Part shown: positions 1 to 64,000 of the stretch, in pieces
Position numbering within the stretch: position 1 is the first letter of the stretch
Layout of the letters: the number at the start of each line of letters is the position of its first letter
Origin: Streptomyces sp. NBC_00654
GTDB taxonomy: Bacteria > Actinomycetota > Actinomycetes > Streptomycetales > Streptomycetaceae
Length of the DNA: 64,000 bases
Assembly: GCF_026341775.1 (NCBI RefSeq)
Contig: NZ_JAPEOB010000003.1
Location: 310,001 to 374,000, forward strand
Reading direction: 5' to 3'
Notes under the pieces: generated by a model
What the model was told of the DNA's origin: nothing
Seen by the model: the letters and a program-made list of their open reading frames with translations, nothing else
Database searches by the model: none
Made by a program: the position numbers and the translations under genes

Positions 1-59
1 AGGGTGAGTGCCACCACCACCGTGCCGTTGGGCAACCTGCAGAATCCTCCGCCTGCCAT
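1..59 (-). CDS. Start of an unidentified gene (truncated by window edge)
   Basis: Reading the minus strand, an ATG at 59 opens a frame (MAGGGFCRLPNGTVVVALT) that runs off the window at position 1. A GGGGGAG Shine-Dalgarno-like stretch lies 8 bases upstream. Only 19 residues are visible, too few to name the product. It lies downstream of and co-oriented with the secreted protease at 184-2583, separated from it by a terminator-like hairpin, so it is probably a separate transcription unit. It could be a chance frame, but the ribosome site and Streptomyces-like codon use favour a real gene. Confidence 0.45.
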   Translation of the reverse strand, partial: MAGGGFCRLPNGTVVVALT

Positions 60-121
60 GCTCCGCGCTCCCCCGTGAGACGTCGTGTCAATAAGGATAA
101 GAACAAGAGGCACCTAAACAC

Positions 122-157
122 GATCGGCCGCCGCCCGCTAGGGGGCGACGGCCGATC
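122..157 (-). terminator. Hairpin terminator after the M6 protease gene
   Basis: A stem of about 15 bp with one mismatch: GATCGGCCG at the left pairs with CGGCCGATC at the right, and CGCCC with GGGCG inside, around a short loop. It begins 27 bases after the protease stop codon (184). No clear T-run follows, as is usual for Streptomyces terminators. Confidence 0.7.
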
Positions 158-183
158 ATGCTTTGACCTGCGGTGTTACCGGA

Positions 184-2583
184 TTACTTGGTCGACGGAC
201 CAACCTTCACGGTGATCGTCGAGCCGTTGAGCGGCTCGCTGACGATCGAGATCCGGGTGTTGGTGTCAGAAACCTTGACGCTGCCCGTCGGGTTCTCCTC
301 GTACCAGTACGTCCCCTTGCGGTCGTCGAAGACCGGGACGCCCAGCGACGGCTTGATCTTCAGCGGCACGTCGGCGTTGTGCAGGGTGAAGCCCTGGTTC
401 GGCCACCAGCTGAACGGCGCGTCGAACGGCTGGATCTTGTTGCGCAGGACCGAGCCGTCCTTCCACTTCAGCGGCTTGGCGTGCGAGTCGACCGGCAGGA
501 TCAGACCCTGGCCCGGGTGGGCGGAGGTGTTGTTGTCCTTCTGGGAGGTGTCCCAGAGCCACACCATCAGACCGTTCTGGTAGGCGTAGTGCTCCACCCA
601 GTCCGGACGGCTCTGCGAGAAGCCGAAGTTGTACGGGCCGACCTTGAGGGTCTTGTCGTACGACACGTACTGACGGTTCTCGGCGATGTAGTACTGCGGG
701 TAGTCGTTGGTGAACGACTCACCGATCCGCGAGAAGCCCTTGGCGGTCCAGCCGTTGTCGTCGCCCTCGGCGTTGTCCGTGAGGAGCGCGGCACCATCGG
801 CGGTGATCGTGATGGCGTCGGCCGTGAAGCCCTTGCCGCCCGCGCCGCCGTCCGTCTGGTAGCGGAAGCGGAGGTCGATCTTCTTGCCGGCGTAGGCGTT
901 CAGCGGGAAGGAGAGCTTCTGGACGGCGCCGGAGACACCGGTCAGGGCCGGCTTGTCACTGGCGTCGCGCGGGAGCGCCTTGCCGTCGGCCGTGCCGTCG
1001 AGCGCGGTCCAGCTGGAGCCGCCGTTCTCCGACACCTCGGTGTAGAGGTAGTCGTAGTCGGCCTCGATGTCGTACCAGCCCGAAAGGTCCAGCGACGCGG
1101 CGGACTTGCCGGTCAGGTCGACCGAGCGGGTCAGGGTGTTCGACAGGTCGTCGCCCATGTCGCTCCACCACTGCTTCGAGCCCTCGGCGGGCTTGGTGAC
1201 AGTCGTGGTGACGGCCTTCTCGGGCAGCTCGACGACGAGCGCCTGCTTGTTCTTGGTGTTGTACTCCGCGACGCCCAGCTTGTGCGTCGACTTCGTGGCG
1301 GCCTTGGCCTTGTCGTAGTCGAGCCAGCCCAGCTGCAGCTTGTCCCACGAGGTCATGTCGCCCGGCAGGTTGCCGATCTCGCCGGTGCCGGTGCCGAGCC
1401 AGGAGCCCGCCGACATCAGGGACCAGAAGCCGACCGAGTTCTCGCCGTTGTTGGAGGTGTCGTACAGGTCCGGCAGACCGAGGTCGTGGGCGTACTCGTG
1501 GGCGAAGACGCCCAGGCCGCCGTTCTCGGGCTGCGCGGTGTAGTCACCGACCCAGATGCCCGTGTCACCGATCTCGGCGCCACCGGCCTTGTTGCCCGCC
1601 GGGCCCGTCGCTCCGGCGTTGGTGCCGTAGGCGTACCAGCGGTGCGCCCAGAGGGCGTTGGTGCCCTCGGCGCCGCCGCCGGCGGACTCGTCCTCGCCGG
1701 CGTGGACCAGCTGGAAGTGGTCGATGTAGCCGTCGGGCTCGTTGAAGTTGCCGTCGCCGTCGAAGTCGTAACGGTCCCACTCGTCGTACTGCGCGAGGTC
1801 GGCCTTGATCTGCTCCAGGGTGCGGCCCTTGGCCTTCTGGTCGGCGACCCAGGCGTTGACGCCGTCACGGACGGTGTCCCAGACGTTGGCGCAGTTGCTC
1901 GAACCGCAGTAGTTGGAGCCGTAGCGGGCCTCGTTGTACGGGACCTTCACCCAGTCCGAGACCTCACCGTCGACCGAGTAGCGCCCGGAGGACGTCTTCT
2001 CGTAGTAGGTCTTGAGCGAGTCGACACCCTCGCCCTCACCGAAGTAGAGGTCCTGGAAGTGCTTCTGGTTGTAGTCGGCCTGCCAGGCGGTGCTGTTGTC
2101 CTTCTTGGGGTCCGGCTTGGCGATCTTGTTGTGCACCGGTCCGGGCGTGCCGCCGTACTTCTTGACGGGCGGCTTGGGGCCGTCGCCGTCCGGGTCGAAC
2201 ATGGTCGTGTCGTCGACCTTGTCGCCGAACTCCACCAGGATGGTGAAGATCTTGTCGGTCTTCTCCCGGCCGAGCTCGACGTACTTCTTGTTGTCGAGCT
2301 TGACGACCTTGGAGCCGCTGCGGTTCGACACCTTCTTGTCGCCGGAGAGAACCTGCTCCAGCGCCGCCTGACGCTGGGCGTCCTGCTGCTCGCTGAAGGG
2401 GCCTTCCAGGTTGTGTTCCTGGCCCTTCTCCGGTGCCGGGTCACGGCGGTCGACGATGGACGCGCCCGAGCCCGACGTTTTGTCGTCTGCCTGGGCGGTG
2501 GCGAATGCCGACGCTGTCGCGGCCGTCGCGGCCATGGCCACGACAACAGCGGTGGCGCGGAGCGCCCGTCTCTTAGTGGTCAC
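184..2583 (-). CDS. Secreted immune-inhibitor-A-like M6 metalloprotease
   Basis: A 799-aa secreted zinc peptidase of family M6. Residues 1-33 form a typical signal peptide (basic MTTKRRALR, hydrophobic core, small residues before QADD). The zinc-binding motif HEYAHDLGLPD is at about residues 362-372, with H362 and H366 as ligands and E363 as catalytic base. The catalytic region is followed by beta-rich C-terminal modules like those of Bacillus InhA. The length is normal for the family. The start is GTG 2583, chosen for a GGAGGA site 9 bases upstream and because the signal peptide follows directly. It probably degrades extracellular protein. It is monocistronic, with a terminator hairpin downstream and about 420 bp of non-coding DNA upstream. 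The family assignment is secure; the natural substrate is unknown. Confidence 0.93.
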   Translation of the reverse strand: MTTKRRALRATAVVVAMAATAATASAFATAQADDKTSGSGASIVDRRDPAPEKGQEHNLEGPFSEQQDAQRQAALEQVLSGDKKVSNRSGSKVVKLDNKKYVELGREKTDKIFTILVEFGDKVDDTTMFDPDGDGPKPPVKKYGGTPGPVHNKIAKPDPKKDNSTAWQADYNQKHFQDLYFGEGEGVDSLKTYYEKTSSGRYSVDGEVSDWVKVPYNEARYGSNYCGSSNCANVWDTVRDGVNAWVADQKAKGRTLEQIKADLAQYDEWDRYDFDGDGNFNEPDGYIDHFQLVHAGEDESAGGGAEGTNALWAHRWYAYGTNAGATGPAGNKAGGAEIGDTGIWVGDYTAQPENGGLGVFAHEYAHDLGLPDLYDTSNNGENSVGFWSLMSAGSWLGTGTGEIGNLPGDMTSWDKLQLGWLDYDKAKAATKSTHKLGVAEYNTKNKQALVVELPEKAVTTTVTKPAEGSKQWWSDMGDDLSNTLTRSVDLTGKSAASLDLSGWYDIEADYDYLYTEVSENGGSSWTALDGTADGKALPRDASDKPALTGVSGAVQKLSFPLNAYAGKKIDLRFRYQTDGGAGGKGFTADAITITADGAALLTDNAEGDDNGWTAKGFSRIGESFTNDYPQYYIAENRQYVSYDKTLKVGPYNFGFSQSRPDWVEHYAYQNGLMVWLWDTSQKDNNTSAHPGQGLILPVDSHAKPLKWKDGSVLRNKIQPFDAPFSWWPNQGFTLHNADVPLKIKPSLGVPVFDDRKGTYWYEENPTGSVKVSDTNTRISIVSEPLNGSTITVKVGPSTK

Positions 2584-3001
2584 TTGATGCAGTCCTCCCC
2601 GGCGTCCGCGATCGCGGCCAGGGGGGTGGTGAAGGGCCGCGCGCGTTCAACGCGTCACAAGTGACGACATTTGATCGGAGTTATGAAAGAAAAGACAGAC
2701 CTTGACTTGCACATACCAAGTGCACTATGCGGAGTGGTCTTCCGGTATCCGGACGGCACCCACGGGGACAACAGGCGCGTGGTCACCACTCGTTGGGGGG
2801 CTCCGTGAATCCGTGCGCCCCCCGGTGCACCGACACCGTGGGTTAGGCCGTGCTTACCACCGGCCCGGCTCGGGCATCCACCGTCGTAGAGTCGTTTGAC
2901 CGTGTGTCGACGCGACCGTTCCACCGCTCCACCATTCGACCGCGCCGAGCGATTCCGCTTCAGAGACTGTCCCATCCGATGTCCCGAGGACGGATACCGC
3001 C
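2584..3001. other. Divergent intergenic region upstream of the protease
   Basis: A 418-bp gap between the minus-strand protease and the plus-strand small membrane protein. I see no convincing gene. It is less GC-rich around 2660-2730, and contains a short dyad TGCAC-N7-GTGCA (2708-2712 and 2720-2724) next to TTGACT (2703-2708), so this is the likely promoter/operator zone for one or both genes. Confidence 0.5.
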
Positions 3002-3319
3002 ATGCCGCGTCCGACTGCCGCACAGCTCGCCTACGGTTCGGCCACCGTCATCCTCTCCACCCTCGCCATCCTGCTGCTGTCCCGGACGGAGTCGGGCTTC
3101 GGTATGGCCTTCGCCTGCGCCGCGGCACTCGTGCTCGGTCTGCTGGTGGCCATGACGGTACCCGTGCCCAAGCACGTGCAAACCGTGCGCGGGAACCGGT
3201 CGGCGGAAGGACGGGCCGCGGCCGCCGCCCGCACGCAGCAGGCCCTGGACGACATCGGACCGGTGCTCCCCGCCGCCCCTGCCGGTGAGCGCGCGGGGGA
3301 ACACTCCCTGCGCCGCTGA
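3002..3319 (+). CDS. Small membrane protein, unknown function
   Basis: A 105-aa protein with two predicted membrane helices (about residues 9-28 and 33-54), followed by a soluble alanine- and arginine-rich tail ending in HSLRR. ATG 3002 has a GAGGACGG site about 12 bases upstream. I do not recognise a named domain. Codon use is typical of the chromosome, and the hydrophobic profile makes a real gene likely. It stands alone between the divergent protease and the convergent RDD gene. Confidence 0.7.
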   Translation: MPRPTAAQLAYGSATVILSTLAILLLSRTESGFGMAFACAAALVLGLLVAMTVPVPKHVQTVRGNRSAEGRAAAAARTQQALDDIGPVLPAAPAGERAGEHSLRR

Positions 3320-3388
3320 GCATCCCCGTACGCCCGGGTGCCCTCGGCGCCTCCGGCTGCCCCAGGCACCGCCGGGTGCCGCGCCGCC

Positions 3389-4051
3389 CTACGGGACGCT
3401 GACCACAACGGTCTTCGCCGCCTTGTCCTGGAGCCCCTGCCGATAGGGCTTGTCGGTGAACATCAGCACGATGTTGATCAGCCACCACAGACACGGGCAG
3501 CACAGCAGTGCCGGGAGCCACAGCACCACGGCCCGCATCAGCGACGGGTTGGTGTCCGGCACCCGCCCGTCGTTGAGCATCGCGACGCGCAGTTTCAGCA
3601 GCCGCTTGCCGATGGTCCGGCCGTCCTTGTGGGTGAAGTACGTGTCGTACGCGACGTAGACCACCAGTCCGATCAGCGACCACACCAGCTGATGCCCGCT
3701 GTAGGAGTTGCTGACGGCGTCGCCGAACCCGTCGTCGCCGTTGTCCGACGTGACGTCGATCGCGCCGCCCCAGGGAAGCGAGATCAGATACAGCGGGATG
3801 GAGACGATGAGGAAGTCGATCAGCCGCGCCACGATCCGCTTGCCCGGCTGGGCCAGCGGCGGCATCCCGGCCAGCGGGTCCGCCCCGCCGTATCCGCCGT
3901 AGCCCCCCGGCTCGTACGGCGGGGGCGGGGGCGGCGGAGGGGCACTGCCGTACGGCGAACCCGCTGACGGCGGCGGGGGCTCCTGCGGCTTCTTGAGGAA
4001 CGGATCGTCGTCCTCGGGCGGCTGGCCGGGCGTCGGCTGGTCGTTACTCAT
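3389..4051 (-). CDS. RDD family membrane protein
   Basis: A 220-aa inner-membrane protein. Residues 1-65 are a disordered Pro/Gly/Tyr-rich cytoplasmic tail. The RDD domain follows: KRIVARLIDFLI, then membrane helices, then the conserved GRTIGKRLLKLRV segment and a C-terminal DKAAKTVVV. It has about three to four membrane helices. The molecular role of RDD proteins is mostly unknown, with transport roles proposed for some. The next gene (4193-5998) is a second RDD protein in the same orientation, 141 bp upstream; the pair may act together. Confidence 0.88.
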   Translation of the reverse strand: MSNDQPTPGQPPEDDDPFLKKPQEPPPPSAGSPYGSAPPPPPPPPYEPGGYGGYGGADPLAGMPPLAQPGKRIVARLIDFLIVSIPLYLISLPWGGAIDVTSDNGDDGFGDAVSNSYSGHQLVWSLIGLVVYVAYDTYFTHKDGRTIGKRLLKLRVAMLNDGRVPDTNPSLMRAVVLWLPALLCCPCLWWLINIVLMFTDKPYRQGLQDKAAKTVVVSVP

Positions 4052-4119
4052 GGGGGCAGTGCACCCCGGCCCACCGGTACCCGCAACGGCTCAGGTGCTT
4101 TCGGGGGACGGGGCGTCAG

Positions 4120-4200
4120 CCCACGGGCCCAACGGCGCCCGCCCGCCCGGTCAGCCCCGGCCTGTCAGCCCCGCCCGGTCAGCCCCGGCCGGTCAGCCCG
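4120..4200. repeat. Short GGTCAGCCCCGGCC-type tandem repeats
   Basis: Several imperfect copies of a GGTCAGCCCCGGCC-like unit lie between the two RDD genes and run into the 3' end of the upstream one. I see no hairpin with a clear terminator shape. Probably slippage-generated. Confidence 0.5.
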
Positions 4201-5998
4201 CCACGAAGGTGCGGGCCGCCTTGTCGTGCCAGCACTGGCGCCAGGGGCGGTCGATCAGGCACCACAGCACGTTGAACACACCGATGACAAGGATGCCCAG
4301 CACCCCGTAGACCAGCCAGCGCCGCAGGGCCGCCCCCAGGGTGGGCGAGTCGTGCGACTCGATGTCGCGCACTTCGAGGCCGAGGAGCTTCTTGCCGAGC
4401 GTACGGCCCCACTTGGCGGTGGGCAGCGCCTCCAGGAGGAAGCCGAGCACCAGGAGCGCGCCGAGCACGGCCCCGAACAGACCCGCCGTGGTGGCATCCA
4501 CGAGCCAGACGGTGACCGTCTCACCGGACTGCTTCGCCGCGGTGATCTTCTCGTCGATGTGGTCCAGTGCCCGGGTGACCAGCGGGAAGCTGACGGCACC
4601 GACGACCGCGCCGAGTACCACGCTGTCGAGCAGCCGGGCGGCGAAGCGCTTGCCGAGCCCGGCGGGCCGCGCCGACGTCTGGGCCCTGGCGAGCTGCTGG
4701 AAGGGGTCGTCGACCGGGGGCTTCCAGGGCACGACGGGCTGATCCGCCCCGGCACCGGCCTGCTGCTGGGCAGGCACCTGCTGTGCGGCGGGCACCTGCT
4801 GCTGGGACTGCATCTGCTGCTGGTGCGGCTGGTGTTGGCCCTGTGGCTGGTGCTGTTCCGGCCGGGCCGGCTGGTGGACCTGCTGCCCCCACGAGGCCGA
4901 GCCGCCGGGTCCGGGGGCGGGCACGGGAGCAGGGACCTGGGCGGCGGCCTGGGCAGGGCCGGGCACCTGCACCGGGCCCTGGGTCGCGGCGGGCAGAGGC
5001 GCGGGCAGCGCGGCGGGCGGAGGGGCGGACGGCAACGCGGTCGTCCGCGCAGGCACCTGCACCCGGGTCGGCTGAGGCACCTGAGGCTGCTGTGAAGCCT
5101 GCGGTGACTGCGGGGCCTGCGGTGACTGCGGGGCCTGCGGGCCCTGGAGCACCTGGGGTGCCTGGGGCGTCTGAGACGGCTGCACCGCCTGCGGCCCCTG
5201 CGGCCCCTGCGACGGACCGCCCGGCATGATGCCCGGCGGACCGGCGACCGGGGTGGTCGCGCGGATCGTCATCGTGCCGTCGGCGGGTACCGGTCCCGCG
5301 TCGCGCGGTCGCGGGGTGCGGGCACCACCGCCCACGGCGCGGATCGTGACCGTACCGTCGGTCGGCGGACGGCCCTCGGCACCGCCACTGTCACGGCTGC
5401 CACGACCGTCACGGCTGCCACCGCCGCTGCCGCCGCCGTCCCGCATCGCCGGCAGGGCGCCGCCCATCGGGTCCGGGGCGCCGGACACGCGCGGGTCCGC
5501 CGGGGCCGGTTCGGCGCGTTCGGGCCGCGCGCTGTCGGCCGGGGTGCGCGGATCGGCACCCGCCGGGTCCGGCCGGCCGGACGCCGCTTCCGGGCCGCCC
5601 CAGGAGACGCGCCGGTCGCGGGCGCCGCCGAAGCCGGTCTGCCGGGAGGTGTCGGCCTGCCAGACGGATGCCGGTTCCGGCTCCGGACGGGCGGGAGCGC
5701 CCTGCCCCGGTCCACCCGGTCCGCCCGGCGCGGTCAGCCCGTTCGCTCCGTCCGGCACACCGTCCGGACCGCCCGTCTCGCCGACCTCGTCGAAGAAGAT
5801 CGGGCCGGTCTCCTCCACCAGGGGGGCGGAGGCGGTCGGCTGCGGCGCGGGAGTGGCTTCGCCCTGGGGCGCGGGCCGGCTCGTACCGGGTACCCAGGCC
5901 GCACCGTTCCAGTACCGGACATATCCAGGAATGGAGGGGTCGGGGTAGTACCCCTCGCGGGGGCTTTCGTCACCGGGTGCCGGGGTTGGGGCGCTCAT
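4193..5998 (-). CDS. DUF2510-RDD membrane protein with long disordered linker
   Basis: A 601-aa protein. Near the N-terminus is a DUF2510 module (GYYPDPSIPGYVRYWNGAAW, about residues 16-35). A linker of roughly 380 residues follows, rich in Pro, Gly, Ala and Gln with repeated PQAPQ/PQSPQ units, then a C-terminal RDD domain (GLGKRFAARLLDSVVLG, GRTLGKKLLGLEVRD, DKAARTFVAG) with membrane helices. The start is ATG 5998, which places the DUF2510 module at the usual distance from the N-terminus; the frame is open to 6076 but the extra residues look non-native. It is the upstream partner of the RDD gene at 3389-4051. DUF2510 domains recur on actinobacterial membrane proteins; the biochemical role is unknown. 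Confidence 0.88.
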   Translation of the reverse strand: MSAPTPAPGDESPREGYYPDPSIPGYVRYWNGAAWVPGTSRPAPQGEATPAPQPTASAPLVEETGPIFFDEVGETGGPDGVPDGANGLTAPGGPGGPGQGAPARPEPEPASVWQADTSRQTGFGGARDRRVSWGGPEAASGRPDPAGADPRTPADSARPERAEPAPADPRVSGAPDPMGGALPAMRDGGGSGGGSRDGRGSRDSGGAEGRPPTDGTVTIRAVGGGARTPRPRDAGPVPADGTMTIRATTPVAGPPGIMPGGPSQGPQGPQAVQPSQTPQAPQVLQGPQAPQSPQAPQSPQASQQPQVPQPTRVQVPARTTALPSAPPPAALPAPLPAATQGPVQVPGPAQAAAQVPAPVPAPGPGGSASWGQQVHQPARPEQHQPQGQHQPHQQQMQSQQQVPAAQQVPAQQQAGAGADQPVVPWKPPVDDPFQQLARAQTSARPAGLGKRFAARLLDSVVLGAVVGAVSFPLVTRALDHIDEKITAAKQSGETVTVWLVDATTAGLFGAVLGALLVLGFLLEALPTAKWGRTLGKKLLGLEVRDIESHDSPTLGAALRRWLVYGVLGILVIGVFNVLWCLIDRPWRQCWHDKAARTFVAG

Positions 5999-6104
5999 CA
6001 CCGTGGTCCCGTATCTCTTCGAGGCCTCAGGCCGTCCGGTCGCAGGTGCGGACGGCCTCAATACAAGGGTCCACATCTATCAGACGCCCACGTGTCGCCG
6101 GGCC

Positions 6105-6123
6105 GGTCCCACTGTTTGGGACC
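6105..6123. promoter_or_regulatory. Dyad GGTCCCA-N5-TGGGACC in the RDD/ssg divergent region
   Basis: A perfect 7-bp inverted repeat lies in the 247-bp region between the divergent RDD gene (start 5998) and the SsgA-like gene (start 6246). It could be an operator for either. No regulator can be assigned from the sequence. Confidence 0.35.
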
Positions 6124-6245
6124 ACTTTCCACGCCGTCCGAAGTTTTTTTGAAAAGTCGCGTAATGGATGGCGGGGAGGGCGCTCTCTCCTTGTGCGGGC
6201 CGGTCATGGGACCGGTCCACGAGCACCGGAAGGTCGTGCACTGAC

Positions 6246-6728
6246 ATGCTGAACGTCGTGGAACGCGAGCTGGAACTGAAGCTGGTCCTGTCGCCCGAGC
6301 GCTCCATCCCCGTACCCGCCAGGCTGACTTACCGCACCGACGACCCGTACGCCGTGCACATCGCCTTCCACATCGGCTCCGAGTCCCCCGTGCACTGGAC
6401 GTTCGCCCGGGAACTGCTGGTGGAAGGGGTGTTCCGGCCGTGCGGACACGGAGACGTACGCATCTGGCCGACCAAGATCAACGACCGTAACGTCATCTGT
6501 GTCGCCCTCACCTCCCCCGATGGCAACGCCCTGCTGGAGGTGCCGTCGGCCGCCGTGGCCGCGTGGGTGGAGCGGACGCTGCGGGTGGTGCCCCCGGGTA
6601 CGGAGAGCGAGCGGCTGGGCCTCGACGACGCGCTCGCCGAGCTGCTGGCGCCGCTCCCGGCCGACGACCTGTGGCTGAGCGACCCGTGGTCCGCGGACGA
6701 GTCGCCCTCCCAGGACGGTGAGGCGTGA
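6246..6728 (+). CDS. ssgG: SsgA-like sporulation/cell-division regulator (SALP)
   Basis: A 160-aa SsgA-like protein, a family found in sporulating actinomycetes that controls septum placement and spore-wall processes. Family hallmarks are visible: ELELKLVLSPERSIPVPARL, TDDPYAVHIAFH, WTFARELLVEG, GDVRIWP and a C-terminal VPPGTE. I chose ATG 6246 because it aligns the N-terminus with other SALPs; the frame is open upstream to 6168. The symbol ssgG rests on gene order (before a FAD oxidase and near hpd), which matches my memory of the S. coelicolor ssgG neighbourhood. It is not proven by sequence alone and another SALP is possible. Confidence 0.85.
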   Translation: MLNVVERELELKLVLSPERSIPVPARLTYRTDDPYAVHIAFHIGSESPVHWTFARELLVEGVFRPCGHGDVRIWPTKINDRNVICVALTSPDGNALLEVPSAAVAAWVERTLRVVPPGTESERLGLDDALAELLAPLPADDLWLSDPWSADESPSQDGEA

Positions 6729-6765
6729 GGGCCTTATCCGGCTGTCGTGCCCCGGCGTGTCGGGG

Positions 6766-8133
6766 TCAGAAGAGTTTGCCGGGGTTGAGGAGACCGAGCG
6801 GATCGAAGACCGTCTTGATTCCGCGTTGCAGCTCGACCCCGGTCTCGCCCAGCTCGCGGGCGAGCCACTCCTTCTTCAGGACCCCGACGCCGTGCTCGCC
6901 GGTGATGGTGCCGCCCAGTTCGAGGCCGAGCGCCATGATCTCGTCGAAGGACTCACGGGCCCGGCGGGACTCGTCGGGGTCCATGTGGTCGAAGCAGACG
7001 ACGGGATGGGTGTTGCCGTCGCCGGCGTGGGCGCAGACGCCGATGGTGAGGCCGAACCTCTCGGCGATGGCCGCGGTGCCCTCCAGCATCGCTCCGAGCT
7101 TCGAGCGCGGTACGCACACGTCGTCGATCATCGTGGCGGACTTGACGGTCTCCAGCGCGGTGAGCGACATCCGGCGGGCCTGGAGCAGGAGTTCGGACTC
7201 GGCCTTGTCGTCGGCGGGGACGACCTCGGTGGCGCCCGCGGCGGTGCACAGTTCGCCGACGGCCGCCAGGTCGGACGCCGGATCGGGCGTGTCGAAGGCG
7301 CAGAGCAGCAGCGCCTCGGCGGAGTCGGGGAGGCCCATGCCGGCCATCGCGTTGACCGCGCGCACGGTCGTACGGTCCATCAGTTCGAGGAGTGAGGGGG
7401 TGTGACCGCGCTCCATGATCGCGCAGACCGCGTCGCAGGCAGCGGCCGCGGAGGGGAATTCGGCAGCCAGGACGAGCTGCCGCGGAGGCTTCGGCTTCAG
7501 CGCGAGGACGGCCTTGACGACGATCCCCAGGCTGCCCTCGGAGCCGACGAAGAGCCGGGTGAGGTCGTAGCCGGCGACGCCCTTGGCCGTACGGCGCCCG
7601 GTGGTCAGGAGCCGCCCGTCGGCGAGGACGACTTCGAGACCGAGGACGTATTCGGCGGTGACCCCGTACTTGACGCAGCACAGGCCGCCGGACGCGGTGC
7701 CGATGTTGCCGCCGATGGTGCACATCTCCCAGCTGGAGGGATCCGGCGGGTAGCAGAGGCCGTGTTCATTCACCGCGCGTGACAGCACGGCGTTGATGAC
7801 ACCCGGTTCGACGACGGCGATCCGGTCGACCGGGCTGATCTCCAGGATCCGGTCCATCTTCACCAGGGAGAGCACGATGCAGCCGTCGGAGGCGTTGGCC
7901 GCGCCCGACAGGCCGGTACGGGCACCCTGCGGAACGACCGGGACGCGCAGCGCGGTGGCGGTGCGCATGACGTGCTGGACCTGCTCGACCGTGCGCGGGA
8001 GCACGACGACGGCCGGGGAACCCGCGTCGCAGAAGCCCGCCATGTCGTGGGCGTACGAGGACGTGACGTCCGGATCGGTGATCAGAGCCTCGGCGGGCAG
8101 ACCGGCACGCAGCTGTGCGAGGAGATCGTTCAT
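6766..8133 (-). CDS. GlcD-type FAD-linked oxidase (glycolate/D-lactate type)
   Basis: A 455-aa flavoprotein of the FAD_binding_4 / FAD-oxidase_C family, which oxidises 2-hydroxy acids such as glycolate or D-lactate. The FAD-binding half is at residues 1-210, with VVVLPRTVEQVQHVM and PQGARTGLSGAANA. The C-terminal cap domain carries CAHAGDGNTHPVVCFDH and the conserved GGTITGEHGVGVLKKEWL. ATG 8133 gives the usual length and places the first domain correctly; the longer open frame upstream is non-coding. It is convergent with the SsgA-like gene (37 bp between stops) and divergent from the TPR gene. The exact substrate cannot be read from the sequence. Confidence 0.9.
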   Translation of the reverse strand: MNDLLAQLRAGLPAEALITDPDVTSSYAHDMAGFCDAGSPAVVVLPRTVEQVQHVMRTATALRVPVVPQGARTGLSGAANASDGCIVLSLVKMDRILEISPVDRIAVVEPGVINAVLSRAVNEHGLCYPPDPSSWEMCTIGGNIGTASGGLCCVKYGVTAEYVLGLEVVLADGRLLTTGRRTAKGVAGYDLTRLFVGSEGSLGIVVKAVLALKPKPPRQLVLAAEFPSAAAACDAVCAIMERGHTPSLLELMDRTTVRAVNAMAGMGLPDSAEALLLCAFDTPDPASDLAAVGELCTAAGATEVVPADDKAESELLLQARRMSLTALETVKSATMIDDVCVPRSKLGAMLEGTAAIAERFGLTIGVCAHAGDGNTHPVVCFDHMDPDESRRARESFDEIMALGLELGGTITGEHGVGVLKKEWLARELGETGVELQRGIKTVFDPLGLLNPGKLF

Positions 8134-8230
8134 GATCCAAGACTGGCACCCGGGGCCAATGGTGTGAACCCGTCTGCGAGGGCGTCCCCAAGGCGCGGTG
8201 TGCTCTTCATACTGACGCAGAGTGATCGCC

Positions 8231-10000
8231 ATGGATGTCACGCCGCAGCAGGACCCGGACCCCCGCCAGCCGCCCGAGCCGCCGTCCCCCTTCCCGCCGC
8301 GCACGGCGGACGCGAAGGATCTCCCGGCCGCTCCCCAGGATCCCGGGAAGGGCGCGACCGCGGTCCCGCCCCCGCCGCCCACCGCACGTACGACGCTGCG
8401 CAGGGCCACGCTCGGCGCGGTCGCCGCGGCCGTTCTGGTGGCCGGTGCGGTGGTGGCCGTTCCGGACGGCGGGCAGGACGGCCCGAAGGTGCCGGGACCG
8501 GTCGAGCGGGCCCGAGCGGCGGCGACCGCCGGCTCCCCGGCCTCGCTCTCGGACCTGACCGCGCTCATCGGGGACCGGCAGAAGTGGGTGGAGGAGCATC
8601 CGTCCGACGCGCCTTCGTGGGCGGTGCTGGGCACGGCGTACGTGGAGTGGGGGCGGCGTTCCGCGGACGCGGCGTACTACGCGCGGGCCGAGACGGCCCT
8701 GAGGCGTTCGCTGGAGGAACAGCCCGGCGAACGCGGCAACGGGGAGGCCTGGGTGGGCCTGGCCGCACTCGCCAACGCCCGGCACGACTTCGTCGCGGCG
8801 AAGCGGTGGGGCGAGACCGTACGGGCCCGGGAACCGAAGACCTGGAGCACGTACCCGGTCCTGATCGAGGCGTACAACGGCCTGGGCGACCAGCGGGCGG
8901 CCGGCACGGCGACGGAGAGGTTCGGGCAGCTGCGCAAGGGGGTTCCGGCGCTGGCCCGGACCGCCGAGATGTACCGCGCCCAGGGCTGGCGGGAGGACGC
9001 GCTGGCCACCGCCCGCGAGGCGGCGGACCGGGCCACCACCCCCGTCGAGAAGGCGCAGTCCCTGCACCGCCTCGGCGATCTGGCGTGGGAGCGCGGCGAG
9101 CCGGAGGAGGCCGTGGCGCAGTACGACGCGGCGCTGCGCACGGACAGCGGCCAGCACGCGTCGCTGGCGGGCCGGGCCCGCGCCCTGGCGGCCCTGGGCC
9201 GTGCCGACGAGGCGCTGGACGCGTACCAGGCGGCGGTGGCGGAGCTGCCCCGCGCGGAGTACGCCCTCGAACTGGGCGAGCTGTACGAGGCGCTGGGCCT
9301 GGACGGCGACGCCCGCAGCCAGTACGCGAGGATGCGCACCCTGCTGTCACGGTCGAAGGCCGCCGGGGTCAACGAGTCCCTGCTCCGGGCGCGTTACGAG
9401 AGCGACCACGGCGACGCGGACACGGCGGTGGAGCTGCTGCGCGCGGAGTGGTCCCGGCAGCACCGCAGTGCGGCGGTGGCGGACGCGCTGGGCTGGGCGC
9501 TGCACCGTGCGGGCCGGTCGCAGGAGGGGCTGGAGTACGCCCGGCGGGCCGTCGACACGGGGGTCCGGAACGCCTCGTACGTGTACCACCTGGGCACGAT
9601 CGAACGGGAGCTGGCCCAGTACGGTGCGGCCCGCCGCCATCTGGAGGAGGCCCTGCGCACCAACCCGGCCTTCTCCCCGCTGGACGCGCCCCGCGCCGAG
9701 GAGGCCCTGGACGCGCTGGGGGAACCCGCGCCGGGCGGCCCGAAGGACATGCAGCCCCCGCCGAAGCCGGCCCCCGAGCCCGAGCCCGAGCCCGAGCCGG
9801 AGCCGGAGCCGGAGGCCGATACCGGGACGGCGAAGCCCGCCCCGTCGCGGCAGACCCCCTCCTCCCCCGCCTCCCCGACGCCCCGGCCGAGCAGCCCGGC
9901 ATCCACGGAGCCGGGCGCGGCGGGCCCGGCGGCGGCGTCCACGGCCGCCCCGTCCGCCCTGTCCGCCCCGTCCGCTGCGGGGACACCGTCCGGCCGCTGA
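8231..10000 (+). CDS. Membrane-anchored TPR protein
   Basis: A 589-aa protein: a Pro-rich N-terminal tail (1-50), one membrane helix (about 58-77, TLGAVAAAVLVAGAVVAV), then an array of tetratricopeptide repeats over about residues 100-480, and a Pro/Glu/Ala/Ser-rich C-terminus with an EPEPEP run. With one N-terminal helix, the TPR region most likely faces outside and may serve as a scaffold. ATG 8231 is preferred; an in-frame GTG at 8222 is an alternative. Partners are unknown. It is divergent from the GlcD-type oxidase and has a hairpin terminator at 10045-10080. Confidence 0.8.
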   Translation: MDVTPQQDPDPRQPPEPPSPFPPRTADAKDLPAAPQDPGKGATAVPPPPPTARTTLRRATLGAVAAAVLVAGAVVAVPDGGQDGPKVPGPVERARAAATAGSPASLSDLTALIGDRQKWVEEHPSDAPSWAVLGTAYVEWGRRSADAAYYARAETALRRSLEEQPGERGNGEAWVGLAALANARHDFVAAKRWGETVRAREPKTWSTYPVLIEAYNGLGDQRAAGTATERFGQLRKGVPALARTAEMYRAQGWREDALATAREAADRATTPVEKAQSLHRLGDLAWERGEPEEAVAQYDAALRTDSGQHASLAGRARALAALGRADEALDAYQAAVAELPRAEYALELGELYEALGLDGDARSQYARMRTLLSRSKAAGVNESLLRARYESDHGDADTAVELLRAEWSRQHRSAAVADALGWALHRAGRSQEGLEYARRAVDTGVRNASYVYHLGTIERELAQYGAARRHLEEALRTNPAFSPLDAPRAEEALDALGEPAPGGPKDMQPPPKPAPEPEPEPEPEPEPEADTGTAKPAPSRQTPSSPASPTPRPSSPASTEPGAAGPAAASTAAPSALSAPSAAGTPSGR

Positions 10001-10044
10001 CGGATGCGGGACCTCCCCGGCCGGAACGGGCGGTGAGGTCCCGC

Positions 10045-10080
10045 CGGGACAGGCGGGGAGGGACCTTCCCGCCTGTCCCG
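10045..10080 (+). terminator. Hairpin terminator after the TPR gene
   Basis: A perfect 13-bp stem (CGGGACAGGCGGG pairing with CCCGCCTGTCCCG) with a 10-base loop, 45 bases after the TPR stop codon. It has no U-tract. Confidence 0.75.
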
Positions 10081-10103
10081 ACGAGCCGTCGGCACGTTCA
10101 CGG

Positions 10104-10184
10104 ATGACTCCGACGCTTCCCCTGCTGGAACGGCTCGCCCACGCCCTCGGTGCCGACCTGGAGCTGACGCTGAGGGCGCGCTGA
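10104..10184 (+). pseudogene. C-terminal remnant of an XRE-type HTH gene
   Basis: The frame from 10104 reads MTPTLPLLERLAHALGADLELTLRAR and then stops. It resembles the last helix and tail of Cro/C1 (XRE) helix-turn-helix proteins, where PxLxxLERLAxALGxxLxLxLxxR follows the recognition helix. The N-terminal two-thirds of the HTH is missing, because the upstream sequence is the TPR gene terminator. It is either a decayed remnant of a small regulator/antitoxin-like gene or a chance likeness; the clustered similarity favours a remnant. Confidence 0.5.
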
Positions 10185-10185
10185 C

Positions 10186-10272
10186 CGGGGACGGGGACGG
10201 GGGACGGGGACGGGGACGGGGGACGGGGACGGGGGACGGGGGACGGGGGACGGGGGACGGGGGATACGGGGG
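10186..10272. repeat. GGGGAC tandem repeat
   Basis: About 13 consecutive copies of GGGGAC or GGGGGAC lie directly after the HTH remnant and end just before the 3' end of the transporter gene. G-runs of 4-5 at this spacing could form G-quadruplexes in the plus strand. It also lies within the 3' untranslated region of the minus-strand transporter. Confidence 0.85.
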
Positions 10273-10291
10273 GGGCTACCCCGGCCGGGCC

Positions 10292-11635
10292 CTACCAGGG
10301 CAGCTCCCGCAGTTGCTGCACGCACAGCACGACGAACAGCAGGCCCGCCGCCACGAGCATCACGTTGCTGAGCGCCCCGTTGCGCCATTCCCTCGGTGTG
10401 CGCGAGGAGTTGAGCAGCCATACCAGTGTGAGGGCCAGGAACGGCATGAAGAACGCGCCGAGCACGCCGTACACCACGACCAGCCCGAACGGCTGGTCCA
10501 GCCAGAGCAGCGTCATCGGCGGGAACGTCAGCCACAGCAGATACGCCCGGAAGGCGAAGGAGCGCTCCTTCGTCCCGGCCGCCACCTCCTCCACGGTGCT
10601 CACCCCGGCCGGGGCACCCCCGCGCTCGCGCAGGAAGCGGTCGACGAAGTCGGCGAACATCAGGCTCACGCCGTTCCACACGCCGATGAGGGACGAGAAG
10701 GACGTGGCGAAGAAGCCGACCAGGAACAGCTTGGCGGTCGCGGCTCCGTAGCGGTCCTCCAGGATCGCGCCGAGGTCGATCAGCCCCCGGTCGCCCTTGG
10801 TGAGGGCGAGGTGGGAGGAGTGCAGGAGTTCCGCGCCGACGATCAGCATCGCCACGACGAAGACTCCGGTGGTGATGTAGGCGACCCGGTTGTCGAGGCG
10901 CATCACCTTCATCCAGGAGGAGTTGGTCCAGCCCTTGGCGTTCACCCAGTAGCCGTAGGCCGCCATGGTGATCGTGCCGCCGACGCCGCCGATCAGGCCC
11001 AGGGTGTAGAGGAGCGAGCCGTCCGGGAGTACGGGGGCCAGGCCCGCGAACGACGCGCCGACGTCGGGGCCGACGCGCACCGCGACGTACACGACGACCA
11101 CGAACATCACGCCGATCAGGACGGTCATGGCCTTCTCGAAGACGGCGTACCGGTTGAACCAGACGAATGCCAGGCCGATCAGGCCCGTGATGATCGCCCA
11201 GGTCTTGAGGTCCGGACCGTCGGGGAAGAGCGCGACGATGGGCAGGGCGGAGGAGGACATGGCCGTCGCGCCGTAGATGAAGCCCCAGACGACGACGTAG
11301 ACCGCGAAGTAGACGGTGGTCCACGGGCCGAGGCTGCGCCAGCCGTCGAAGAGTGTGCGCCCGGTGGCGAGATGCCAGCGGCCGCACGCCTCGGCCAGCG
11401 AGATCTTGACGACGCAGCCGATGACGGCCGCCCACATCAGGGTGTAGCCGAACTTGCTGCCCGCGATCAGCGTCGCGACGAGGTCACCGGCTCCGACCCC
11501 GGTGGCCGCGACGACGATGCCGGGACCGATGTACGTCCAACTGGATTTGCGCGGAAGGGCGTTCAGGGGTTCGGTACCGCTGTCGGCGCTGCGGCCGGTA
11601 CCGCTGCCGGTACCGCTGTCGGTCGCTTCTGCCAT
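10292..11635 (-). CDS. Nramp-family transporter lacking canonical metal ligands
   Basis: A 447-aa polytopic membrane protein with about 11 helices. It resembles Nramp/MntH transporters over its whole length (PGIVVAATGVGAGDLVATLIAG in helix 1, GGTITMAAYGYW in helix 6). The helix-1 DPGN motif and helix-6 MPH motif, which bind Mn/Fe in characterised members, are replaced by GAGD and MAAY. So it is Nramp-like by fold, but divalent-metal transport by the known mechanism is doubtful. ATG 11635 is chosen because it precedes a short Gly/Ser/Thr-rich cytoplasmic tail; the frame extends to 11791 without likely coding character. A perfect dyad lies 27 bp upstream of the start. It is transcribed alone. 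Confidence 0.85.
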   Translation of the reverse strand: MAEATDSGTGSGTGRSADSGTEPLNALPRKSSWTYIGPGIVVAATGVGAGDLVATLIAGSKFGYTLMWAAVIGCVVKISLAEACGRWHLATGRTLFDGWRSLGPWTTVYFAVYVVVWGFIYGATAMSSSALPIVALFPDGPDLKTWAIITGLIGLAFVWFNRYAVFEKAMTVLIGVMFVVVVYVAVRVGPDVGASFAGLAPVLPDGSLLYTLGLIGGVGGTITMAAYGYWVNAKGWTNSSWMKVMRLDNRVAYITTGVFVVAMLIVGAELLHSSHLALTKGDRGLIDLGAILEDRYGAATAKLFLVGFFATSFSSLIGVWNGVSLMFADFVDRFLRERGGAPAGVSTVEEVAAGTKERSFAFRAYLLWLTFPPMTLLWLDQPFGLVVVYGVLGAFFMPFLALTLVWLLNSSRTPREWRNGALSNVMLVAAGLLFVVLCVQQLRELPW

Positions 11636-11661
11636 GCCGGTGTCCTCCCGCTCGTCCCCAA

Positions 11662-11677
11662 GGTGATCCAGATCACC
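11662..11677. promoter_or_regulatory. Operator-like palindrome GGTGATC-CA-GATCACC
   Basis: A perfect 7-bp inverted repeat with a 2-base centre, flanked by AA and AA, 27 bp upstream of the transporter start codon. Position and symmetry suit a repressor site overlapping the promoter or 5' leader. The cognate regulator is not in the neighbourhood. Confidence 0.55.
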
Positions 11678-11779
11678 AAAGCGGGAGCGCGGGTGTTGCG
11701 CAAGGGGGCCGACGGCGTGCGCCCGGAGCGCGGCGCTTGCGCCGTGCGGCGCGGCCGCCCCGCACGCAACGCACGCGGA

Positions 11780-11815
11780 AGGGCGGGGCACCCCGTGTGC
11801 CGGGTGCCCCGCCCT
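11780..11815 (-). terminator. Hairpin terminator after hpd
   Basis: A perfect 14-bp stem (AGGGCGGGGCACCC pairing with GGGTGCCCCGCCCT) with an 8-base loop, 37 bases downstream of the hpd stop codon. Confidence 0.85.
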
Positions 11816-11852
11816 CGTACCGCGAACCCCGCTCCGCGTGGGAGCCCTGCGG

Positions 11853-13594
<1,742 letters not shown>

Positions 13595-13613
13595 CCGAGC
13601 CGAGGAGTGACGT

Positions 13614-14261
13614 GTGAGCTTCTGGGAGTACGTGGGAAATCGGCACCAGCAGTTGCTCACCGACGCGTTCCAGCACGTCAGCGCCGTATTTCAGTGCATG
13701 GTCATCGCCACCGCGCTCGGGGTGGTGATCGGCGTGGTCACCTATCGCAGCGGCTGGGCGGGATCGCTGGCCATCACCTCCACGGCGACGGTCCTCACCA
13801 TCCCCTCCCTCGCCGCGATCGGTCTGCTGATCCCGCTGGTCGGGCTCGGGGTCGCGCCCACCGTCATCACCCTGACGATGTACGGACTGCTGCCCGTCGT
13901 GCGTAACTCCATCGTCGGGCTGCGCGGTGTCGACCCCTCGCTGGTCGACGCGGCGAAGGGCATCGGGATGTCCCGGTTCGCCCGGCTGCGCAAGGTGGAG
14001 CTGCCGCTCGCCTGGCCCCCGATCCTCACCGGCATCCGGGTCTCCACCCAGATGCTGATGGGCATCGCCGCCATCGCCGCGTACGCCTCCGGGCCCGGTC
14101 TCGGCAACGAGATCTTCCGCGGTATCGCCTCGCTGGGCAGCGCCAACGCGATCAACCAGGTCCTCGCGGGCACGCTCGGCATCGTCATTCTCGCCCTGCT
14201 CTTCGACGCCGCGTACGTCCTGCTCGGGCGGCTGACCATCCCCAGGGGGATCCGTGGCTGA
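13614..14261 (+). CDS. OpuC-type ABC transporter permease (first)
   Basis: A 215-aa permease with about five membrane helices, of the OpuCB/ProW-like BPD_transp_1 family that imports quaternary-amine osmolytes (glycine betaine, choline, carnitine). The cytoplasmic EAA-like loop GVDPSLVDAAKGIGMSRFARLRKVELPLA is visible. It starts at GTG 13614 after a GAGGAG site and overlaps the ATPase gene by 8 bp, indicating translational coupling. First structural gene of a four-gene importer operon (13614-17392). Confidence 0.9.
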   Translation: MSFWEYVGNRHQQLLTDAFQHVSAVFQCMVIATALGVVIGVVTYRSGWAGSLAITSTATVLTIPSLAAIGLLIPLVGLGVAPTVITLTMYGLLPVVRNSIVGLRGVDPSLVDAAKGIGMSRFARLRKVELPLAWPPILTGIRVSTQMLMGIAAIAAYASGPGLGNEIFRGIASLGSANAINQVLAGTLGIVILALLFDAAYVLLGRLTIPRGIRG

Positions 14262-15555
14262 GACCGTCTCCGAGACCGCCCCCGGGGCCGACGGGAGGGA
14301 CGGCGGGAGGGACGGCGACGAGGGCACCGCGACGGTCGCCTCCGGGGCCACGATCGAGCTGGAGGACCTGACCAAGAGCTACCCCGGGAACCCGAACCCG
14401 GCCGTCGAGAACGTCTCCATGGACATCAGGGCCGGCGAGACCGTGATCTTCGTGGGCCCGTCCGGCTGCGGGAAGTCCACCACCCTGAAGATGATCAACC
14501 GGCTGATCGAGCCCTCTTCCGGCCGGATCAGGATCAACGACGAGGACGTCACCGACATCGACCCGGTGAAGCTGCGCCGCAAGATCGGGTACGCGATCCA
14601 GTCCTCCGGGCTGTTCCCGCACATGACGGTCGCCGAGAACATCGCCCTCGTACCGAAGATGGTCGGCTGGTCCAAGTCCCGGGTGAAGGACCGGGTGGAG
14701 GAGATGCTCGACCTGGTGGGGCTGGACCCGCGCGAGTTCCACGGGCGCTACCCGCGCCAGTTGTCCGGCGGCCAGCAGCAGCGGGTGGGCGTCGCCCGCG
14801 CGCTGGCGGCCGATCCCCCGGTGCTGCTGATGGACGAGCCGTTCGGGGCGGTCGACCCGATCACCCGCGACCACCTCCAGGACGAGCTGATCCGGCTCCA
14901 GCACGAGCTGCACAAGACGATCGTCTTCGTCACCCATGACTTCGACGAGGCGATCAAGCTGGGCGACCGGATAGCCGTGCTGCGCGAGCGTTCGCACATC
15001 GCGCAGTTCGACACCCCGGAGGCGATCCTCACCAACCCCACGGACGACTTCGTCTCCGGTTTCGTGGGGGCGGGCGCGGCGCTCAAGCGGCTCAACCTGA
15101 CGCGCGTACGGGATGTGGGCATCGCCGACTTCCCGACGGTGACGGTCGACGACCCGCTCCAGTCCATCTTCAACAAGCTGCGCAGCGGCACGCACAACGA
15201 ACTGCTGATGCTGGACCGCAGGAACCGCCCGTACAAGTGGCTGCGGCGCGGCGATCTGATGCGGGCCCGCGGCTCGCTGGCCCGTGCCGGGCAACTGGTG
15301 CACGACACGGTGACCCGGGACGCCACGCTGCACGACGCGCTGGAGGCCGTACTGACCGACAGCGGGGGGCGGGTCGCGGTGACCGGGCGGCGCGGCGAGT
15401 TCATCGGTTTCGTCGACATGCACACCCTGCTGGACAACGTGCAGGAGCTGCTGGAGGCCGACCGGTTGACCGCCATGGAGCACCAGCACGAGCTGGAGGA
15501 GCTGCGCACCCACTCGACCGAGCAGGAGCTGGAAGGGGGTGGCGGCGGCGTATGA
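14254..15555 (+). CDS. OpuC-type ABC transporter ATP-binding protein with CBS domains
   Basis: A 433-aa ATPase. It has Walker A GPSGCGKST at 68-76, signature LSGGQ at 170-174, Walker B VLLMDEPFGAVD with D194/E195, and a C-terminal tandem CBS-like region (about 290-400) as in OpuCA/GbuA, where CBS domains sense ionic strength. It starts at GTG 14254 inside the preceding permease, and its stop overlaps the next permease start (ATGA at 15552). It powers osmolyte uptake. The exact compatible solute is inferred from family, not shown. Confidence 0.92.
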   Translation: MAETVSETAPGADGRDGGRDGDEGTATVASGATIELEDLTKSYPGNPNPAVENVSMDIRAGETVIFVGPSGCGKSTTLKMINRLIEPSSGRIRINDEDVTDIDPVKLRRKIGYAIQSSGLFPHMTVAENIALVPKMVGWSKSRVKDRVEEMLDLVGLDPREFHGRYPRQLSGGQQQRVGVARALAADPPVLLMDEPFGAVDPITRDHLQDELIRLQHELHKTIVFVTHDFDEAIKLGDRIAVLRERSHIAQFDTPEAILTNPTDDFVSGFVGAGAALKRLNLTRVRDVGIADFPTVTVDDPLQSIFNKLRSGTHNELLMLDRRNRPYKWLRRGDLMRARGSLARAGQLVHDTVTRDATLHDALEAVLTDSGGRVAVTGRRGEFIGFVDMHTLLDNVQELLEADRLTAMEHQHELEELRTHSTEQELEGGGGGV

Positions 15556-16418
15556 CTCCCGGCCGTCCGAATTCCGGCGAGCCCGGCGTCTCCGAGACCC
15601 GGCCGCCGGGCGAACACGACGTCAAGGGCCATGCCTTCCGTGACGAGGAGACGGAGCCGGCGCCCCCGCCCGCCGGGCCGCCGCGCCGGATCACCTGGCA
15701 GAAGCTGGTGGTGCTGCCGCTCGTGCTCGCGGCCGTCCTGGCCATCACCTATATGTGGATCACCAACGTCGACCTCGACTCGATCGCGGAGAACTCACTG
15801 GCCGGCGACACCGTGCAGCTGCGGCTGTGGCAGCACATCAGGCTGACGGCCATCTCGACCTTCTGGGTGCTGATCATCGCGATCCCGCTCGGCATCGCCC
15901 TGACCCGGCGCGGGCTCAGCAAGGGCGCCCCGGTGGTCACGGCCATCGCCAACATCGGGCAGGCCACCCCGGCGATCGGTCTGCTGGCACTGCTGGTGAT
16001 CTGGCTGGGCATCGGCCCGTCGACGGCGATCGTCGGCATGGTGATCTACGCGGTGCTGCCCGTGCTGTCCAACACGGTGGCCGGTCTCAAGGCGATCGAT
16101 CCGACCCTGGTGGAGGCCTCGCGCGGGATCGGGATGTCGGGGCTCGGGACGCTGAGGAAGGTGGAGCTGCCACTCGCCGTGCCGCTGATCCTCGCCGGGG
16201 TGCGGACGGCACTGGTGCTCAACGTGGGGACCGCGACGCTGGCCACGTTCGGCGGGGGCGGCGGGCTCGGCGACCTGATCACCTCGGGCATCCAGACACA
16301 GCGGATGCCGGTGCTGGTGCTGGGGTCCGTGCTGACGGTGGTGCTGGCGCTGCTGGTGGACTGGCTGGCCTCGCTGGTCGAGCTGTCGCTGACGCCGCGC
16401 GGACTGGAGGGGCCGTGA
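15552..16418 (+). CDS. OpuC-type ABC transporter permease (second)
   Basis: A 288-aa permease paralogous to the one at 13614, with an extra 60-residue Pro-rich N-terminal extension before the first helix (WQKLVVLPLVLAAVLAITYMW). The EAA-type loop IDPTLVEASRGIGMSGLGTLRKVELPLA is clear. ATG 15552 overlaps the ATPase stop by four bases, and its own stop overlaps the GTG of the binding-protein gene. It forms the heterodimeric membrane channel of the osmolyte importer. Confidence 0.92.
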   Translation: MTPGRPNSGEPGVSETRPPGEHDVKGHAFRDEETEPAPPPAGPPRRITWQKLVVLPLVLAAVLAITYMWITNVDLDSIAENSLAGDTVQLRLWQHIRLTAISTFWVLIIAIPLGIALTRRGLSKGAPVVTAIANIGQATPAIGLLALLVIWLGIGPSTAIVGMVIYAVLPVLSNTVAGLKAIDPTLVEASRGIGMSGLGTLRKVELPLAVPLILAGVRTALVLNVGTATLATFGGGGGLGDLITSGIQTQRMPVLVLGSVLTVVLALLVDWLASLVELSLTPRGLEGP

Positions 16419-17392
16419 CGCGCGGATACCGGGCCGGGCTGCCGCTGGCCCTGGCCCTGTCGCTGGTGCTCGCCGGGTGCGGGCTGAAGAGCGGATCGCC
16501 GATGGTGGACGATGTGACGCCCGGGCCGGCCGGCCGGGGGAAGCCGCTCAAGGGCGCCTCCCTGACGGTCACCTCGAAGAACTTCAGCGAGAACATCATC
16601 CTCGGCCAGATGATCGGCCTGGTCTTCAAGGCGGCCGGCGCGGAGGTGCTGGACCGGACGAATCTGCCCGGCTCGATCAGTGCCCGCGAGGCGATCGTCA
16701 AGGGCGACGCCGACGCGATGTACGAGTACACGGGCACGGCCTGGATCACCTACCTCGGGCACGCCGAGCCGATCGTCGATCCGCGGAAGCAGTGGGAGGC
16801 GGTACGGGACGAGGACCGGAAGAACGGGGTGACCTGGCTGCCGCAGTCCACGCTCAACAACACCTACGCGCTGGCCATCAGCCGGAAGAACAACGCGAAG
16901 TACAAGCTGAGGACGCTCTCGGACGTCGCCGCGCTGGCGAGGAAGGACCCGAACGCCGTCTCGATCTGCGTGGAGAACGAATTCGCCTCCCGCGACGACG
17001 GGCTGCCCGGGATGCAGAAGGCGTACGGGATGCCGGTCCCCGCCTCCCACATCCAGAAGATGGACGCCGGAATCATCTACACCCAGGTCTCCACGTCCGA
17101 CTCCTGCCTGCTGGGCGAGGTGTTCACCACGGACGGCCGGATCAAGGCGATGGACCTGGAAGTGCTGGAGGACGACAAGCACTTCTTCCCCAACTACAAC
17201 GCCGCTCCCGTCATCCACACGGCGACCTTCGAGAAGTACCCGGAGATCGCGGGGCTGCTGGACCCGGTCAGCAGGAAGCTGACGACGGAGGTCGCGCAGG
17301 TGCTCAACGCCAAGGTGGACGTGGACGGGGAGGACCCGCACGAGGTGGCGAAGGAATGGCTGGTGGCGGAGGGGTTCATCGAGGAGGGGTGA
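16415..17392 (+). CDS. Glycine betaine/choline-type substrate-binding lipoprotein
   Basis: A 325-aa lipoprotein of the OpuCC/OpuAC family. The signal peptide ends in the lipobox LVLAGC, so it is anchored outside the membrane. The mature part begins with the family pattern LTVTSKNFSENIILGQMIG and continues with PGSISAREAIVKGDADAMYEYTGTAW. GTG 16415 overlaps the permease stop (GTGA). Last gene of the importer operon; it delivers the osmolyte to the permease pair. Confidence 0.93.
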   Translation: MTRGYRAGLPLALALSLVLAGCGLKSGSPMVDDVTPGPAGRGKPLKGASLTVTSKNFSENIILGQMIGLVFKAAGAEVLDRTNLPGSISAREAIVKGDADAMYEYTGTAWITYLGHAEPIVDPRKQWEAVRDEDRKNGVTWLPQSTLNNTYALAISRKNNAKYKLRTLSDVAALARKDPNAVSICVENEFASRDDGLPGMQKAYGMPVPASHIQKMDAGIIYTQVSTSDSCLLGEVFTTDGRIKAMDLEVLEDDKHFFPNYNAAPVIHTATFEKYPEIAGLLDPVSRKLTTEVAQVLNAKVDVDGEDPHEVAKEWLVAEGFIEEG

Positions 17393-17417
17393 CGGCCCGC
17401 CGGAGCCATCAGGCCCC

Positions 17418-17464
17418 TTGCAAAGATTCCGTTGCAAAAAAGCGTTGCAAAGCTTCCTTTGCAA
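17418..17464. promoter_or_regulatory. Two direct 20-bp operator-like boxes upstream of the ArsR gene
   Basis: Box 1 (17418-17437) is TTGCAAAGATTCCGTTGCAA and box 2 (17445-17464) is TTGCAAAGCTTCCTTTGCAA. Both start and end with TTGCAA, differ at only three positions, and repeat with a 27-bp period. Box 2 ends 15 bp before the regulator start codon, so a bound protein would block transcription or initiation. The most likely binder is the ArsR-type regulator itself. Confidence 0.75.
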
Positions 17465-17479
17465 CTCTAGAGTCACGGC

Positions 17480-18145
17480 ATGACAGCGAACGAGGCCGAC
17501 AAGGCAGAGACCGGAGCCGAGACCGGCGGTGAGGACGGGGACGGGGCTCCCGCCGGTGACCGCCGGTCCTACGAGGGGACCAACGTCCACCTCGTCGATG
17601 CCCGCACCCTGCGTGCCCTCGCTCATCCACTGCGACTGCGGCTGCTGAGCGCCCTTCGGGAGTACGGCCCCGCGACCGCCTCCGGCCTCGGGGAGCGGCT
17701 CGGCGAGTCCAGTGGTGCCGCCAGCTACCACCTGCGGCAACTGGCGTCGCACGGCCTCGTCGAGGACGCCCCGGAACTGGGCAAGGGCCGGGAGCGGTGG
17801 TGGCGGGCCGTCCACAGGGGCACCGCCTTCAACACGGGCCGCTTCCTGTCCCACCCGGACCCCGAGGTGCGCGGGGCCACCGGCGTCATCCTCCACGAGA
17901 TCGCCACGACCCACGCCCAGGAGCTGAACACCTGGCTCGGCACGATGCACGAATGGCCCGAGGCCTGGCACCAGAGCTGGGACATCAGCAATTTCAAGGT
18001 ACGGCTCACCCCCGAGCTCGCCCACGAGCTGACCGGGAAGATCCACGAGCTGATCGAGAGCTACCAGGGCGTGGTTCCCGAGGGCACCGAGGGCTCGGCC
18101 ACCGTACGCAGCCATGTGCACGTCTTCCCGCGGCCTCCCGAGTAG
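17480..18145 (+). CDS. ArsR-type winged-helix regulator
   Basis: A 221-aa protein. The N-terminal 30 residues are Glu/Gly-rich. A winged-helix follows (DARTLRALAHPLRLRLLSAL, then GESSGAASYHLRQLASHGLVED). The C-terminal half is a helical ligand or dimerisation domain. No Cys-based metal site is seen, so it is probably not a metal sensor. The repeated TTGCAA boxes just upstream suggest autoregulation. The downstream MFS exporter and a small ORF lie on the same strand about 0.3-0.5 kb away and may be targets. Confidence 0.88.
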   Translation: MTANEADKAETGAETGGEDGDGAPAGDRRSYEGTNVHLVDARTLRALAHPLRLRLLSALREYGPATASGLGERLGESSGAASYHLRQLASHGLVEDAPELGKGRERWWRAVHRGTAFNTGRFLSHPDPEVRGATGVILHEIATTHAQELNTWLGTMHEWPEAWHQSWDISNFKVRLTPELAHELTGKIHELIESYQGVVPEGTEGSATVRSHVHVFPRPPE

Positions 18146-18440
18146 GCCGGACGGACGGACAAACGGAACTACGGGCTGACGGGCCTGACGGGCTGACAGA
18201 CCTGACGAACGAACTGGCGGGCTGACGGGCCGGCGCGATGAAGGGCCGACCCGCCGACCCGGCACCCCGTCATGCCCTGCGGACGACGAACCGACCCGCA
18301 GACCGGCGGACCAGCCGGACCGGCAGACCGGCCGGTCCGGTCCGGTCCGGTCCGAGCAGCAGACCGTCCGGACCGGCCGACGACGAACCGACGAGCCACC
18401 GACGAGCCACCGACGAGCCGACCGAAGGGGCCCACCAGCC
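18146..18440. repeat. Low-complexity intergenic region with short tandem repeats
   Basis: No gene is seen. It holds CTGACGGGC-type repeats (18175-18235), a GGTCC pentamer run (about 18333-18353) and three copies of CGACGAGCCAC (about 18388-18421). It looks slippage-prone and carries no clear terminator. Confidence 0.6.
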
Positions 18441-18629
18441 ATGCACTGCGACATCCACCACCGGACACACGTCTACCGCGCCACCGAACTGCACCGCGAG
18501 GCCATGACCCTCCGGCCGCCGCACACCAGCCTGCGCAGCCGGGTCGGCTGGACGATGGTCGAGCTGGGCCTCCGCCTCGCCCAGAACCGGCCCACCCGGG
18601 CCGCCGTGCGCGCGCCCCGTCCGGCGTAA
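18441..18629 (+). CDS. Small basic protein of unknown function
   Basis: A 62-aa His/Arg-rich reading frame (MHCDIHHRTHVYRATELH at the N-terminus) preceded by GAAGGGG about 12 bases before the ATG. It ends 21 bp before the MFS gene start, as expected for a co-transcribed small gene. I do not recognise a domain. The sequence is not low-complexity and seems protein-like (a helix around GWTMVELGLRLAQN), so a real gene is plausible but unproven. Confidence 0.5.
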   Translation: MHCDIHHRTHVYRATELHREAMTLRPPHTSLRSRVGWTMVELGLRLAQNRPTRAAVRAPRPA

Positions 18630-18650
18630 CCGATGAACGGGGGGCATCAC

Positions 18651-20147
18651 ATGCAGGACCCACAGCACCCGCGGTACACGCGGAAGGCGCGTCACCGCAC
18701 ACCGCTCATCAGCGTGCTCGCGGCCAACTCCATTTCCACAGCCGGGACGTCACTCACCCTCATCGGTGTTCCGTGGTTCGTCCTGGAGACCACCGGCAGC
18801 GCGGGACGGGCGGGCCTCGTCGCGTTCTGCGCCACGCTGCCGATCGTCGTCTCGGCACTCATCGGCGGACCGGTCATCGACCGGCTCGGCCGCCGCCGGG
18901 TCGCCGTCGCCTCCGACACCGTATGCGGCCTCGCCATCGCCACGATTCCGCTTCTGCACTACGCGGGAGCGCTCGAATTCTGGATGCTGTGCGCGCTGAT
19001 GGCGCTCAACGGGCTGGTCCACACCCCGGGCAACACCGCGCGCTACGTCCTCGTGCCCGACCTCGCCGAGCACGCGGGCACCACGCTCACCCGCGCCGCC
19101 AGCCTCTTCGACGCCGTCTCGCGCGGCGCCCGGATGGTCGGCGCCGCACTGGCCGGGCTGCTGATCGCGCTGGTCGGGGCCGAGACCGTACTGCTGCTGG
19201 ACGCCGCCACGTTCGGGCTGTCCGCGCTGCTGGTCGCGACGGGGGTACGCGGGGTCCGGGCGGCCGAGCCCCGCAAGGCCGCGGCGCCCGTCTCGCTGCG
19301 CACCTACCGTGCCGAACTGCGCGAGGGATACGGCTACTTGCTCGGCAACCGGCTGCTGCTCTCGGTCGTGATCATGGTGATGTTCATGAACGGCACCGAC
19401 CAGGGCTGGAACGCCGTCCTGCTGCCGGTGCACGCCGAGGGCGAGCTGGGCGGGGCCACCGACCTCGGTCTGCTCACCGCGCTGTTCGGCGCCGGCGGCC
19501 TGACGGGGGCGCTGCTCTACGGGGCGGTGGGTCACCGGTTCTCGCGATGGACGGTGTTCGCGGTGTGCGTGCTCCTGTGCGGGGCGCCGAGATTCCTGGT
19601 CGCCGCGGTGACCGGGACTACCCTGCCGCTCGCCGTGACCATGCTGCTCGGCGGCATCGCGGGCGGCGTGCTGAACCCGATCCTGACCACGGTGACGTAC
19701 GAACGGGTCCCCGAGGAACTGCGCAGCCGGGTCTCCGGGGCACTCACCGCGGGCTGCGAGCTCGCCATGCCGGTGGGCGGCCTCGCGGCGGGCCTGCTGG
19801 TGGAGGGGTTCGGGGTGACGGGGGCCCTGCTCGCGATGGGCGGGGTGTATCTCCTGGCGACGCTGAGCCCGCTGGTGTTCCCGGTCTGGCGGACGATGGA
19901 CCGGCCGGGTGTTCAGGCCGGGCCGGGTGCGGTGGACCGGCCGGGTGCGGTGGCCGGGCCGGGTGCCGCTTCCGCCGAGGGGGCGGCGACCGCTTCCGCG
20001 GAGGGACCGGACCTCGCTTCCGCGGAGGGTCCGGGGGGCTCCCCCGCACCCGTACCCGCTCCGGTGGCGGGGGAGGTCAGCAGCTCGGGACCTTCCCGCC
20101 CTGCTCCAGGGAGCGCAGCGAGTCCACGGCGCCCTTCAGCGTCGTGA
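18651..20147 (+). CDS. MFS transporter (drug-efflux type)
   Basis: A 498-aa 12-helix major facilitator protein similar to enterobactin- and drug-exporter types. Helix 1-2 loop motif GGPVIDRLGRRR matches the MFS A-motif. ATG 18651 is preferred because GGGGGG lies 6 bases upstream; ATG 18633 is an alternative. The last 85 residues are an Ala/Gly/Pro/Ser-rich cytoplasmic tail with repeated GPGAV and SAEG units. Its final 71 bp run antisense through the 3' end of the Lon-like protease gene. Substrate unknown; the ArsR gene upstream may control it. Confidence 0.87.
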   Translation: MQDPQHPRYTRKARHRTPLISVLAANSISTAGTSLTLIGVPWFVLETTGSAGRAGLVAFCATLPIVVSALIGGPVIDRLGRRRVAVASDTVCGLAIATIPLLHYAGALEFWMLCALMALNGLVHTPGNTARYVLVPDLAEHAGTTLTRAASLFDAVSRGARMVGAALAGLLIALVGAETVLLLDAATFGLSALLVATGVRGVRAAEPRKAAAPVSLRTYRAELREGYGYLLGNRLLLSVVIMVMFMNGTDQGWNAVLLPVHAEGELGGATDLGLLTALFGAGGLTGALLYGAVGHRFSRWTVFAVCVLLCGAPRFLVAAVTGTTLPLAVTMLLGGIAGGVLNPILTTVTYERVPEELRSRVSGALTAGCELAMPVGGLAAGLLVEGFGVTGALLAMGGVYLLATLSPLVFPVWRTMDRPGVQAGPGAVDRPGAVAGPGAASAEGAATASAEGPDLASAEGPGGSPAPVPAPVAGEVSSSGPSRPAPGSAASPRRPSAS

Positions 20148-20865
20148 CGGGGATCAGCCGCAGCCCATCGGGCCGTTCCGCCTCCGCCTGCTTGCACTCG
20201 TCCTCGGGGACCAGGAAGACCGTCGCCCCGTCGCGGTGAGCGGCCTGGGTCTTCAGCGATACACCGCCGACGGCGCCGACCTTGCCGTCGGCGCTGATCG
20301 TGCCCGTACCCGCGATGGAACGGCCGCCGGTCAGATCCCCGCCGGAGCCGTCGCCGTCCAGCTTGTCGATGATGCCGAGGGCGAGGAAGAGCCCGGCACT
20401 GGGGCCGCCCACATCACCGAGGTCCACGCTGATCCGCATCGAACCGAGGTCCCGGTCGAGATAGTTCAGGGCCGCGTCGACGGCGACGTCCTGCGACTCC
20501 TTCATGTCGTCGAGGTTGTGCTTCTCGATCTCCTTCTCGGAACCGCCGGTCGGATAGACGGAGTCCCTGGGCATCACGGCCCGGTCCGTCCGGAACCAGC
20601 CGTCGATCACCTGCCCGATCCCGACGTCGGCGTTCGGCGAGGTCGCGAAGATCGTCGTCATCCGCAGCTGCCCCTCCGTGGTGCGGGTGGGTGCGCCGGT
20701 GATCGTGATCACGGGCTTCCCGTCGTTCTTCCCGAGGACGTTCGCGGTCGTGCCGGGCTGCGCCAGGGTGAACGGCAGGGGCGCGAAGGCGGCCGTGCCG
20801 AACAGGGCGAGGACGGGCAGTGCGCAGAGGGCGAGGGCACGGGGGCGCGAGAGACGAGAGAGCAC
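20077..20865 (-). CDS. Membrane-anchored Lon-like (S16) serine protease, PDZ-less
   Basis: A 262-aa protein with an N-terminal membrane helix (about 9-28) and an extracytoplasmic Lon-type peptidase domain. The catalytic Ser lies in GDVGGPSAGLF (S156), and the probable catalytic Lys is K205 in GAVGGVSLKTQAA. It resembles YlbL-type proteases, but those carry a PDZ domain between the N-terminal part and the Lon domain; here the two join directly and no PDZ is seen. The role may be cell-envelope protein processing. It is convergent with the MFS gene, overlapping it by 71 bp. Confidence 0.85.
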   Translation of the reverse strand: MLSRLSRPRALALCALPVLALFGTAAFAPLPFTLAQPGTTANVLGKNDGKPVITITGAPTRTTEGQLRMTTIFATSPNADVGIGQVIDGWFRTDRAVMPRDSVYPTGGSEKEIEKHNLDDMKESQDVAVDAALNYLDRDLGSMRISVDLGDVGGPSAGLFLALGIIDKLDGDGSGGDLTGGRSIAGTGTISADGKVGAVGGVSLKTQAAHRDGATVFLVPEDECKQAEAERPDGLRLIPVTTLKGAVDSLRSLEQGGKVPSC

Positions 20866-20908
20866 CCGCCCAATCTATCCGCCGGCGCCCGCGGCGCGTC
20901 CGCCCCCG

Positions 20909-21553
20909 TCAGCGCAGCGCGTCCGCCACTTCCCGGGCCGCGTCGAGCACCCGGGGGCCCACCCGTTCCGGTACGGCGTCGGCGAGCATCACCACACCGA
21001 CGCTGCCCTCCACGCCCGACACCCCGACCAGGGCTGCGGCCGCCCCGCTGGCACCGGCTTCGAGCTCGCCGTGGGTGAGGGTGTAGCCGGGGTCGCCGAC
21101 CAGGTTCTTCTGCCGGGCGGAGAGTATGGCCCGGCCCGCGGCGCCCCTGTCCAGGGGGTGACGGAAGCCGGCCCGGTAGGCCACGTGGTAGTCGGTCCAG
21201 GTCGGTTCGACGACCGCGACCGCGAGTGCGTCGGTGCCGTCGACGAGCGTGAGGTGGGCGGTGGCCCCGATGTCCTCGGCCAGGGAGCGCAGCGCGGGCA
21301 GCGCCGCCTCGCGGACCAGCGGGTGCACCTGTCGGCCGAGGCGCAGCACACCCAGGCCCACCCGGGCACGGCCGCCCAAGTCACGGCGTACCAGGGCGTG
21401 TTGTTCCAGGGTGGCGAGCAGACGGTAGACGACGGTGCGGTTGACACCGAGTTTGTTGGACAACTCGGTGACCGTCAGACCGTGATCGGTGTCGGCGAGC
21501 AGCTTGAGGACGCGCAGTCCTCGGTCGAGCGTCTGGGAAGTCTCCGCGGTCAC
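20909..21553 (-). CDS. IclR family transcriptional regulator
   Basis: A 214-aa regulator with an N-terminal winged helix (SQTLDRGLRVLKLLADTDHG, then VTELSNKLGVNRTVVYRLLATLEQH) and an IclR effector domain ending in GVVMLADAVPERVGPRVLDAAREVADAL. GTG 21553 is chosen for a GAGGAG site 8 bases upstream and the usual N-terminus; the frame is open to 21709. It lies 43 bp downstream of the Lon-like gene on the same strand and could share a transcript with it. The inducer is unknown. Confidence 0.9.
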   Translation of the reverse strand: MTAETSQTLDRGLRVLKLLADTDHGLTVTELSNKLGVNRTVVYRLLATLEQHALVRRDLGGRARVGLGVLRLGRQVHPLVREAALPALRSLAEDIGATAHLTLVDGTDALAVAVVEPTWTDYHVAYRAGFRHPLDRGAAGRAILSARQKNLVGDPGYTLTHGELEAGASGAAAALVGVSGVEGSVGVVMLADAVPERVGPRVLDAAREVADALR

Positions 21554-21888
21554 GACGCCCTCTCCTCTTCGGGTGAGCGACGACGGCAGTCTCCCGGCGG
21601 TTGCGACACCGGTCCCAGCGGCGTCGCACGGAGAAAGCCGCCGGTCTGGCAAGGCACCGGCTGCGCTACGCGGCGACACTGCCACGGCGCGTTCACATTG
21701 CGGGGACATTAGCGAGCCAGTCCGCTCAGCGGAAGACCTCGTCCAGAATCCGGTCTCCTGCCGGAACCCGGCGGAGCCGGTGGAGCATAAGCGCCGGTCA
21801 GCGGGGCATCGTCCGGAAACCGAACGTCTACGCGCGTCCAGGTCGGGCGACGCCCTCGCGACACTCCGTATTCACTCGTGAACCGACG
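21554..21888. other. Intergenic region upstream of the IclR gene
   Basis: 335 bp without a convincing gene. It holds the IclR promoter and the 3' flank of the large secreted protein gene, including a near-palindrome TTCACTCGTGAA at about 21871-21882. Confidence 0.45.
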
Positions 21889-23964
21889 TTAACTCACCGT
21901 GAACTCAAGTTGGCTGATTCTCCCGTTCACCAGGACCTCACAGACCCTGATCGACTTCGTCGCCGGGTCCCGGACGGTGAAGTTGAGGGCGAACGTTCCG
22001 TCGAGTCCGACGATCCGGGTGACATGGCTGTCCGAGGTCTGTTTCCCGTCCGCGGCGCGCCCCGTCGCCACGACCGTCGCCACGGGGGCGAAGCCGCGTC
22101 CGGTCACCTGGACCACGGTGCCCACCGGCCCCTCGGGCGGGGAGAGCTGGAAGGAGGGACCGGCCGGAACCGTACCGTCCCGGACGGTGAACGCGGCCGT
22201 CTCCGTCCGCGGGTTGACCAGGACCTCCCGTACCCGGATGGCGACGGTGTCGGCGGCGTTGACGGTGAACGTCTGCGAGAACGCCCCGTCCAGCCCGACG
22301 ACCTTGGTCCGCACCGGGTCGGAGGTCTGCGATCCGTCGGCCCGCAGTCCCACGATCGAGACGGTGGCCACCTTGGCGAAGCCCTGCCCGAGAACGGTGA
22401 CCGCGGTACCCCGCGGACCCGACGGAGGGGTGAGGACGACGAAGGTCGGGGCGACGGACAGCGGGACGACGGCCTGCGCGGACCCGGCGGTGACCTGGAG
22501 CGTGTACACGGCCTTCGGGGTGGTGCCCGCCACGGTGACCGTGCCGGTCAGCGCGCCCTCGGCGGTGATGCGGAGGGTGGAGCCGCTGATCCGGCCCGGG
22601 TCGCAGCCGGTTCCGTCGGCGGCGCACAGCGCGGCGGCCGGGGTGGCCCCGGACGGCCAGTCGCCCCCGCCGAGCGCGAGGGTTCCGCCGGGTTTCACCT
22701 TCCCGGCCCCGGCGGTGAGCGTGGCGGAGGTGTCGGTCACGGTGAAGGGACGGCTCAGGACCGTGGCGGGGTCGTTGCCCTCGTCGACCTGGATGGCGGC
22801 GACGGCATCGGAGAGAACGGTGAAGTCGGCGGAGAAGGTGCCGTCGGGACCACTCTTGACATAGACGGCGGTGTCGTCGAGCGCGGTACCCGCCGCGTCG
22901 AGACCGATGACATTGATCCACCGGTCCTGGAGGTAGTCGGTGCCGGTCACCCGGACGACCGTGCCGACCGGTCCGGCGGCGCGGGACAGCGTGATCGCCC
23001 GCGGGCCGCCCGGGACGAACGCCCGGACGGTGAGGGGTGCGGTCGCCTCCTTCGTACCGTCGTTGACCTTGACCAGGTACGCCCCGTCCGGCACCGCGCC
23101 CGCGGCGGCGAGCACGGCGCTGCCGGTCAGCTGTCCCGAGCCGCTGACGGCGAGGGAGTCCGAGGCGAACGCCCCGGTGTCGCAGCCGCCTCCGTCGGGT
23201 GCGCACAGGGACGGTACGGGGGCGCCGCCGGCGGTCCAGCGGCTGCCCGCGAGAGCGACGGAGGTGCTGGGCCGGACCGGGCCCGCGGGCGCGACCAGGG
23301 TGGGGGGCTGTCCGGCACTGCCCTCGGCGGTGACCGTGCCGATGGAGCCGCTTCCGCTGACCACGTCGCACGGGGTCTGGTAGGTGCCGCCCAGCACCTT
23401 CGTACGGGTCAGATTGCGCACCGGGGTGAAGGAGATCGGCCCGCTCGCGGTGGCGGGGATGAGGAAGTCCCCTTCGTACGGCGGTATTTCGATGGGCCGC
23501 CCGGACGGGATGTCGAGTGTCACCTCGGGTCCGGTGACGGTGACCGTGCCGGTGGCACCGCCCGACATCGCGAGGTCGAGGCTGGGTGTGGTGGGCACGT
23601 CGTTCAGGCTGAGGCCGCTGGTGGCGGGCGAGGGGCCGAGGGTGACCTTGGCGTGCACCTTCCCGCCCGGGTCGACGACGTCGGGGGTCAGCTCGACCGT
23701 CATCTCCTGCGGTCCGGTGGCCTCGCCCTGTCCGGCGGGCAGCGTGCAGTGGACGGTCGGGGTGACCGTACCGGCATGGGCGGCCGGGGCCACGGCGACG
23801 GCACCGCCGGTCCAGACGAGAACGGCCCCGGCGGCGAGTGCGACGGCACGGCGCCATGACCGTCTTCGGCCGGAGTACGGGGAGGGGGAAAGGGATGGGG
23901 CTGGGGCTGGGGCTGGGGCTGGGGGCGGGATCGGGGAGGGGGCCGGGGACTGGGACGGGTGCAT
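21889..23964 (-). CDS. Large secreted repeat protein (IPT/TIG-like), paralogue 1
   Basis: A 691-aa exported protein. Residues 1-27 are Pro/Ala/Ser-rich, then a basic stretch (SGRRRSWRRA) and a hydrophobic signal segment ending in AHAGTVTPTVHC. The mature part has an N-terminal module starting TPTVHC and ending PCDVV, followed by at least four IPT/TIG-like beta-sandwich repeats, each opening with a pattern like PPxGPxGTxVxVxGxGF. ATG 23964 is chosen for AAGGAG 6 bases upstream. It is probably a surface or extracellular structural/adhesive protein. It is paralogous to the gene at 24161-25918, with stretches almost identical at DNA level. Confidence 0.82.
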   Translation of the reverse strand: MHPSQSPAPSPIPPPAPAPAPAPSLSPSPYSGRRRSWRRAVALAAGAVLVWTGGAVAVAPAAHAGTVTPTVHCTLPAGQGEATGPQEMTVELTPDVVDPGGKVHAKVTLGPSPATSGLSLNDVPTTPSLDLAMSGGATGTVTVTGPEVTLDIPSGRPIEIPPYEGDFLIPATASGPISFTPVRNLTRTKVLGGTYQTPCDVVSGSGSIGTVTAEGSAGQPPTLVAPAGPVRPSTSVALAGSRWTAGGAPVPSLCAPDGGGCDTGAFASDSLAVSGSGQLTGSAVLAAAGAVPDGAYLVKVNDGTKEATAPLTVRAFVPGGPRAITLSRAAGPVGTVVRVTGTDYLQDRWINVIGLDAAGTALDDTAVYVKSGPDGTFSADFTVLSDAVAAIQVDEGNDPATVLSRPFTVTDTSATLTAGAGKVKPGGTLALGGGDWPSGATPAAALCAADGTGCDPGRISGSTLRITAEGALTGTVTVAGTTPKAVYTLQVTAGSAQAVVPLSVAPTFVVLTPPSGPRGTAVTVLGQGFAKVATVSIVGLRADGSQTSDPVRTKVVGLDGAFSQTFTVNAADTVAIRVREVLVNPRTETAAFTVRDGTVPAGPSFQLSPPEGPVGTVVQVTGRGFAPVATVVATGRAADGKQTSDSHVTRIVGLDGTFALNFTVRDPATKSIRVCEVLVNGRISQLEFTVS

Positions 23965-24009
23965 GGTCGCTCCTTCGGGCAGACAGGTTGGAGGGCGTGC
24001 CGAGGGGGC

Positions 24010-24060
24010 GGGTCCGGTCCCTCGGAGGTGCGGGTCCGGTCCCTCGGAGGTGCGGGTCCG
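24010..24060. repeat. 22-bp tandem repeat upstream of paralogue 1
   Basis: GGTCCCTCGGAGGTGCGGGTCC-type units repeat about two and a half times in the leader of the secreted protein gene (start 23964), between it and the hairpin at 24084-24157. Confidence 0.75.
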
Positions 24061-24083
24061 GACGGGGCGGGTTCGCAAACGTT

Positions 24084-24157
24084 CAGGCACCGGGCGAGGA
24101 AGAGCCCGCCCTGTCCATGCCGCTGCGGATCATCGGGCGGGCTCTTCGCGGTGCCTG
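24084..24157 (-). terminator. Long hairpin between the two secreted-protein genes
   Basis: CAGGCACC (24084-24091) pairs with GGTGCCTG (24150-24157), and GAAGAGCCCGCCC (24099-24111) with GGGCGGGCTCTTC (24135-24147), around a 23-base loop. It begins 3 bases after the stop codon of paralogue 2, so it is a terminator or attenuator before paralogue 1. Confidence 0.75.
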
Positions 24158-24160
24158 CTC

Positions 24161-25918
24161 TCAGAGCAGGGTGAGGGTGAGCGTGGCGCTGTAGTCCCCG
24201 GGCGGTGCGGAGCCGGGGACCGTCAGGGTGAGATCGGCGTCGGCGTCGAAGCGTCCGCCGGTGAACGGACGCGAACCATCCGGGTTCATCCGGCACAGAC
24301 TCGCCGCGGTGCTGCCGAGCCGCACGGGCGACCCCGCCACCGGCGTACCCTGACTGCCGTTCTGCGCACGGCACTTGGGGACCCAGCTGACCGCGTCGGC
24401 CGGGATGGTGGCCGGGCCCGCGCCGCTGACGCCCGCGGCGGTGAAGTCGGTGAGCGTGGCGGTGAGGGACCAGCCGCTGTTGACGCCGCGCGCGTCCTCC
24501 ACCTCCACCCGGTTGAGCCGGGAGCGCTGCACACCACTGCCGGTGCCCAGGACCGTCGTACCGAAGTCGACGGTGTCGCCGTCCTGGACCATGCTCAGGG
24601 TGCCGGCCCGGACGGAGGCGGTGAGCTTCTGTTCGGCCGTACCGCCGTCCCCGCCGCCGCCCGTGGTGACGGTGAAGGGTGCCGTCCGTACGGTGGCGGG
24701 GTCATTGCCCTCGTCCGCCTGGACGGCGGCGACGGCGTCGGACGTCACGGTGAACTCCGCGGCGAAGGTGCCGTCCGTGCCGCTCTTCACATAGACGGCC
24801 GTGTCGTCGAGCGCGGTACCCGCCGCGTCGAGACCGATGACATTGATCCACCGGTCCGGGTTGTAGTTCTTGCCGCTGACGGTGATGACGCTGCCCACCG
24901 GACCGCTGCCGCTCGACAGCGTGATCTCCCGGTCGCCCGCCGCGACGGCCTTCACGGTCAGCGGGGCGGTGGCCTCCTTCGTCCCGTCGTTGACCTTCAC
25001 CTCGTACGCTCCGTCCGGCACCGCCCCGGCCTCGGCGAGGGTCGCCGTACCGGTCAGGGTCCCGTAGGAGTCGATACGCAGGGAGTGGGCCCGGAACTTC
25101 AGCGGATCGCAGCCACCGCCGCCCACCGCACACAGTGAGGGAACGGGCGCTCCGTCCGGCGTCCACCCCGAACCGCCCAGAGCGACAGGGGTGTTGGGGC
25201 GCACGGAGTCGGTTGGCGCGGTCAGGGTGGCGGGCTCACCGCCGTCCCCCTCGGCCGTCACCGTCCCGATGGACCCGGCGGCGCCGACCACGTCGCAGGG
25301 GGTCTCGAAGACCGAACCGAAGACCTTGGTCTGGGTCAGGGTGCGCAGGGGGGCGAACGAGATCTCGCCGGAGGCGTCCGCGGGGACCAGGAAGTCCCCC
25401 TCGTACGGCGGTATCTCGATGGGCTGCCCGGCCGGTACGTCCATGGTGAACTCATCGCCCCGCACGGTGACGGTGCCGGTGGCCCCGTCGGTCATCGCGA
25501 GGTCGAGACTCGGGATGGTGGGCACGTCCTCCAGGGCGATGCCGCTGGTGGCGGGCGACGGGCCGAGGGTGACCCTGGCGTGCACGGTGCCCCCGGGGGC
25601 GACGACATCAGGGGTCAGCTCGACCGTCATCTCCTGCGGTCCGGTGGCCTCGCCCTGCCCGGCGGGCAGCACACAGTGCACGGTGGGCGTGACGGTGCCG
25701 GCCGCGCCGGAACCTGCCCCGGTGGCAGCGGCAGTCGTGGCGGTGGCAGTCGTGGCAGCCGTGGTGGCACCGATGCAGCCCAGCGACAGTACGAGGCAGC
25801 CCGCGAGCAGTCCCGTACGGCGTGATCCGCCGGACCGGCGGCCGGCACCGCCGGATCTTCGTCGGCGGATCGTCCGCCCCACTTGTGTCACCCGTGAAAC
25901 CCGTGTCACGCGACGCAT
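24161..25918 (-). CDS. Large secreted protein, paralogue 2, with WxL-like C-terminus
   Basis: A 585-aa exported protein. A very Arg-rich N-terminus (residues 1-34) precedes a hydrophobic signal segment (LLAGCLVLSLGCIGATTAA) and an Ala/Thr-rich stretch. The mature module again starts TPTVHC and ends TPCDVV, and is followed by two TIG-like repeats. The last 150 residues differ from paralogue 1 and contain GWSLTATLTDF and a final beta-rich segment, reminiscent of WxL cell-wall-binding domains; that likeness is inference. ATG 25918 is used; a GTG at 25924 sits better behind GGAGG. It is co-oriented with paralogue 1 and divergent from the small relative at 26170. Confidence 0.8.
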   Translation of the reverse strand: MRRVTRVSRVTQVGRTIRRRRSGGAGRRSGGSRRTGLLAGCLVLSLGCIGATTAATTATATTAAATGAGSGAAGTVTPTVHCVLPAGQGEATGPQEMTVELTPDVVAPGGTVHARVTLGPSPATSGIALEDVPTIPSLDLAMTDGATGTVTVRGDEFTMDVPAGQPIEIPPYEGDFLVPADASGEISFAPLRTLTQTKVFGSVFETPCDVVGAAGSIGTVTAEGDGGEPATLTAPTDSVRPNTPVALGGSGWTPDGAPVPSLCAVGGGGCDPLKFRAHSLRIDSYGTLTGTATLAEAGAVPDGAYEVKVNDGTKEATAPLTVKAVAAGDREITLSSGSGPVGSVITVSGKNYNPDRWINVIGLDAAGTALDDTAVYVKSGTDGTFAAEFTVTSDAVAAVQADEGNDPATVRTAPFTVTTGGGGDGGTAEQKLTASVRAGTLSMVQDGDTVDFGTTVLGTGSGVQRSRLNRVEVEDARGVNSGWSLTATLTDFTAAGVSGAGPATIPADAVSWVPKCRAQNGSQGTPVAGSPVRLGSTAASLCRMNPDGSRPFTGGRFDADADLTLTVPGSAPPGDYSATLTLTLL

Positions 25919-26169
25919 CGGCACCACATCCCTCCACACCCCATTGATTGCGCACATTGAGGAGGGCGGGTGCAGAGAAGTCAAGAGAGAATTATTTGAT
26001 CCTTTCGGGAAACACCCGGAAGGCATTTCTTCGCCGTAATTACCTGCTCCCGGCGGCTATTGACTTCTCCGATGGGCGCCGTTTCACTGCACCGACATGC
26101 CGGGCCCGGCACCCAGATCGGCAATCGCAGCGGATCTGTGGAATTCAACCGGAAGGAGTTCCTCCCGTC
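25919..26169. promoter_or_regulatory. AT-richer divergent promoter region of the secreted-protein cluster
   Basis: 251 bp between divergent starts, clearly less GC-rich than its surroundings (for example AAGAGAGAATTATTTGATCC around 25984-26003). TTGACT at 26060-26065 is a possible -35 for the plus-strand gene. CTTTCGGGAAACACCCGGAAGG near 26003-26024 is an imperfect dyad. Confidence 0.45.
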
Positions 26170-26736
26170 ATGTCGAATACACCCGGAACAAAGGCCCGGC
26201 CGAGCCGGCCGCGCCGAAGACGCCTGCCCCTGCTGACGGTCACCGCGGCGTGTTCCGTCGCGGCGACGCTCGCCCTGTCGACCACGTCGGCCGCCGTCAC
26301 TCCGCTCACCGCGACCGCGACGTACAACTGCGGCAGCTGGGGCAGCGGACTGGCCACGCTGACCGCCGCCGACGGCGCTGGTGGCAAGACCATCAAGATC
26401 ACCTCCACGGCCATCACCATGCCGCCCGGCACGAGTGCCGACCCGAACAGCATCACCACGACGCTCAAGCTGTCGAAGACCTCGGGCGGCGTCACGAGCG
26501 AGGTGCGGTTCTCCGGGAAGACGAACCCGGGCATGAGCGGCGGCAGTCCGATCAGCCTGGGCCCGCTGAAACTCACCACCGGCACACTGGCCGCGGGCGA
26601 CACGACGAACTCCGTGGTGCTGCCCTCTCCTCCGGGCGCCACCAACTGGTCGCTGCAGATCGTCGCCTCGTCCCCGACCTCGGCGACCGTCCCGTGCGTG
26701 GCGACGGCGAACCAGTCGGCGGCGTTCGTCTGGTAG
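26170..26736 (+). CDS. Small secreted protein related to the N-terminal module of the large paralogues
   Basis: A 188-aa exported protein with a twin-basic N-terminus (RPRRRRLP), a hydrophobic core and a predicted cleavage near TSAAVT. The mature part has two Cys residues, one early (ATYNCGSW) and one near the end (TVPCVA), in the same positions as in the N-terminal module of the two neighbouring large proteins. It looks like a stand-alone version of that module; this is inference from layout. Start ATG 26170 follows GGAAGGAG by 11 bases. It is divergent from paralogue 2 and convergent with the helicase gene. Confidence 0.75.
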   Translation: MSNTPGTKARPSRPRRRRLPLLTVTAACSVAATLALSTTSAAVTPLTATATYNCGSWGSGLATLTAADGAGGKTIKITSTAITMPPGTSADPNSITTTLKLSKTSGGVTSEVRFSGKTNPGMSGGSPISLGPLKLTTGTLAAGDTTNSVVLPSPPGATNWSLQIVASSPTSATVPCVATANQSAAFVW

Positions 26737-26762
26737 GACCCCCGGCAGCTCCCCGAAACGCG

Positions 26763-26803
26763 ACCGGTCCGGGTCAGGAAGCGCGCTCCCGTCCCGGACC
26801 GGT
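26763..26803. terminator. Bidirectional terminator hairpin
   Basis: A perfect 11-bp stem (ACCGGTCCGGG pairing with CCCGGACCGGT) with a 19-base loop between the convergent small secreted protein and helicase genes. Confidence 0.8.
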
Positions 26804-26824
26804 GGTTACTCGCACCGCTTCGCG

Positions 26825-28606
26825 TCACGTCATGCGGGTGGCCCACTCCTGGACCTTGGAGATCCGCTGCTGGATCTGCCCGGCGGTGGCCTCCGCGCTC
26901 GGCGGCCCGCCGCAGACCCGCCGCAGCTCGGTGTGGATCACGCCGTGCGGCTTGCCGCTCTGGTGGGTGTAGGCCGACACCATCGTGTTGAGCTGCTTGC
27001 GCAGGCCCAGCAGCTGCTTGTGCGTGACGACCGGGCGGGCCTCGGCGGGCTTCTCCAGGAGATCGGCCTCCTCGGCCGGCCGCTGGCGGCTGTGCGCGAT
27101 CTGCCGGCTCTGCCGCTTCTGGAGGAGAAGCTGCACCTGATCGGGTTCGAGCAGCCCCGGGATGCCCAGGTAGTCCTGCTCCTCCTCACTGCCGGGGTGG
27201 GCCTGCATGCCGAACTCGGCACCGTCGTACAGCACCCGGTCGAAGACCGCGTCGGACTCCAGCGCCTCGAAGGGCAGCTGCTCCTCGGTCTCCTCGTCCT
27301 CCAGCTTCTCGGCGTCGGCGAGGAGCTTGTCCTCCTCCGAGAACGGGTTCTCCTCGTCGCTGCCCTTCTTGGGCTTGTCCAGGACGTGGTCCCGCTCGAC
27401 CTCCATCTCGTTGGCGAAGTCGAGGAGCATCGGGATGGTCGGTACGAAGACGGAGGCCGTCTCACCGCGCCGGCGGGAGCGCACGAAGCGCCCGACGGCC
27501 TGCGCGAAGAACAGCGGCGTCGAGATGGTGGTGGCGTACACCCCCACCGCCAGGCGCGGCACGTCGACGCCCTCGGACACCATGCGGACCGCGACCATCC
27601 AGCGCGACCCGTCCTCGGTGAACTGGTCGATCTTCTTCGACGCGGCCTTCTCGTCGGAGAGGACCACGGTCGCCTTCTCACCGGTGACCCTCTTCAGGAT
27701 CTTGGCGTACTCGCGCGCCGACTCCTGGTCGGTCGCGATGACCAGCCCGCCCGCGTCCGGAATCCCCTTGCGCACCTCGGTGAGCCGCTTGTCGGCGGCG
27801 GAGAGGACGTTCGGGATCCAGTCGCCGGTGGGCGACAGCGCGGTGCGCCAGGCCTGCCCGATGGCGTCCCTGGTCATCGGCTCGCCGAGCCGCGCCGCGA
27901 TCTCGTCACCGGCCTTGGTGCGCCAGCGCATGTTGCCGCTGTAGCTGAGGAAGATGACCGGGCGGACGACACCGTCGGCGAGGGCGTTCCCGTATCCGTA
28001 CGTGTAGTCGGCGGACGACCGGCGGATGCCGTCGTTCCCCTCCTCGTACGCCACGAAGGGGATCGGGTTGGTGTCCGACCGGAACGGCGTACCGGTCAGC
28101 GCGAGCCGCCGGGTGGCCGGGTCGAACGCCTCCTGGCAGGCCTCGCCCCAGGACTTCGAGTCACCGGCGTGGTGGATCTCGTCGAGGATCACGAGGGTCT
28201 TGCGCTGCTCGCAGCGGTTGCGGTGCAGCATCGGACGGACGCCGACACCGGCGTAGGTGACGGCGACGCCGTGGTAGTCCTTGCTGACGGGTCCGGCGCT
28301 GTAGTCGGGGTCGAGCTTGATGCCTATCCGGGCGGCCGCCTCCGCCCACTGCTTCTTGAGGTGCTCGGTCGGTGCGACGACGGTGACCTGCTGGACGACA
28401 TGGTGGTGCAGCAGCCATGAGGCGAGGGTCAGCGCGAAGGTGGTCTTGCCTGCGCCGGGTGTCGCGACGGCGAGGAAGTCACGCGGCTGCTCCTGGATGT
28501 ACCTCTCCATGGCGCCCTGCTGCCAGGCTCGCAGCTTGCCGGCGGTGCCCCAGGGGGCACGGCCGGGAAAGGCGGGTGAGAGGTGGTGGGAGGCGGTAGT
28601 AGTCAC
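26825..28606 (-). CDS. DEAD/DEAH-type helicase
   Basis: A 593-aa superfamily-2 helicase. Walker A is TPGAGKTT at 49-56, motif II is DEIH at 142-145, and motif III is TGTPF. The helicase C-terminal motifs VSEGVDVPRL and QAVGRFVRSRR are clear. The family resembles XPB/RadD-like helicases of actinomycetes. After the helicase core there is an acidic stretch and a helical C-terminus. GTG 28606 is chosen for the GGAG site 5 bases upstream and the length; the frame is open further but with no coding character. Role unknown, probably in DNA or RNA processing. It is monocistronic. Confidence 0.9.
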   Translation of the reverse strand: MTTTASHHLSPAFPGRAPWGTAGKLRAWQQGAMERYIQEQPRDFLAVATPGAGKTTFALTLASWLLHHHVVQQVTVVAPTEHLKKQWAEAAARIGIKLDPDYSAGPVSKDYHGVAVTYAGVGVRPMLHRNRCEQRKTLVILDEIHHAGDSKSWGEACQEAFDPATRRLALTGTPFRSDTNPIPFVAYEEGNDGIRRSSADYTYGYGNALADGVVRPVIFLSYSGNMRWRTKAGDEIAARLGEPMTRDAIGQAWRTALSPTGDWIPNVLSAADKRLTEVRKGIPDAGGLVIATDQESAREYAKILKRVTGEKATVVLSDEKAASKKIDQFTEDGSRWMVAVRMVSEGVDVPRLAVGVYATTISTPLFFAQAVGRFVRSRRRGETASVFVPTIPMLLDFANEMEVERDHVLDKPKKGSDEENPFSEEDKLLADAEKLEDEETEEQLPFEALESDAVFDRVLYDGAEFGMQAHPGSEEEQDYLGIPGLLEPDQVQLLLQKRQSRQIAHSRQRPAEEADLLEKPAEARPVVTHKQLLGLRKQLNTMVSAYTHQSGKPHGVIHTELRRVCGGPPSAEATAGQIQQRISKVQEWATRMT

Positions 28607-28770
28607 GGTCTCCGGTTCGGGGCTCTCGGGTACGTGGGGCGCTGTCCGTAGTGAGCTCGCACGACCTCGTACGAGATACGACAACCGGGCCACCCTACCG
28701 GCGGCCCGGCCGGAACCCCGTACGAACGAGCCGTGGTTCGGGCCCGTTGAGACGCTCTTCACAGGAGTGC

Positions 28771-29065
28771 CTACACGGCGGACCCGGGCAGCTGTTCGGC
28801 GATCTTGGGCATGTCCAGGGCGCCCTGGCACACATCCAGCACGAACGTCTCCGCCTCGTCCACATCGAAGCTCGCGTTGAGCGGATGCCCATTCATGTGC
28901 AGGAAGACCCAGGTCGTGTATCAGGCGATGCGCCTGTTGCCGTCCACCGGCGAGTGGTTGCGCGCCAGGGACTCCATCAGAGCCGCGGCCTTCTGCCACA
29001 CGTCCGGATACGCGTCCTGGCCGAACACACTCGGGATCGACGGTACCGCGCGGTACCACTCGGTG
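28771..29065 (-). pseudogene. Broken Doc/Fic-type toxin gene (in-frame stop, N-terminus missing)
   Basis: The minus strand reads TEWYRAVPSIPSVFGQDAYP, then DVWQKAAALMESLARNHSPVDGNRRIA, then TGA, then YTTWVFLHMNGHPLNASFDV and on to a stop at 28771. This is the Doc/death-on-curing family: the Fic motif HxxxDGN(K/R)R is present as HSPVDGNRR. The stop sits where the family has Trp (GNRRIAW), so one TGG-to-TGA change would account for it. The first 30 or so residues are absent, as the frame is cut by the end of the MFS gene. No Phd-type antitoxin gene is adjacent. It is a toxin remnant, not a working gene. Confidence 0.85.
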
Positions 29066-29068
29066 CCG

Positions 29069-30577
29069 TCACCTCACCCGCACCCGGGCCGCCACCCACG
29101 CCCCCACCAGCGCCACCCCCGCCATCGGCAGGAAGACCGCGGCGAACGCCCCCGGGTGGGAGCCGGACGCTCCCGCCTCCACGGCCCCGTGCGCCGCCCC
29201 CATCGCCCCGCCGCCGAGCGCGGCGAAGGCGGCGCCCCCGGCGGCCAGCAGCAGGACGTTCGACAGGCCGTCCGAGATCTGGAGCGCGGCGGAGTTGGAC
29301 CCGGCCTCCGCGGGGGCCGACAGCTTCAGCAGCAGCACGCTCGTCGAGGCGATCACCATGCCCATGCCGAAGCAGCCGAACGCCCAGGCGACGGCGACGA
29401 TCCAGACGGGCACGGCCTCGATGAGCACCGAGGGCGCGACGGCGATCGACGCGGCGACGAGCACCATGCCGGTCACCATGAGCTTCTCCCGGTGCACCTC
29501 AAGACGCGGCCGGGACTGCACGTACGAACCGAGTGCCCAGGTCGCACCGCCGACGGCGAGCGAGAGCCCGGCCATGGTCGGGGTCAGCCCGCGCTGGGTC
29601 ACCAGCATCAGCGGTACGAAGGACTCGGCGGCGATGAACGAACCGGCGGAGATCCCGCGCAGTAGCACCACCGCGGGCAGCCCGCGCGCCGCCCGCACCG
29701 TACCGGCCGGGAGCAGCCCGCGCACGGCCGGGACCAGCAGCGCGACCCCCACCGCGGCCGGCAGCAGGGCGAACCAGTTCAGCTCCTGCCCGGCGTACTG
29801 GAGCAGCGCCGCACCCACCGAGATACCGAGCGCCAGCCGGATGCGACGGCGGTCGTACGGGGCGACGGGCGCGTCCGGGTCCGCCGGCCCGGCGGCCATG
29901 CGCCGGATCGCGGGGAGGGCCAGGGCCAGCGGGAAGACGATGAGCACGGGGATGCCGACGAAGACCCAGCGCCAGCCGAGGTGCTCGGTCACCGTTCCGG
30001 AGGCGAGCGGTCCGACGACGGAGGGGATCACCCAGCTCGCCGCGAACGCGGCCATGATCGCGGGCCGGATCCGCTCCGGGTAGGCCCGCCCGATGACCAC
30101 GTACAGGGCGACGATCACCAGCCCGCCGCCGAGGCCCTGGACGGCCCGTCCCGCGATGAAGATCCACATGCTGCTCGCGGCACCGGAGAGCAGCAGACCG
30201 ACGGCGAAGGCGCTGATCCCGGTGGCGAGCGGCCCGAGCGGCCCGCGCCGGTCGGCCCACTGCCCGGAGAGCACCATGGCGAACAGGCTGGTGGTGAAGT
30301 AGGCGGAGAACGCGAACGCGTACAGCGGAATGCCGTTCAGCTCCCGCGCGGCGACCGGCATGGCGGTACCGACGGCTGTCGCCTCGAACGCGATGAGGAG
30401 GACGACGGAGACGATGCCGATGCTGAGCGCCCGGTAGGTCCGCCCGAGAATCCCTTCGCCCGGGTCGCCGACGGTCACGTCGGATATCCGGTCCGGCATA
30501 CGGTCCGGCATCGGGTCCGATATGGGGTGCTGCACGGGGGGCGCGACGTCGGCGTCACGGGGTTCGAGGGCGGTCAT
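29069..30577 (-). CDS. MFS transporter (multidrug type)
   Basis: A 502-aa major facilitator protein with 12 or more helices. The A-motif-like GQWADRRGPLG follows helix 2, and RAVQGLGGGLVIVALYVVIGRAYPERIR resembles motif C/B of the DHA families. The first 45 residues are a polar tail with repeated MPDR units. It starts at ATG 30577. Substrate unknown. It is divergent from the tRNA-Cys, and its 3' end adjoins the Doc remnant. Confidence 0.9.
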   Translation of the reverse strand: MTALEPRDADVAPPVQHPISDPMPDRMPDRISDVTVGDPGEGILGRTYRALSIGIVSVVLLIAFEATAVGTAMPVAARELNGIPLYAFAFSAYFTTSLFAMVLSGQWADRRGPLGPLATGISAFAVGLLLSGAASSMWIFIAGRAVQGLGGGLVIVALYVVIGRAYPERIRPAIMAAFAASWVIPSVVGPLASGTVTEHLGWRWVFVGIPVLIVFPLALALPAIRRMAAGPADPDAPVAPYDRRRIRLALGISVGAALLQYAGQELNWFALLPAAVGVALLVPAVRGLLPAGTVRAARGLPAVVLLRGISAGSFIAAESFVPLMLVTQRGLTPTMAGLSLAVGGATWALGSYVQSRPRLEVHREKLMVTGMVLVAASIAVAPSVLIEAVPVWIVAVAWAFGCFGMGMVIASTSVLLLKLSAPAEAGSNSAALQISDGLSNVLLLAAGGAAFAALGGGAMGAAHGAVEAGASGSHPGAFAAVFLPMAGVALVGAWVAARVRVR

Positions 30578-30711
30578 GGCCCAAGGGTAAGGGGCACGAA
30601 ACGGTTTGAACCCTGTCGATGTGCCGCCCCGGCCTCATCCCTTGGTCGTAAGCCGGGCGGCTCCGGTCATGAACGGCGTATGGCAGTCGTATTGCGGCGC
30701 GCCCCCGCCCC

Positions 30712-30740
30712 TTGAGTGCCACCCCCGCCCGCTCTACGGT
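30712..30740 (+). promoter_or_regulatory. Candidate promoter of the tRNA-Cys gene
   Basis: TTGAGT (30712-30717) and TACGGT (30735-30740) are separated by exactly 17 bp, and the predicted start lies about 47 bp before the tRNA. Spacing and position fit a housekeeping promoter. Confidence 0.55.
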
Positions 30741-30793
30741 CGACATCAGAACAACGAACAGCACGAAGCACGACGCACGAAGCACCACACCCC

Positions 30794-30868
30794 GACCGTG
30801 TGCCCGAGAGGCTCAGGGGCTCGACTGCAACTCGAGTTACACCGGTTCGAATCCGGTCACGGTCTCCA
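30794..30868 (+). tRNA. tRNA-Cys (anticodon GCA), CCA encoded
   Basis: A complete cloverleaf. Acceptor GACCGTG pairs with CACGGTC; D-arm CCCG...AGGG; anticodon stem CTCGA/TCGAG with loop CTGCAAC (anticodon GCA); 4-base variable loop; T-arm ACCGG-TTCGAAT-CCGGT; discriminator T and encoded CCA. The discriminator U73 is the identity base of cysteine tRNAs. The 75-nt length is normal. A strong terminator follows at 30908. The type VII-like cassettes begin just beyond that terminator. Confidence 0.93.
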
Positions 30869-30907
30869 GTTCAGCTTCACGGGATCTCCCGTGACGGGAT
30901 CCACCGG

Positions 30908-30935
30908 AAAGGCCGCCCCGGCAGGGGCGGCCTTT
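30908..30935. terminator. Terminator of tRNA-Cys and of cassette A (bidirectional)
   Basis: A perfect 12-bp stem AAAGGCCGCCCC/GGGGCGGCCTTT with GGCA loop, ending in TTT on the plus strand and in TTT on the minus strand. A decayed copy lies downstream of cassette B (34946-34976). Confidence 0.9.
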
Positions 30936-31013
30936 GCGCGTGACGGGCCCGCGGGGCCCGCTGGGCCCGCGGGGGAAGCCGGCCCCGGGCCGGAGACCGG
31001 CCCCCGGCAGGCA

Positions 31014-31122
31014 GCCGGTCCACGGCAGGAGTACGGCTCTACGGCAGGGGACCGGTCCACGGCAGGAGACCGGTCTACGGCAGGGGACCGGTCCACGGCA
31101 GGAGACCGGTCTACGGCAGGGG
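31014..31122. repeat. 18-bp tandem repeat over the 3' end of lipoprotein A
   Basis: About six 18-bp units alternating ACCGGTCCACGGCAGGAG and ACCGGTCTACGGCAGGGG. The stop codon of the lipoprotein gene (31111) lies within the last unit. Only one such unit is found at the equivalent place in cassette B (35008), so the array has expanded in cassette A. Confidence 0.9.
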
Positions 31123-31779
31123 CCGAAGGTCCGGCTTCTTCGGCAGACCGCCGTTGTCCTCGCATCCGAGCTTCTCGGCGACGGCGAGGGACGCGGCATG
31201 GGCGAGGGTCAGATTGGCGGCCAGGTTCTCCGGGGCGGGCCCACGGTCCTTGGCGTTCCCGAAGCCCCCCTTGATACGCGCGGGCCGGTCCTTCGAACCG
31301 TCGAGCTGCGGGCTGACGCATTCGAAATTGATACGGGCCCCGACAGGCCCCGCCGTGGCCTCCTTGCCCATGGAGTACATGCGAGCGCCCCCGCGAAGGT
31401 CCGTGTCCCCCACGTCCTGCGGCGCGTAGATCGAGAAATTGATCTTCACGTCGTCGCGCCGGTCGGCGCCTTCCGCACCCAGGACACAGAGGTCGTACCC
31501 CGTCGCCCAGCTGCGGCCCGACGCATGGCCCTTCTTGAGCGCCTCGACCACCCGGTCCATGCGCTTTTCACCGGTCCGGTCGAAGGACGTGGCGCCCGTG
31601 ACGGTTTCGACGGTCTTCTCCAACGGACCGGCGAACACACCCCCGCACACTTCCCCGGCGCCCACGTACGGCGACTCCTCCTCCTCGGAACCGCACGCCA
31701 CCGCGCCCGCCCCGACGGTCATCACCAGCCCGATCACGGACAGCGCCCTCACCACTCGCACCGGTCCCACGCCTTTCAT
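31111..31779 (-). CDS. Cassette A lipoprotein
   Basis: A 222-aa predicted lipoprotein: basic start, hydrophobic core (ALSVIGLVMTVGAGAVA), then CGSEEEESPYVGAGEVC, where the first Cys would carry the lipid. The lipobox AVAC is slightly atypical. The mature domain has a conserved pattern CGGVFAGPLEKTVETVTG, RMDRVVEALKKG, YAPQDVGD and INFECVSPQLDGS shared with its copy at 35008. No known family is recognised. It is the third gene of cassette A, 37 bp after the 780-aa protein, and may act as an outside partner or protective factor for it (inference). Confidence 0.78.
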   Translation of the reverse strand: MKGVGPVRVVRALSVIGLVMTVGAGAVACGSEEEESPYVGAGEVCGGVFAGPLEKTVETVTGATSFDRTGEKRMDRVVEALKKGHASGRSWATGYDLCVLGAEGADRRDDVKINFSIYAPQDVGDTDLRGGARMYSMGKEATAGPVGARINFECVSPQLDGSKDRPARIKGGFGNAKDRGPAPENLAANLTLAHAASLAVAEKLGCEDNGGLPKKPDLRPLP

Positions 31780-31816
31780 CGCCGATCATTCCGTCCCGGT
31801 CACCGCCCTGCGGGCG

Positions 31817-34159
31817 TCAGCCGGTCTCGGGGTCGTTGCCCTGCTGGTTCTCGCGGTCGTTACCGGTCCCGTACCCGATCCGCATCGCTTCCTTGAGGTC
31901 CTGGCCCAGATCGCTGTTGATGTCGATGTGGTGCAGGGCCATGAACTTCTCCATGGGCGCCTCGGCCATCGATTCACCGGAGGAGTAGACCTTGGTCTTC
32001 TCCTCCCGGGTGAGTTCGTCGACCTTGTCCTTGTTCTTGTCCACGGAGTTGTCGGAGATGTCGCCGACGACCTGACCGATGAGCTGTTCCGCGGCCCCGC
32101 TCGCCGTGTCCGTGGCCAGCGGGATGAGAACGGCCGCCGTTCCCACGGCCGCGGTGACCGGGAGGAAGGCGACACCGGCGGCGACCGCCGCCCCGGCCCC
32201 GAACTCCACCCAGCCGGCCCGCTTGGCCACGGCCTTCTCGTACTCCTCGTGGGTCTTGAGGTTCGTCGCCTCGACCTGGTCGGCCCGCGACTGGTCGAGC
32301 ATGCCCTGGACCTCGGCGCCGACGTGCACGGTCGACCGGGCGGCGCCTTCCTTGATGTTCCCGTCCTGGTACTGCGCCTCCAGGACACTCGTGGTGTAGA
32401 TCTGCTCGGCCTTGGAGACGGTGGCGTACGCGTCGGGGTGCTGCCCCAGAGCGCTGAGGAAGCCGCGCGCCGCGTCCCGGCCACCGTCCTGGCCGGCGAG
32501 GTCGGAGAAGTCGAGGTGCCCCTCGGGGTTCTTGGTCGGCGCGAACACACTGTCCGGGTTGTTCTTGTCCAGGGACCAGTTGATGTCGTCGATGTAGCCC
32601 GCGCCCATGTTCCCGAGGCTGTCGGACATCGCCTCCTGCTGCTTGAGCAGGCCCGCGTCCGATCCGTACTTCTCCATCACCTGACGCATGACATCGGCGT
32701 TGTCCGCGTCCCGCGCGACGGTGGCGTCCGGACTGTCGTACGGATACCCGAGGGTCGCCGACTCCAGGGCATGCCCCAGGGCGTCCGGCATGTAGTTGAG
32801 CGACCGCTTGAGTTCGTCCGGGTCGAGCGAGTCGACGTCCCCGTAGGACTCCCACTTCTCGTTCCCGAAGAAGTCGAGGTAGTTGTCGACCGCCTGGCCG
32901 TCCTTCTTGCCGAGGTCGGCCGTCGCCCCCTTGTTGACGGTACCGTCCTCGTTGTACGCGGTCGGCGGATCGGTGAAGAACTGCTTCGACGCCTCCGGGC
33001 TGTGCCCCAGCGCCTCCAGCATGGCCACCGACGGATCGTAGCCGGAACCGTTCACCCCGGACGGGTTGAACGGGTTCTTGAAGGGGCTGTTCACCTGCTT
33101 GTTCTCGGCGAACATGTACGGGTCCTTCTGGTGCAGCTGCGCCACGTGCTCGGCGATCGGGTTGAGGAACTTCGGGTCGTAGTTCCCGTACCGCATGATG
33201 CCGCCGAGCAGCTGGTAGCCGAACGGCCCGTTGCTGTCGTACTTGGCCAGCGGGACGCGCTCGGTGCCGAGCTTGCGCAGCTCCGGCCCCCACTCGGCCG
33301 TGAACTTGGGGTCCTGCGAGGCGGTGGCCAGGTTGAGTCCCAGATTCTTCTGGAGGTCCTGGACGTCCTTCAGGCGCTCCTTGTCGACCTTGCCGTAGTC
33401 GTACGTGTCGGTCGACAGCTGCCCGAAGAACGCGAGGGCCTTCTCCGGGCCGAGCTTCTCGTAGAAGTTCTTCGAGAACTCCGGCGACTTGCTGTTGTCG
33501 TGCAGGAGTTCGTTGAGCGCCGCGAGCTCGGTGTGATTGATGTCGCGGCCCTTGGCGGCCAGGTCGGCGGCGCGGGCCGCCTCCTCCTGGTCGAGGTTCT
33601 GGTACTTCGGGGCGCTGAAGTCGTTGCCCTCGGTGACGTTGGCCTCAAGGGCGTTCTTGAAGGCCACGTCGGTGTCGTTGGCATTGTCGACGATCAGGTC
33701 GATCTTCTTCTGCCAGGCCTCGATGGACTCCTTCTGCTTGCGCAGGAGTTCGGAGTAGTCCGGGTCGTGCCGTGCGGTGTTGTCCTTCTCCAGCGGATGC
33801 CGGGCCGTCACTTTGCCCTGGGCATCGACATGGATGCCGGCCTCGCGCCCCTCGACGTCCCGGATGTTCACCAGGTCGTCCTTGGCCTTCTTGATGGCCG
33901 TGTGGGCGTCCTCCAGGATCAGCTTGACACCCTTGGCCTCGGCGGCGGCGTCCTTGAACTCCTTGGCGGTCTTGGCGATGAACGCCTTGGTGATACCGGC
34001 GTTCTCGCCCTCCCACTCCGCCTTGTCCGCCTTGGCCTTCATCCCGTCATTGGCATCCGTGGCCAGCTTGTCCAGCTTGGTGACCATCTCCGTCCAGTCG
34101 GTCACAGCCGTCTGGAGCTTGCCGATCGGCGCATCGACAATGTCTGCGTACTTCAGCAC
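31817..34159 (-). CDS. Cassette A ~780-aa protein with N-terminal WXG-like module
   Basis: A 780-aa protein. Residues 1-110 form a helical hairpin with a central WEG (AEWEGENAGITKAF), which resembles the WXG motif of type VII secretion substrates. A long mixed region follows, and near the C-terminus is a hydrophobic stretch (AAVAAGVAFLPVTAAVG, then AAVLIPLATDTASGAAEQL) that could insert in a membrane. I recognise no enzyme motif. GTG 34159 follows GGGGGA by 6 bases. The small partner gene ends 18 bp upstream, like EsxA/EsxB pairs. The paralogue at 35701 is almost identical in its first 155 residues and diverged afterwards. Possibly a secreted type VII effector (inference). Confidence 0.8.
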   Translation of the reverse strand: MLKYADIVDAPIGKLQTAVTDWTEMVTKLDKLATDANDGMKAKADKAEWEGENAGITKAFIAKTAKEFKDAAAEAKGVKLILEDAHTAIKKAKDDLVNIRDVEGREAGIHVDAQGKVTARHPLEKDNTARHDPDYSELLRKQKESIEAWQKKIDLIVDNANDTDVAFKNALEANVTEGNDFSAPKYQNLDQEEAARAADLAAKGRDINHTELAALNELLHDNSKSPEFSKNFYEKLGPEKALAFFGQLSTDTYDYGKVDKERLKDVQDLQKNLGLNLATASQDPKFTAEWGPELRKLGTERVPLAKYDSNGPFGYQLLGGIMRYGNYDPKFLNPIAEHVAQLHQKDPYMFAENKQVNSPFKNPFNPSGVNGSGYDPSVAMLEALGHSPEASKQFFTDPPTAYNEDGTVNKGATADLGKKDGQAVDNYLDFFGNEKWESYGDVDSLDPDELKRSLNYMPDALGHALESATLGYPYDSPDATVARDADNADVMRQVMEKYGSDAGLLKQQEAMSDSLGNMGAGYIDDINWSLDKNNPDSVFAPTKNPEGHLDFSDLAGQDGGRDAARGFLSALGQHPDAYATVSKAEQIYTTSVLEAQYQDGNIKEGAARSTVHVGAEVQGMLDQSRADQVEATNLKTHEEYEKAVAKRAGWVEFGAGAAVAAGVAFLPVTAAVGTAAVLIPLATDTASGAAEQLIGQVVGDISDNSVDKNKDKVDELTREEKTKVYSSGESMAEAPMEKFMALHHIDINSDLGQDLKEAMRIGYGTGNDRENQQGNDPETG

Positions 34160-34689
34160 GTCAATTCCCCCGGGGATTACTTCAGATACTCATTGAGCTT
34201 GGAGACCGAGATGAGATCCCCGGCGATCTGGACATCGTCCTTCTGAAGCGACGACGTCGTGTAATTGAGGTGATTCGAAATCTGCGCACACGCGTCGAGC
34301 AACGTCTTCAGATGCGTGTTCCACCGGTCATGGACCTTCAGGAGCCCCGACCCGCTCTCGAAGTTCCCGTTGGTGAGCGCGATGGCCGCGTCGAACGTCG
34401 ACGGACGGGCATGATCACCGTCCTTCGACACACGGGTCCGCAGACCGTACGCCTCATGCCCGATAGCACCCAGGTTGTCCTTGTTCACCGCAAGATCCGC
34501 AACAACCGGCCCACCACCGGGACCCCCCGGCTCCGCCGGCACACCATTCAGCCGCATATCGACCCGCTGTGTCGATTCGGCACGAAGCGTTGCCCATTCT
34601 GAGTCGAACGTCACGAAATCCCCCGTACTCAATCCCGGATGCCACCGAAGCCCACCGCTCCGCTCTCAATGACGCCCACGCTAGCGGCT
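33699..34689. repeat. Near-identical block, copy A (991 bp)
   Basis: This stretch matches 37595-38585 with only three base differences found by reading both copies. It covers the first part of the 780-aa gene, the whole small partner gene and about 60-75 bp upstream, then identity stops abruptly on both sides. Confidence 0.9.
34177..34614 (-). CDS. Cassette A small WXG-partner-like protein
   Basis: A helical protein of about 145 residues (VTFDSEWATLRAESTQRV at the start; NHLNYTTSSLQKDDVQIAGD and LNEYLK at the end). Similar small proteins with an EW near the N-terminus stand before large substrates in actinobacterial type VII loci. GTG 34614 is preferred because GGGGGA is 5 bases upstream; a TTG at 34632 would add six residues. 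It ends 18 bp before the 780-aa gene. The copy at 38073-38510 differs by one residue (Ser/Leu in TTSSLQ versus TTLSLQ). Confidence 0.72.
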   Translation of the reverse strand: MTFDSEWATLRAESTQRVDMRLNGVPAEPGGPGGGPVVADLAVNKDNLGAIGHEAYGLRTRVSKDGDHARPSTFDAAIALTNGNFESGSGLLKVHDRWNTHLKTLLDACAQISNHLNYTTSSLQKDDVQIAGDLISVSKLNEYLK

Positions 34690-35007
34690 CAGTTTCAGCC
34701 GAGGCACCTCGGGATGAGATCACTTTCCGCCCCAAACACATAAAGCCAGGCAGACGGTTCCATTTCCGAGGGCCGTTCCCCTGCGCGTCGCCATCCCCGG
34801 AGCGGCCAGCCGCCGCGGCTCCTGGAGAAGGGAGGCGGCGGGACGGATGCACACGGCGCGAACGGCAACCGTGCGGAGTGCGGCACTCACAGAGAGCACC
34901 ATCAACGGCGCGGGGGCGGACGGCGCCGGCTGGACGTCGTGACCAGGAAGGCCGCCCCGGACACAGGACGGCCTCCCGACTCCACGAACTCAACGAGCGC
35001 GGGCGAC
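34690..35007. other. Inter-cassette region
   Basis: 318 bp between cassette A (upstream flank) and the stop of lipoprotein B. No convincing gene. It contains the decayed terminator hairpin AGGCCG (34949-34954) / CGGCCT (34969-34974). This element resembles the terminator after cassette A and ends the cassette B transcript. Confidence 0.6.
34946..34976 (-). terminator. Decayed terminator of cassette B
   Basis: GGAAGGCCG... pairs imperfectly with CGGCCTCC. The sequence matches the cassette A terminator (30908-30935) in its left arm but has lost symmetry in the loop and right arm. It lies 32 bp after the lipoprotein B stop. Confidence 0.55.
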
Positions 35008-35673
35008 CTACGGCAGGGGCTGAAGGTTCGGATCCAGCTCCCGGGGCAACCCGCCGTCGTTCTCGCATTCAAGCTCTTCGGCGACGGCGAGGGAAGCGGC
35101 ATGAATAACGGTCAGATTGGCCACCAGGTTCTCCACCGCGTCACCTCGATTCGCAGCACCTTCCAATCCCCCATAAATCCGTGCCGGTCGATTCCTGGAA
35201 CCATCCAGTCGCGGACTGACACACTCGAAGTAAAGCCCGGCCACACGGGAACGGGCCACCGCCTCTTTACCCAACGGAAAGAGCCGAGTGCCCTCAGGGT
35301 TGCCCGGATCACCCACATCGTCCGGCGCGTAGATGAGGAAGGACAGTGTGGTCGCTTCTCTCGAATCAACACCCTTGGCACGCATCTCGCAGAGTTCTTC
35401 AGCCAGCGACCAACGGCGTCCCGACGCGTACCCCTTCTTGATCGCCTCGACCACCCGGTCCATGCCCCCTCCAGAGCGCCGACCGAAAGACGTGCCGCCG
35501 GCAACGGCCTCAACCGTCTTCTCCAGAGGGCCCACGAACAGGCCCTCGCACCCCTCAGCCGCGCTCACATAGGGCGACTGGGGCTCCTCGGCCCCACATG
35601 CCACCCCGCCAGCAACAACAGCCAGTACCAGACCGGCGGCCGCCATCACTTTTCCGCACCGCACCCCGCCCAC
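35008..35673 (-). CDS. Cassette B lipoprotein
   Basis: A 221-aa predicted lipoprotein paralogous to 31111-31779. The signal segment AAAGLVLAVVAGGVAC gives a lipid-modified Cys, followed by GAEEPQSPYVSAAEGCEG. Shared segments include GLFVGPLEKTVEAV, DRVVEAIKKGYASG and YFECVSPRLDGS. GTG 35673 is the assumed start. It lies 27 bp after the 784-aa gene. Codon use here is noticeably less GC-biased than in cassette A. Function unknown. Confidence 0.75.
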   Translation of the reverse strand: MGGVRCGKVMAAAGLVLAVVAGGVACGAEEPQSPYVSAAEGCEGLFVGPLEKTVEAVAGGTSFGRRSGGGMDRVVEAIKKGYASGRRWSLAEELCEMRAKGVDSREATTLSFLIYAPDDVGDPGNPEGTRLFPLGKEAVARSRVAGLYFECVSPRLDGSRNRPARIYGGLEGAANRGDAVENLVANLTVIHAASLAVAEELECENDGGLPRELDPNLQPLP

Positions 35674-35700
35674 CCCCTCATATCTTCCGCGTTGCCGACT

Positions 35701-38055
35701 TCACCCGGTCTCCGGCGCACTGCCTTGCTGATTCTCGCGATCATTGCCACTTGAGTAGCCTGACCTCATCGACTCCTTCAAGTCCTGGCGGAAGTTGGAA
35801 TCCTCCTCGCTTCCGTGACGCGCCAGAAATTCCTCCATCGGAGCCTCGGCCATGGCCTCGCCGGAACGGTAAATACTGTTCCATTCTTCCACAGTGAGAT
35901 TCTCAGCCTTTTCCTTGCTCTTCTCCACCGAGTTGTCCGAGATATCCCCCACGACCTGGCCGATGAGCTGCTCCGCTGCACCGCTCGCAGTATCGGTCGC
36001 CAAGGGAATGAGCACAGCAGCAGCGCCTACCGCAGCCGTTACCGGAAGGAAAGCGACACCGGCCGCAACCCCCGCCACCGCACCGAACTCCACCCAGCCC
36101 GAACGCTTGGCCACGGCCTTCTCGTAGTCCTCATGAGTCTTCATGAAGTCTGCCTCAACTTGGTCGGCCCGGGACTGGTCGAGCATGCCCTGGACTTCGG
36201 CGCCCACGTGCACAGCCGACCGGGCGGAACCCATGTCGACCTTCCCGTCGGAGCCCACTTGAGCCTCCAACACGCTCCGGGTATAGACCTGCTCCGCCGT
36301 GGAGAGGGTGGCATAGGCATCCGGGTGTTGTCCGAGAACGCTGAGGAAGCCGCGCGCGACACTCCTGCCTTCCTGCCCCCCCTTGTAGGCGCTACTGTCG
36401 AAGGCGAGGTGACCATCAGGATTTCGCGTTGGGGCAAAGACGCTTTCGGAATCCCCCTTTTCGAGCGCCCAGTTGATGTCGTCTATGTACCCGGCGCCCA
36501 TGACTCCCAGACTGTCTGCCATAGCGTTCTGCTTGTGGAGGAGACCCGCGTCCGCTCCATACTTTTCCATGACCTGCCGCATGATCGCCGCATTATCGGA
36601 GTCGCGCACCACCTTGGCATCCGGGCTGTCGTACGGATACCCGAGGGTCGCCGATTCCAGAGCATGCCCGAGCGCGTCCGGCACATACTGACGGGTCGTA
36701 TCAGAAGCACCTGGGTTGTCATGGCCGACGTCCGAGAAAGACTTCCATTTATCATTTCCGAAGAAGTCAAGGTAATTCCCAATCGCCTCACCATCCTCAC
36801 CCTTACCCAGATCCGCTGCACTCTCCTTGTTGACCGTGCCGTCCTCGTTGTACGCGGTCGGGACATCGGTGAAGAACTTTTTCGCAGCATCCGGACTGTG
36901 GCCCAGCGCCTCCAGCATGGCGGTGGCCGGATCAAACCCGGATCCATTCTTCCCCGAAGGGTTGAACGGGTTCCCTGCGTAGGCAGTGTCCTGATTGGTA
37001 CTCGCGAAAATATGCGGACTCTTCTGGTGCAACTGCGCCACATGTTCGGCGATCGGGTTGAGGAACTTCGCGTCGTAGTTCCCGTACCGCATGATGCCGC
37101 CCAACAACTGATAACCGTACGCACCACCGTAATCATTCTTGGCAAGCGGAATTTGCTGCGTACCCAGCTTGCGAAGTTCCGGCCCCCATTCGGCCGCGAA
37201 TTCTTTGTCGTGCGAGGCGGTGGCAAGATTCAGACCGAGGTTGCGCTGGAGTGCCTGAACATCCGCCAACCGCTCCTTGTCAACTTTTCCATAACCGTTC
37301 GTTCCCGTAGAGAGCTGTCCGAAAAAAGTGAGCACCTTCTCGGGGCCGAGCTTCTCGTAGAACACCTTGGCAAACTCGGGAAACTTTCCTCGCTCACGCA
37401 GCACTTCATTGAGTGACTGCAGCTCCATATGCGTAATACCGGGACCCTTGGATGCCAAATCGACAGCATAGGCCGCCTCTTCCTGATCCAGACTCCCGTA
37501 CTTGGGTGCGCTGAAATTGCGCCCCTCGGTGACGTTGGCCTCAAGGGCCCGTTTGATTGCCGCGTCCGCATCATTGCAGTCGTCCACGATGACATCGATC
37601 TTCTTCTGCCAGGCCTCGATGGACTCCTTCTGCTTGCGCAGGAGTTCGGAGTAGTCCGGGTCGTGCCGTGCGGTGTTGTCCTTCTCCAGCGGATGCCGGG
37701 CCGTCACTTTGCCCTGGGCATCGACATGGATGCCGGCCTCGCGCCCCTCGACGTCCCGGATGTTCACCAGGTCGTCCTTGGCCTTCCTGATGGCCGTGTG
37801 GGCGTCCTCCAGGATCAGCTTGACACCCTTGGCCTCGGCGGCGGCGTCCTTGAACTCCTTGGCGGTCTTGGCGATGAACGCCTTGGTGATACCGGCGTTC
37901 TCACCCTCCCACTCCGCCTTGTCCGCCTTGGCCTTCATCCCGTCATTGGCATCCGTGGCCAGCTTGTCCAGCTTGGTGACCATCTCCGTCCAGTCGGTCA
38001 CAGCCGTCTGGAGCTTGCCGATCGGCGCATCGACAATGTCTGCGTACTTCAGCAC
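35701..38055 (-). CDS. Cassette B ~784-aa protein with N-terminal WXG-like module
   Basis: A 784-aa paralogue of the 780-aa protein. Residues 1-155 are the same except K/R at AI(K/R)KAKDD; after about 158 the two proteins diverge (for example KKIDLIVDNANDTD versus KKIDVIVDDCNDAD). The C-terminal hydrophobic stretch (AGVAAGVAFLPVTAAVGAAAVLIPL) is conserved. The AEWEGENAG WXG-like motif is present. The diverged part of the gene has many A/T-ending codons, atypical of Streptomyces, suggesting a different evolutionary history from its N-terminal part. No enzymatic motif is recognised. Confidence 0.78.
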   Translation of the reverse strand: MLKYADIVDAPIGKLQTAVTDWTEMVTKLDKLATDANDGMKAKADKAEWEGENAGITKAFIAKTAKEFKDAAAEAKGVKLILEDAHTAIRKAKDDLVNIRDVEGREAGIHVDAQGKVTARHPLEKDNTARHDPDYSELLRKQKESIEAWQKKIDVIVDDCNDADAAIKRALEANVTEGRNFSAPKYGSLDQEEAAYAVDLASKGPGITHMELQSLNEVLRERGKFPEFAKVFYEKLGPEKVLTFFGQLSTGTNGYGKVDKERLADVQALQRNLGLNLATASHDKEFAAEWGPELRKLGTQQIPLAKNDYGGAYGYQLLGGIMRYGNYDAKFLNPIAEHVAQLHQKSPHIFASTNQDTAYAGNPFNPSGKNGSGFDPATAMLEALGHSPDAAKKFFTDVPTAYNEDGTVNKESAADLGKGEDGEAIGNYLDFFGNDKWKSFSDVGHDNPGASDTTRQYVPDALGHALESATLGYPYDSPDAKVVRDSDNAAIMRQVMEKYGADAGLLHKQNAMADSLGVMGAGYIDDINWALEKGDSESVFAPTRNPDGHLAFDSSAYKGGQEGRSVARGFLSVLGQHPDAYATLSTAEQVYTRSVLEAQVGSDGKVDMGSARSAVHVGAEVQGMLDQSRADQVEADFMKTHEDYEKAVAKRSGWVEFGAVAGVAAGVAFLPVTAAVGAAAVLIPLATDTASGAAEQLIGQVVGDISDNSVEKSKEKAENLTVEEWNSIYRSGEAMAEAPMEEFLARHGSEEDSNFRQDLKESMRSGYSSGNDRENQQGSAPETG

Positions 38056-38585
38056 GTCAATTCCCCCGGGGATTACTTCAGATACTCATTGAGCTTGGAG
38101 ACCGAGATGAGATCCCCGGCGATCTGGACATCGTCCTTCTGAAGCGACAACGTCGTGTAATTGAGGTGATTCGAAATCTGCGCACACGCGTCGAGCAACG
38201 TCTTCAGATGCGTGTTCCACCGGTCATGGACCTTCAGGAGCCCCGACCCGCTCTCGAAGTTCCCGTTGGTGAGCGCGATGGCCGCGTCGAACGTCGACGG
38301 ACGGGCATGATCACCGTCCTTCGACACACGGGTCCGCAGACCGTACGCCTCATGCCCGATAGCACCCAGGTTGTCCTTGTTCACCGCAAGATCCGCAACA
38401 ACCGGCCCACCACCGGGACCCCCCGGCTCCGCCGGCACACCATTCAGCCGCATATCGACCCGCTGTGTCGATTCGGCACGAAGCGTTGCCCATTCTGAGT
38501 CGAACGTCACGAAATCCCCCGTACTCAATCCCGGATGCCACCGAAGCCCACCGCTCCGCTCTCAATGACGCCCACGCTAGCGGCT
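37595..38585. repeat. Near-identical block, copy B (991 bp)
   Basis: Partner of 33699-34689, offset by 3896 bp. The three differences seen are: one in AI(K/R)KAKDD, one silent in the 784-aa gene, and one in the small partner gene (S/L). Confidence 0.9.
38073..38510 (-). CDS. Cassette B small WXG-partner-like protein
   Basis: Almost identical to the protein at 34177-34614, the only residue change being Leu for Ser in NYTTLSLQKD. GTG 38510 is preferred with GGGGGA upstream; TTG 38528 is an alternative. It ends 18 bp before the 784-aa gene. The upstream 60-75 bp are identical in the two cassettes, so both probably share the same promoter sequence. Confidence 0.72.
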   Translation of the reverse strand: MTFDSEWATLRAESTQRVDMRLNGVPAEPGGPGGGPVVADLAVNKDNLGAIGHEAYGLRTRVSKDGDHARPSTFDAAIALTNGNFESGSGLLKVHDRWNTHLKTLLDACAQISNHLNYTTLSLQKDDVQIAGDLISVSKLNEYLK

Positions 38586-39145
38586 AGCTATCCATCGACC
38601 TGCCACAGGAGAGGCTTTCCAGCCTGAACAGATAAAGACCAAAAATTCTGGCGTGGCGGGGTTGACGAAACCTAACCGTGAGTACGCATGGAGCGGGAGC
38701 GCGCCTGCCCTACTCCAGCTAACCCAGAATTGAAGACATCGCCCCTTCGGCTGAGCCTTCCTCGATACCTCCGTCGCGTGCACACGAAAGTGCTCACACC
38801 AAGGGCAGGGTCACTGAGTGGGCCAATACCACCTGAGACTCGCACAGTTCCGCCACTGGACCCCTCAGTCTGCCGATCCCGGCTCACAGACACCTTGATG
38901 CGAGCGGGCGACTCTGCAGATCCAGCCAAATAGTCACTGCGAAGGGCGAACTGAAGGTACGAAGATCCTGCGCCATCGACGCAACTTCTCCCATATCGAA
39001 TGGGATAAATAAGGGACTGATCTTCCCGTCAGGTTTCAGTTCCCTTGGCTACCAGGCCGAACCGAATACGGACAGCATCGCTATCCGCACCGGAGTACGG
39101 GCAGACCCGGCAGATGCCGGGCCCCAGTGGTGCCGCCGACGCGCC
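38586..39145. other. AT-richer intergenic region between cassette B and the mycosin
   Basis: 560 bp with lower GC content than its surroundings. I see no convincing gene, transposase remnant or strong hairpin. It must hold the cassette B promoter. Short frames on either strand lack ribosome sites and protein-like composition. Confidence 0.55.
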
Positions 39146-40552
39146 TCAGACGCGACGGTCCTGTCCCGGCGCGCCACCATAAGGCGGATTCGAGCCAGGG
39201 GAATTCTGCGGCGGCGCGTAGCCCTGGTACGGAGGTTGTACCTGCTGCTGCGGGTACGCGGGCGGGGCCTGCCCCGGGTACTGCGGCGGGTGAGGCGCGG
39301 CCGGCGGCGAGGCAGCTGCGTTTCGACGACGCGACCGTACCGCCACGACCGCCACACCTGCGCCGATGAGTGCGGCAGCCCCGACACCGATGCCGATCCA
39401 GAGACCGGTGTTGCTGCCACCGTCTCCATCGGCCGAAGGGGCGGCAGCAGCGGGCTTGTCGTCCGACTCGGAACTCCCCGTGCCCTTCGAAGGCTTGGCG
39501 GAAGGAGCGGGACTCTCGGCTGCGGCCAAGTCGTGAAGCGGGTACTCATCGGCGGGGCCGGGGTCACCGGGGGTCTTCAGCGCGATACGGGGACGGACGA
39601 TGCCGTAACCGATGGCGTCCGTGCGCTCATCACCACTGACCGGACCTCCGGCCGTATTCAGCAGGACCCGCAGGACCTGGTTATTGGTCCAGTCCGGGTG
39701 CTTGGACCAGATGAGAGCAGCGGAGGCGGAGGCGAGAGCACTGGCATCACTAGTGCCGCGAGATTTACAGATCCCCGTTTTCCCCCCGCATGCGTGGACC
39801 ATCTCCACTCCAGGAGCAGCAAGGTCTACTTGGGTCCCGTACTGAGATTCCTTAGATCTTTTCAGATCTCTATCAATAGCACTTACTCCAACAACCCCAG
39901 GTGTTGCCGCCGGGTACTGTGCGAGATTTCCAGAGTTTCCGGTATTTCCCACCGCAGCGAAAACAAGTGAGCCTTTTCCGAGGGCATATTTCACAGCGTC
40001 GGACAGCTCTTGCGATCCTGCCTGATTACCTTGAGAAATATTGATTACTTTGGCGCCACTGTCAGCCGCGAATCGAATTCCAGCAGAAACATCTTCGCTA
40101 AAGTTCTTACTCCCCGTGGCACCGTTGACCTTACCGGTGTCATCCCTCATACGGATAGGGAGAATTTTGACCCCAGGGGCCAGGCCGAAGGCCCCATTTC
40201 CTCCATTCGACTTTCCGGTGCCAGCAATCAGGCCAGCCATCGCTGTGCCGTGTGTGTCGTAGTCATCTCGCTCATCTCCCGGTGATCCAGGAGAAAGATC
40301 CTTGCCCTTGAGAACCTGTCCGAGCAGATCGGCGTTTGAGGCATCCACACCAGTGTCAATCACCGCGACGGTCACGTTCGCGCCGGTGCTCACCGCCCAC
40401 ATCTCCTCGGCCTTCATCGCATCCAGATGCCACTGATCCGCTCGCACAGAATCCGCCGATGCAGGAACAGCGCCAACCAGCAGCAGAACCAACGCAGTGG
40501 ATGCCACAGTCCCTCGCCGAGCAACTACCTTGCGACTACTGCTGGTACGCAT
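39146..40552 (-). CDS. Type VII secretion-associated mycosin (S8 serine protease)
   Basis: A 468-aa subtilisin-type mycosin (MycP-like). It has a signal peptide (residues 1-33, ending VPASADS). The catalytic triad is D66 (AVIDTGVD), H101 (YDTHGTAMAGL) and S268 (SRGTSDASALASASAAL). N203 in VGNTGNSG is the likely oxyanion residue. Cys 255 and Cys 262, just before the Ser motif, fit a family disulphide. A membrane helix (about 383-408) and a cytoplasmic Pro/Gln/Tyr-rich tail end the protein. MycP proteins sit on type VII secretion machines. It follows the 481-aa WXG protein by 26 bp. No EccB-E genes are near. Parts of it have AT-rich codons. Confidence 0.93.
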   Translation of the reverse strand: MRTSSSRKVVARRGTVASTALVLLLVGAVPASADSVRADQWHLDAMKAEEMWAVSTGANVTVAVIDTGVDASNADLLGQVLKGKDLSPGSPGDERDDYDTHGTAMAGLIAGTGKSNGGNGAFGLAPGVKILPIRMRDDTGKVNGATGSKNFSEDVSAGIRFAADSGAKVINISQGNQAGSQELSDAVKYALGKGSLVFAAVGNTGNSGNLAQYPAATPGVVGVSAIDRDLKRSKESQYGTQVDLAAPGVEMVHACGGKTGICKSRGTSDASALASASAALIWSKHPDWTNNQVLRVLLNTAGGPVSGDERTDAIGYGIVRPRIALKTPGDPGPADEYPLHDLAAAESPAPSAKPSKGTGSSESDDKPAAAAPSADGDGGSNTGLWIGIGVGAAALIGAGVAVVAVRSRRRNAAASPPAAPHPPQYPGQAPPAYPQQQVQPPYQGYAPPQNSPGSNPPYGGAPGQDRRV

Positions 40553-40578
40553 TCATTTCCCCTGAGTGGTTTCTTGCC

Positions 40579-42024
40579 CTAGTCGATGACCGGAGGAACA
40601 ACACGGCGGCCGCCCTGCTGCCAAGTCTCCTCGTCCTCCATCAGGTAATCCGGCCTGTCGCTGCCCTCGTCGCGACGTGAATCACCTGAGCGCGGCGTCA
40701 CCCCGGCGCCACCTCGACCCATCGGACCAGAAGCACGGCCACCGTCTGCCGCGCCACGCACCAAACCAGTTCCGCCGGGCGTGAACGGGCGCGCGTTGGC
40801 ATGCCCGGGTTGCTGTGGGCGACCGCCCACCATGCCGCCCGTCTCACCGGCGAGACGGCGACCGCCGACAATGCCGCTCTGGCCACCGCTGGTGCCGCCC
40901 ATTGCCGGACCATGTCCCATCGGTCCACGGCCGGCGTGCGTTCCCTCGTTTCCGATCACCGGGCTGCGGGGGAGGCCGCCCATGGGGCGGCCAGGGTTCT
41001 GCGGCACAGGACGTCCACCGACGATGGGACCGGGAGGCCTGGTACCGGGACCGCTGGCATTCGGCGGTCCCACCGTGGGTATGGGAGGACGTGCGCCACT
41101 CGGCAGCCCACGGCCGCCTCCGCTCGTCGTAGGCGGAGCGACCGGTCCGACGTTGGGGAACACTGTGGGTGACGTCGGAAGGCTGGTCTCGGGCCTGCCC
41201 GGATTCGGAACGCTCGGCGTGGTGGTCGGGGGGAGCGTCGAAGGGTCCGGCAGCGTTGCCACGCTGTCGATCCCCATGTCGACCGGCTGTGACACCGTGG
41301 CTCCCACTCCAGGAGTCGGCGTAGACACGCCCGGTGGTATTACGTGGCCGTCTGACGACTCAGGGCCGTGTGTATACGACGTAGCACCCCGTGCGAGGCC
41401 CCCGACGGAGCCGCCCGTATCCGCTCCCCCAACTGCGTAGTCCCCGCTCCCACTGTCCAGATTTCCCTGGTTCTCCGGCACAATGATCGCCGGCGGCGGC
41501 GGGAATACCGGCTTCTCCAGGCCCTTCATCTGCGATGACGAGAACGCGTACGACTCCGCCAGCTTCCGCATCTGCGCGGCCGCTTCCTGGCGGTTCGCCT
41601 CCTTGTTCGCCAGCAGGGTGTCCGCGGCCTCGCGCGCGACCGCCGACGCATCCGGGTCGTTGCGCGCTTCCTTGGCCGCTGCCAGGTTCGCTGCCGCGCC
41701 GGCGTGGGTGCGGGGGATCGCCACCTGGGCTGCGGCGATCGCGTCGGAGGCGCGGGCCAGCCACTTCGACGCGCCCTCGCTGTAGTCGCCCAGGCGCAGC
41801 GTCGAGTTGGCCAGGTCCGCGCTCCAGGTGCGGAAGGCGTCCGCGCCCTCGCCCTTCCACTCCACCATCTGCGGGCGGATCTTCAGGTCTTCCGCGATCT
41901 TGCGGATCTCCGTGGCCGCGCTCAGCAGTCGGTCGGCCGCCCCCTGAACAGCCCCGCTGTTCGCCTGGTCGAGCCAGGCCAGCATCTGCTCATGAGACAT
42001 GCCTTCGAATGACGTCGTTCCCAT
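40579..42024 (-). CDS. WXG-domain protein with long Pro/Gly-rich tail
   Basis: A 481-aa protein with an N-terminal helical-hairpin domain (residues 1-175) carrying MVEWKGEGADAFRTW, a WXG motif. About 280 residues follow of Pro/Gly/Thr-rich, low-complexity sequence resembling PPE-type and EspB-like tails, ending with a conserved-looking RPDYLMEDEETW and VVPPVID. ATG 42024. It is probably a type VII substrate or surface-associated partner for the mycosin. It lies 26 bp upstream of the mycosin gene and 47 bp downstream of the 168-aa gene, forming an operon. Confidence 0.85.
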   Translation of the reverse strand: MGTTSFEGMSHEQMLAWLDQANSGAVQGAADRLLSAATEIRKIAEDLKIRPQMVEWKGEGADAFRTWSADLANSTLRLGDYSEGASKWLARASDAIAAAQVAIPRTHAGAAANLAAAKEARNDPDASAVAREAADTLLANKEANRQEAAAQMRKLAESYAFSSSQMKGLEKPVFPPPPAIIVPENQGNLDSGSGDYAVGGADTGGSVGGLARGATSYTHGPESSDGHVIPPGVSTPTPGVGATVSQPVDMGIDSVATLPDPSTLPPTTTPSVPNPGRPETSLPTSPTVFPNVGPVAPPTTSGGGRGLPSGARPPIPTVGPPNASGPGTRPPGPIVGGRPVPQNPGRPMGGLPRSPVIGNEGTHAGRGPMGHGPAMGGTSGGQSGIVGGRRLAGETGGMVGGRPQQPGHANARPFTPGGTGLVRGAADGGRASGPMGRGGAGVTPRSGDSRRDEGSDRPDYLMEDEETWQQGGRRVVPPVID

Positions 42025-42071
42025 ATCCAGCCCCCGTTATCCCCGTGTCGTGCCCGTGATCGTCGTTGTCA

Positions 42072-42578
42072 TCAGATGCCGTCACCGGTGGACTCGGTGG
42101 ACGTGGGCGCCGGTGTCGGCTTGCCGCCGTCCTGCTTCGTCGGGTCGTAGGCACCGCCGTAGTGCTCGGTCGCTTCCTTGCTGATGGCCAGCATGCGGCG
42201 CCGGATGTCGATGTCCAGGTTCTCGTAGCCGTTGTGGGAGGCGAGGACCGCGATGCCCATGCCCTCGATGGAGTCCGAGAGCAGCTTCGACAGGGTTTCC
42301 AGCTCGGTGATGACCGTGTTGTACGTCGTGTAGAGGCCGGTCGCCTCGGACCAGCCGGGGTCGCCGAACTGGCCCTTGGTCACCGGGTCTTCGCCCAGCT
42401 TGTTCGGGCCGGCGGGGGACGTCTTGAGGTCCGTCAGCAGTTCGTCGATACGATCGCGGAACTTCGTGAATGACGACAGCTCGGTGACCAGTTCACCGAC
42501 CGCGCTGTGCGCGGCCCCGATGATCGATCCGAACGGCATCGCCGCGAACCCCGCCACGGCAGCCTCAGTCGGCTCCAC
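42072..42578 (-). CDS. Helical protein at the head of the mycosin operon
   Basis: A 168-aa protein, helical (FTKFRDRIDELLTDLKTS, VITELETLSKLLSDSIEG), with an unstructured Pro/Thr-rich C-terminus. GTG 42578 has GGGGAGGG 4-10 bases upstream. Small helical proteins in this position are usually Esx-like partners, but the WXG motif is absent. Operon order is 168-aa, 481-aa, mycosin. Function inferred only from context. Confidence 0.75.
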   Translation of the reverse strand: MEPTEAAVAGFAAMPFGSIIGAAHSAVGELVTELSSFTKFRDRIDELLTDLKTSPAGPNKLGEDPVTKGQFGDPGWSEATGLYTTYNTVITELETLSKLLSDSIEGMGIAVLASHNGYENLDIDIRRRMLAISKEATEHYGGAYDPTKQDGGKPTPAPTSTESTGDGI

Positions 42579-42656
42579 AGCACCCTCCCCGTTTACAGCT
42601 GGCTACAGCTTTGGGCATCACTGTAGTCAGCATCACTGACAACTCGCATCCCTGGG

Positions 42657-42668
42657 TTGCACGTGCAA
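42657..42668. promoter_or_regulatory. Palindrome TTGCACGTGCAA upstream of the mycosin operon
   Basis: A perfect 12-bp palindrome 79 bp before the first start codon of the operon (42578) and 27 bp from the molybdenum hydroxylase stop. It is a candidate operator for the type VII-like genes. Confidence 0.45.
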
Positions 42669-42694
42669 TGCGAATCACATCATCAATTGGACAG

Positions 42695-45043
42695 TCAGGA
42701 CTTGGGCGTTGCCACCGCCGCCTGGGGCCGGACCGGCAGGCGGTTGACCGGGCGTCCGGTTGCCGAGCGGACGGCGGAGGCCACTGCGGCGGGGGCGGTC
42801 ACGACGGGTACGGCCGAGGCGGGCTTGGCGCCGAAGGGGGCCACCACGTCGCGTTCCTCGACCAGTTTGACGATGCGAATGTCCGGAGCGTCCAGGGACG
42901 TCGGAAGTGCGTACCCCGTGAGGTCGGGGTGGCGGATCAGGCCACGGGCGGTCCGGAGGTTCTCCGTGAGGGCCGCGCCGATGCCCTGGGTGATGCCCGC
43001 CTCGATACGGATGGCCAGCTGGGCGGGGTTGAGGATCCGGCCCACGTCCTGGGCGACGGCCATCTCGACCACCCGGATCGAGCCGATCTCGATGTCGACG
43101 TCCACCACGGCGCGGATCGCGCAGAAGGCGAGGCCGACGAACGCGTCGCCCTGGCCGGAATCGTCGAGCGGTTCGGTGGGATGGGGGCGGCACTGGGCGG
43201 TGGCCCAGAGTTCCTTGCCGTCCATGGCCTCCGTGACCGTCGTGGAGAGGACACCGTCGTACGAGGTGATCTTGCCGTCGGCGATCTGGAGCAGCTCGGT
43301 GGACATCCCGAACTTGTGGGCGAGCGGCTGGAGGAGCTGGGTGCGGACCATCTTGGCGGCCCGTTCCACCGCACCGCCCGACACCCAGGTGTGACGGCCG
43401 TGCGTCGCCGGGCCCGCCGGGGGCTGGTCGGTGTCGACCGAGGCGACGTGAACCTCTTCGATACCCAGGGTCTCCTGGACGATCTGGCGGGCCAGCGTGG
43501 TGAACCCCTGGCCGGTCTCCACCGCCGCGCAGATGACCGTGGCGATGCCGTCGTGGACCCGGACCGTGGCCGTGGAGACCTCGTCCGTGCCCTCGGCGCC
43601 CAGCATGTGCACCATGCCGAGCGCGTATCCGACACCCCGGCGTACGGCCCCGGGCTCGCCCGCGCCCTCCGGGCCGCCGGGGAGCAGCCAGTCGTCCTCC
43701 GGGGCGTCCTTGGGCAGCACGGGGAGCGGGAAGTCCCGTACGGCACCGAGGAGTTCTTCCACCGGGGCCGGGCAGGTCACCGTCTGGCCGGTGGGCAGGA
43801 TGTCGCCGGTGGACAGGACGTTGCGCAGGCGCAGTTCCGCCGGGTCCATGCCGAGCTTGGCGGCCAGCTTGTCCATCTGGCCCTCGTACGCGGCACAGAC
43901 CTGCATCGCGCCCTCGCCGCGCACATGGCCGGAGGGCGGGTTGTTCGTACGGACCGCCCAGCCCTCGATGAAGGCGTGCGGTACGACGTACGGGCCGCAG
44001 GCGAAGGCCACGGCCGCGGCCAGGGACTCGGACGAGGAGTCGGCGTACGCACCCGCGTCCAGCAGGATCTGGGCCTCGACCTTGACCAGCCGGCCCTCCG
44101 CGTCCGCGTGGTGGCGGTAGCGCAGCAGCGTCGGGTGGCGGTGGGCGTGGCCGAGGAAGGACTCCTCGCGGGTGGCGGCCAGTTTCACCGGGCAGCCGGT
44201 ACGCAGGGCGAGCAGGCCGAGCGGGATCTGGAAGCCCGGGTCCTCGCGGTCGCCGGTCGCGCCGGGGACGCCGGTCACGACGATCTTCACCTGGTCCGCC
44301 GCCAGGCCGAAGCAGGCGGCGGCCAGGTCGCGGTCGGTGTGCGGGTCGGTGGAGGCCGTGTAGATCTCCACGCCGCCGTCGGGGCGGGGCACCGCGAGCC
44401 CGGCCTCGGCGCCGATCGGGGCCGGGTCCTGGCGGCCGATGCGGTAGAGGCCCTCGACGACGACCTCGCCGGTCGCCTCCGGGTCGCCGTAGCGCAGCGG
44501 GATATGGCGGATGAGGTTGCCGTCCGGGTGCAGGGGCTCGGCGGCGAAGGCCTTCTCCGGGTCCGTGACCGGTTCCAGGACCTCGTACTCGACGGCGATC
44601 GCCGCCGCGGCCAGGCGCGCCGTGTCCGGGTGGTCGGCGGCGACCGCGGCGATCGGTTCACCGTGGTGGCGTACCAGGTCGGACGCGAACACCGGGCGGT
44701 CGACGACCCGGCGGCCGTAGGCGCTGTCCCCGGGCACGTCCTCGTGCGTGACGACGGCCCGCACCCCGGGCATCTCCACCGCGGCGGAAACATCGACGGA
44801 CAGGATCCGGGCGTGCGGGTGCGGCGAGCGCAGCACGGCCGCCCACAGCAGGCCTTCGGCCCACAGGTCGGCCGCGTACGGGAAGGTGCCCTCGGTCTTG
44901 GCGCGGGTGTCGGCGGGCGGGAGCGAGACACCGAGGCCGAGTGCGGGCTTCTCCTCGTCCGGGCCGGGGCCGCTGCCCGTGGCGTCGATCCTGGGCAGGC
45001 TGGTGCTGGTCGCGTTGGCCGCGGTGGCTGCGTCGCTGCTCAC
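42695..45043 (-). CDS. Molybdopterin-binding subunit of a xanthine-dehydrogenase-type hydroxylase
   Basis: A 782-aa large subunit with the two molybdopterin-binding domains (SPHPHARILSVDVSAA, HVRGEGAMQV, VETGQGFTTLARQIV). The catalytic Glu of this family lies in a GxGE(S/P) motif near the C-terminus. Here the aligned segment reads APFGAKPASAVPVVTAP, so that Glu appears to be missing. GTG 45043 follows AAGGAGG by 4 bases. It lies 94 bp downstream of the Fe-S subunit gene. The substrate could be a purine or other N-heterocycle; catalytic competence is uncertain. Confidence 0.88.
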   Translation of the reverse strand: MSSDAATAANATSTSLPRIDATGSGPGPDEEKPALGLGVSLPPADTRAKTEGTFPYAADLWAEGLLWAAVLRSPHPHARILSVDVSAAVEMPGVRAVVTHEDVPGDSAYGRRVVDRPVFASDLVRHHGEPIAAVAADHPDTARLAAAAIAVEYEVLEPVTDPEKAFAAEPLHPDGNLIRHIPLRYGDPEATGEVVVEGLYRIGRQDPAPIGAEAGLAVPRPDGGVEIYTASTDPHTDRDLAAACFGLAADQVKIVVTGVPGATGDREDPGFQIPLGLLALRTGCPVKLAATREESFLGHAHRHPTLLRYRHHADAEGRLVKVEAQILLDAGAYADSSSESLAAAVAFACGPYVVPHAFIEGWAVRTNNPPSGHVRGEGAMQVCAAYEGQMDKLAAKLGMDPAELRLRNVLSTGDILPTGQTVTCPAPVEELLGAVRDFPLPVLPKDAPEDDWLLPGGPEGAGEPGAVRRGVGYALGMVHMLGAEGTDEVSTATVRVHDGIATVICAAVETGQGFTTLARQIVQETLGIEEVHVASVDTDQPPAGPATHGRHTWVSGGAVERAAKMVRTQLLQPLAHKFGMSTELLQIADGKITSYDGVLSTTVTEAMDGKELWATAQCRPHPTEPLDDSGQGDAFVGLAFCAIRAVVDVDIEIGSIRVVEMAVAQDVGRILNPAQLAIRIEAGITQGIGAALTENLRTARGLIRHPDLTGYALPTSLDAPDIRIVKLVEERDVVAPFGAKPASAVPVVTAPAAVASAVRSATGRPVNRLPVRPQAAVATPKS

Positions 45044-45137
45044 GCCGCCTCCTTGTCGTTCGCCCCGCTGCGGCGGCAGCAGATGGTGACCTGTGTGGTG
45101 GCGTCGTGGTGCTGTGCGGCGGGTCTGCGGGCGTGCC

Positions 45138-47042
45138 TCACAGCGCGCCTCCCTCGTGCGGGTGGGGCCTGCGGACACTGCCCGCACCGGGCGCGGCCTG
45201 GTGCGGAATACGCGCTTCGTCCTCGTCGTGGTCGTGCGCGGCGGTCCCGGCCGCTTCCGCGCTCGCCTCCCTGGCCTCCACGACCTCGGCCACGGCGTCG
45301 AGCACACCCCGGTATCCGGAGCAGCGGCAGAGGTTGCCGCAGAGTGCCTGGCGCGTCTCCAGTTCGCTGGGGGCGTGGTTGCCCTCCAGCAGGTCGTGGA
45401 CGGTCATGGCCATGCCGGGGATGCAGAAGCCGCACTGGACGGCTCCGCAACGGGCGAGTGCCCGCTGGACGTCGGACGGCTCGCCGTCGACGGCGAGGCC
45501 CTCGACCGTACGGACCTCGCTGCCCGCCGCCGTGGCCGCGGGGACCAGGCAGGACGCGACGAGACGGCCGTCGACCTGGACGTTGCAGGCCCCGCATTCG
45601 CCCTGCGAGCAGCCGTCCTTGGCACCGGCGAGACCGAGGCGTTCACGGAGCACGTAGAGCAGGGACTCGCCGATCCAGGCGTCGGTCACCGGGCGGTCGA
45701 CGCCGTTCACATGCAGGAGGTAGGAGGCCGCGGGATGCTCGCTGAGACCCTCGACCGTCACTTCGGCGACCGGTTCCCCGGCCGGTTCCGATACGGGTTC
45801 CGCGGCTGCTCCGGTCACCGGCTCGGCGGCCGCTGCGGCGGTCTCTTCGGCGGCTCCGGCGGTCTCTTCCGCGGCTTCTTCGGCAGTCGTTCCGGCGACG
45901 GTCCCGGCGACTGCCTCGGTGAACTCTCCGGTGAACTCTTCGGCGTCGGCGTCCGCGTCCGCGTGGACGTCGAGCGGCGCGTCGGCGTCGGCGTGGACGT
46001 CGAGCGGCGCGTCGGTGAGTACGTCGGCGGACACACCTGCGGGGGCCTGCGCGTCGATGTGCCCGTGGTCAACGGGGCCGGACACGGGCGACTCGGCGGA
46101 GGGCTCGACCGTGGCGACCGCTTCGGCGGAGGAGGCGGCGGCGGTGGTCTCGGGCGCCGGAAGCGGAAGCAGAACCGAGGCCGGGGCCTCCGGTGCTGCC
46201 CACGGTGCGGGGGCGCCGCCCGGCAGCGTGGCCGGAGGCGCGCTGTCCGCGTACCACTGGGGTGCCTGCGCCGAAGCCAGGAACTCGCCCGACTCGTCCG
46301 GCAGATCCCCGTCCGCCACCGGGATCGTCCACTCGCCGGTGTGGCCCACGGGCTCGATGGTCTCCGGCCCCGCGGCGGCCGCCGGCGGCTCGCCGGTGAC
46401 CTCGCTGAAGTTCCATTGGGCCGTCGAGTGCGCGGTCTCCTGGTACGGCGACAGGTACGGGTCGGACAGGCCGTGCTGGTCCGCCAGGCCGTGCCGATCG
46501 GACAGGCCGTGCTGGTCCGAAAGGCTCTGCTGGTCCGGAAAGCCCTGCCGGTCCGGCTGGTTGCCCTGACCCGACAGGTCCTGCTGGGCGCGCATGTACT
46601 GCTCGTCGCGCATGCGCTGTTCCTCGTGCATGCGCTGCTCGGCCGGCGGCCCCTGCTGGTGCTGCAGGCCCTGCTGGTTCTGCAGACCGTGCTGGTTCTG
46701 CAGACCCTGCTGGTTCGGGTCCGGCCAGTGCACCGCGCCGGGGGCCTGGTTCTGCGCCCTCGCCTCGGCCTGCGCCTGCTGGGCCTGCGTCTGCACGACC
46801 CAGCTGCCCGTCGCCGTCGGGTCCAGGCCCACCGCGGGGGTGAGCGGCAGGATCATCGGCGGTACGTACCCGTGGCCGGGCGCGGCCAGCGGGACGTTGG
46901 CCAGGTCCTCCGGCGGCAGGTGGACGAACGCGGTCGCGTCGGCGTCGTACTCACCGCTCTGCGGGGTCGGCTGCCAGGCCCCGTAGTGCGGGTCGGACCC
47001 GCCGGAGTGCCCCTGCTGTCCGGGGTTTTCCTCATTGCTCAC
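45138..47042 (-). CDS. 2Fe-2S subunit of the hydroxylase with long disordered N-terminus
   Basis: A 634-aa protein. Residues 1-440 are low-complexity: Gln-rich repeats (NQHGLQNQQGLQHQQG) and Asp/Ala-rich repeats (DAPLDVHADADAPLDVH). The C-terminal 190 residues are a standard XdhC/CoxS-type iron-sulphur subunit. The plant-ferredoxin cluster motif CSQGECGAC starts at 478. The second cluster motifs are CGFCIPG and CGNLCRCSG. Such subunits are normally about 160-200 residues, so the extension is very unusual. GTG 47042 overlaps the FAD-subunit stop (GTGA). Middle gene of the operon. Confidence 0.9.
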   Translation of the reverse strand: MSNEENPGQQGHSGGSDPHYGAWQPTPQSGEYDADATAFVHLPPEDLANVPLAAPGHGYVPPMILPLTPAVGLDPTATGSWVVQTQAQQAQAEARAQNQAPGAVHWPDPNQQGLQNQHGLQNQQGLQHQQGPPAEQRMHEEQRMRDEQYMRAQQDLSGQGNQPDRQGFPDQQSLSDQHGLSDRHGLADQHGLSDPYLSPYQETAHSTAQWNFSEVTGEPPAAAAGPETIEPVGHTGEWTIPVADGDLPDESGEFLASAQAPQWYADSAPPATLPGGAPAPWAAPEAPASVLLPLPAPETTAAASSAEAVATVEPSAESPVSGPVDHGHIDAQAPAGVSADVLTDAPLDVHADADAPLDVHADADADAEEFTGEFTEAVAGTVAGTTAEEAAEETAGAAEETAAAAAEPVTGAAAEPVSEPAGEPVAEVTVEGLSEHPAASYLLHVNGVDRPVTDAWIGESLLYVLRERLGLAGAKDGCSQGECGACNVQVDGRLVASCLVPAATAAGSEVRTVEGLAVDGEPSDVQRALARCGAVQCGFCIPGMAMTVHDLLEGNHAPSELETRQALCGNLCRCSGYRGVLDAVAEVVEAREASAEAAGTAAHDHDEDEARIPHQAAPGAGSVRRPHPHEGGAL

Positions 47043-47935
47043 GACAGTGCCCTCCCCAGCGCGCGTCGGGCCAGTGCGGCGACGGTACGCCGCAGGTGCA
47101 GTACGGCCGGGGACAGCGGTGGTGCCTCTCCCCCGTCTTCCGGTGGTGCCTGGTCCGGGATGCAGGCCGCGGCGACGTACTCGCCGAAGGCGGCCAGCGC
47201 GTCGGGGGCCAGCCCGCGTTCGCCGTCCCAGTCGATCAGCGAGGCGATCCAGCGCTCGGCCTCCAGCGGGCGCAGCGGCATCGGCGCGATGGCGCCGACC
47301 GCGCAGCGCACACCGCGCCGGGCCGGGTCCAGGACGATCGCGACGGAGGCGGTGGCGCGGCCCGGTCCGGTGCGGCCGGTCGCCTTCAGGAACACCTGCG
47401 GGGCGTGCAGCAGCGGTACGCGGACGAAGCCGACCAGCTCGGCGGGTTCGAGCAGCTCGCGGCCGGCCAGCAGGTGCGAGACCGGGATCTCGCGGCGGGC
47501 TCCGCCGGGGCCCGCGATGACGAGTTCGGCCTCCAGGGCCGCGAGGACCGGCAGGGTGTCACCGGTCGGCGCGGCGGTGGCGATGTTGCCGCCGAGTGTT
47601 CCGGCGTTACGGATCTGGGGCGGGCCCGCCGCGCGCGCGGAGGCGGCGAGCGCGGGGATGAGGGCGGCGAAGTCGGGCCGTCCCATGCGTGCGTGGGTGA
47701 GGCCGGCGCCGAGCAGCGCGTGACCGTCCTGGTAGTGCCAGCCGCGCAGCTCGCTGATCCGGCCGAGACCGACCAGTCCGGAGGGGCGCAGCAGCCCCTT
47801 GTTGACGGCCGCCATCAGGTCCGTGCCACCGGCGACCGGAACTGCGGCGGGCATGGCGCCGAGTGCCGCCACGGCCTCGTCCAACGAGGCCGGCAGCGTC
47901 ACCGACTGCATCGCCTGCGGTGCGTGCGTGGTCAA
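47039..47935 (-). CDS. FAD-binding subunit of the hydroxylase
   Basis: A 298-aa protein of the FAD_binding_5/CO_deh_flav_C type (PVAGGTDLMAAVNKG, IRNAGTLGGNIATAAPTGD, both FAD-binding motifs). TTG 47935 is chosen with AAGGGG about 12 bases upstream; ATG 47911 is an alternative. It is the first gene of a three-gene operon. Electrons pass from the Moco subunit to the Fe-S clusters and then to this FAD. The upstream region (47936-48174) holds the promoter. Confidence 0.9.
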   Translation of the reverse strand: MTTHAPQAMQSVTLPASLDEAVAALGAMPAAVPVAGGTDLMAAVNKGLLRPSGLVGLGRISELRGWHYQDGHALLGAGLTHARMGRPDFAALIPALAASARAAGPPQIRNAGTLGGNIATAAPTGDTLPVLAALEAELVIAGPGGARREIPVSHLLAGRELLEPAELVGFVRVPLLHAPQVFLKATGRTGPGRATASVAIVLDPARRGVRCAVGAIAPMPLRPLEAERWIASLIDWDGERGLAPDALAAFGEYVAAACIPDQAPPEDGGEAPPLSPAVLHLRRTVAALARRALGRALS

Positions 47936-48174
47936 CCCAGCTGCCCCTTCCCGGTGTCCCGGCAGTCCGCCTGTTCCGCCGTACGGTACGTGCTCACAGC
48001 CCGGACGTGGCAACTCTGGCACATCTTCCGACCGGACCGACGCGAGGGTCCACGAAGGACACATCCGTCCCTGACCAGGGGGAAAATCCGCTTTCGCACC
48101 TGTTTGACGCAGAGTGTGAATTGCCACTCTTCGGCGAGTCCTGTGCGACTTGCGCGGTTCGTTCCGCACGCTCC
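47936..48174. other. Intergenic region between the hydroxylase and hexosaminidase operons
   Basis: 239 bp, no gene seen. It holds the hydroxylase promoter. No clear operator stands out. Confidence 0.45.
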
Positions 48175-48201
48175 GCGCCCGCGTGAAATTCACGCGGGCG
48201 C
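48175..48201 (-). terminator. Hairpin terminator after the hexosaminidase operon
   Basis: GCGCCCGCGTGAA pairs perfectly with TTCACGCGGGCGC (13 bp) around a one-base centre, so the practical loop is AAATT. It lies 40 bases after the hexosaminidase stop codon (48241). Confidence 0.8.
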
Positions 48202-48240
48202 GGGCAACCCGGCGGCCAGGAAACCGCCCGGCAGGGTGAC

Positions 48241-49938
48241 TCAGACGTTCGGGGGCGGACCGTCCAGCGGGCGTCCGAGGATGCCGGGGCGCTGCTGCCG
48301 GGGCAACGGGCCGCCCGGCGGGCGGTAGTCGACGCCGAGGGCGTCGAGCCGGGCGTAGTGCGTGGTCATACGGCGCTCGAACTCCGCGAAGTCCCGGTCG
48401 GCGGAGGCGGGCAGCGCCGACCACGCGACCTCCGCGAACGCCGCGAGGCGCGGGAAGACCTGGTAGTCGACACGGGCCCGGTTCTGCATGACCTCGGTCC
48501 ACACGTTGGCCTGGGTGCCCAGGATGTGACGGGCCGCCTCCTCGGAGAGGCCCGGCGGTACGGGCTCGAAGCGGTAGACGTCCTCCAGGGTCCGGATGAA
48601 CCCGATCGGCATCGGCTCGTCGGGGCCGCCGTGCTGACGGTGGTCCAGGTAGACCTGCTGCTCGGGGCACATCACGACGTCGTGCCCTGCCTCGGCGGCG
48701 GCGACTCCGCCCGCGTAACCGCGCCACGAGGAGACCGCGGCGCCCTGGGGAAGGCCGCCTTCGAGGATCTCGTCCCAGCCGATGAGGCGGCGGCCGCGCT
48801 CGGTGAGCCAGGTGTCGAAGTGTCCGATGAACCAGGCCTGGAGCCCGTCCTCGCCGGCCAGGCCGAGTTCGGCGATCCGGGCCTGGGCGGTCGGGGACTT
48901 TTGCCACTGGTCCTTCAGGCACTCGTCGCCGCCGACGTGGATGAATGGCGAGGTCGTGGCAGGGAAGAGCTCCAGGATCTCCTCGAAGACGCCCTCGAAG
49001 AAGCGCAGGGTGTTGTCAGTGGGGGCGAGTACGTTCGGGTTGATGCCCCAGGTGTCCCAGACGGAGAGGGTGGTGGTGTCGATGACGTCGGTGTTGCCCA
49101 GTTCGGGGTACGCGCTGATGGCGGCCTGCGAGTGGCCGGGGATGTCGATCTCGGGGACGACGCTGATATGCCGCTCGGCGGCGTACGCGACGATCTCGCG
49201 GATGTCGTCCTGCGTGTAGTAGCCGCCGTACGGGGTCTCGTCCCACAGTTCGGAGGCCCGGTGACCGTATTTGGTACGGGAGCGCCAGGCGCCGACCTCG
49301 GTGAGGCGGGGGTGACGCTTGATCTCCACGCGCCAGCCCTGGTCGTCGGTGAGGTGGAAGTGGAAGACGTTCAGCTTGTGGGCGGCGAGGAGGTCGAGAT
49401 AGCGCAGGACGTCGTCCTTGGGCATGAAGTGCCGTGAGACGTCGAGCATGAGGCCGCGCCAGGCGAAGCGGGGCCCGTCCTCGATCTCCAGTGCGGGGAG
49501 ACCCAGGTCCGGTTCCGCGGTCACCGGGGCGCGCCGGTAGGCCTCGGGACCCAGCAGCTGGCGGAGCGTCTGCGCGCCCCAGAAGACGCCTGCGGCGCTG
49601 CCGCCGGTGATGCGGATGCCGTGTCCGGGGTCGACGGACAGCCGGTAGCCCTCGGCCTCCAGGGCCGGGTCGATGAGCAGTTCCACGGTGTTCCCGGCGC
49701 GGGTGGCGTTCTCCGCGCCCGGCGCACTGGCGGAGCCCGTAGCGCTGTCGGGGCCCGTCACGCTGTCGGCGCGCGGCGCCAGCGGCAGGCCGAAGGCGGC
49801 CCCGAGCGTGGTGCGCAGCCAGCGTGCCGTGCTCTCGGTGCCGGGTGCCGCGGTGATGGTGGTGTCCCGGTCCGGAGCGAATCCGGGCCGCCCCGCCCCA
49901 CGGGTGTTACGGGGCGCCGGGATCAGGTCCATGCGCAT
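48241..49938 (-). CDS. Cytoplasmic beta-N-acetylhexosaminidase (GH20)
   Basis: A 565-aa glycoside hydrolase family 20 enzyme that removes terminal GlcNAc from chitobiose or similar. The catalytic pair is D338-E339 in HVGGDEC. Family motifs RGLMLDVSRHFMP and FHFHLTDDQGWRVEI are present. No signal peptide, so it acts inside the cell on imported disaccharide. ATG 49938, 5 bp after the permease stop. Last gene of a binding protein-permease-permease-hydrolase operon preceded by a dre site, so it probably belongs to the DasR amino-sugar regulon. Confidence 0.94.
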   Translation of the reverse strand: MRMDLIPAPRNTRGAGRPGFAPDRDTTITAAPGTESTARWLRTTLGAAFGLPLAPRADSVTGPDSATGSASAPGAENATRAGNTVELLIDPALEAEGYRLSVDPGHGIRITGGSAAGVFWGAQTLRQLLGPEAYRRAPVTAEPDLGLPALEIEDGPRFAWRGLMLDVSRHFMPKDDVLRYLDLLAAHKLNVFHFHLTDDQGWRVEIKRHPRLTEVGAWRSRTKYGHRASELWDETPYGGYYTQDDIREIVAYAAERHISVVPEIDIPGHSQAAISAYPELGNTDVIDTTTLSVWDTWGINPNVLAPTDNTLRFFEGVFEEILELFPATTSPFIHVGGDECLKDQWQKSPTAQARIAELGLAGEDGLQAWFIGHFDTWLTERGRRLIGWDEILEGGLPQGAAVSSWRGYAGGVAAAEAGHDVVMCPEQQVYLDHRQHGGPDEPMPIGFIRTLEDVYRFEPVPPGLSEEAARHILGTQANVWTEVMQNRARVDYQVFPRLAAFAEVAWSALPASADRDFAEFERRMTTHYARLDALGVDYRPPGGPLPRQQRPGILGRPLDGPPPNV

Positions 49939-49942
49939 GACG

Positions 49943-50881
49943 TCAGTCCTTAACCGCTCCGCCCAGTCCCGAGACCAGGCGTCGCTGTACGAGTACGAAG
50001 AAGACCAGCACGGGAATGGTCATCACCGTCGAGGCTGCCATGATCCCTCCCCAGTCGTTCTCGTCGGGCTTGAAGAACACCAGCAGCGCCATCGGGAGCG
50101 TCGACTGGGAGGTGTCGCTGATGATGAACGACTTGGCGAAGAGGAAGTCGTTCCAGGTCGAGATGAAGGAGAAGACGCTCGTCGCCACGAGGCCCGGGAA
50201 GACCAGCGGGAAGAGGATCTGCCACAGGAAGCGGGTGCGGCTCGCCCCGTCGATGTACGCGGCCTCCTCCAGCGCCTCCGGGACCGCCTTGACGAAGCCC
50301 CGCAGCATCCAGATCGCGAACGGCAGCGAGAAGGCGAGGTGTGGCAGGATCAGCGAGCCCAGGGTGTTCAGCTGTCCGAAGTCCCGCATCAGGAAGAACA
50401 GCGGGATGGTCAGCGCTTCGACCGGCACCATCTGCGCGACCAGGAACATGATCAGCAGCGTGGTGCGGAAGCGGAACCGGAATCTGGTCACGGCCGTGGC
50501 GGCCAGGAACGCGATCAGCGCGGACGCGAGGACGACCGTGCCCGCGACGAGCAGGCTGTTGAGGAAGTAGCGGCCGAAGTCCTGCTGTTCGAAGACCCGG
50601 CGGAACGAGTCGAGCGACGGGGAAAGCGTCCAGGGACGGGCCTCGGCCGACTGGATCTCGCCCGCCGGTTTCACGGCGGAGAGCACCATCCAGTACAGCG
50701 GGAAGGCGACGGCGGCGGCGATCAGCAGGGCCGCCGCCTCGGCCGCCAGCCGGCCGGGCCGGCGGACCCGCAGGGCGGTGCGCAGCCGGGCACCCGCGGA
50801 AGCGGGGCGGGAGGCGGTGGACGCGGTGACGACGGCGGTATCGGTGGCGGCGGCATCGGTGGCGGTGCCGGTCGGGCTCAC
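49943..50881 (-). CDS. Sugar ABC transporter permease (MalG-type)
   Basis: A 312-aa permease with six helices and the EAA loop EALEEAAYIDGASRTRFLWQILFPL. The first 40 residues are a polar Ala/Thr-rich tail. GTG 50881 overlaps the stop of the upstream permease (GTGA). It pairs with the MalF-type permease at 50878-51879 to import an amino-sugar oligosaccharide, as judged by the hexosaminidase gene downstream. Confidence 0.93.
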   Translation of the reverse strand: MSPTGTATDAAATDTAVVTASTASRPASAGARLRTALRVRRPGRLAAEAAALLIAAAVAFPLYWMVLSAVKPAGEIQSAEARPWTLSPSLDSFRRVFEQQDFGRYFLNSLLVAGTVVLASALIAFLAATAVTRFRFRFRTTLLIMFLVAQMVPVEALTIPLFFLMRDFGQLNTLGSLILPHLAFSLPFAIWMLRGFVKAVPEALEEAAYIDGASRTRFLWQILFPLVFPGLVATSVFSFISTWNDFLFAKSFIISDTSQSTLPMALLVFFKPDENDWGGIMAASTVMTIPVLVFFVLVQRRLVSGLGGAVKD

Positions 50882-51879
50882 AGTTCCTCCCCCTGGCGCC
50901 GTACGAGGCGCAGATAGACCAGCGTGACGGCCAGCAGGATCACCAGCATCACGACGCCGATCGCCGATCCGAGGCTGTACTGCGAGGACGCGAACGCCTT
51001 CTGGTACGCGTACACGTTCAGCACCAGGTTCTGGCCCGCGATGCCGCCGCCGTTGGTCATGACGTAGATCTGGGTGAAGACCTTGAAGTCCCAGATGATC
51101 GACTGGATGGTGACGACGATCAGGATCGGGCGCAGCATCGGCGCCATGACGGAACGCCAGACGCGCCAGTGGGAGGCGCCGTCCAGCGACGCGGCCTCCA
51201 GCACCTCGGTGGGGATGGCCCGGATCCCCGCGTACACCGTCACCATGACGAACGGGAACGAGCACCAGAGGACTTCGAGGAGCACCAGCGCGAAGGCGCT
51301 GTAGCGCCCGTACGTCCAGGAGAAGTCGCCCAGCCCCAGCACCTTGTTGACGGGTCCGAAGTCAGGGTCGAAGAGAAAGACCCAGACGGTGGAGCCGGTG
51401 ATCGCGGGCGTCGCCCAGGCGCCCAGCGCGGCCATCATCAGCGCGAGCCGGGGCAGGGCGCGGATCCGGGTCAGCAGGACGGCGAGCGCGCAGCCGACCA
51501 GCAGGGTGGCCAGCACACAGGCCGCGGCGAAGACCACGGTGGCGAGGAGCACCTGCCAGAACTGGCCGTCGTCGAAGAGGGTCGCGTAGTTGCCGAGGCC
51601 CTTGAAGGTGGTCGGTTCGCCACCGCTGACCTGGGCCTGGGTGTACTCCAGGAAGGAGATCAGGCCGAGCTGGTAGATCGGGTAGACCAGCAGCCCGGCC
51701 AGCAGGACGAGCGCGGGCAGCAGATAGAGCCAGGGGGTCCAGCCGGGGCGCCGGGTGGACGGGGAGCGGAGCCTCCGGGGCGGGCGTCCGGCCGCGCGGC
51801 CGCCGCGCCCGGACGCCCCGGACGGACCGGTCGGGCCGGTCGGGCCGGAGCTCTTGCACGCCGTGGTGTCCGTGGTCAT
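50878..51879 (-). CDS. Sugar ABC transporter permease (MalF-type)
   Basis: A 333-aa permease of the CUT1 class with a Pro/Gly-rich N-terminal tail, six helices, and the EAA loop TEVLEAASLDGASHWRVWRSVMAPML. ATG 51879, 2 bp after the binding-protein stop. No ATP-binding protein is encoded in the operon, so it likely uses a shared ATPase such as MsiK elsewhere in the genome, as in other Streptomyces CUT1 systems (established for that class). Confidence 0.93.
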   Translation of the reverse strand: MTTDTTACKSSGPTGPTGPSGASGRGGRAAGRPPRRLRSPSTRRPGWTPWLYLLPALVLLAGLLVYPIYQLGLISFLEYTQAQVSGGEPTTFKGLGNYATLFDDGQFWQVLLATVVFAAACVLATLLVGCALAVLLTRIRALPRLALMMAALGAWATPAITGSTVWVFLFDPDFGPVNKVLGLGDFSWTYGRYSAFALVLLEVLWCSFPFVMVTVYAGIRAIPTEVLEAASLDGASHWRVWRSVMAPMLRPILIVVTIQSIIWDFKVFTQIYVMTNGGGIAGQNLVLNVYAYQKAFASSQYSLGSAIGVVMLVILLAVTLVYLRLVRRQGEEL

Positions 51880-51881
51880 CG

Positions 51882-53186
51882 TCAGCCCGCGGTGGTGAAC
51901 GCCGCGTCCATCTTCTTCGCCGCGTCGTCCGAGGCCTGTGCCACGTCCTTACGGCCGCTGACGACCTCCTGGAACATCGTCGGCAGGATCAGCGAGGCGT
52001 CGATCTGCGCCCAGCCCGCCGAGGCGGGTACGAACTTGGCGCCCGCGCCCAGCGTCCGGACGAACGGTGCGACGAACGGCTGCTTCTTCGCGGCGTTGTC
52101 CAGCACGTCGGTGTACGTCGGCAGGAAGCCCATCGCGTCGAACAGCTCCGCCTGGGTCTTCTTCCCGGTCAGCGACTTCATCAGGTCGACGGCGAGGGTG
52201 CGGTGCGAACTGCTCTTGAGCACGCCGATGTTGTTGCCGCCGGCGAAGGCGGGAGCGATGGAGCCCTCGGCCACGCCGGGCAGCGGCACCACGGCGTACT
52301 TGCCCTTGACCGAGCCCGCCTCGACCGCCGTGTGGCTGAAGTCGCCGCCGATCGCCATGGCCGCCTTGCCGGAGGCGAAGGCGGTGACGGTGGCGTTGCC
52401 GCCCATGGAGGCGCACTTGGCGGCCGGACAGTTGTCGTCGCCGAAGAGCGAGGTGTAGGCCTCGATGCCCTTGCGGGCCTTGTCGCTGTTGATGGCCGAC
52501 TTGTACGTACCGCCGCTCTCCCCGGCCAGTTCGCCGCCGTTCGCCCAGATGAACGGCATCGCGCCATAGGTGTAGGCGCCGCCGACCGCGAGGCCGTAGA
52601 GGTCGGGCTTCGCCTTGTGGATCTTCTTGGCGGTGGAGATCAGCTCGGCCTGGGACTTGGGGGCGTCCATGCCGAGGTCCTCGAAGACGTCGGTGCGGTA
52701 GTAGAGCGCGCGTACGCCGACGAAGAGCGGGGCTCCGTAGACCTTGCCGCCGACGGTCACGGACTGCCTGGCGGTCGGGTCGGTGTCCTTGGCCTCGCCC
52801 CAGGCGGCGAACTCCGCGCTCACATCGGCCAGTCCGCCGTCCTTCACGTATCCGGCCGTGTCGGTGTTGCCGTACTCGATGAGGTCCGGCGCGCTCTTGG
52901 GGTCGTTGAAGGCCGCCTTGATCCGCTGGGCCCGGGTGTCGACGGGTATGTACTCGATCTCGACCTTCGCGTCCTTGTGGCTCTTCCTGAAGTCGGCCAC
53001 GGCCGCGTCGACGACCTTCTCCTTGGGCTTGTTGCCGACCTCCTGGAACAGCCAGACGCGCAGGGTGCCGGTCTTCTCGTCACCCTGCGCACTGGTGTCG
53101 GAGGTCTGCGGCGCGCAGGCGGTGGCGGTGAGGCCCGCCAGCACAAGTGCCGCCGCGGGAACAGCAATTCGGGCAGAAAGCTTCAT
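51882..53186 (-). CDS. Sugar ABC transporter substrate-binding lipoprotein
   Basis: A 434-aa CUT1 solute-binding protein. The lipobox LTATAC follows an 18-residue hydrophobic signal. The mature protein begins APQTSDTSAQGDEKTG, with GTLRVWLFQEVGN and GYVKDGGLADVS typical of family 1 binding proteins. ATG 53186. It is the first gene of the operon and lies about 95 bp downstream of a perfect dre-type palindrome. Ligand is probably a GlcNAc oligosaccharide (context). Confidence 0.93.
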   Translation of the reverse strand: MKLSARIAVPAAALVLAGLTATACAPQTSDTSAQGDEKTGTLRVWLFQEVGNKPKEKVVDAAVADFRKSHKDAKVEIEYIPVDTRAQRIKAAFNDPKSAPDLIEYGNTDTAGYVKDGGLADVSAEFAAWGEAKDTDPTARQSVTVGGKVYGAPLFVGVRALYYRTDVFEDLGMDAPKSQAELISTAKKIHKAKPDLYGLAVGGAYTYGAMPFIWANGGELAGESGGTYKSAINSDKARKGIEAYTSLFGDDNCPAAKCASMGGNATVTAFASGKAAMAIGGDFSHTAVEAGSVKGKYAVVPLPGVAEGSIAPAFAGGNNIGVLKSSSHRTLAVDLMKSLTGKKTQAELFDAMGFLPTYTDVLDNAAKKQPFVAPFVRTLGAGAKFVPASAGWAQIDASLILPTMFQEVVSGRKDVAQASDDAAKKMDAAFTTAG

Positions 53187-53206
53187 AAGGAACCCTTACC
53201 GATCGG

Positions 53207-53227
53207 CCGTTGCAACATGCGCAACGG
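53207..53227. promoter_or_regulatory. Dyad CCGTTGC-N7-GCAACGG in the binding-protein leader
   Basis: A 7-bp inverted repeat 21 bp before the binding-protein start codon. Its TTGC...GCAA core resembles LacI-family sites. It could act as a second operator beside the dre site or as a leader hairpin. Confidence 0.45.
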
Positions 53228-53281
53228 GCGTTTCGTTCTGCACAACTGGCAGGAGAGTAGGTCCGGACCTTCGCGCCGACA

Positions 53282-53297
53282 AGTGGTCTCTACCACT
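53282..53297. promoter_or_regulatory. DasR operator (dre-like), AGTGGTCTCTACCACT
   Basis: This 16-bp site has perfect AGTGGT/ACCACT arms and closely fits the dre consensus ACTGGTCTAGACCACT known for DasR in Streptomyces. It is 96 bp upstream of the start codon of a chito-oligosaccharide-type ABC transporter/hexosaminidase operon, exactly the kind of gene DasR represses. Confidence 0.8.
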
Positions 53298-53299
53298 CT

Positions 53300-53519
53300 G
53301 TGACCCACGGGTGCAGACCGTGCAACGCACGGCCCCGCACGGGGGTTCTCACAAGGTGCTCACGGGGGAGCAATACCAGCCATCCGCCGGACGCCTCCCG
53401 GACATCCGACGCCGCACCCGAGCCGGGCGCGCGGGCGCACTCCGGGCACGCCGGGCACGGAGTGCACGCCGGGAGACGAGCCGGGCACACGCCGCGCACA
53501 CGCGCCGGGCATACGAAAA
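53300..53519. other. Repeat-rich intergenic stretch
   Basis: About 220 bp rich in short GCCGGGCAC / CGCCGGG units. No gene seen. It separates the dre region from the terminator of the DUF3039 gene. Confidence 0.5.
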
Positions 53520-53555
53520 GCCCCCGGGGCGCGCATCTCTGCGCACCCCGGGGGC
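53520..53555 (-). terminator. Terminator of the DUF3039 gene
   Basis: GCCCCCGGGG pairs with CCCCGGGGGC and an inner GCGC/GCGC pairs within the loop. It lies 30 bases after the DUF3039 stop (53585) on the minus strand; GAAAAG precedes it on the plus strand, giving a CTTTTC end for the minus transcript. Confidence 0.85.
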
Positions 53556-53584
53556 ATCTTCTGGAGGGTGTCCGGGAGTAAGGA

Positions 53585-53878
53585 CTACTTCTTGTCCTTG
53601 CCGCCCTTGCCCTTGTCCTTGTCGCCGCCGGCGCCCATGGACTCGTAGATCTCCTTGCACATGGGACAGACCGGATACTTCTTGGGGTCACGCCCCGGTA
53701 CCCAGACCTTGCCGCACAGTGCCACCACGGGAGTGCCCTCCAGGGCGCTCGCCATGATCTTGTCCTTCTGGACGTAATGGGCGTAGCGCTCGTGGTCGCC
53801 GTCGCCGTTCGACACCTGCGGCGTCGGCTCTACGAGGGTCCCCGTACCTGCCCCGCGCTCGGGCTCAAGAGTGCTCAT
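53585..53878 (-). CDS. DUF3039 zinc-ribbon-like protein
   Basis: A 97-aa actinobacterial protein with the pattern LCGKVWVPGRDPKKYPVCPMCKEIYE, where the C...CxxC residues probably bind zinc. The C-terminus is Gly/Lys-rich (GDKDKGKGGKDKK). ATG 53878. Function unknown. It lies 30 bp downstream of the YqgE gene on the same strand, so the two may be co-transcribed. Confidence 0.9.
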   Translation of the reverse strand: MSTLEPERGAGTGTLVEPTPQVSNGDGDHERYAHYVQKDKIMASALEGTPVVALCGKVWVPGRDPKKYPVCPMCKEIYESMGAGGDKDKGKGGKDKK

Positions 53879-53908
53879 AACCGCCAAGGGTACTGAAAGC
53901 CGCGCGAG

Positions 53909-54469
53909 TCAGTTGAGCGAAGGGTCGTCCGGATACGTCGCGATCATCGCCAGCTCACTGCGCTGGCGGCGCAGGACCGCCCGCCAGAGGTTCTCCGGGC
54001 GCGGCGAGGAGACATCGCCCGGCTCCGACTCGACCACGTACCAGGCGCCGTCCGTCAGCTCCGTCTCCAGCTGGCCCGGCCCCCATCCGGCGTACCCGGC
54101 GAAGATCCGCAGCGAGCCCAGCGCCGCGGCCAGCAGCTCGGGCGGTGCCTCCAGGTCCACCAGGCCGATCGCGCCGTGCACCCGGCGCCAGCCGAGCGGG
54201 CCCTCGTCCCCGGGGATCACCGCCACGCCGAGGGCGGAGTCCAGCGAGACGGGGCCGCCCTGGAAGACCACATCGGGCTCACCCGTCAGACCGGCCCAGG
54301 ACGCGAGGATGTCACCGACGCCGACCGGGGTCGGGCGGTTCAGGACAACGCCGAGCGAACCCTCCTCGTCGTGGTCGAGAAGAAGCACCACCGCCCGGTC
54401 GAAATTCGGGTCCGCCAGTGCGGGTGTGGCCACGAGCAGTCGCCCTGTGAGCGAGGACACCTCGGTCAT
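53909..54469 (-). CDS. YqgE/AlgH family protein (DUF179)
   Basis: A 186-aa UPF0301 family protein: SLTGRLLVATPALADPNFDRAVVLLLDHDEEGSLGVVLNRP is the classic N-terminal signature, and VFQGGPV and RIFAGYAGWGPGQLE follow. ATG 54469. The biochemical role of the family is not settled. It is divergent from murA, with the 275-bp region between holding the murA promoter. Confidence 0.93.
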   Translation of the reverse strand: MTEVSSLTGRLLVATPALADPNFDRAVVLLLDHDEEGSLGVVLNRPTPVGVGDILASWAGLTGEPDVVFQGGPVSLDSALGVAVIPGDEGPLGWRRVHGAIGLVDLEAPPELLAAALGSLRIFAGYAGWGPGQLETELTDGAWYVVESEPGDVSSPRPENLWRAVLRRQRSELAMIATYPDDPSLN

Positions 54470-54652
54470 GGCAGAAATGATCCCGCATCTTCGGCCCCGG
54501 TGGACACCGGATGGCGCCACGGCCCGTCCATACCGAGCGAGCGCAGCTCAGGGCGCACGGATGCACGGGGAGCGCATCGCGGGCGGGCGATGCGGACGGT
54601 GACCCTCCGCACGTGCCGGGGCGCGGAGCGTGTTGTGGCGGATTCATGACGT

Positions 54653-54693
54653 TCGTACACCCCCCTTTGCCTTACGGAATGGGGGTACGAGGC
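54653..54693. promoter_or_regulatory. Interrupted dyad in the murA upstream region
   Basis: GTACACCCCCC near 54655 can pair with GGGGGTAC near 54685, with a bulged A. It lies about 55-90 bp before the murA start. It could be regulatory or a leader structure. Confidence 0.35.
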
Positions 54694-54744
54694 CATTACC
54701 CTTTTCGTTGGCCCCCCGCCCGACCACTCCGGAACGCGAGATTC

Positions 54745-56085
54745 ATGACCGGCACAGACGATGTCCTGCTTGTCCACGGCGGAACCCCGCTGGAGGGTGA
54801 GATCCGCGTCCGAGGCGCCAAGAACCTGGTGCCGAAGGCAATGGTCGCCGCGCTGCTCGGCAGCGGTCCCAGCCGACTCCGCAATGTGCCCGACATCCGT
54901 GACGTACGGGTGGTCCGGGGACTTCTCCAGCTGCACGGTGTGACCGTGCGCCCCGGTGACGAACCGGGCGAACTGATTCTCGACCCGTCGCACGTCGAGA
55001 GTGCGAACGTCGCCGACATCGACGCCCACGCCGGCTCGTCGCGCATCCCGATCCTCTTCTGCGGCCCGCTGCTGCACCGGCTGGGCCACGCCTTCATCCC
55101 GGGCCTCGGCGGCTGCGACATCGGCGGCCGCCCGATCGACTTCCACTTCGAGGTGCTGCGCCAGTTCGGCGCGACCATCGAGAAGCGGGCGGACGGTCAG
55201 TATCTGGAGGCCCCGCAGCGCCTGCGCGGCACGAAGATCCGGCTGCCCTACCCGTCGGTGGGCTCCACCGAGCAGGTGCTGCTGACGGCGGTGCTCGCCG
55301 AGGGCGTCACCGAACTGTCCAACGCGGCCGTGGAGCCGGAGATCGAGGACCTCATCTGCGTACTGCAGAAGATGGGCGCGATCATCTCCGTGGACACCGA
55401 CCGGACGATCCGGATCACAGGTGTCGACCGGCTCGACGGCTATACGCACCGGGCGATCCCGGACCGCCTGGAGGCCGCCTCCTGGGCGTCCGCCGCGCTG
55501 GCGACCGAGGGCAACATCTATGTGCGCGGTGCCCAGCAGCGTTCGATGATGACCTTCCTCAACACCTTCCGCCGGGTCGGCGGGGCGTTCGAGATCGACG
55601 ACGAGGGCATCCGCTTCTGGCACCCCGGCGGCGCGCTGAACGCCATCGCGCTGGAGACGGACGTGCACCCCGGCTTCCAGACCGACTGGCAGCAGCCCCT
55701 GGTGGTGGCGCTGACGCAGGCCGCGGGCCTGTCCATCGTCCACGAGACGGTGTACGAGTCCCGGCTCGGGTTCACCTCGGCGCTCAACCAGATGGGGGCG
55801 CACATCCAGCTCTACCGCGAGTGCCTTGGCGGCTCCGACTGCCGCTTCGGCCAGCGCAACTTCCTGCACTCCGCAGTCGTCTCCGGGCCCACGAAGCTCC
55901 AGGGCGCGGACCTGGTCATCCCCGATCTGCGTGGCGGATTCTCGTACCTGATCGCCGCGCTGGCGGCCCAGGGCACGTCCCGGGTGCACGGCATCGACCT
56001 GATCAACCGCGGCTACGAGAACTTCATGGACAAGCTGCAGAAGCTCGGCGCGAAGGTCGAACTGCCCGGCGGCTCGCTCGTCTGA
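54745..56085 (+). CDS. murA: UDP-N-acetylglucosamine 1-carboxyvinyltransferase
   Basis: A 446-aa enzyme that transfers enolpyruvate from PEP to UDP-GlcNAc, the first committed step of peptidoglycan synthesis. The active-site Cys is C124 in GLGGCDIGGRP (Cys115 in E. coli). K26-N27 in GAKNLVPKA correspond to the K22/N23 pair. The Arg of DLRGG near 395 is present. The length is slightly longer than E. coli MurA. ATG 54745. The Cys form is expected to be sensitive to fosfomycin. It is monocistronic, with a strong terminator at 56471. Confidence 0.96.
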   Translation: MTGTDDVLLVHGGTPLEGEIRVRGAKNLVPKAMVAALLGSGPSRLRNVPDIRDVRVVRGLLQLHGVTVRPGDEPGELILDPSHVESANVADIDAHAGSSRIPILFCGPLLHRLGHAFIPGLGGCDIGGRPIDFHFEVLRQFGATIEKRADGQYLEAPQRLRGTKIRLPYPSVGSTEQVLLTAVLAEGVTELSNAAVEPEIEDLICVLQKMGAIISVDTDRTIRITGVDRLDGYTHRAIPDRLEAASWASAALATEGNIYVRGAQQRSMMTFLNTFRRVGGAFEIDDEGIRFWHPGGALNAIALETDVHPGFQTDWQQPLVVALTQAAGLSIVHETVYESRLGFTSALNQMGAHIQLYRECLGGSDCRFGQRNFLHSAVVSGPTKLQGADLVIPDLRGGFSYLIAALAAQGTSRVHGIDLINRGYENFMDKLQKLGAKVELPGGSLV

Positions 56086-56470
56086 CGCGACGGATGACAC
56101 CGGGGTGACGCCGAATGACACCCCGGACCGGCCCACCCGCACAGTGCTGCCGCACACAGCATTGCGCAGCTCGTACACCCGTACGCGTGTGCGGCCGTAC
56201 CCGGACGGCCGCCGTACAGCACGGCCGTACGCCGCAGCCCGCCGCTCCGCCCCGCATCCGGGGCCGGACCGGCGGGCTGCGGCATGCGGTGCGACGGGCG
56301 GCGGCATGCGGTGCGGCGGGGTGTCGCGTGCGCGACCACGGGGTCGCGGGTTCCGGAGCGGGGCCTACAACCCCGCTGGGCGCCGCGTACAGGCCCGTAC
56401 AGGCCATTGCGGCCCCTCGGCCCCGCCCCCGCGGCGGCCGGAGCCCGTGCGGGGCACCACGTGACACGCC
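56086..56470. repeat. Repeat-rich 3' flank of murA
   Basis: 385 bp, no gene. It contains two copies of GGCATGCGGTGCG (56281-56293 and 56303-56315; period 22 bp) and many CCGTAC/GTACGGCCG units around 56150-56235. Confidence 0.6.
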
Positions 56471-56507
56471 GAAGGGCGGCCACCCCGGTCGGGGGTGGCC
56501 GCCCTTC
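56471..56507. terminator. Bidirectional terminator murA/hup
   Basis: A perfect 16-bp stem (GAAGGGCGGCCACCCC pairing with GGGGTGGCCGCCCTTC) and a 5-base GGTCG loop, between the convergent murA and HU genes. Confidence 0.92.
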
Positions 56508-56551
56508 TCGCGTCCATGGGGCCTGTCGTGCGACGACGGGCCCGAGAAGAC

Positions 56552-56833
56552 TTACTTGCCCTTGGCGGCTTCCTTGAGCTTGGAGCCCGCGGAGACCTTC
56601 ACGCTGTAGCCGGCCGGGATGTTGATCGGGTCGCCGGTCTGCGGGTTACGAGCGGTGCGAGCGGCACGGTGGGTGCGCTCGAAGGTCAGGAAGCCGGGGA
56701 TGGTGACCTTCTCGTCGCCCTTGGCGACGATCTCACCGACGGTCTCGGCGAGCGCGGCCAGCACGGCGTCGGCGTCCTTGCGAGTCACCTCGGCGCGGTC
56801 GGCCAGGGCGGCCACCAGCTCACTGCGGTTCAT
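56552..56833 (-). CDS. hup: DNA-binding protein HU
   Basis: A 93-aa HU-family nucleoid protein (MNRSELVAALADRAEVTRKDAD, then GFLTFERTHRAARTARNPQTG, which contains the DNA-arm RNPQTG motif). It lacks the long basic C-terminal tail of the HupS-type Streptomyces homologue, so it is the short housekeeping HU (HupA-type). ATG 56833. It lies convergent to murA with a long upstream region. Confidence 0.95.
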   Translation of the reverse strand: MNRSELVAALADRAEVTRKDADAVLAALAETVGEIVAKGDEKVTIPGFLTFERTHRAARTARNPQTGDPINIPAGYSVKVSAGSKLKEAAKGK

Positions 56834-57218
56834 GTTGTTACTCCCGTGTTCTTCTTGCCTGTGAGGCGTGAGATCGAAGCCGATGCTGCCAGGGCCCTCT
56901 GACAGTCCCCGGACCCGGGTCTGATGTCAGACCCTCGCGCCCGATTACGCATCCTGCCCCCACCTGCGGCGGGAAAGCCAATCCGGAACCCTCCGGGGTC
57001 ACACGAAAAGCGCCACGGTTTGCTCGTGGTGACGTTCCGTCGACTGGCCTGAGCGGTCCGCAGCGGATGCCGGGCCTGCGGGGCCCGCTGCCCGCCCACC
57101 CTAAAGGGGCGTTTGGGGCGCCGCGACCCACGACGCGCCGTACGGCGGCCCGCGTGAGGTACGGCACTCTCCGCGGGAACCGTGACCGGCCCCCGCGGAA
57201 AAGCCCCGCGGAAAGGTG
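56834..57218. other. Upstream region of hup
   Basis: 385 bp, no gene seen. It contains a perfect 8-bp dyad GGGTCTGA-TG-TCAGACCC (56917-56934), about 85 bp upstream of the HU start codon, plus the 3' flank of the malic enzyme gene. Confidence 0.5.
56917..56934. promoter_or_regulatory. Dyad GGGTCTGA-TG-TCAGACCC upstream of hup
   Basis: A perfect inverted repeat in the region where the hup promoter or leader must lie. Binding protein unknown. Confidence 0.45.
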
Positions 57219-58655
57219 CTACGCCTGGGCGGCCGGGGCCGCCCCGTCGGCTCCCGCCGCCTTCGCGGCGGCCCGGACCGCGCCCGCGACGGCTCCCGCG
57301 ACCTTGTCGTTGAAGACCGACGGGATGATGTAGTTCGCGTTCACCTCGTCCTCGGCGACGACATCGGCCAGGGCGCCGGCCGCGGCGAGCATCATCTCCG
57401 TGTTGACGGTGCGGGACTGGGCGTCCAGCAGACCGCGGAAGACACCCGGGAAGACCAGCACGTTGTTGATCTGGTTGGGGAAGTCGGAACGGCCGGTGGC
57501 GACGACCGCCGCCGTCTGACGGGCGATCGCCGGGTCCACCTCGGGGTCCGGGTTCGCGAGCGCGAAGACGATCGCGCCCTCCGCCATCGCCGCGACATCG
57601 TCGCCGTTCAGGACGTTGGGAGCGGAGACGCCGATGAAGACGTCGGCTCCGACGACGGCCTCCTTGAGGGTGCCGGTGACGCCCTCCGGGTTGGTGTTGT
57701 CGGCGATCCAGCGCAGCGGCGAATCGGGGTCGGCGGAGACCAGGTCCGTGCGTCCCGCGTGCACCACACCGTGGATGTCGGCGACGACCGCGTGCTTGAC
57801 GCCCGCGGCGATGAGCAGCTTCAGGATGGCCGTACCGGCGGCTCCGGCACCGGACATGACGACCCGTACGTCCCCGATGTCCTTGCCCACCACGCGCAGG
57901 GCGTTGGTCAGCGCGGCCAGCACGACGATCGCGGTGCCGTGCTGGTCGTCGTGGAAGACGGGGATGTCCAGGGCCTCGCGCAGCCGCGCCTCGATCTCGA
58001 AGCAGCGGGGTGCGGAGATGTCCTCCAGGTTGATGCCCGCGAAGCCCGGGGCGATCGCCTTGACGATCTCGACGATGGCGTCGGTGTCCTGGGTGTCCAG
58101 GCAGATCGGCCAGGCGTCGATGCCGGCGAAGCGCTTGAAGAGGGCCGCCTTGCCCTCCATCACCGGCAGTGCGGCCATCGGGCCGATGTTGCCGAGGCCG
58201 AGCACGGCGGAGCCGTCCGTCACAACTGCGACGGAGTTGCGCTTGATGGTCAGGCGGCGGGCGTCCTCGGGATTCTCGGCGATCGCCATGCAGACCCGGG
58301 CGACACCCGGGGTGTAGATCATCGAGAGGTCGTCACGGTTGCGGATGGGGTGCTTGGACGCCATCTCGATCTTGCCGCCGAGGTGCATCAGGAACGTACG
58401 GTCGGAGACCTTGCCGAGCACGACGCCCTCGATGTCGCGCAGACCTTCGACGATCTCGTCCGCGTGCGAGGTGGAGGAGGCGGCGATGGTGACATCGATC
58501 CGCAGCTTCTCGTGGCCGGAAGCGGTCACGTCGAGGCCGGTGACAGAACCCCCGGACGACTCCACGGCCGTGGTGAGCTGGGAGACTGCTGTGCCGCTCG
58601 CGGGCACCTCCAGCCTGACCGTCATCGAGTACGAGACGCTGGGCGCCGTTGCCAT
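57219..58655 (-). CDS. NAD-dependent malic enzyme with ACT domain
   Basis: A 478-aa enzyme catalysing oxidative decarboxylation of malate to pyruvate. Residues 8-90 are an ACT-type regulatory domain (MTVRLEVPASGTAVSQL). Catalytic motifs include SMIYTPGVARVCMAI, FAGINLEDISAPRCFEIE and PVFHDDQHGTAIV. The dinucleotide-binding turn is SGAGAAGTAI. ATG 58655 has AAGGA 7 bases upstream. The ACT domain makes it likely to be allosterically controlled. Cofactor preference (NAD) is inferred from family and context. Confidence 0.94.
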   Translation of the reverse strand: MATAPSVSYSMTVRLEVPASGTAVSQLTTAVESSGGSVTGLDVTASGHEKLRIDVTIAASSTSHADEIVEGLRDIEGVVLGKVSDRTFLMHLGGKIEMASKHPIRNRDDLSMIYTPGVARVCMAIAENPEDARRLTIKRNSVAVVTDGSAVLGLGNIGPMAALPVMEGKAALFKRFAGIDAWPICLDTQDTDAIVEIVKAIAPGFAGINLEDISAPRCFEIEARLREALDIPVFHDDQHGTAIVVLAALTNALRVVGKDIGDVRVVMSGAGAAGTAILKLLIAAGVKHAVVADIHGVVHAGRTDLVSADPDSPLRWIADNTNPEGVTGTLKEAVVGADVFIGVSAPNVLNGDDVAAMAEGAIVFALANPDPEVDPAIARQTAAVVATGRSDFPNQINNVLVFPGVFRGLLDAQSRTVNTEMMLAAAGALADVVAEDEVNANYIIPSVFNDKVAGAVAGAVRAAAKAAGADGAAPAAQA

Positions 58656-58838
58656 GGCCGAGTCCTTCGCTTTCCTTAGCTTCATTGCTACGCGGCCGGG
58701 GCAATCGCCCCGTACACGCTTCCCGATCGTCGCACCTACCGACCGGTAGCCGGTAATGAGTGCCACGTTTCGGAAAGTTTTTTCCACCATACGAGAAGTC
58801 GCCGTTCCGGCGGAACCCCTGCCGCTCCCCCAACAAGA

Positions 58839-58874
58839 ACAGACCCGCGCCACCATCAGGTGACGCGGGCCTGT
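58839..58874. terminator. Hairpin downstream of the helicase / small ORF
   Basis: ACAG pairs with CTGT, CCCGCG with CGCGGG, and CACC with GGTG around an ATCA loop, with two mismatches. TCTTTTT follows on the plus strand and TGTTCTTGTT on the minus strand. It ends the minus-strand transcript coming from the helicase gene. Confidence 0.75.
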
Positions 58875-58879
58875 CTTTT

Positions 58880-58996
58880 TCACTTGAGCGGCACCGACCC
58901 GCCATGCTCGCCTCGCGGCAAGTGGTCGCTCGTAGCGACGAAGGTTGGGCCCGGGGGCTTGGATCGAGCCGGTGCCGACACCAGGCTAACAAACAC
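58880..58996 (-). CDS. Candidate 38-aa small protein downstream of the helicase
   Basis: A GTG-initiated frame (VFVSLVSAPARSKPPGPTFV, ending DHLPRGEHGGSVPLK) whose stop codon lies 6 bases before the terminator stem. Its own ribosome site is unclear (GGGGG is immediately before the start). The sequence has protein-like composition, but I do not recognise it. It could be a real small ORF at the end of the helicase transcript or the tail of a longer ancient frame. Confidence 0.35.
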   Translation of the reverse strand: MFVSLVSAPARSKPPGPTFVATSDHLPRGEHGGSVPLK

Positions 58997-59088
58997 CCCC
59001 GAGAAGTGATTCCCCCACGGCGGGTTGACCCGGAATCGAATAGTTCCCGGCCATCCGTTCTGCCCGGCTCGGCCCCGGCCGGCCCTTC

Positions 59089-61464
59089 TCAGTCCCGCAG
59101 CAGGTCCGGAACACCGTCCTCGTCCGGCATGTCCCGCTCCCCCGAGACCACGGTGAGCTGCTGTGTCGCACGGGTCAGCGCCACATACAGCACCCGCAGC
59201 CCGGCCGGGGACTCGTCGGCGATCTCGGCGGGCGAGACGACGACCGTGGCGTCGTACTCCAGGCCCTTCGCCTCCAGGCTGCCCAGCGCCACCACCCGCT
59301 CCCCCAGCTCCGCGAGCCAGGTACGGGCCTGGGCGCGGCGGTTCATCGCCACCACCACACCGACCGTGCCGTCCACCTCGGCGAGCAGCCGGCGTGCCTC
59401 CTCGCGCACGGCGGCGGCCAGGTCGCCGTCCCGCACGGTCTCGAAGCGGGGCTTCACTCCGGTCGAGCGGACGGCGGACGGGGACGGGGTTCCGGGCATC
59501 GCGAGCGCCAGCACCTTCGCCGCGAGCTCGGCGATCTCCGCCGGGTTGCGGTAGTTGACGGTGAGGGTGAAGCGCCGGCGCGGCCGGCTGCCGAGCGCCT
59601 CGTCGCGGGCCGCCGCCGCCTCGTCCGGGTCGGACCAGGAGGACTGCGCCGGGTCCCCGACGATCGTCCAGGTGGCGTGCCGGCCGCGGCGGCCGACCAT
59701 CCGCCACTGCATGGGCGTCAGGTCCTGCGCCTCGTCCACGATGACGTGCGCGTACTCGGTGCGCTCCGCCGCCAGCCGCTCGGCCCGCTCGCGCTGGGTC
59801 TCCTCGCGCTGCGGCATCAGCTCCTCCAGCCCGGTGAGCTGGTCCAGCGGGTCGTACTCGCGCTTCTTCTTCGGCCGGTGCGGGGTGCCGAGCAGCGCCT
59901 GGAGCTCGTCCAGGATCGCCACGTCGTGCACGGACAGGGGGCCCTGCCCGTCGGCGTCGAGCCGCTTGAGCGAACGGGCCAGCCGGCGCACCTCCCCCTG
60001 GTTGAGCACCCGACGTGACCAGCGGCCGAGCCGCTTCTCGTCGGCCATCGCGGCGAGCACCCCGCGCGGGGTGAGTTCGGGCCACCAGGCGTTCAGGAAG
60101 ACCAGGAACGGGGTCTCCGTGGAGACGTCCTCGTCGAAGGACGAGCGCAGCTCCGCGACGAGTTCGGGGTCGGTGTAGCGGCCCTTGCCCGAGGACTTGC
60201 TCCAGAGCGCGTCCAGCAGCAGCTTGCGGGCGCGCGGGCGCAGCAGGTTGACCGGCGCGGTGCCGCCCAGGACGTTGTGCCGGATGCGCTGGAGCTCGTC
60301 GGCGTTCAGCTCGACGCGGGCGCCGAAGGCGACCACCCGCAGCCGGGTCGGTGTGGCGGCGGGGCCGTCCGACGCCTCCTCGCCGAAGGAGAGCTGGCCC
60401 TCCCGCGGTGCCGAACGGGTGCCCGGGGTCTCCAGGGCACCGCGCGAGGCCTTGCGCAGCACCTGGAGCATCCGGGAGGAGCCCTTGACCCGGGCGACGG
60501 CCGGTTCGTCGTACGTGGTGGCCCCGGCGACGCCCGCCGCCTCGTCGGACAGCGAGCCGACCGCGCGGATCGCGACCTGGCCCTCCTCGCCGAGCGAGGG
60601 CAGCACCCCTTCGGTGTACGCGACCAGGAGCGGGGTCGGGGAGACGATGAGGATGCCGCCCGCGTACCGCCGCCGGTCCTGGTAGAGCAGGTACGCCGCG
60701 CGGTGCAGGGCGACCGCGGTCTTGCCGGTGCCCGGTCCGCCGGTGACCTCCGTGACGGAGGCGGCGGGGGCCCGGATCACCAGGTCCTGTTCGGCCTGGA
60801 TGGAGGAGACGATGTCCCGCATGGTGTGGCTGCGGGCCTGGCCGAGCGCGGCCATCAGGGCACCGTCGCCGATCACGGGCAGCTTCTCGCCGTCCAGGTA
60901 CGCCGTCAGCTCGGGCCGCATCAGGTCGTCCTCGACCCCGAGGACCCGGCGGCCCTTGGAGCGGATGACCCGGCGGCGTACCACCCGGCCCGGTTCCTTC
61001 GGCGTCGACCGGTAGAACGGCGCGGCGGCCGGGGCACGCCAGTCGATCACCAGAGGGGCGTAGTCGGAGTCCAGGACCCCGATGCGGCCGATGTGGAGCG
61101 TCTCCGCGATATCGGCGGTGGCGTCCTCGCGTACGGCGTCGTCGGCGGGCTCGACGGAGGTGTACGCGCCGTCCGGGCCGCGTTCACCGTCCTTGCCGAG
61201 CAGCAGATCGACCCGTCCGAAGAGGAAGTCCTCGAACTCGCTGTTCAGCCGGTTGAGGTGGACGCCGGCCCGGAAGACCTGGGCGTCCCGCTCGGCGAGC
61301 GCGCCGGGCGTGCCGACCTGCCCGCGCTTGACGGCGTCGTGCATGAGAAATTCCGCCTCGTGGATCTTCTCTTCGAGGCGGTGGTAAACCCGGTCCAGAT
61401 GTTCTTGCTCGACACCGATTTCCCGGTCCCGCAACGAATCGACAGCGGCATCCTGCGCGGCCAC
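59089..61464 (-). CDS. helD: HelD/UvrD-type superfamily 1 helicase
   Basis: A 791-aa protein. Residues 1-85 form a long helical arm (DREIGVEQEHLDRVYHRLEEKI), as in HelD, which reaches into the RNA polymerase secondary channel. The Walker A motif GGPGTGKT is at 242-249. The core has VIVDEAQDLTPMQW (motif II), TVNYRN (motif IV) and LYVALTRATQQL (motif VI). HelD recycles stalled RNA polymerase, and some actinobacterial members protect it from rifamycins (established for the family); which type this one is cannot be told from sequence alone. GTG 61464. It ends 200 bp before a terminator hairpin. Confidence 0.85.
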   Translation of the reverse strand: MAAQDAAVDSLRDREIGVEQEHLDRVYHRLEEKIHEAEFLMHDAVKRGQVGTPGALAERDAQVFRAGVHLNRLNSEFEDFLFGRVDLLLGKDGERGPDGAYTSVEPADDAVREDATADIAETLHIGRIGVLDSDYAPLVIDWRAPAAAPFYRSTPKEPGRVVRRRVIRSKGRRVLGVEDDLMRPELTAYLDGEKLPVIGDGALMAALGQARSHTMRDIVSSIQAEQDLVIRAPAASVTEVTGGPGTGKTAVALHRAAYLLYQDRRRYAGGILIVSPTPLLVAYTEGVLPSLGEEGQVAIRAVGSLSDEAAGVAGATTYDEPAVARVKGSSRMLQVLRKASRGALETPGTRSAPREGQLSFGEEASDGPAATPTRLRVVAFGARVELNADELQRIRHNVLGGTAPVNLLRPRARKLLLDALWSKSSGKGRYTDPELVAELRSSFDEDVSTETPFLVFLNAWWPELTPRGVLAAMADEKRLGRWSRRVLNQGEVRRLARSLKRLDADGQGPLSVHDVAILDELQALLGTPHRPKKKREYDPLDQLTGLEELMPQREETQRERAERLAAERTEYAHVIVDEAQDLTPMQWRMVGRRGRHATWTIVGDPAQSSWSDPDEAAAARDEALGSRPRRRFTLTVNYRNPAEIAELAAKVLALAMPGTPSPSAVRSTGVKPRFETVRDGDLAAAVREEARRLLAEVDGTVGVVVAMNRRAQARTWLAELGERVVALGSLEAKGLEYDATVVVSPAEIADESPAGLRVLYVALTRATQQLTVVSGERDMPDEDGVPDLLRD

Positions 61465-61601
61465 CGAGGCCCCCTTCTGACGTGCACTGGGCAGCCGTCA
61501 ACCTTATGCGAAGGGGGGCCCGAGCGCACCTGTCGGCCACGCGCCGATTGCGCGCCGGTGCCATCGCGTGCCGGGGCGCGGGGCGTGCACCACCCGCAGG
61601 G

Positions 61602-62213
61602 TCACGCGCCGGTGCCTCCCGCGGCCGCCCGGCGCCGGTGTCTGGCCACCCGTTCCCGGTTGCCGCAGACCTCACTGGAGCACCAGCGCCGGCGCCTTCC
61701 GCGCGAGGTGTCCAGATAGAGGCGGCGGCAGGCGTCCCCCTCGCAGCGGCGCAGCACCGCCCGCGCCGCCGGGTCCGTGAGCAGTTCCACGGCGTCCCTG
61801 GCCACGGCGGCGAGCAGCGCCCCGCAGTCGGGTTCGGCGCTCAGCGCCCGTACGAGAGTGCCGCCGCGGCCCCGCACGGCCCGCAGCCCCGGCGGCGCCC
61901 CGGCCGCCAGCGCGTTCACCCGGTCCAGGGCCGCGTCGGCGCCCCGGCCGCAGAGTTCGGCGGTCATCAGCCGGTCGACGCCCGCCCTCAGCTGCCGGAA
62001 GCGGGTCACCCAGGTGTCGTCCAGGGCCGTCAGCGCGGTCCCTTCCGGGACCAGCCGGGCGGCCACCAGCCAGTCGGCCAGCCGCTCGGGGCCGTCGAGC
62101 AGTTCGCCCGCACCCGAGGTGACCGTCCCGGTCGCGACCAGGTCGAGACAGACCCGGCCGGAGTCGAACCGCCGTCGGCTCGCGCCCGTACCCGTGCCCA
62201 CGCCCGTAGCCAT
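61602..62213 (-). CDS. CGNR zinc-finger / ABATE domain protein
   Basis: A 203-aa protein with an N-terminal ABATE domain (about residues 12-140) and a C-terminal zinc finger CEGDACRRLYLDTSRGRRRRWCSSEVCGNRERV, with four Cys and the CGNR signature. It is a probable DNA-binding regulator, autorepressing or controlling a stress or detoxification gene (inference). ATG 62213. It is divergent from the GNAT gene at 62338, with 124 bp between. Confidence 0.92.
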   Translation of the reverse strand: MATGVGTGTGASRRRFDSGRVCLDLVATGTVTSGAGELLDGPERLADWLVAARLVPEGTALTALDDTWVTRFRQLRAGVDRLMTAELCGRGADAALDRVNALAAGAPPGLRAVRGRGGTLVRALSAEPDCGALLAAVARDAVELLTDPAARAVLRRCEGDACRRLYLDTSRGRRRRWCSSEVCGNRERVARHRRRAAAGGTGA

Positions 62214-62337
62214 GCGCCTGTCACCGCCTCCAGGTCACCGGTGGGGATGCCACTCCCAGAGTGCCCGTCCCCGGTCCGGGCCGGAACCCCTGCCACCGCG
62301 GGGCATGCCGGGGAGGGGCCGCCGTACGGTGGTGGCC

Positions 62338-62958
62338 ATGGAGAACGATCAGGGAGCCGTCACGCTCACGGCGGGGTCGCTGCTGATGCGCCCCTGGGGC
62401 CCCGGGGACATCGCGGCGCTGGTCCGCGCGTACGACGATCCCGCGATGCGCCTCTGGCTCCGCTCACAGGTGGCGGACGCCGAGGAGGCGGCCCGCTGGC
62501 TGGACGTACAGCGCGCGGGGTGGGAGTCCGGCGACCGGTTCGGTTTCGCGGTGACCGACACGCAGCGGGACGGCGAACTGGTCGGCCATCTCGCGCTGAA
62601 GCGGTCCGGCCCCGCCTCGGACCGGGCGGAGGTCGGCTACTGGACGACGGCGGCGGCCCGGGGCCGGGGCGTGGCCCCCCGAGCGCTCGGGGCGCTCACC
62701 GACTGGGCGTTCCTGGGTCTCGGCGCACGGGCGCCGGCCCGGCTGGAACTGCTGCACCACGTGGACAACGAGGCCTCGTGCCGGGTGGCGGAGAAGTGCG
62801 GCTACGCGCTCGCCGGGATCCTGCCCGCGCTGCCCCCGGACCATCTCCAGGGCCGCCATCTCCACGTCCGCCACGCCCCGGGGGCGGGGGTCAGTCCCGC
62901 GGCGGGTCGTTGTGCAGAATCCGCTGGAACAGCCGGTGGTCGCGCCACTCCCCGTTGA
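62338..62958 (+). CDS. GNAT-family N-acetyltransferase
   Basis: A 206-aa acetyltransferase of the RimJ/RimL type (GSLLMRPWGPGDIAALVRAYD; DRAEVGYWTTAAARGRGVAPRAL, an acetyl-CoA-binding P-loop-like RxGxGxA segment). ATG 62338. Its last 68 bp overlap the 3' end of the second GNAT gene on the other strand. Substrate unknown. Confidence 0.88.
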   Translation: MENDQGAVTLTAGSLLMRPWGPGDIAALVRAYDDPAMRLWLRSQVADAEEAARWLDVQRAGWESGDRFGFAVTDTQRDGELVGHLALKRSGPASDRAEVGYWTTAAARGRGVAPRALGALTDWAFLGLGARAPARLELLHHVDNEASCRVAEKCGYALAGILPALPPDHLQGRHLHVRHAPGAGVSPAAGRCAESAGTAGGRATPR

Positions 62959-63454
62959 TGTGGAGATAGCGCGGGGCGGTGCCGATGTGCTCGAAGCCGC
63001 ACTTGGCGAGCACGCGCTGGGAGGCCACGTTGTCGAGGGCGGTCCCCGCCGAGACCCGGTGCAGCCCCAGCTCGTCCCGGGCGATGTCGCAGACGACACG
63101 GACGGCGGCGGTCGTGAGCCCCTGGCCCGCCCGGTCGGCGTCGACCCAGTAGCCGAGGCCGGCGCTGCGGAGCGGTCCCCGCACGATGCTGTTGAACGTG
63201 ACGGCGCCGATCGCCCGGTCCTCCCCGTCGGCCAGCACCCAGGGCATGGAGCGCCCCGCGTTCCGCTCGACCAGCATCGAGGTGAGGCGTACGGCCTGCC
63301 CCTCGGGGGTGTAGAAGGCCTCGGTGCGGATGGGCTCCCAGGGAGCCATGTAGGCGCGGTTGCGGACGAGTACGGCGGCCAGCGAGTGGGCGTCGGTGAG
63401 GGCCGCGGGCCGCAGAGTCACGTCCTGGGCGACGGGGTGGCTGTCGTGGATCAT
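62891..63454 (-). CDS. GNAT-family acetyltransferase (RimJ/RimL-like)
   Basis: A 187-aa acetyltransferase (TLRPAALTDAHSLAAVLVRNRAYM, GYWVDADRAGQGLTTAAVRVVCD, NVASQRVLAKCGFEHIG), closely like ribosomal-protein alanine acetyltransferases. ATG 63454. It is convergent with the GNAT gene at 62338-62958 and overlaps it by 68 bp. Confidence 0.9.
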   Translation of the reverse strand: MIHDSHPVAQDVTLRPAALTDAHSLAAVLVRNRAYMAPWEPIRTEAFYTPEGQAVRLTSMLVERNAGRSMPWVLADGEDRAIGAVTFNSIVRGPLRSAGLGYWVDADRAGQGLTTAAVRVVCDIARDELGLHRVSAGTALDNVASQRVLAKCGFEHIGTAPRYLHINGEWRDHRLFQRILHNDPPRD

Positions 63455-63625
63455 CGGATTACGTTATCCCGGGGCCGGGGCGTCGGGTGCCGGTGCGGTG
63501 GGCCTGGTTCCGGTGCGGTCGCCTGTCCCCGGTGGCCCGCGCCCCGGCTCCCGTACCCCGGTCCTCGTACGCCGGTCCTCGCGCCCCGGAACCGCCGTGC
63601 GCGCGCCCGCCGTACTCCCGCGCCC
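63455..63625. other. Low-complexity intergenic region
   Basis: 171 bp of GGTGCCGG/CCCCGG-type repeats with no gene. Confidence 0.4.
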
Positions 63626-64000
63626 CTACCCCGCGTACTTGGTGTCCGCCGACGGGTCCAGCGCCAGCCGGTAGCCGCGCTTGACGACCGTCTGGATCAG
63701 CCGGGGCACACCGAGCGCGGCACGCAGCCGGGCCATCGCCGTCTCCACCGCGTGCTCGTCGGAGCCGCTGCCGGGCAGCGCCCGCAGCAGGTCGGCACGG
63801 GCCACCACCCAGCCCGGCCGGCGGGCCAGCGCGTGCAGCAGGGCCATGCCCGCGGGCGCCACCGGGCGCAGCTCGTCGTCGACGAGCACGGCGTGGCCGC
63901 GGATCTCGACACGGTGTCCGGCGACCGGCAGGGTGCGGACGGTGCCCGGGAGCCGGGCGCAGAGCACCTGGACGAGGGGGCCGAGCCGGAAGCGCTCCGG
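63626..64000 (-). CDS. C-terminal part of a uroporphyrinogen-III synthase/winged-helix fusion
   Basis: The window ends inside this gene; 124 codons plus stop are visible, starting PERFRLGPLVQVLCARLP. The visible part is a winged-helix DNA-binding domain of the OmpR type (PAGMALLHALARRPGWVVARADLLRAL, VETAMARLRAALG, IQTVVKRGYRLAL). In actinomycetes this arrangement is known as a C-terminal domain fused to a uroporphyrinogen-III synthase-like module. The synthase part lies beyond the window, so that part of the call is inferred from the recognised tail. Confidence 0.65.
   Translation of the reverse strand, partial: PERFRLGPLVQVLCARLPGTVRTLPVAGHRVEIRGHAVLVDDELRPVAPAGMALLHALARRPGWVVARADLLRALPGSGSDEHAVETAMARLRAALGVPRLIQTVVKRGYRLALDPSADTKYAG

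Follow-up and report, generated by a model that had tools for sequence, protein, structure and literature searches.

The closest described counterparts of the genes analyzed here belong to type VII secretion systems (T7SS). LXG toxins (Tel effectors) of the T7SSb of Bacillota have a conserved helical export domain to which small helical Lap or DUF5082-type partners from the same cluster bind (PMC9600955, PMC10434224), and TelE is reported to carry a glycine-zipper element near its C-terminus and to occur in several variants (PMC10434224). Gene arrays have also been described, such as strings of tsaI genes interspersed with tspA fragments (PMC9484751). T7SS-linked alarmone synthetase effectors are reported for some Streptomyces clusters and for Amycolatopsis, with putative immunity and T7SS genes adjacent (PMC12691689).

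The window, i.e., the whole 64,000-nucleotide stretch of Streptomyces sp. NBC_00654 DNA analyzed here, holds two tandem three-gene cassettes at an offset of 3896 bp, as the initial annotation had proposed and alignment bore out. The order partner-effector-lipoprotein is nearly constant across loci of the family. The cassettes and adjoining genes are as follows:

34177..34632, minus strand: partner gene A; TTG start codon, encodes a small helical protein of 151 aa that resembles WXG partners
31817..34159, minus strand: effector A, 780 aa, DUF6571-like; homologues named hypothetical, DUF6571 or AG2
31111..31779, minus strand: lipoprotein A, likely an immunity protein; 222 aa, Cys29 in the lipobox
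38073..38528, minus strand: partner gene B, 151 aa; product differs from partner A by a single amino acid, dS 0
35701..38055, minus strand: effector B, 784 aa; 77% identity with effector A
35008..35673, minus strand: lipoprotein B, 221 aa; 57% identity with lipoprotein A
39146..40552, minus strand: mycosin (type VII secretion subtilase), TIGR03921 320.8 bits against a cut-off of 278.75
40579..42024, minus strand: 481-aa protein; N-terminal stretch judged WXG-like by eye, tail rich in Pro and Gly

As described for LXG toxins (PMC9600955, PMC10434224), each cassette combines a putative helical export domain and small partner with a variable C-terminal part and a downstream candidate immunity gene. 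Unlike LXG toxins, the cassettes are mycosin-linked (T7SSa-type), carry WXG rather than LXG, show one upstream partner and have a lipoprotein as candidate immunity protein, and a known toxin domain, which is usual in polymorphic toxins though it does not define them, was not found. A Gly/Ala-rich hydrophobic stretch near the effector C-terminal end recalls the glycine zipper of TelE, which like TspA is a membrane-active T7SSb toxin. TipE lacks a membrane segment and TsaI is polytopic, whereas the candidate here is a lipoprotein with five cysteines, the lipobox Cys included, in 88/91 cases. Tandem paralogues, recombination via conserved blocks and copy-number change are shared with the esaG and tipC immunity arrays (PMC9484751). 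In those arrays, however, it is the immunity genes that recombine, whereas the tract in the window spans the partner and effector N-module. The alarmone synthetase effectors are presented as having an enzymatic C-terminal domain, which family models do not relate to the DUF6571-like C part. Mycobacterial ESX PE/PPE pairs (T7SSa) similarly place a small helical partner and helical N-module before a variable C part (PMC9600955), but the cassette proteins had no above-cut-off match to PE or PPE families, and the third gene encodes a lipoprotein.

The proposal of a type VII-like locus was upheld by three features: a W-x-G motif in 109/110 family members, the mycosin next door and a paralogue in one of the genome's EccC/EccD/WXG100 loci. 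Three EccC loci scored above cut-off in this genome, one of which holds a family member between a WXG100 pair and EccC. Homologues of the 481-aa protein, for which no Pfam family was found, adjoin the mycosin in several relatives. Window proteins had no above-cut-off match to WXG100 (PF06013), to which one distant paralogue matched below cut-off (E 0.0017), and none to the PE, PPE and LXG Pfam domains; one distant member had a weak PPE match, also below cut-off (E 0.0026). Of the variants of the Yxxx[DE] export motif, [YF]xxx[DE] lies within the last 45 aa of 10/102 partners, and [HYF]xxx[DE] occurs at one aligned place in 92/102, although the window partner lacks it there. The effector is predicted to be exported by a T7SS.

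An AF2 model of effector A (mean pLDDT 78) contains a hairpin of helices 12-46 and 52-106, and the protein divides into the following parts:

33635..34159, minus strand: N-module, residues 1-175; W49-x-G51 at the turn of a helical hairpin, followed by helix 135-173 (AF2)
33596..33634, minus strand: linker, residues 176-188; pLDDT <50, adjoining the commonest break between N-module and C part
31820..32572, minus strand: C-terminal end, residues 530-780; region tracked by lipoprotein identity
32060..32221, minus strand: hydrophobic Gly/Ala-rich segment, residues 647-700; pLDDT <50, possible membrane-active element

W49 is conserved in 110/110 members and G51 in 109/110. At the hydrophobic segment, a hydropathy peak of ≥1.2 was present in 83/110 members, while 27/110 missed this threshold. 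One loose single-linkage cluster takes in 108/109 of the C-terminal ends long enough for comparison; hence, different toxin classes were not seen. The cassette proteins had no match among known toxin, immunity and PADLOC models (Pfam, NCBIfam, PADLOC), and solved folds, with Tsi3-like and LpqN-like folds considered for the lipoprotein, gave no clear match to the effector or the lipoprotein. Window proteins also lacked a match to DUF6571 (PF20211) at E 0.1, but the distant family member L117 passed this model (41.8 bits, cut-off 27), and some close homologues, several in all, bear the name DUF6571 or have PF20211 in their precomputed annotation. Pfam gives no function for DUF6571. Our full-text literature search, which excluded most subscription journals, returned no function for the DUF6571-like family, and its matches for "AG2 protein" came from other fields.

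Taken together, we favor, with a probability of roughly 0.6, a locus that works like a polymorphic effector system and is tied to type VII secretion; the conversion and its direction, the two exchange units and the surplus lipoproteins are demonstrated, and secretion, toxicity and immunity are the inferred elements of this reading. The export signal would consist of the small helical partner together with the WXG-bearing helical N-module of the 780-aa effector, and the C-terminal part, in most members with a hydrophobic Gly/Ala-rich stretch near its end, would attack the envelope of competing cells. The third product, the lipoprotein, would sit on the outside of the producer's own membrane and act as the matching immunity protein. 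The main break between exchange units lies near the linker, at residue 180, and in the window cassette A overwrote the first unit of B in one recent conversion.

The evidence for this conversion is a near-identical block in the two cassettes:

33699..34689, no strand: conversion tract, cassette A (donor); 3 differences in 991, and 88-98% identity per 100 columns to cassette A of Streptomyces sp. TSRI0281 (TSRI0281-A)
37595..38585, no strand: conversion tract, cassette B (recipient); 88-98% per 100 columns to TSRI0281-A and 67-91% to TSRI0281-B

The two 991-bp copies differ at 33891, 34007 and 34253, and their identity ends as abruptly as first noted, falling in adjacent 100-bp windows to 66-85% toward the gene (32901-33700) and to ≤35% upstream. 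The proteins whose C-terminal parts were described as strongly diverged are still full-length homologues (77% amino acid identity for the effectors, 57% for the lipoproteins). The reported change in codon use in copy B was recovered: GC3 is 0.94 for gene A and 0.74 for gene B, but 0.90 in codons 1-154 of gene B. Even divergence along the cassettes, set beforehand as the refuting pattern, was absent: dS was 0.019 in codons 1-154, 0 in the partner gene and 1.0-1.8 in the other four segments. In the A/B gene alignment, a stretch with ≤2 differences runs for 461 sites; when the codons were shuffled, 0/10000 replicates contained one as long (longest 98). Hence, the block is explained neither by chance nor by purifying selection at the protein level. 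An assembler could have copied the 991-bp block, as the repeats are near-identical and the assembly has 15 contigs, yet the three scattered differences between copies and the abrupt passage into B-specific sequence on both sides make such an artefact highly improbable.

Gene conversion was supported, and its direction resolved, by comparison with TSRI0281 and by AU tests on DNA. In TSRI0281, both cassettes are present at this site with the A/B pair unhomogenised, so that it shows the state before conversion. In the window, the block is A-type in both copies, and the rest of B is sister to TSRI0281-B; grouping the tract of window B with TSRI0281-B was rejected (AU test, p 0.001, trees of 9 or 8 rows). 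It follows that cassette A overwrote the partner gene and the WXG-bearing N-module of B. Protein trees of 38 hand-chosen rows out of the 110 family members placed window-B as sister to TSRI0281-B in the C part (SH-aLRT 100; joining it to window-A was rejected, p 4e-102), and window-A, window-B, TSRI0281-A and cassette A of genome G019 in one N-part clade (100). For the protein alignment of the N part, no AU test reached significance (p 0.243, 0.155, 0.626). The view that the modules are kept the same by gene conversion as a standing process was not supported, given the unhomogenised TSRI0281 pair; the window records a single recent conversion of about 1 kb. Among same-genome pairs, z exceeded 3 in 3/60, namely the window pair and two TSRI0281 pairs involving that genome's third cassette.

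Family-wide comparisons showed that two units, partner plus N-module and C part plus lipoprotein, evolve apart. These used 110 members (116 minus 6 identical proteins) drawn from search matches rather than at random, and the pairs behind the identity statistics are not independent; L036, L040, L042, L050 and L054 were dropped as repeats of other loci, and L058 and L136 were also dropped. Polymorphic C parts, as first proposed, are not borne out by the window pair alone (same family, C part 73%) but are by family-wide shuffling of N-modules and C parts: similar N-modules precede C parts down to 21-25% identity, and the partner gene goes with the N-module. Partner identity gave partial rank correlations of 0.71 for N against 0.13 for C (102 members), and lipoprotein identity gave 0.53 for C against 0.03 for N (91 members). 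A five-segment regression, leaving out members of ≤690 aa (102 to 100 and 91 to 89), loaded the lipoprotein on residues 530-649 (0.39) and 650-780 (0.41), with 0.0 for N. Changepoints concentrate at a few protein positions, the linker among them, and residues 180-199 form the fullest of the 20-residue bins (88/342 discordant pairs). N-similar pairs are rejected by the C tree; the N tree, taken by itself, does not reject the C groups.

Linkage by itself also makes neighbors co-vary, which confounds the tracking of C-terminal ends by lipoproteins. One alternative is ordinary birth and death in a tandem family, with one incidental conversion, co-variation of neighbors from linkage only and a lipoprotein functionally untied to the C-terminal end. 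Adjoining genes are inherited together, cassette remnants persist in G019 and S. finlayi, and most same-genome pairs are unhomogenised, as this explanation would have it. Nonetheless, it is improbable in light of the clustered changepoints, the nearly constant gene order and lipoprotein identity, which correlates far better with residues 530-780 (simple r 0.71) than with another stretch of that gene, residues 190-330 (0.38). At a single chromosomal site (18 loci; 2/20 dropped, without a listed partner or lipoprotein), correlations with the adjoining MFS gene held constant were 0.80 for partner and N-module and 0.76 for lipoprotein and C-terminal end; a partial correlation of 0.42 between lipoprotein and MFS gene remains.

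Occurrence patterns also distinguish the two small genes. A partner homologue directly precedes the effector in 102/110 family members. A lipobox search gave lipoproteins for 91/110, and a later profile search for 104/113 effectors or pieces retaining the C-terminal end, leaving 9/113 with none found beside them. Lipoproteins without an effector (17/121) outnumber stand-alone partners (1/106; Fisher p 1.4e-4); 10/17 are near full length, and 6/17 lie at a locus edge, beyond which an effector is possible. SirexAA-E keeps an A-type lipoprotein where another effector type occupies the site, and both SirexAA-E and G019, the latter with remnants of lost cassettes as in S. finlayi, retain lipoproteins whose effector type was replaced or is gone. 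The lipoprotein is likely the immunity protein for the C-terminal end. Against the favored reading, lipoproteins diverge faster than effectors: in 100/235 pairs with C-terminal ends ≥70% identical, lipoproteins were <35% identical. Also counting against it are the effectors with no lipoprotein found beside them, the lack of toxin, immunity and fold matches, the single cluster of C-terminal ends, the members below the hydropathy threshold, the motif missing from the window partner, the confounding by linkage and the non-significant AU tests on the N protein alignment.

Some of these features would also suit a PE/PPE-like surface or transport system, in which partner and effector, exported as a heterodimer, stay on the cell surface, the lipoprotein serves there as co-receptor or as a partner in assembly, and phage or other surface interactions, not toxin and immunity, drive variation. 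The adjoining mycosin, the WXG helical hairpin with a hydrophobic stretch and the weak PPE match in one distant member fit such a system, and PE/PPE genes are known to recombine with each other. We consider it unlikely, however, as it fails to predict the excess of effector-less lipoproteins over lone partners or the A-type lipoprotein retained beside another effector type. The polymorphic effector system can be framed more specifically, with DUF6571-like proteins as membrane-active antibacterial T7SSa effectors of Streptomyces, surface lipoproteins as specificity-determining immunity proteins and two separately exchanged units, together an undescribed effector class; this joint claim is tentative and, in our estimate, falls somewhat short of even odds.

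The family was present in 131/199 genus genomes searched, where copy numbers per genome are at least the values obtained (≤5 candidates scored per genome). If the more specific framing as membrane-active effectors is true, a cell could fit its export signal to a new C-terminal end, or refresh an export unit from a tandem copy, by recombination at one chromosomal address. If the genes do encode toxin and immunity, the split between partner plus N-module and C part plus lipoprotein would provide a testable map of the exporting and the recognised part, and a genus noted for its antibiotics would also be one in which type VII antagonism is widespread.

The initial annotation placed two tandem copies (A and B) of a partner, effector and lipoprotein cassette in a type VII-like locus and attributed a shared, near-identical 991-bp tract to gene conversion.

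Genes of the two tandem window cassettes, and the third cassette of TSRI0281
31111-31779, minus strand, lipoprotein A
31817-34159, minus strand, effector A (780 aa)
34177-34632, minus strand, partner A
35008-35673, minus strand, lipoprotein B
35701-38055, minus strand, effector B (784 aa)
38073-38528, minus strand, partner B
L035:5583-8230, third cassette of strain TSRI0281 (locus L035)

The tract coordinates proved exact (3 differences in 991 positions between 33699-34689 and 37595-38585), as did the abrupt ends: on the effector side, identity per 100 bp falls immediately to 66-85%, and upstream to ≤35%. The tract runs from 57 bp ahead of the partner start through the partner gene and spacer to effector codon 153-154, and was never matched by codon shuffling (0/10000). 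Between A and B, dS was 0.019 within the tract (0 in the partner gene) and 1.0-1.8 beyond it.

In Streptomyces sp. TSRI0281, mycosin is followed by a third cassette, then B, A, an MFS transporter and a helicase. Overall identity between its A and B is 73%, and a homogenised block sought between them was not found (top 100 columns 94%, around the partner start; remainder of that part 69-86%). Window-A is mostly 88-99% identical to TSRI0281-A per 100 columns. Inside the tract, window-B is equally close to TSRI0281-A (88-98%) and 67-91% identical to TSRI0281-B; beyond it, window-B is nearest to TSRI0281-B, at 79-92% until about residue 540 and 48-80% thereafter. The tract DNA tree pairs both window copies inside the A clade and rejects grouping window-B with TSRI0281-B (p 0.001), and the tree of codons 165-640 pairs those two (100/100) and rejects window-A with window-B (p 2.8e-14). 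GC3 of window-B is 0.90 in the tract and 0.67-0.76 elsewhere (window-A, 0.91-0.97; unconverted TSRI0281-B over the tract part, 0.77). TSRI0281 comparison, trees and GC3 thus agree in bearing out gene conversion with A as the donor and B as the recipient, later than the split from TSRI0281 (A/A dS 0.08-0.15). A second exchange may have occurred within window-B, since its final third is far more distant from TSRI0281-B than its middle.

A search of 199 genomes of the genus found the effector family in 131, and the NBC_00654 genome has it at five places; its homologues carry the names hypothetical, AG2 or DUF6571. Among 110 distinct members drawn from fetched loci (picked from hits, non-random), the N-module (residues 1-175), an AlphaFold2 helical hairpin with W49-x-G51, retains W in 110/110 and G in 109/110. 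The model has a mean pLDDT of 78, with low confidence at residues 176-188 and 647-724. The G175 effector (L109:12-2576) is frameshifted near residue 455, giving two profile pieces in different frames. Effectors of one subtype, at L056, L059, L096 and L098, have no recognisable homologue of the partner immediately upstream; at two of the four loci, a 255-aa reading frame occupies that place.

Across the family, the N-module and the remaining C part are shuffled. The TSRI0281 third cassette and S. finlayi share 92% identity over the N-module and 24% over the C part, and G156 matches G075 at 83% and 25-28%; in the reverse case, G025 and the third-cassette type share 33-35% and 65-67%. Discordance (start ≥65%, drop ≥0.25) was found in 342 of 5995 pairs, with breakpoints at residues 160-219 (103, of which 88 at 180-199), 400-539 (123) and 660-719 (91), in a changepoint set whose pairs are non-independent and one row of which is a frameshift artefact. 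Partner identity follows the N-module (partial correlation 0.71, 0/200 permutations; C part 0.13, 3/200) and lipoprotein identity the C part (0.53, 0/200; N-module 0.03, 43/200). Five-segment regression gave 0.71 for partner and N-module (other segments, -0.03 to 0.08), and for the lipoprotein 0.39 at residues 530-649, 0.41 at 650-780, 0.0 at the N-module and -0.15 at 190-330. At one chromosomal site (18 loci, neighbouring MFS gene held constant), the values were 0.80 for partner and N-module and 0.76 for lipoprotein and C-end (residues 530-780). Physical linkage accounts for part of this co-variation and may account for more, though we would not expect linkage to favour the far C-end so steeply over the middle. 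AU tests on the N-module protein alignment were not significant, which counts against the polymorphic-effector reading.

Counting reading frames and pieces alike, profile scanning of the loci identified 121 lipoproteins, 118 effectors and 106 partners. Assigning one lipoprotein per effector left 17 surplus lipoproteins (10 near full length; 6/17 at a locus edge) vs one stand-alone partner (Fisher p 1.4e-4). The SirexAA-E locus reads WXG/Pro-Gly protein, mycosin, partner, third-cassette-type effector and lipoprotein, A-type lipoprotein (61% identical to the S. finlayi one), MFS and helicase; such a layout would be expected had a C unit been replaced and the former lipoprotein retained. S. finlayi has two full surplus lipoproteins and one partial; ahead of one of them is a stretch resembling effector residues 755-780 at 81%. 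By eye, a transposase-like open stretch (L064:11240-11944) lies between its surplus lipoproteins, immediately ahead of this remnant of an effector tail. Recombination-shaped immunity-gene arrays with toxin fragments among them are described for S. aureus and streptococci (PMC9484751). Two observations count against the polymorphic-effector reading: lipoproteins outpace C-ends in divergence in 100 of 235 pairs with similar C-ends, and the profile scan found no lipoprotein beside 9 of 113 effectors.

Cassette content also varies among relatives. The near relative G019 has A as its sole cassette and, between mycosin and A, a lipoprotein matching the one in the TSRI0281 third cassette at 86% identity and a 57-residue piece resembling lipoprotein B (49%). 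In the TSRI0281 third cassette, the N-module is 83% identical to TSRI0281-A and the C part about 24% (family alignment); the partner gene is reduced to its end and the lipoprotein is of its own type. This cassette lies between mycosin and cassette B (L035:5058-9090), and a mycosin 3'-end-like piece is repeated behind it (8866-9087, 77%), as if an insertion had duplicated or displaced the mycosin 3' end.

Support for a link to type VII secretion is good, with export itself predicted. A mycosin above the curated cut-off adjoins the window cassettes, with a 481-aa protein bearing a WXG-like stretch on its far side. At one of three EccC loci above cut-off in the NBC_00654 genome, a family member is flanked on one side by a mycosin and two WXG100 genes, on the other by EccC and EccD. 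The T7SSa export motif was non-canonical in the partner sequences examined, and the Gly/Ala-rich hydrophobic stretch (residues 647-700, scored by hydropathy peak) was below the threshold used in 27 of 110 members; both count against the polymorphic-effector reading. The window mycosin (39146-40552) has a GC3 of 0.61, below cassette B (0.74; effector A and MFS gene, 0.94), and a different origin of this region is possible. The helicase near the cassette site (26825-29059), also present there in many relatives, partially matches DNA phosphorothioation restriction (far under cut-off) and PbeA models.

The polymorphic-effector layout proposed initially holds for the family, through shuffling of N-module and C part, and not for the two window copies alone. 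From this layout, we consider toxin function for the effectors and immunity function for the lipoproteins somewhat probable (roughly 60%).
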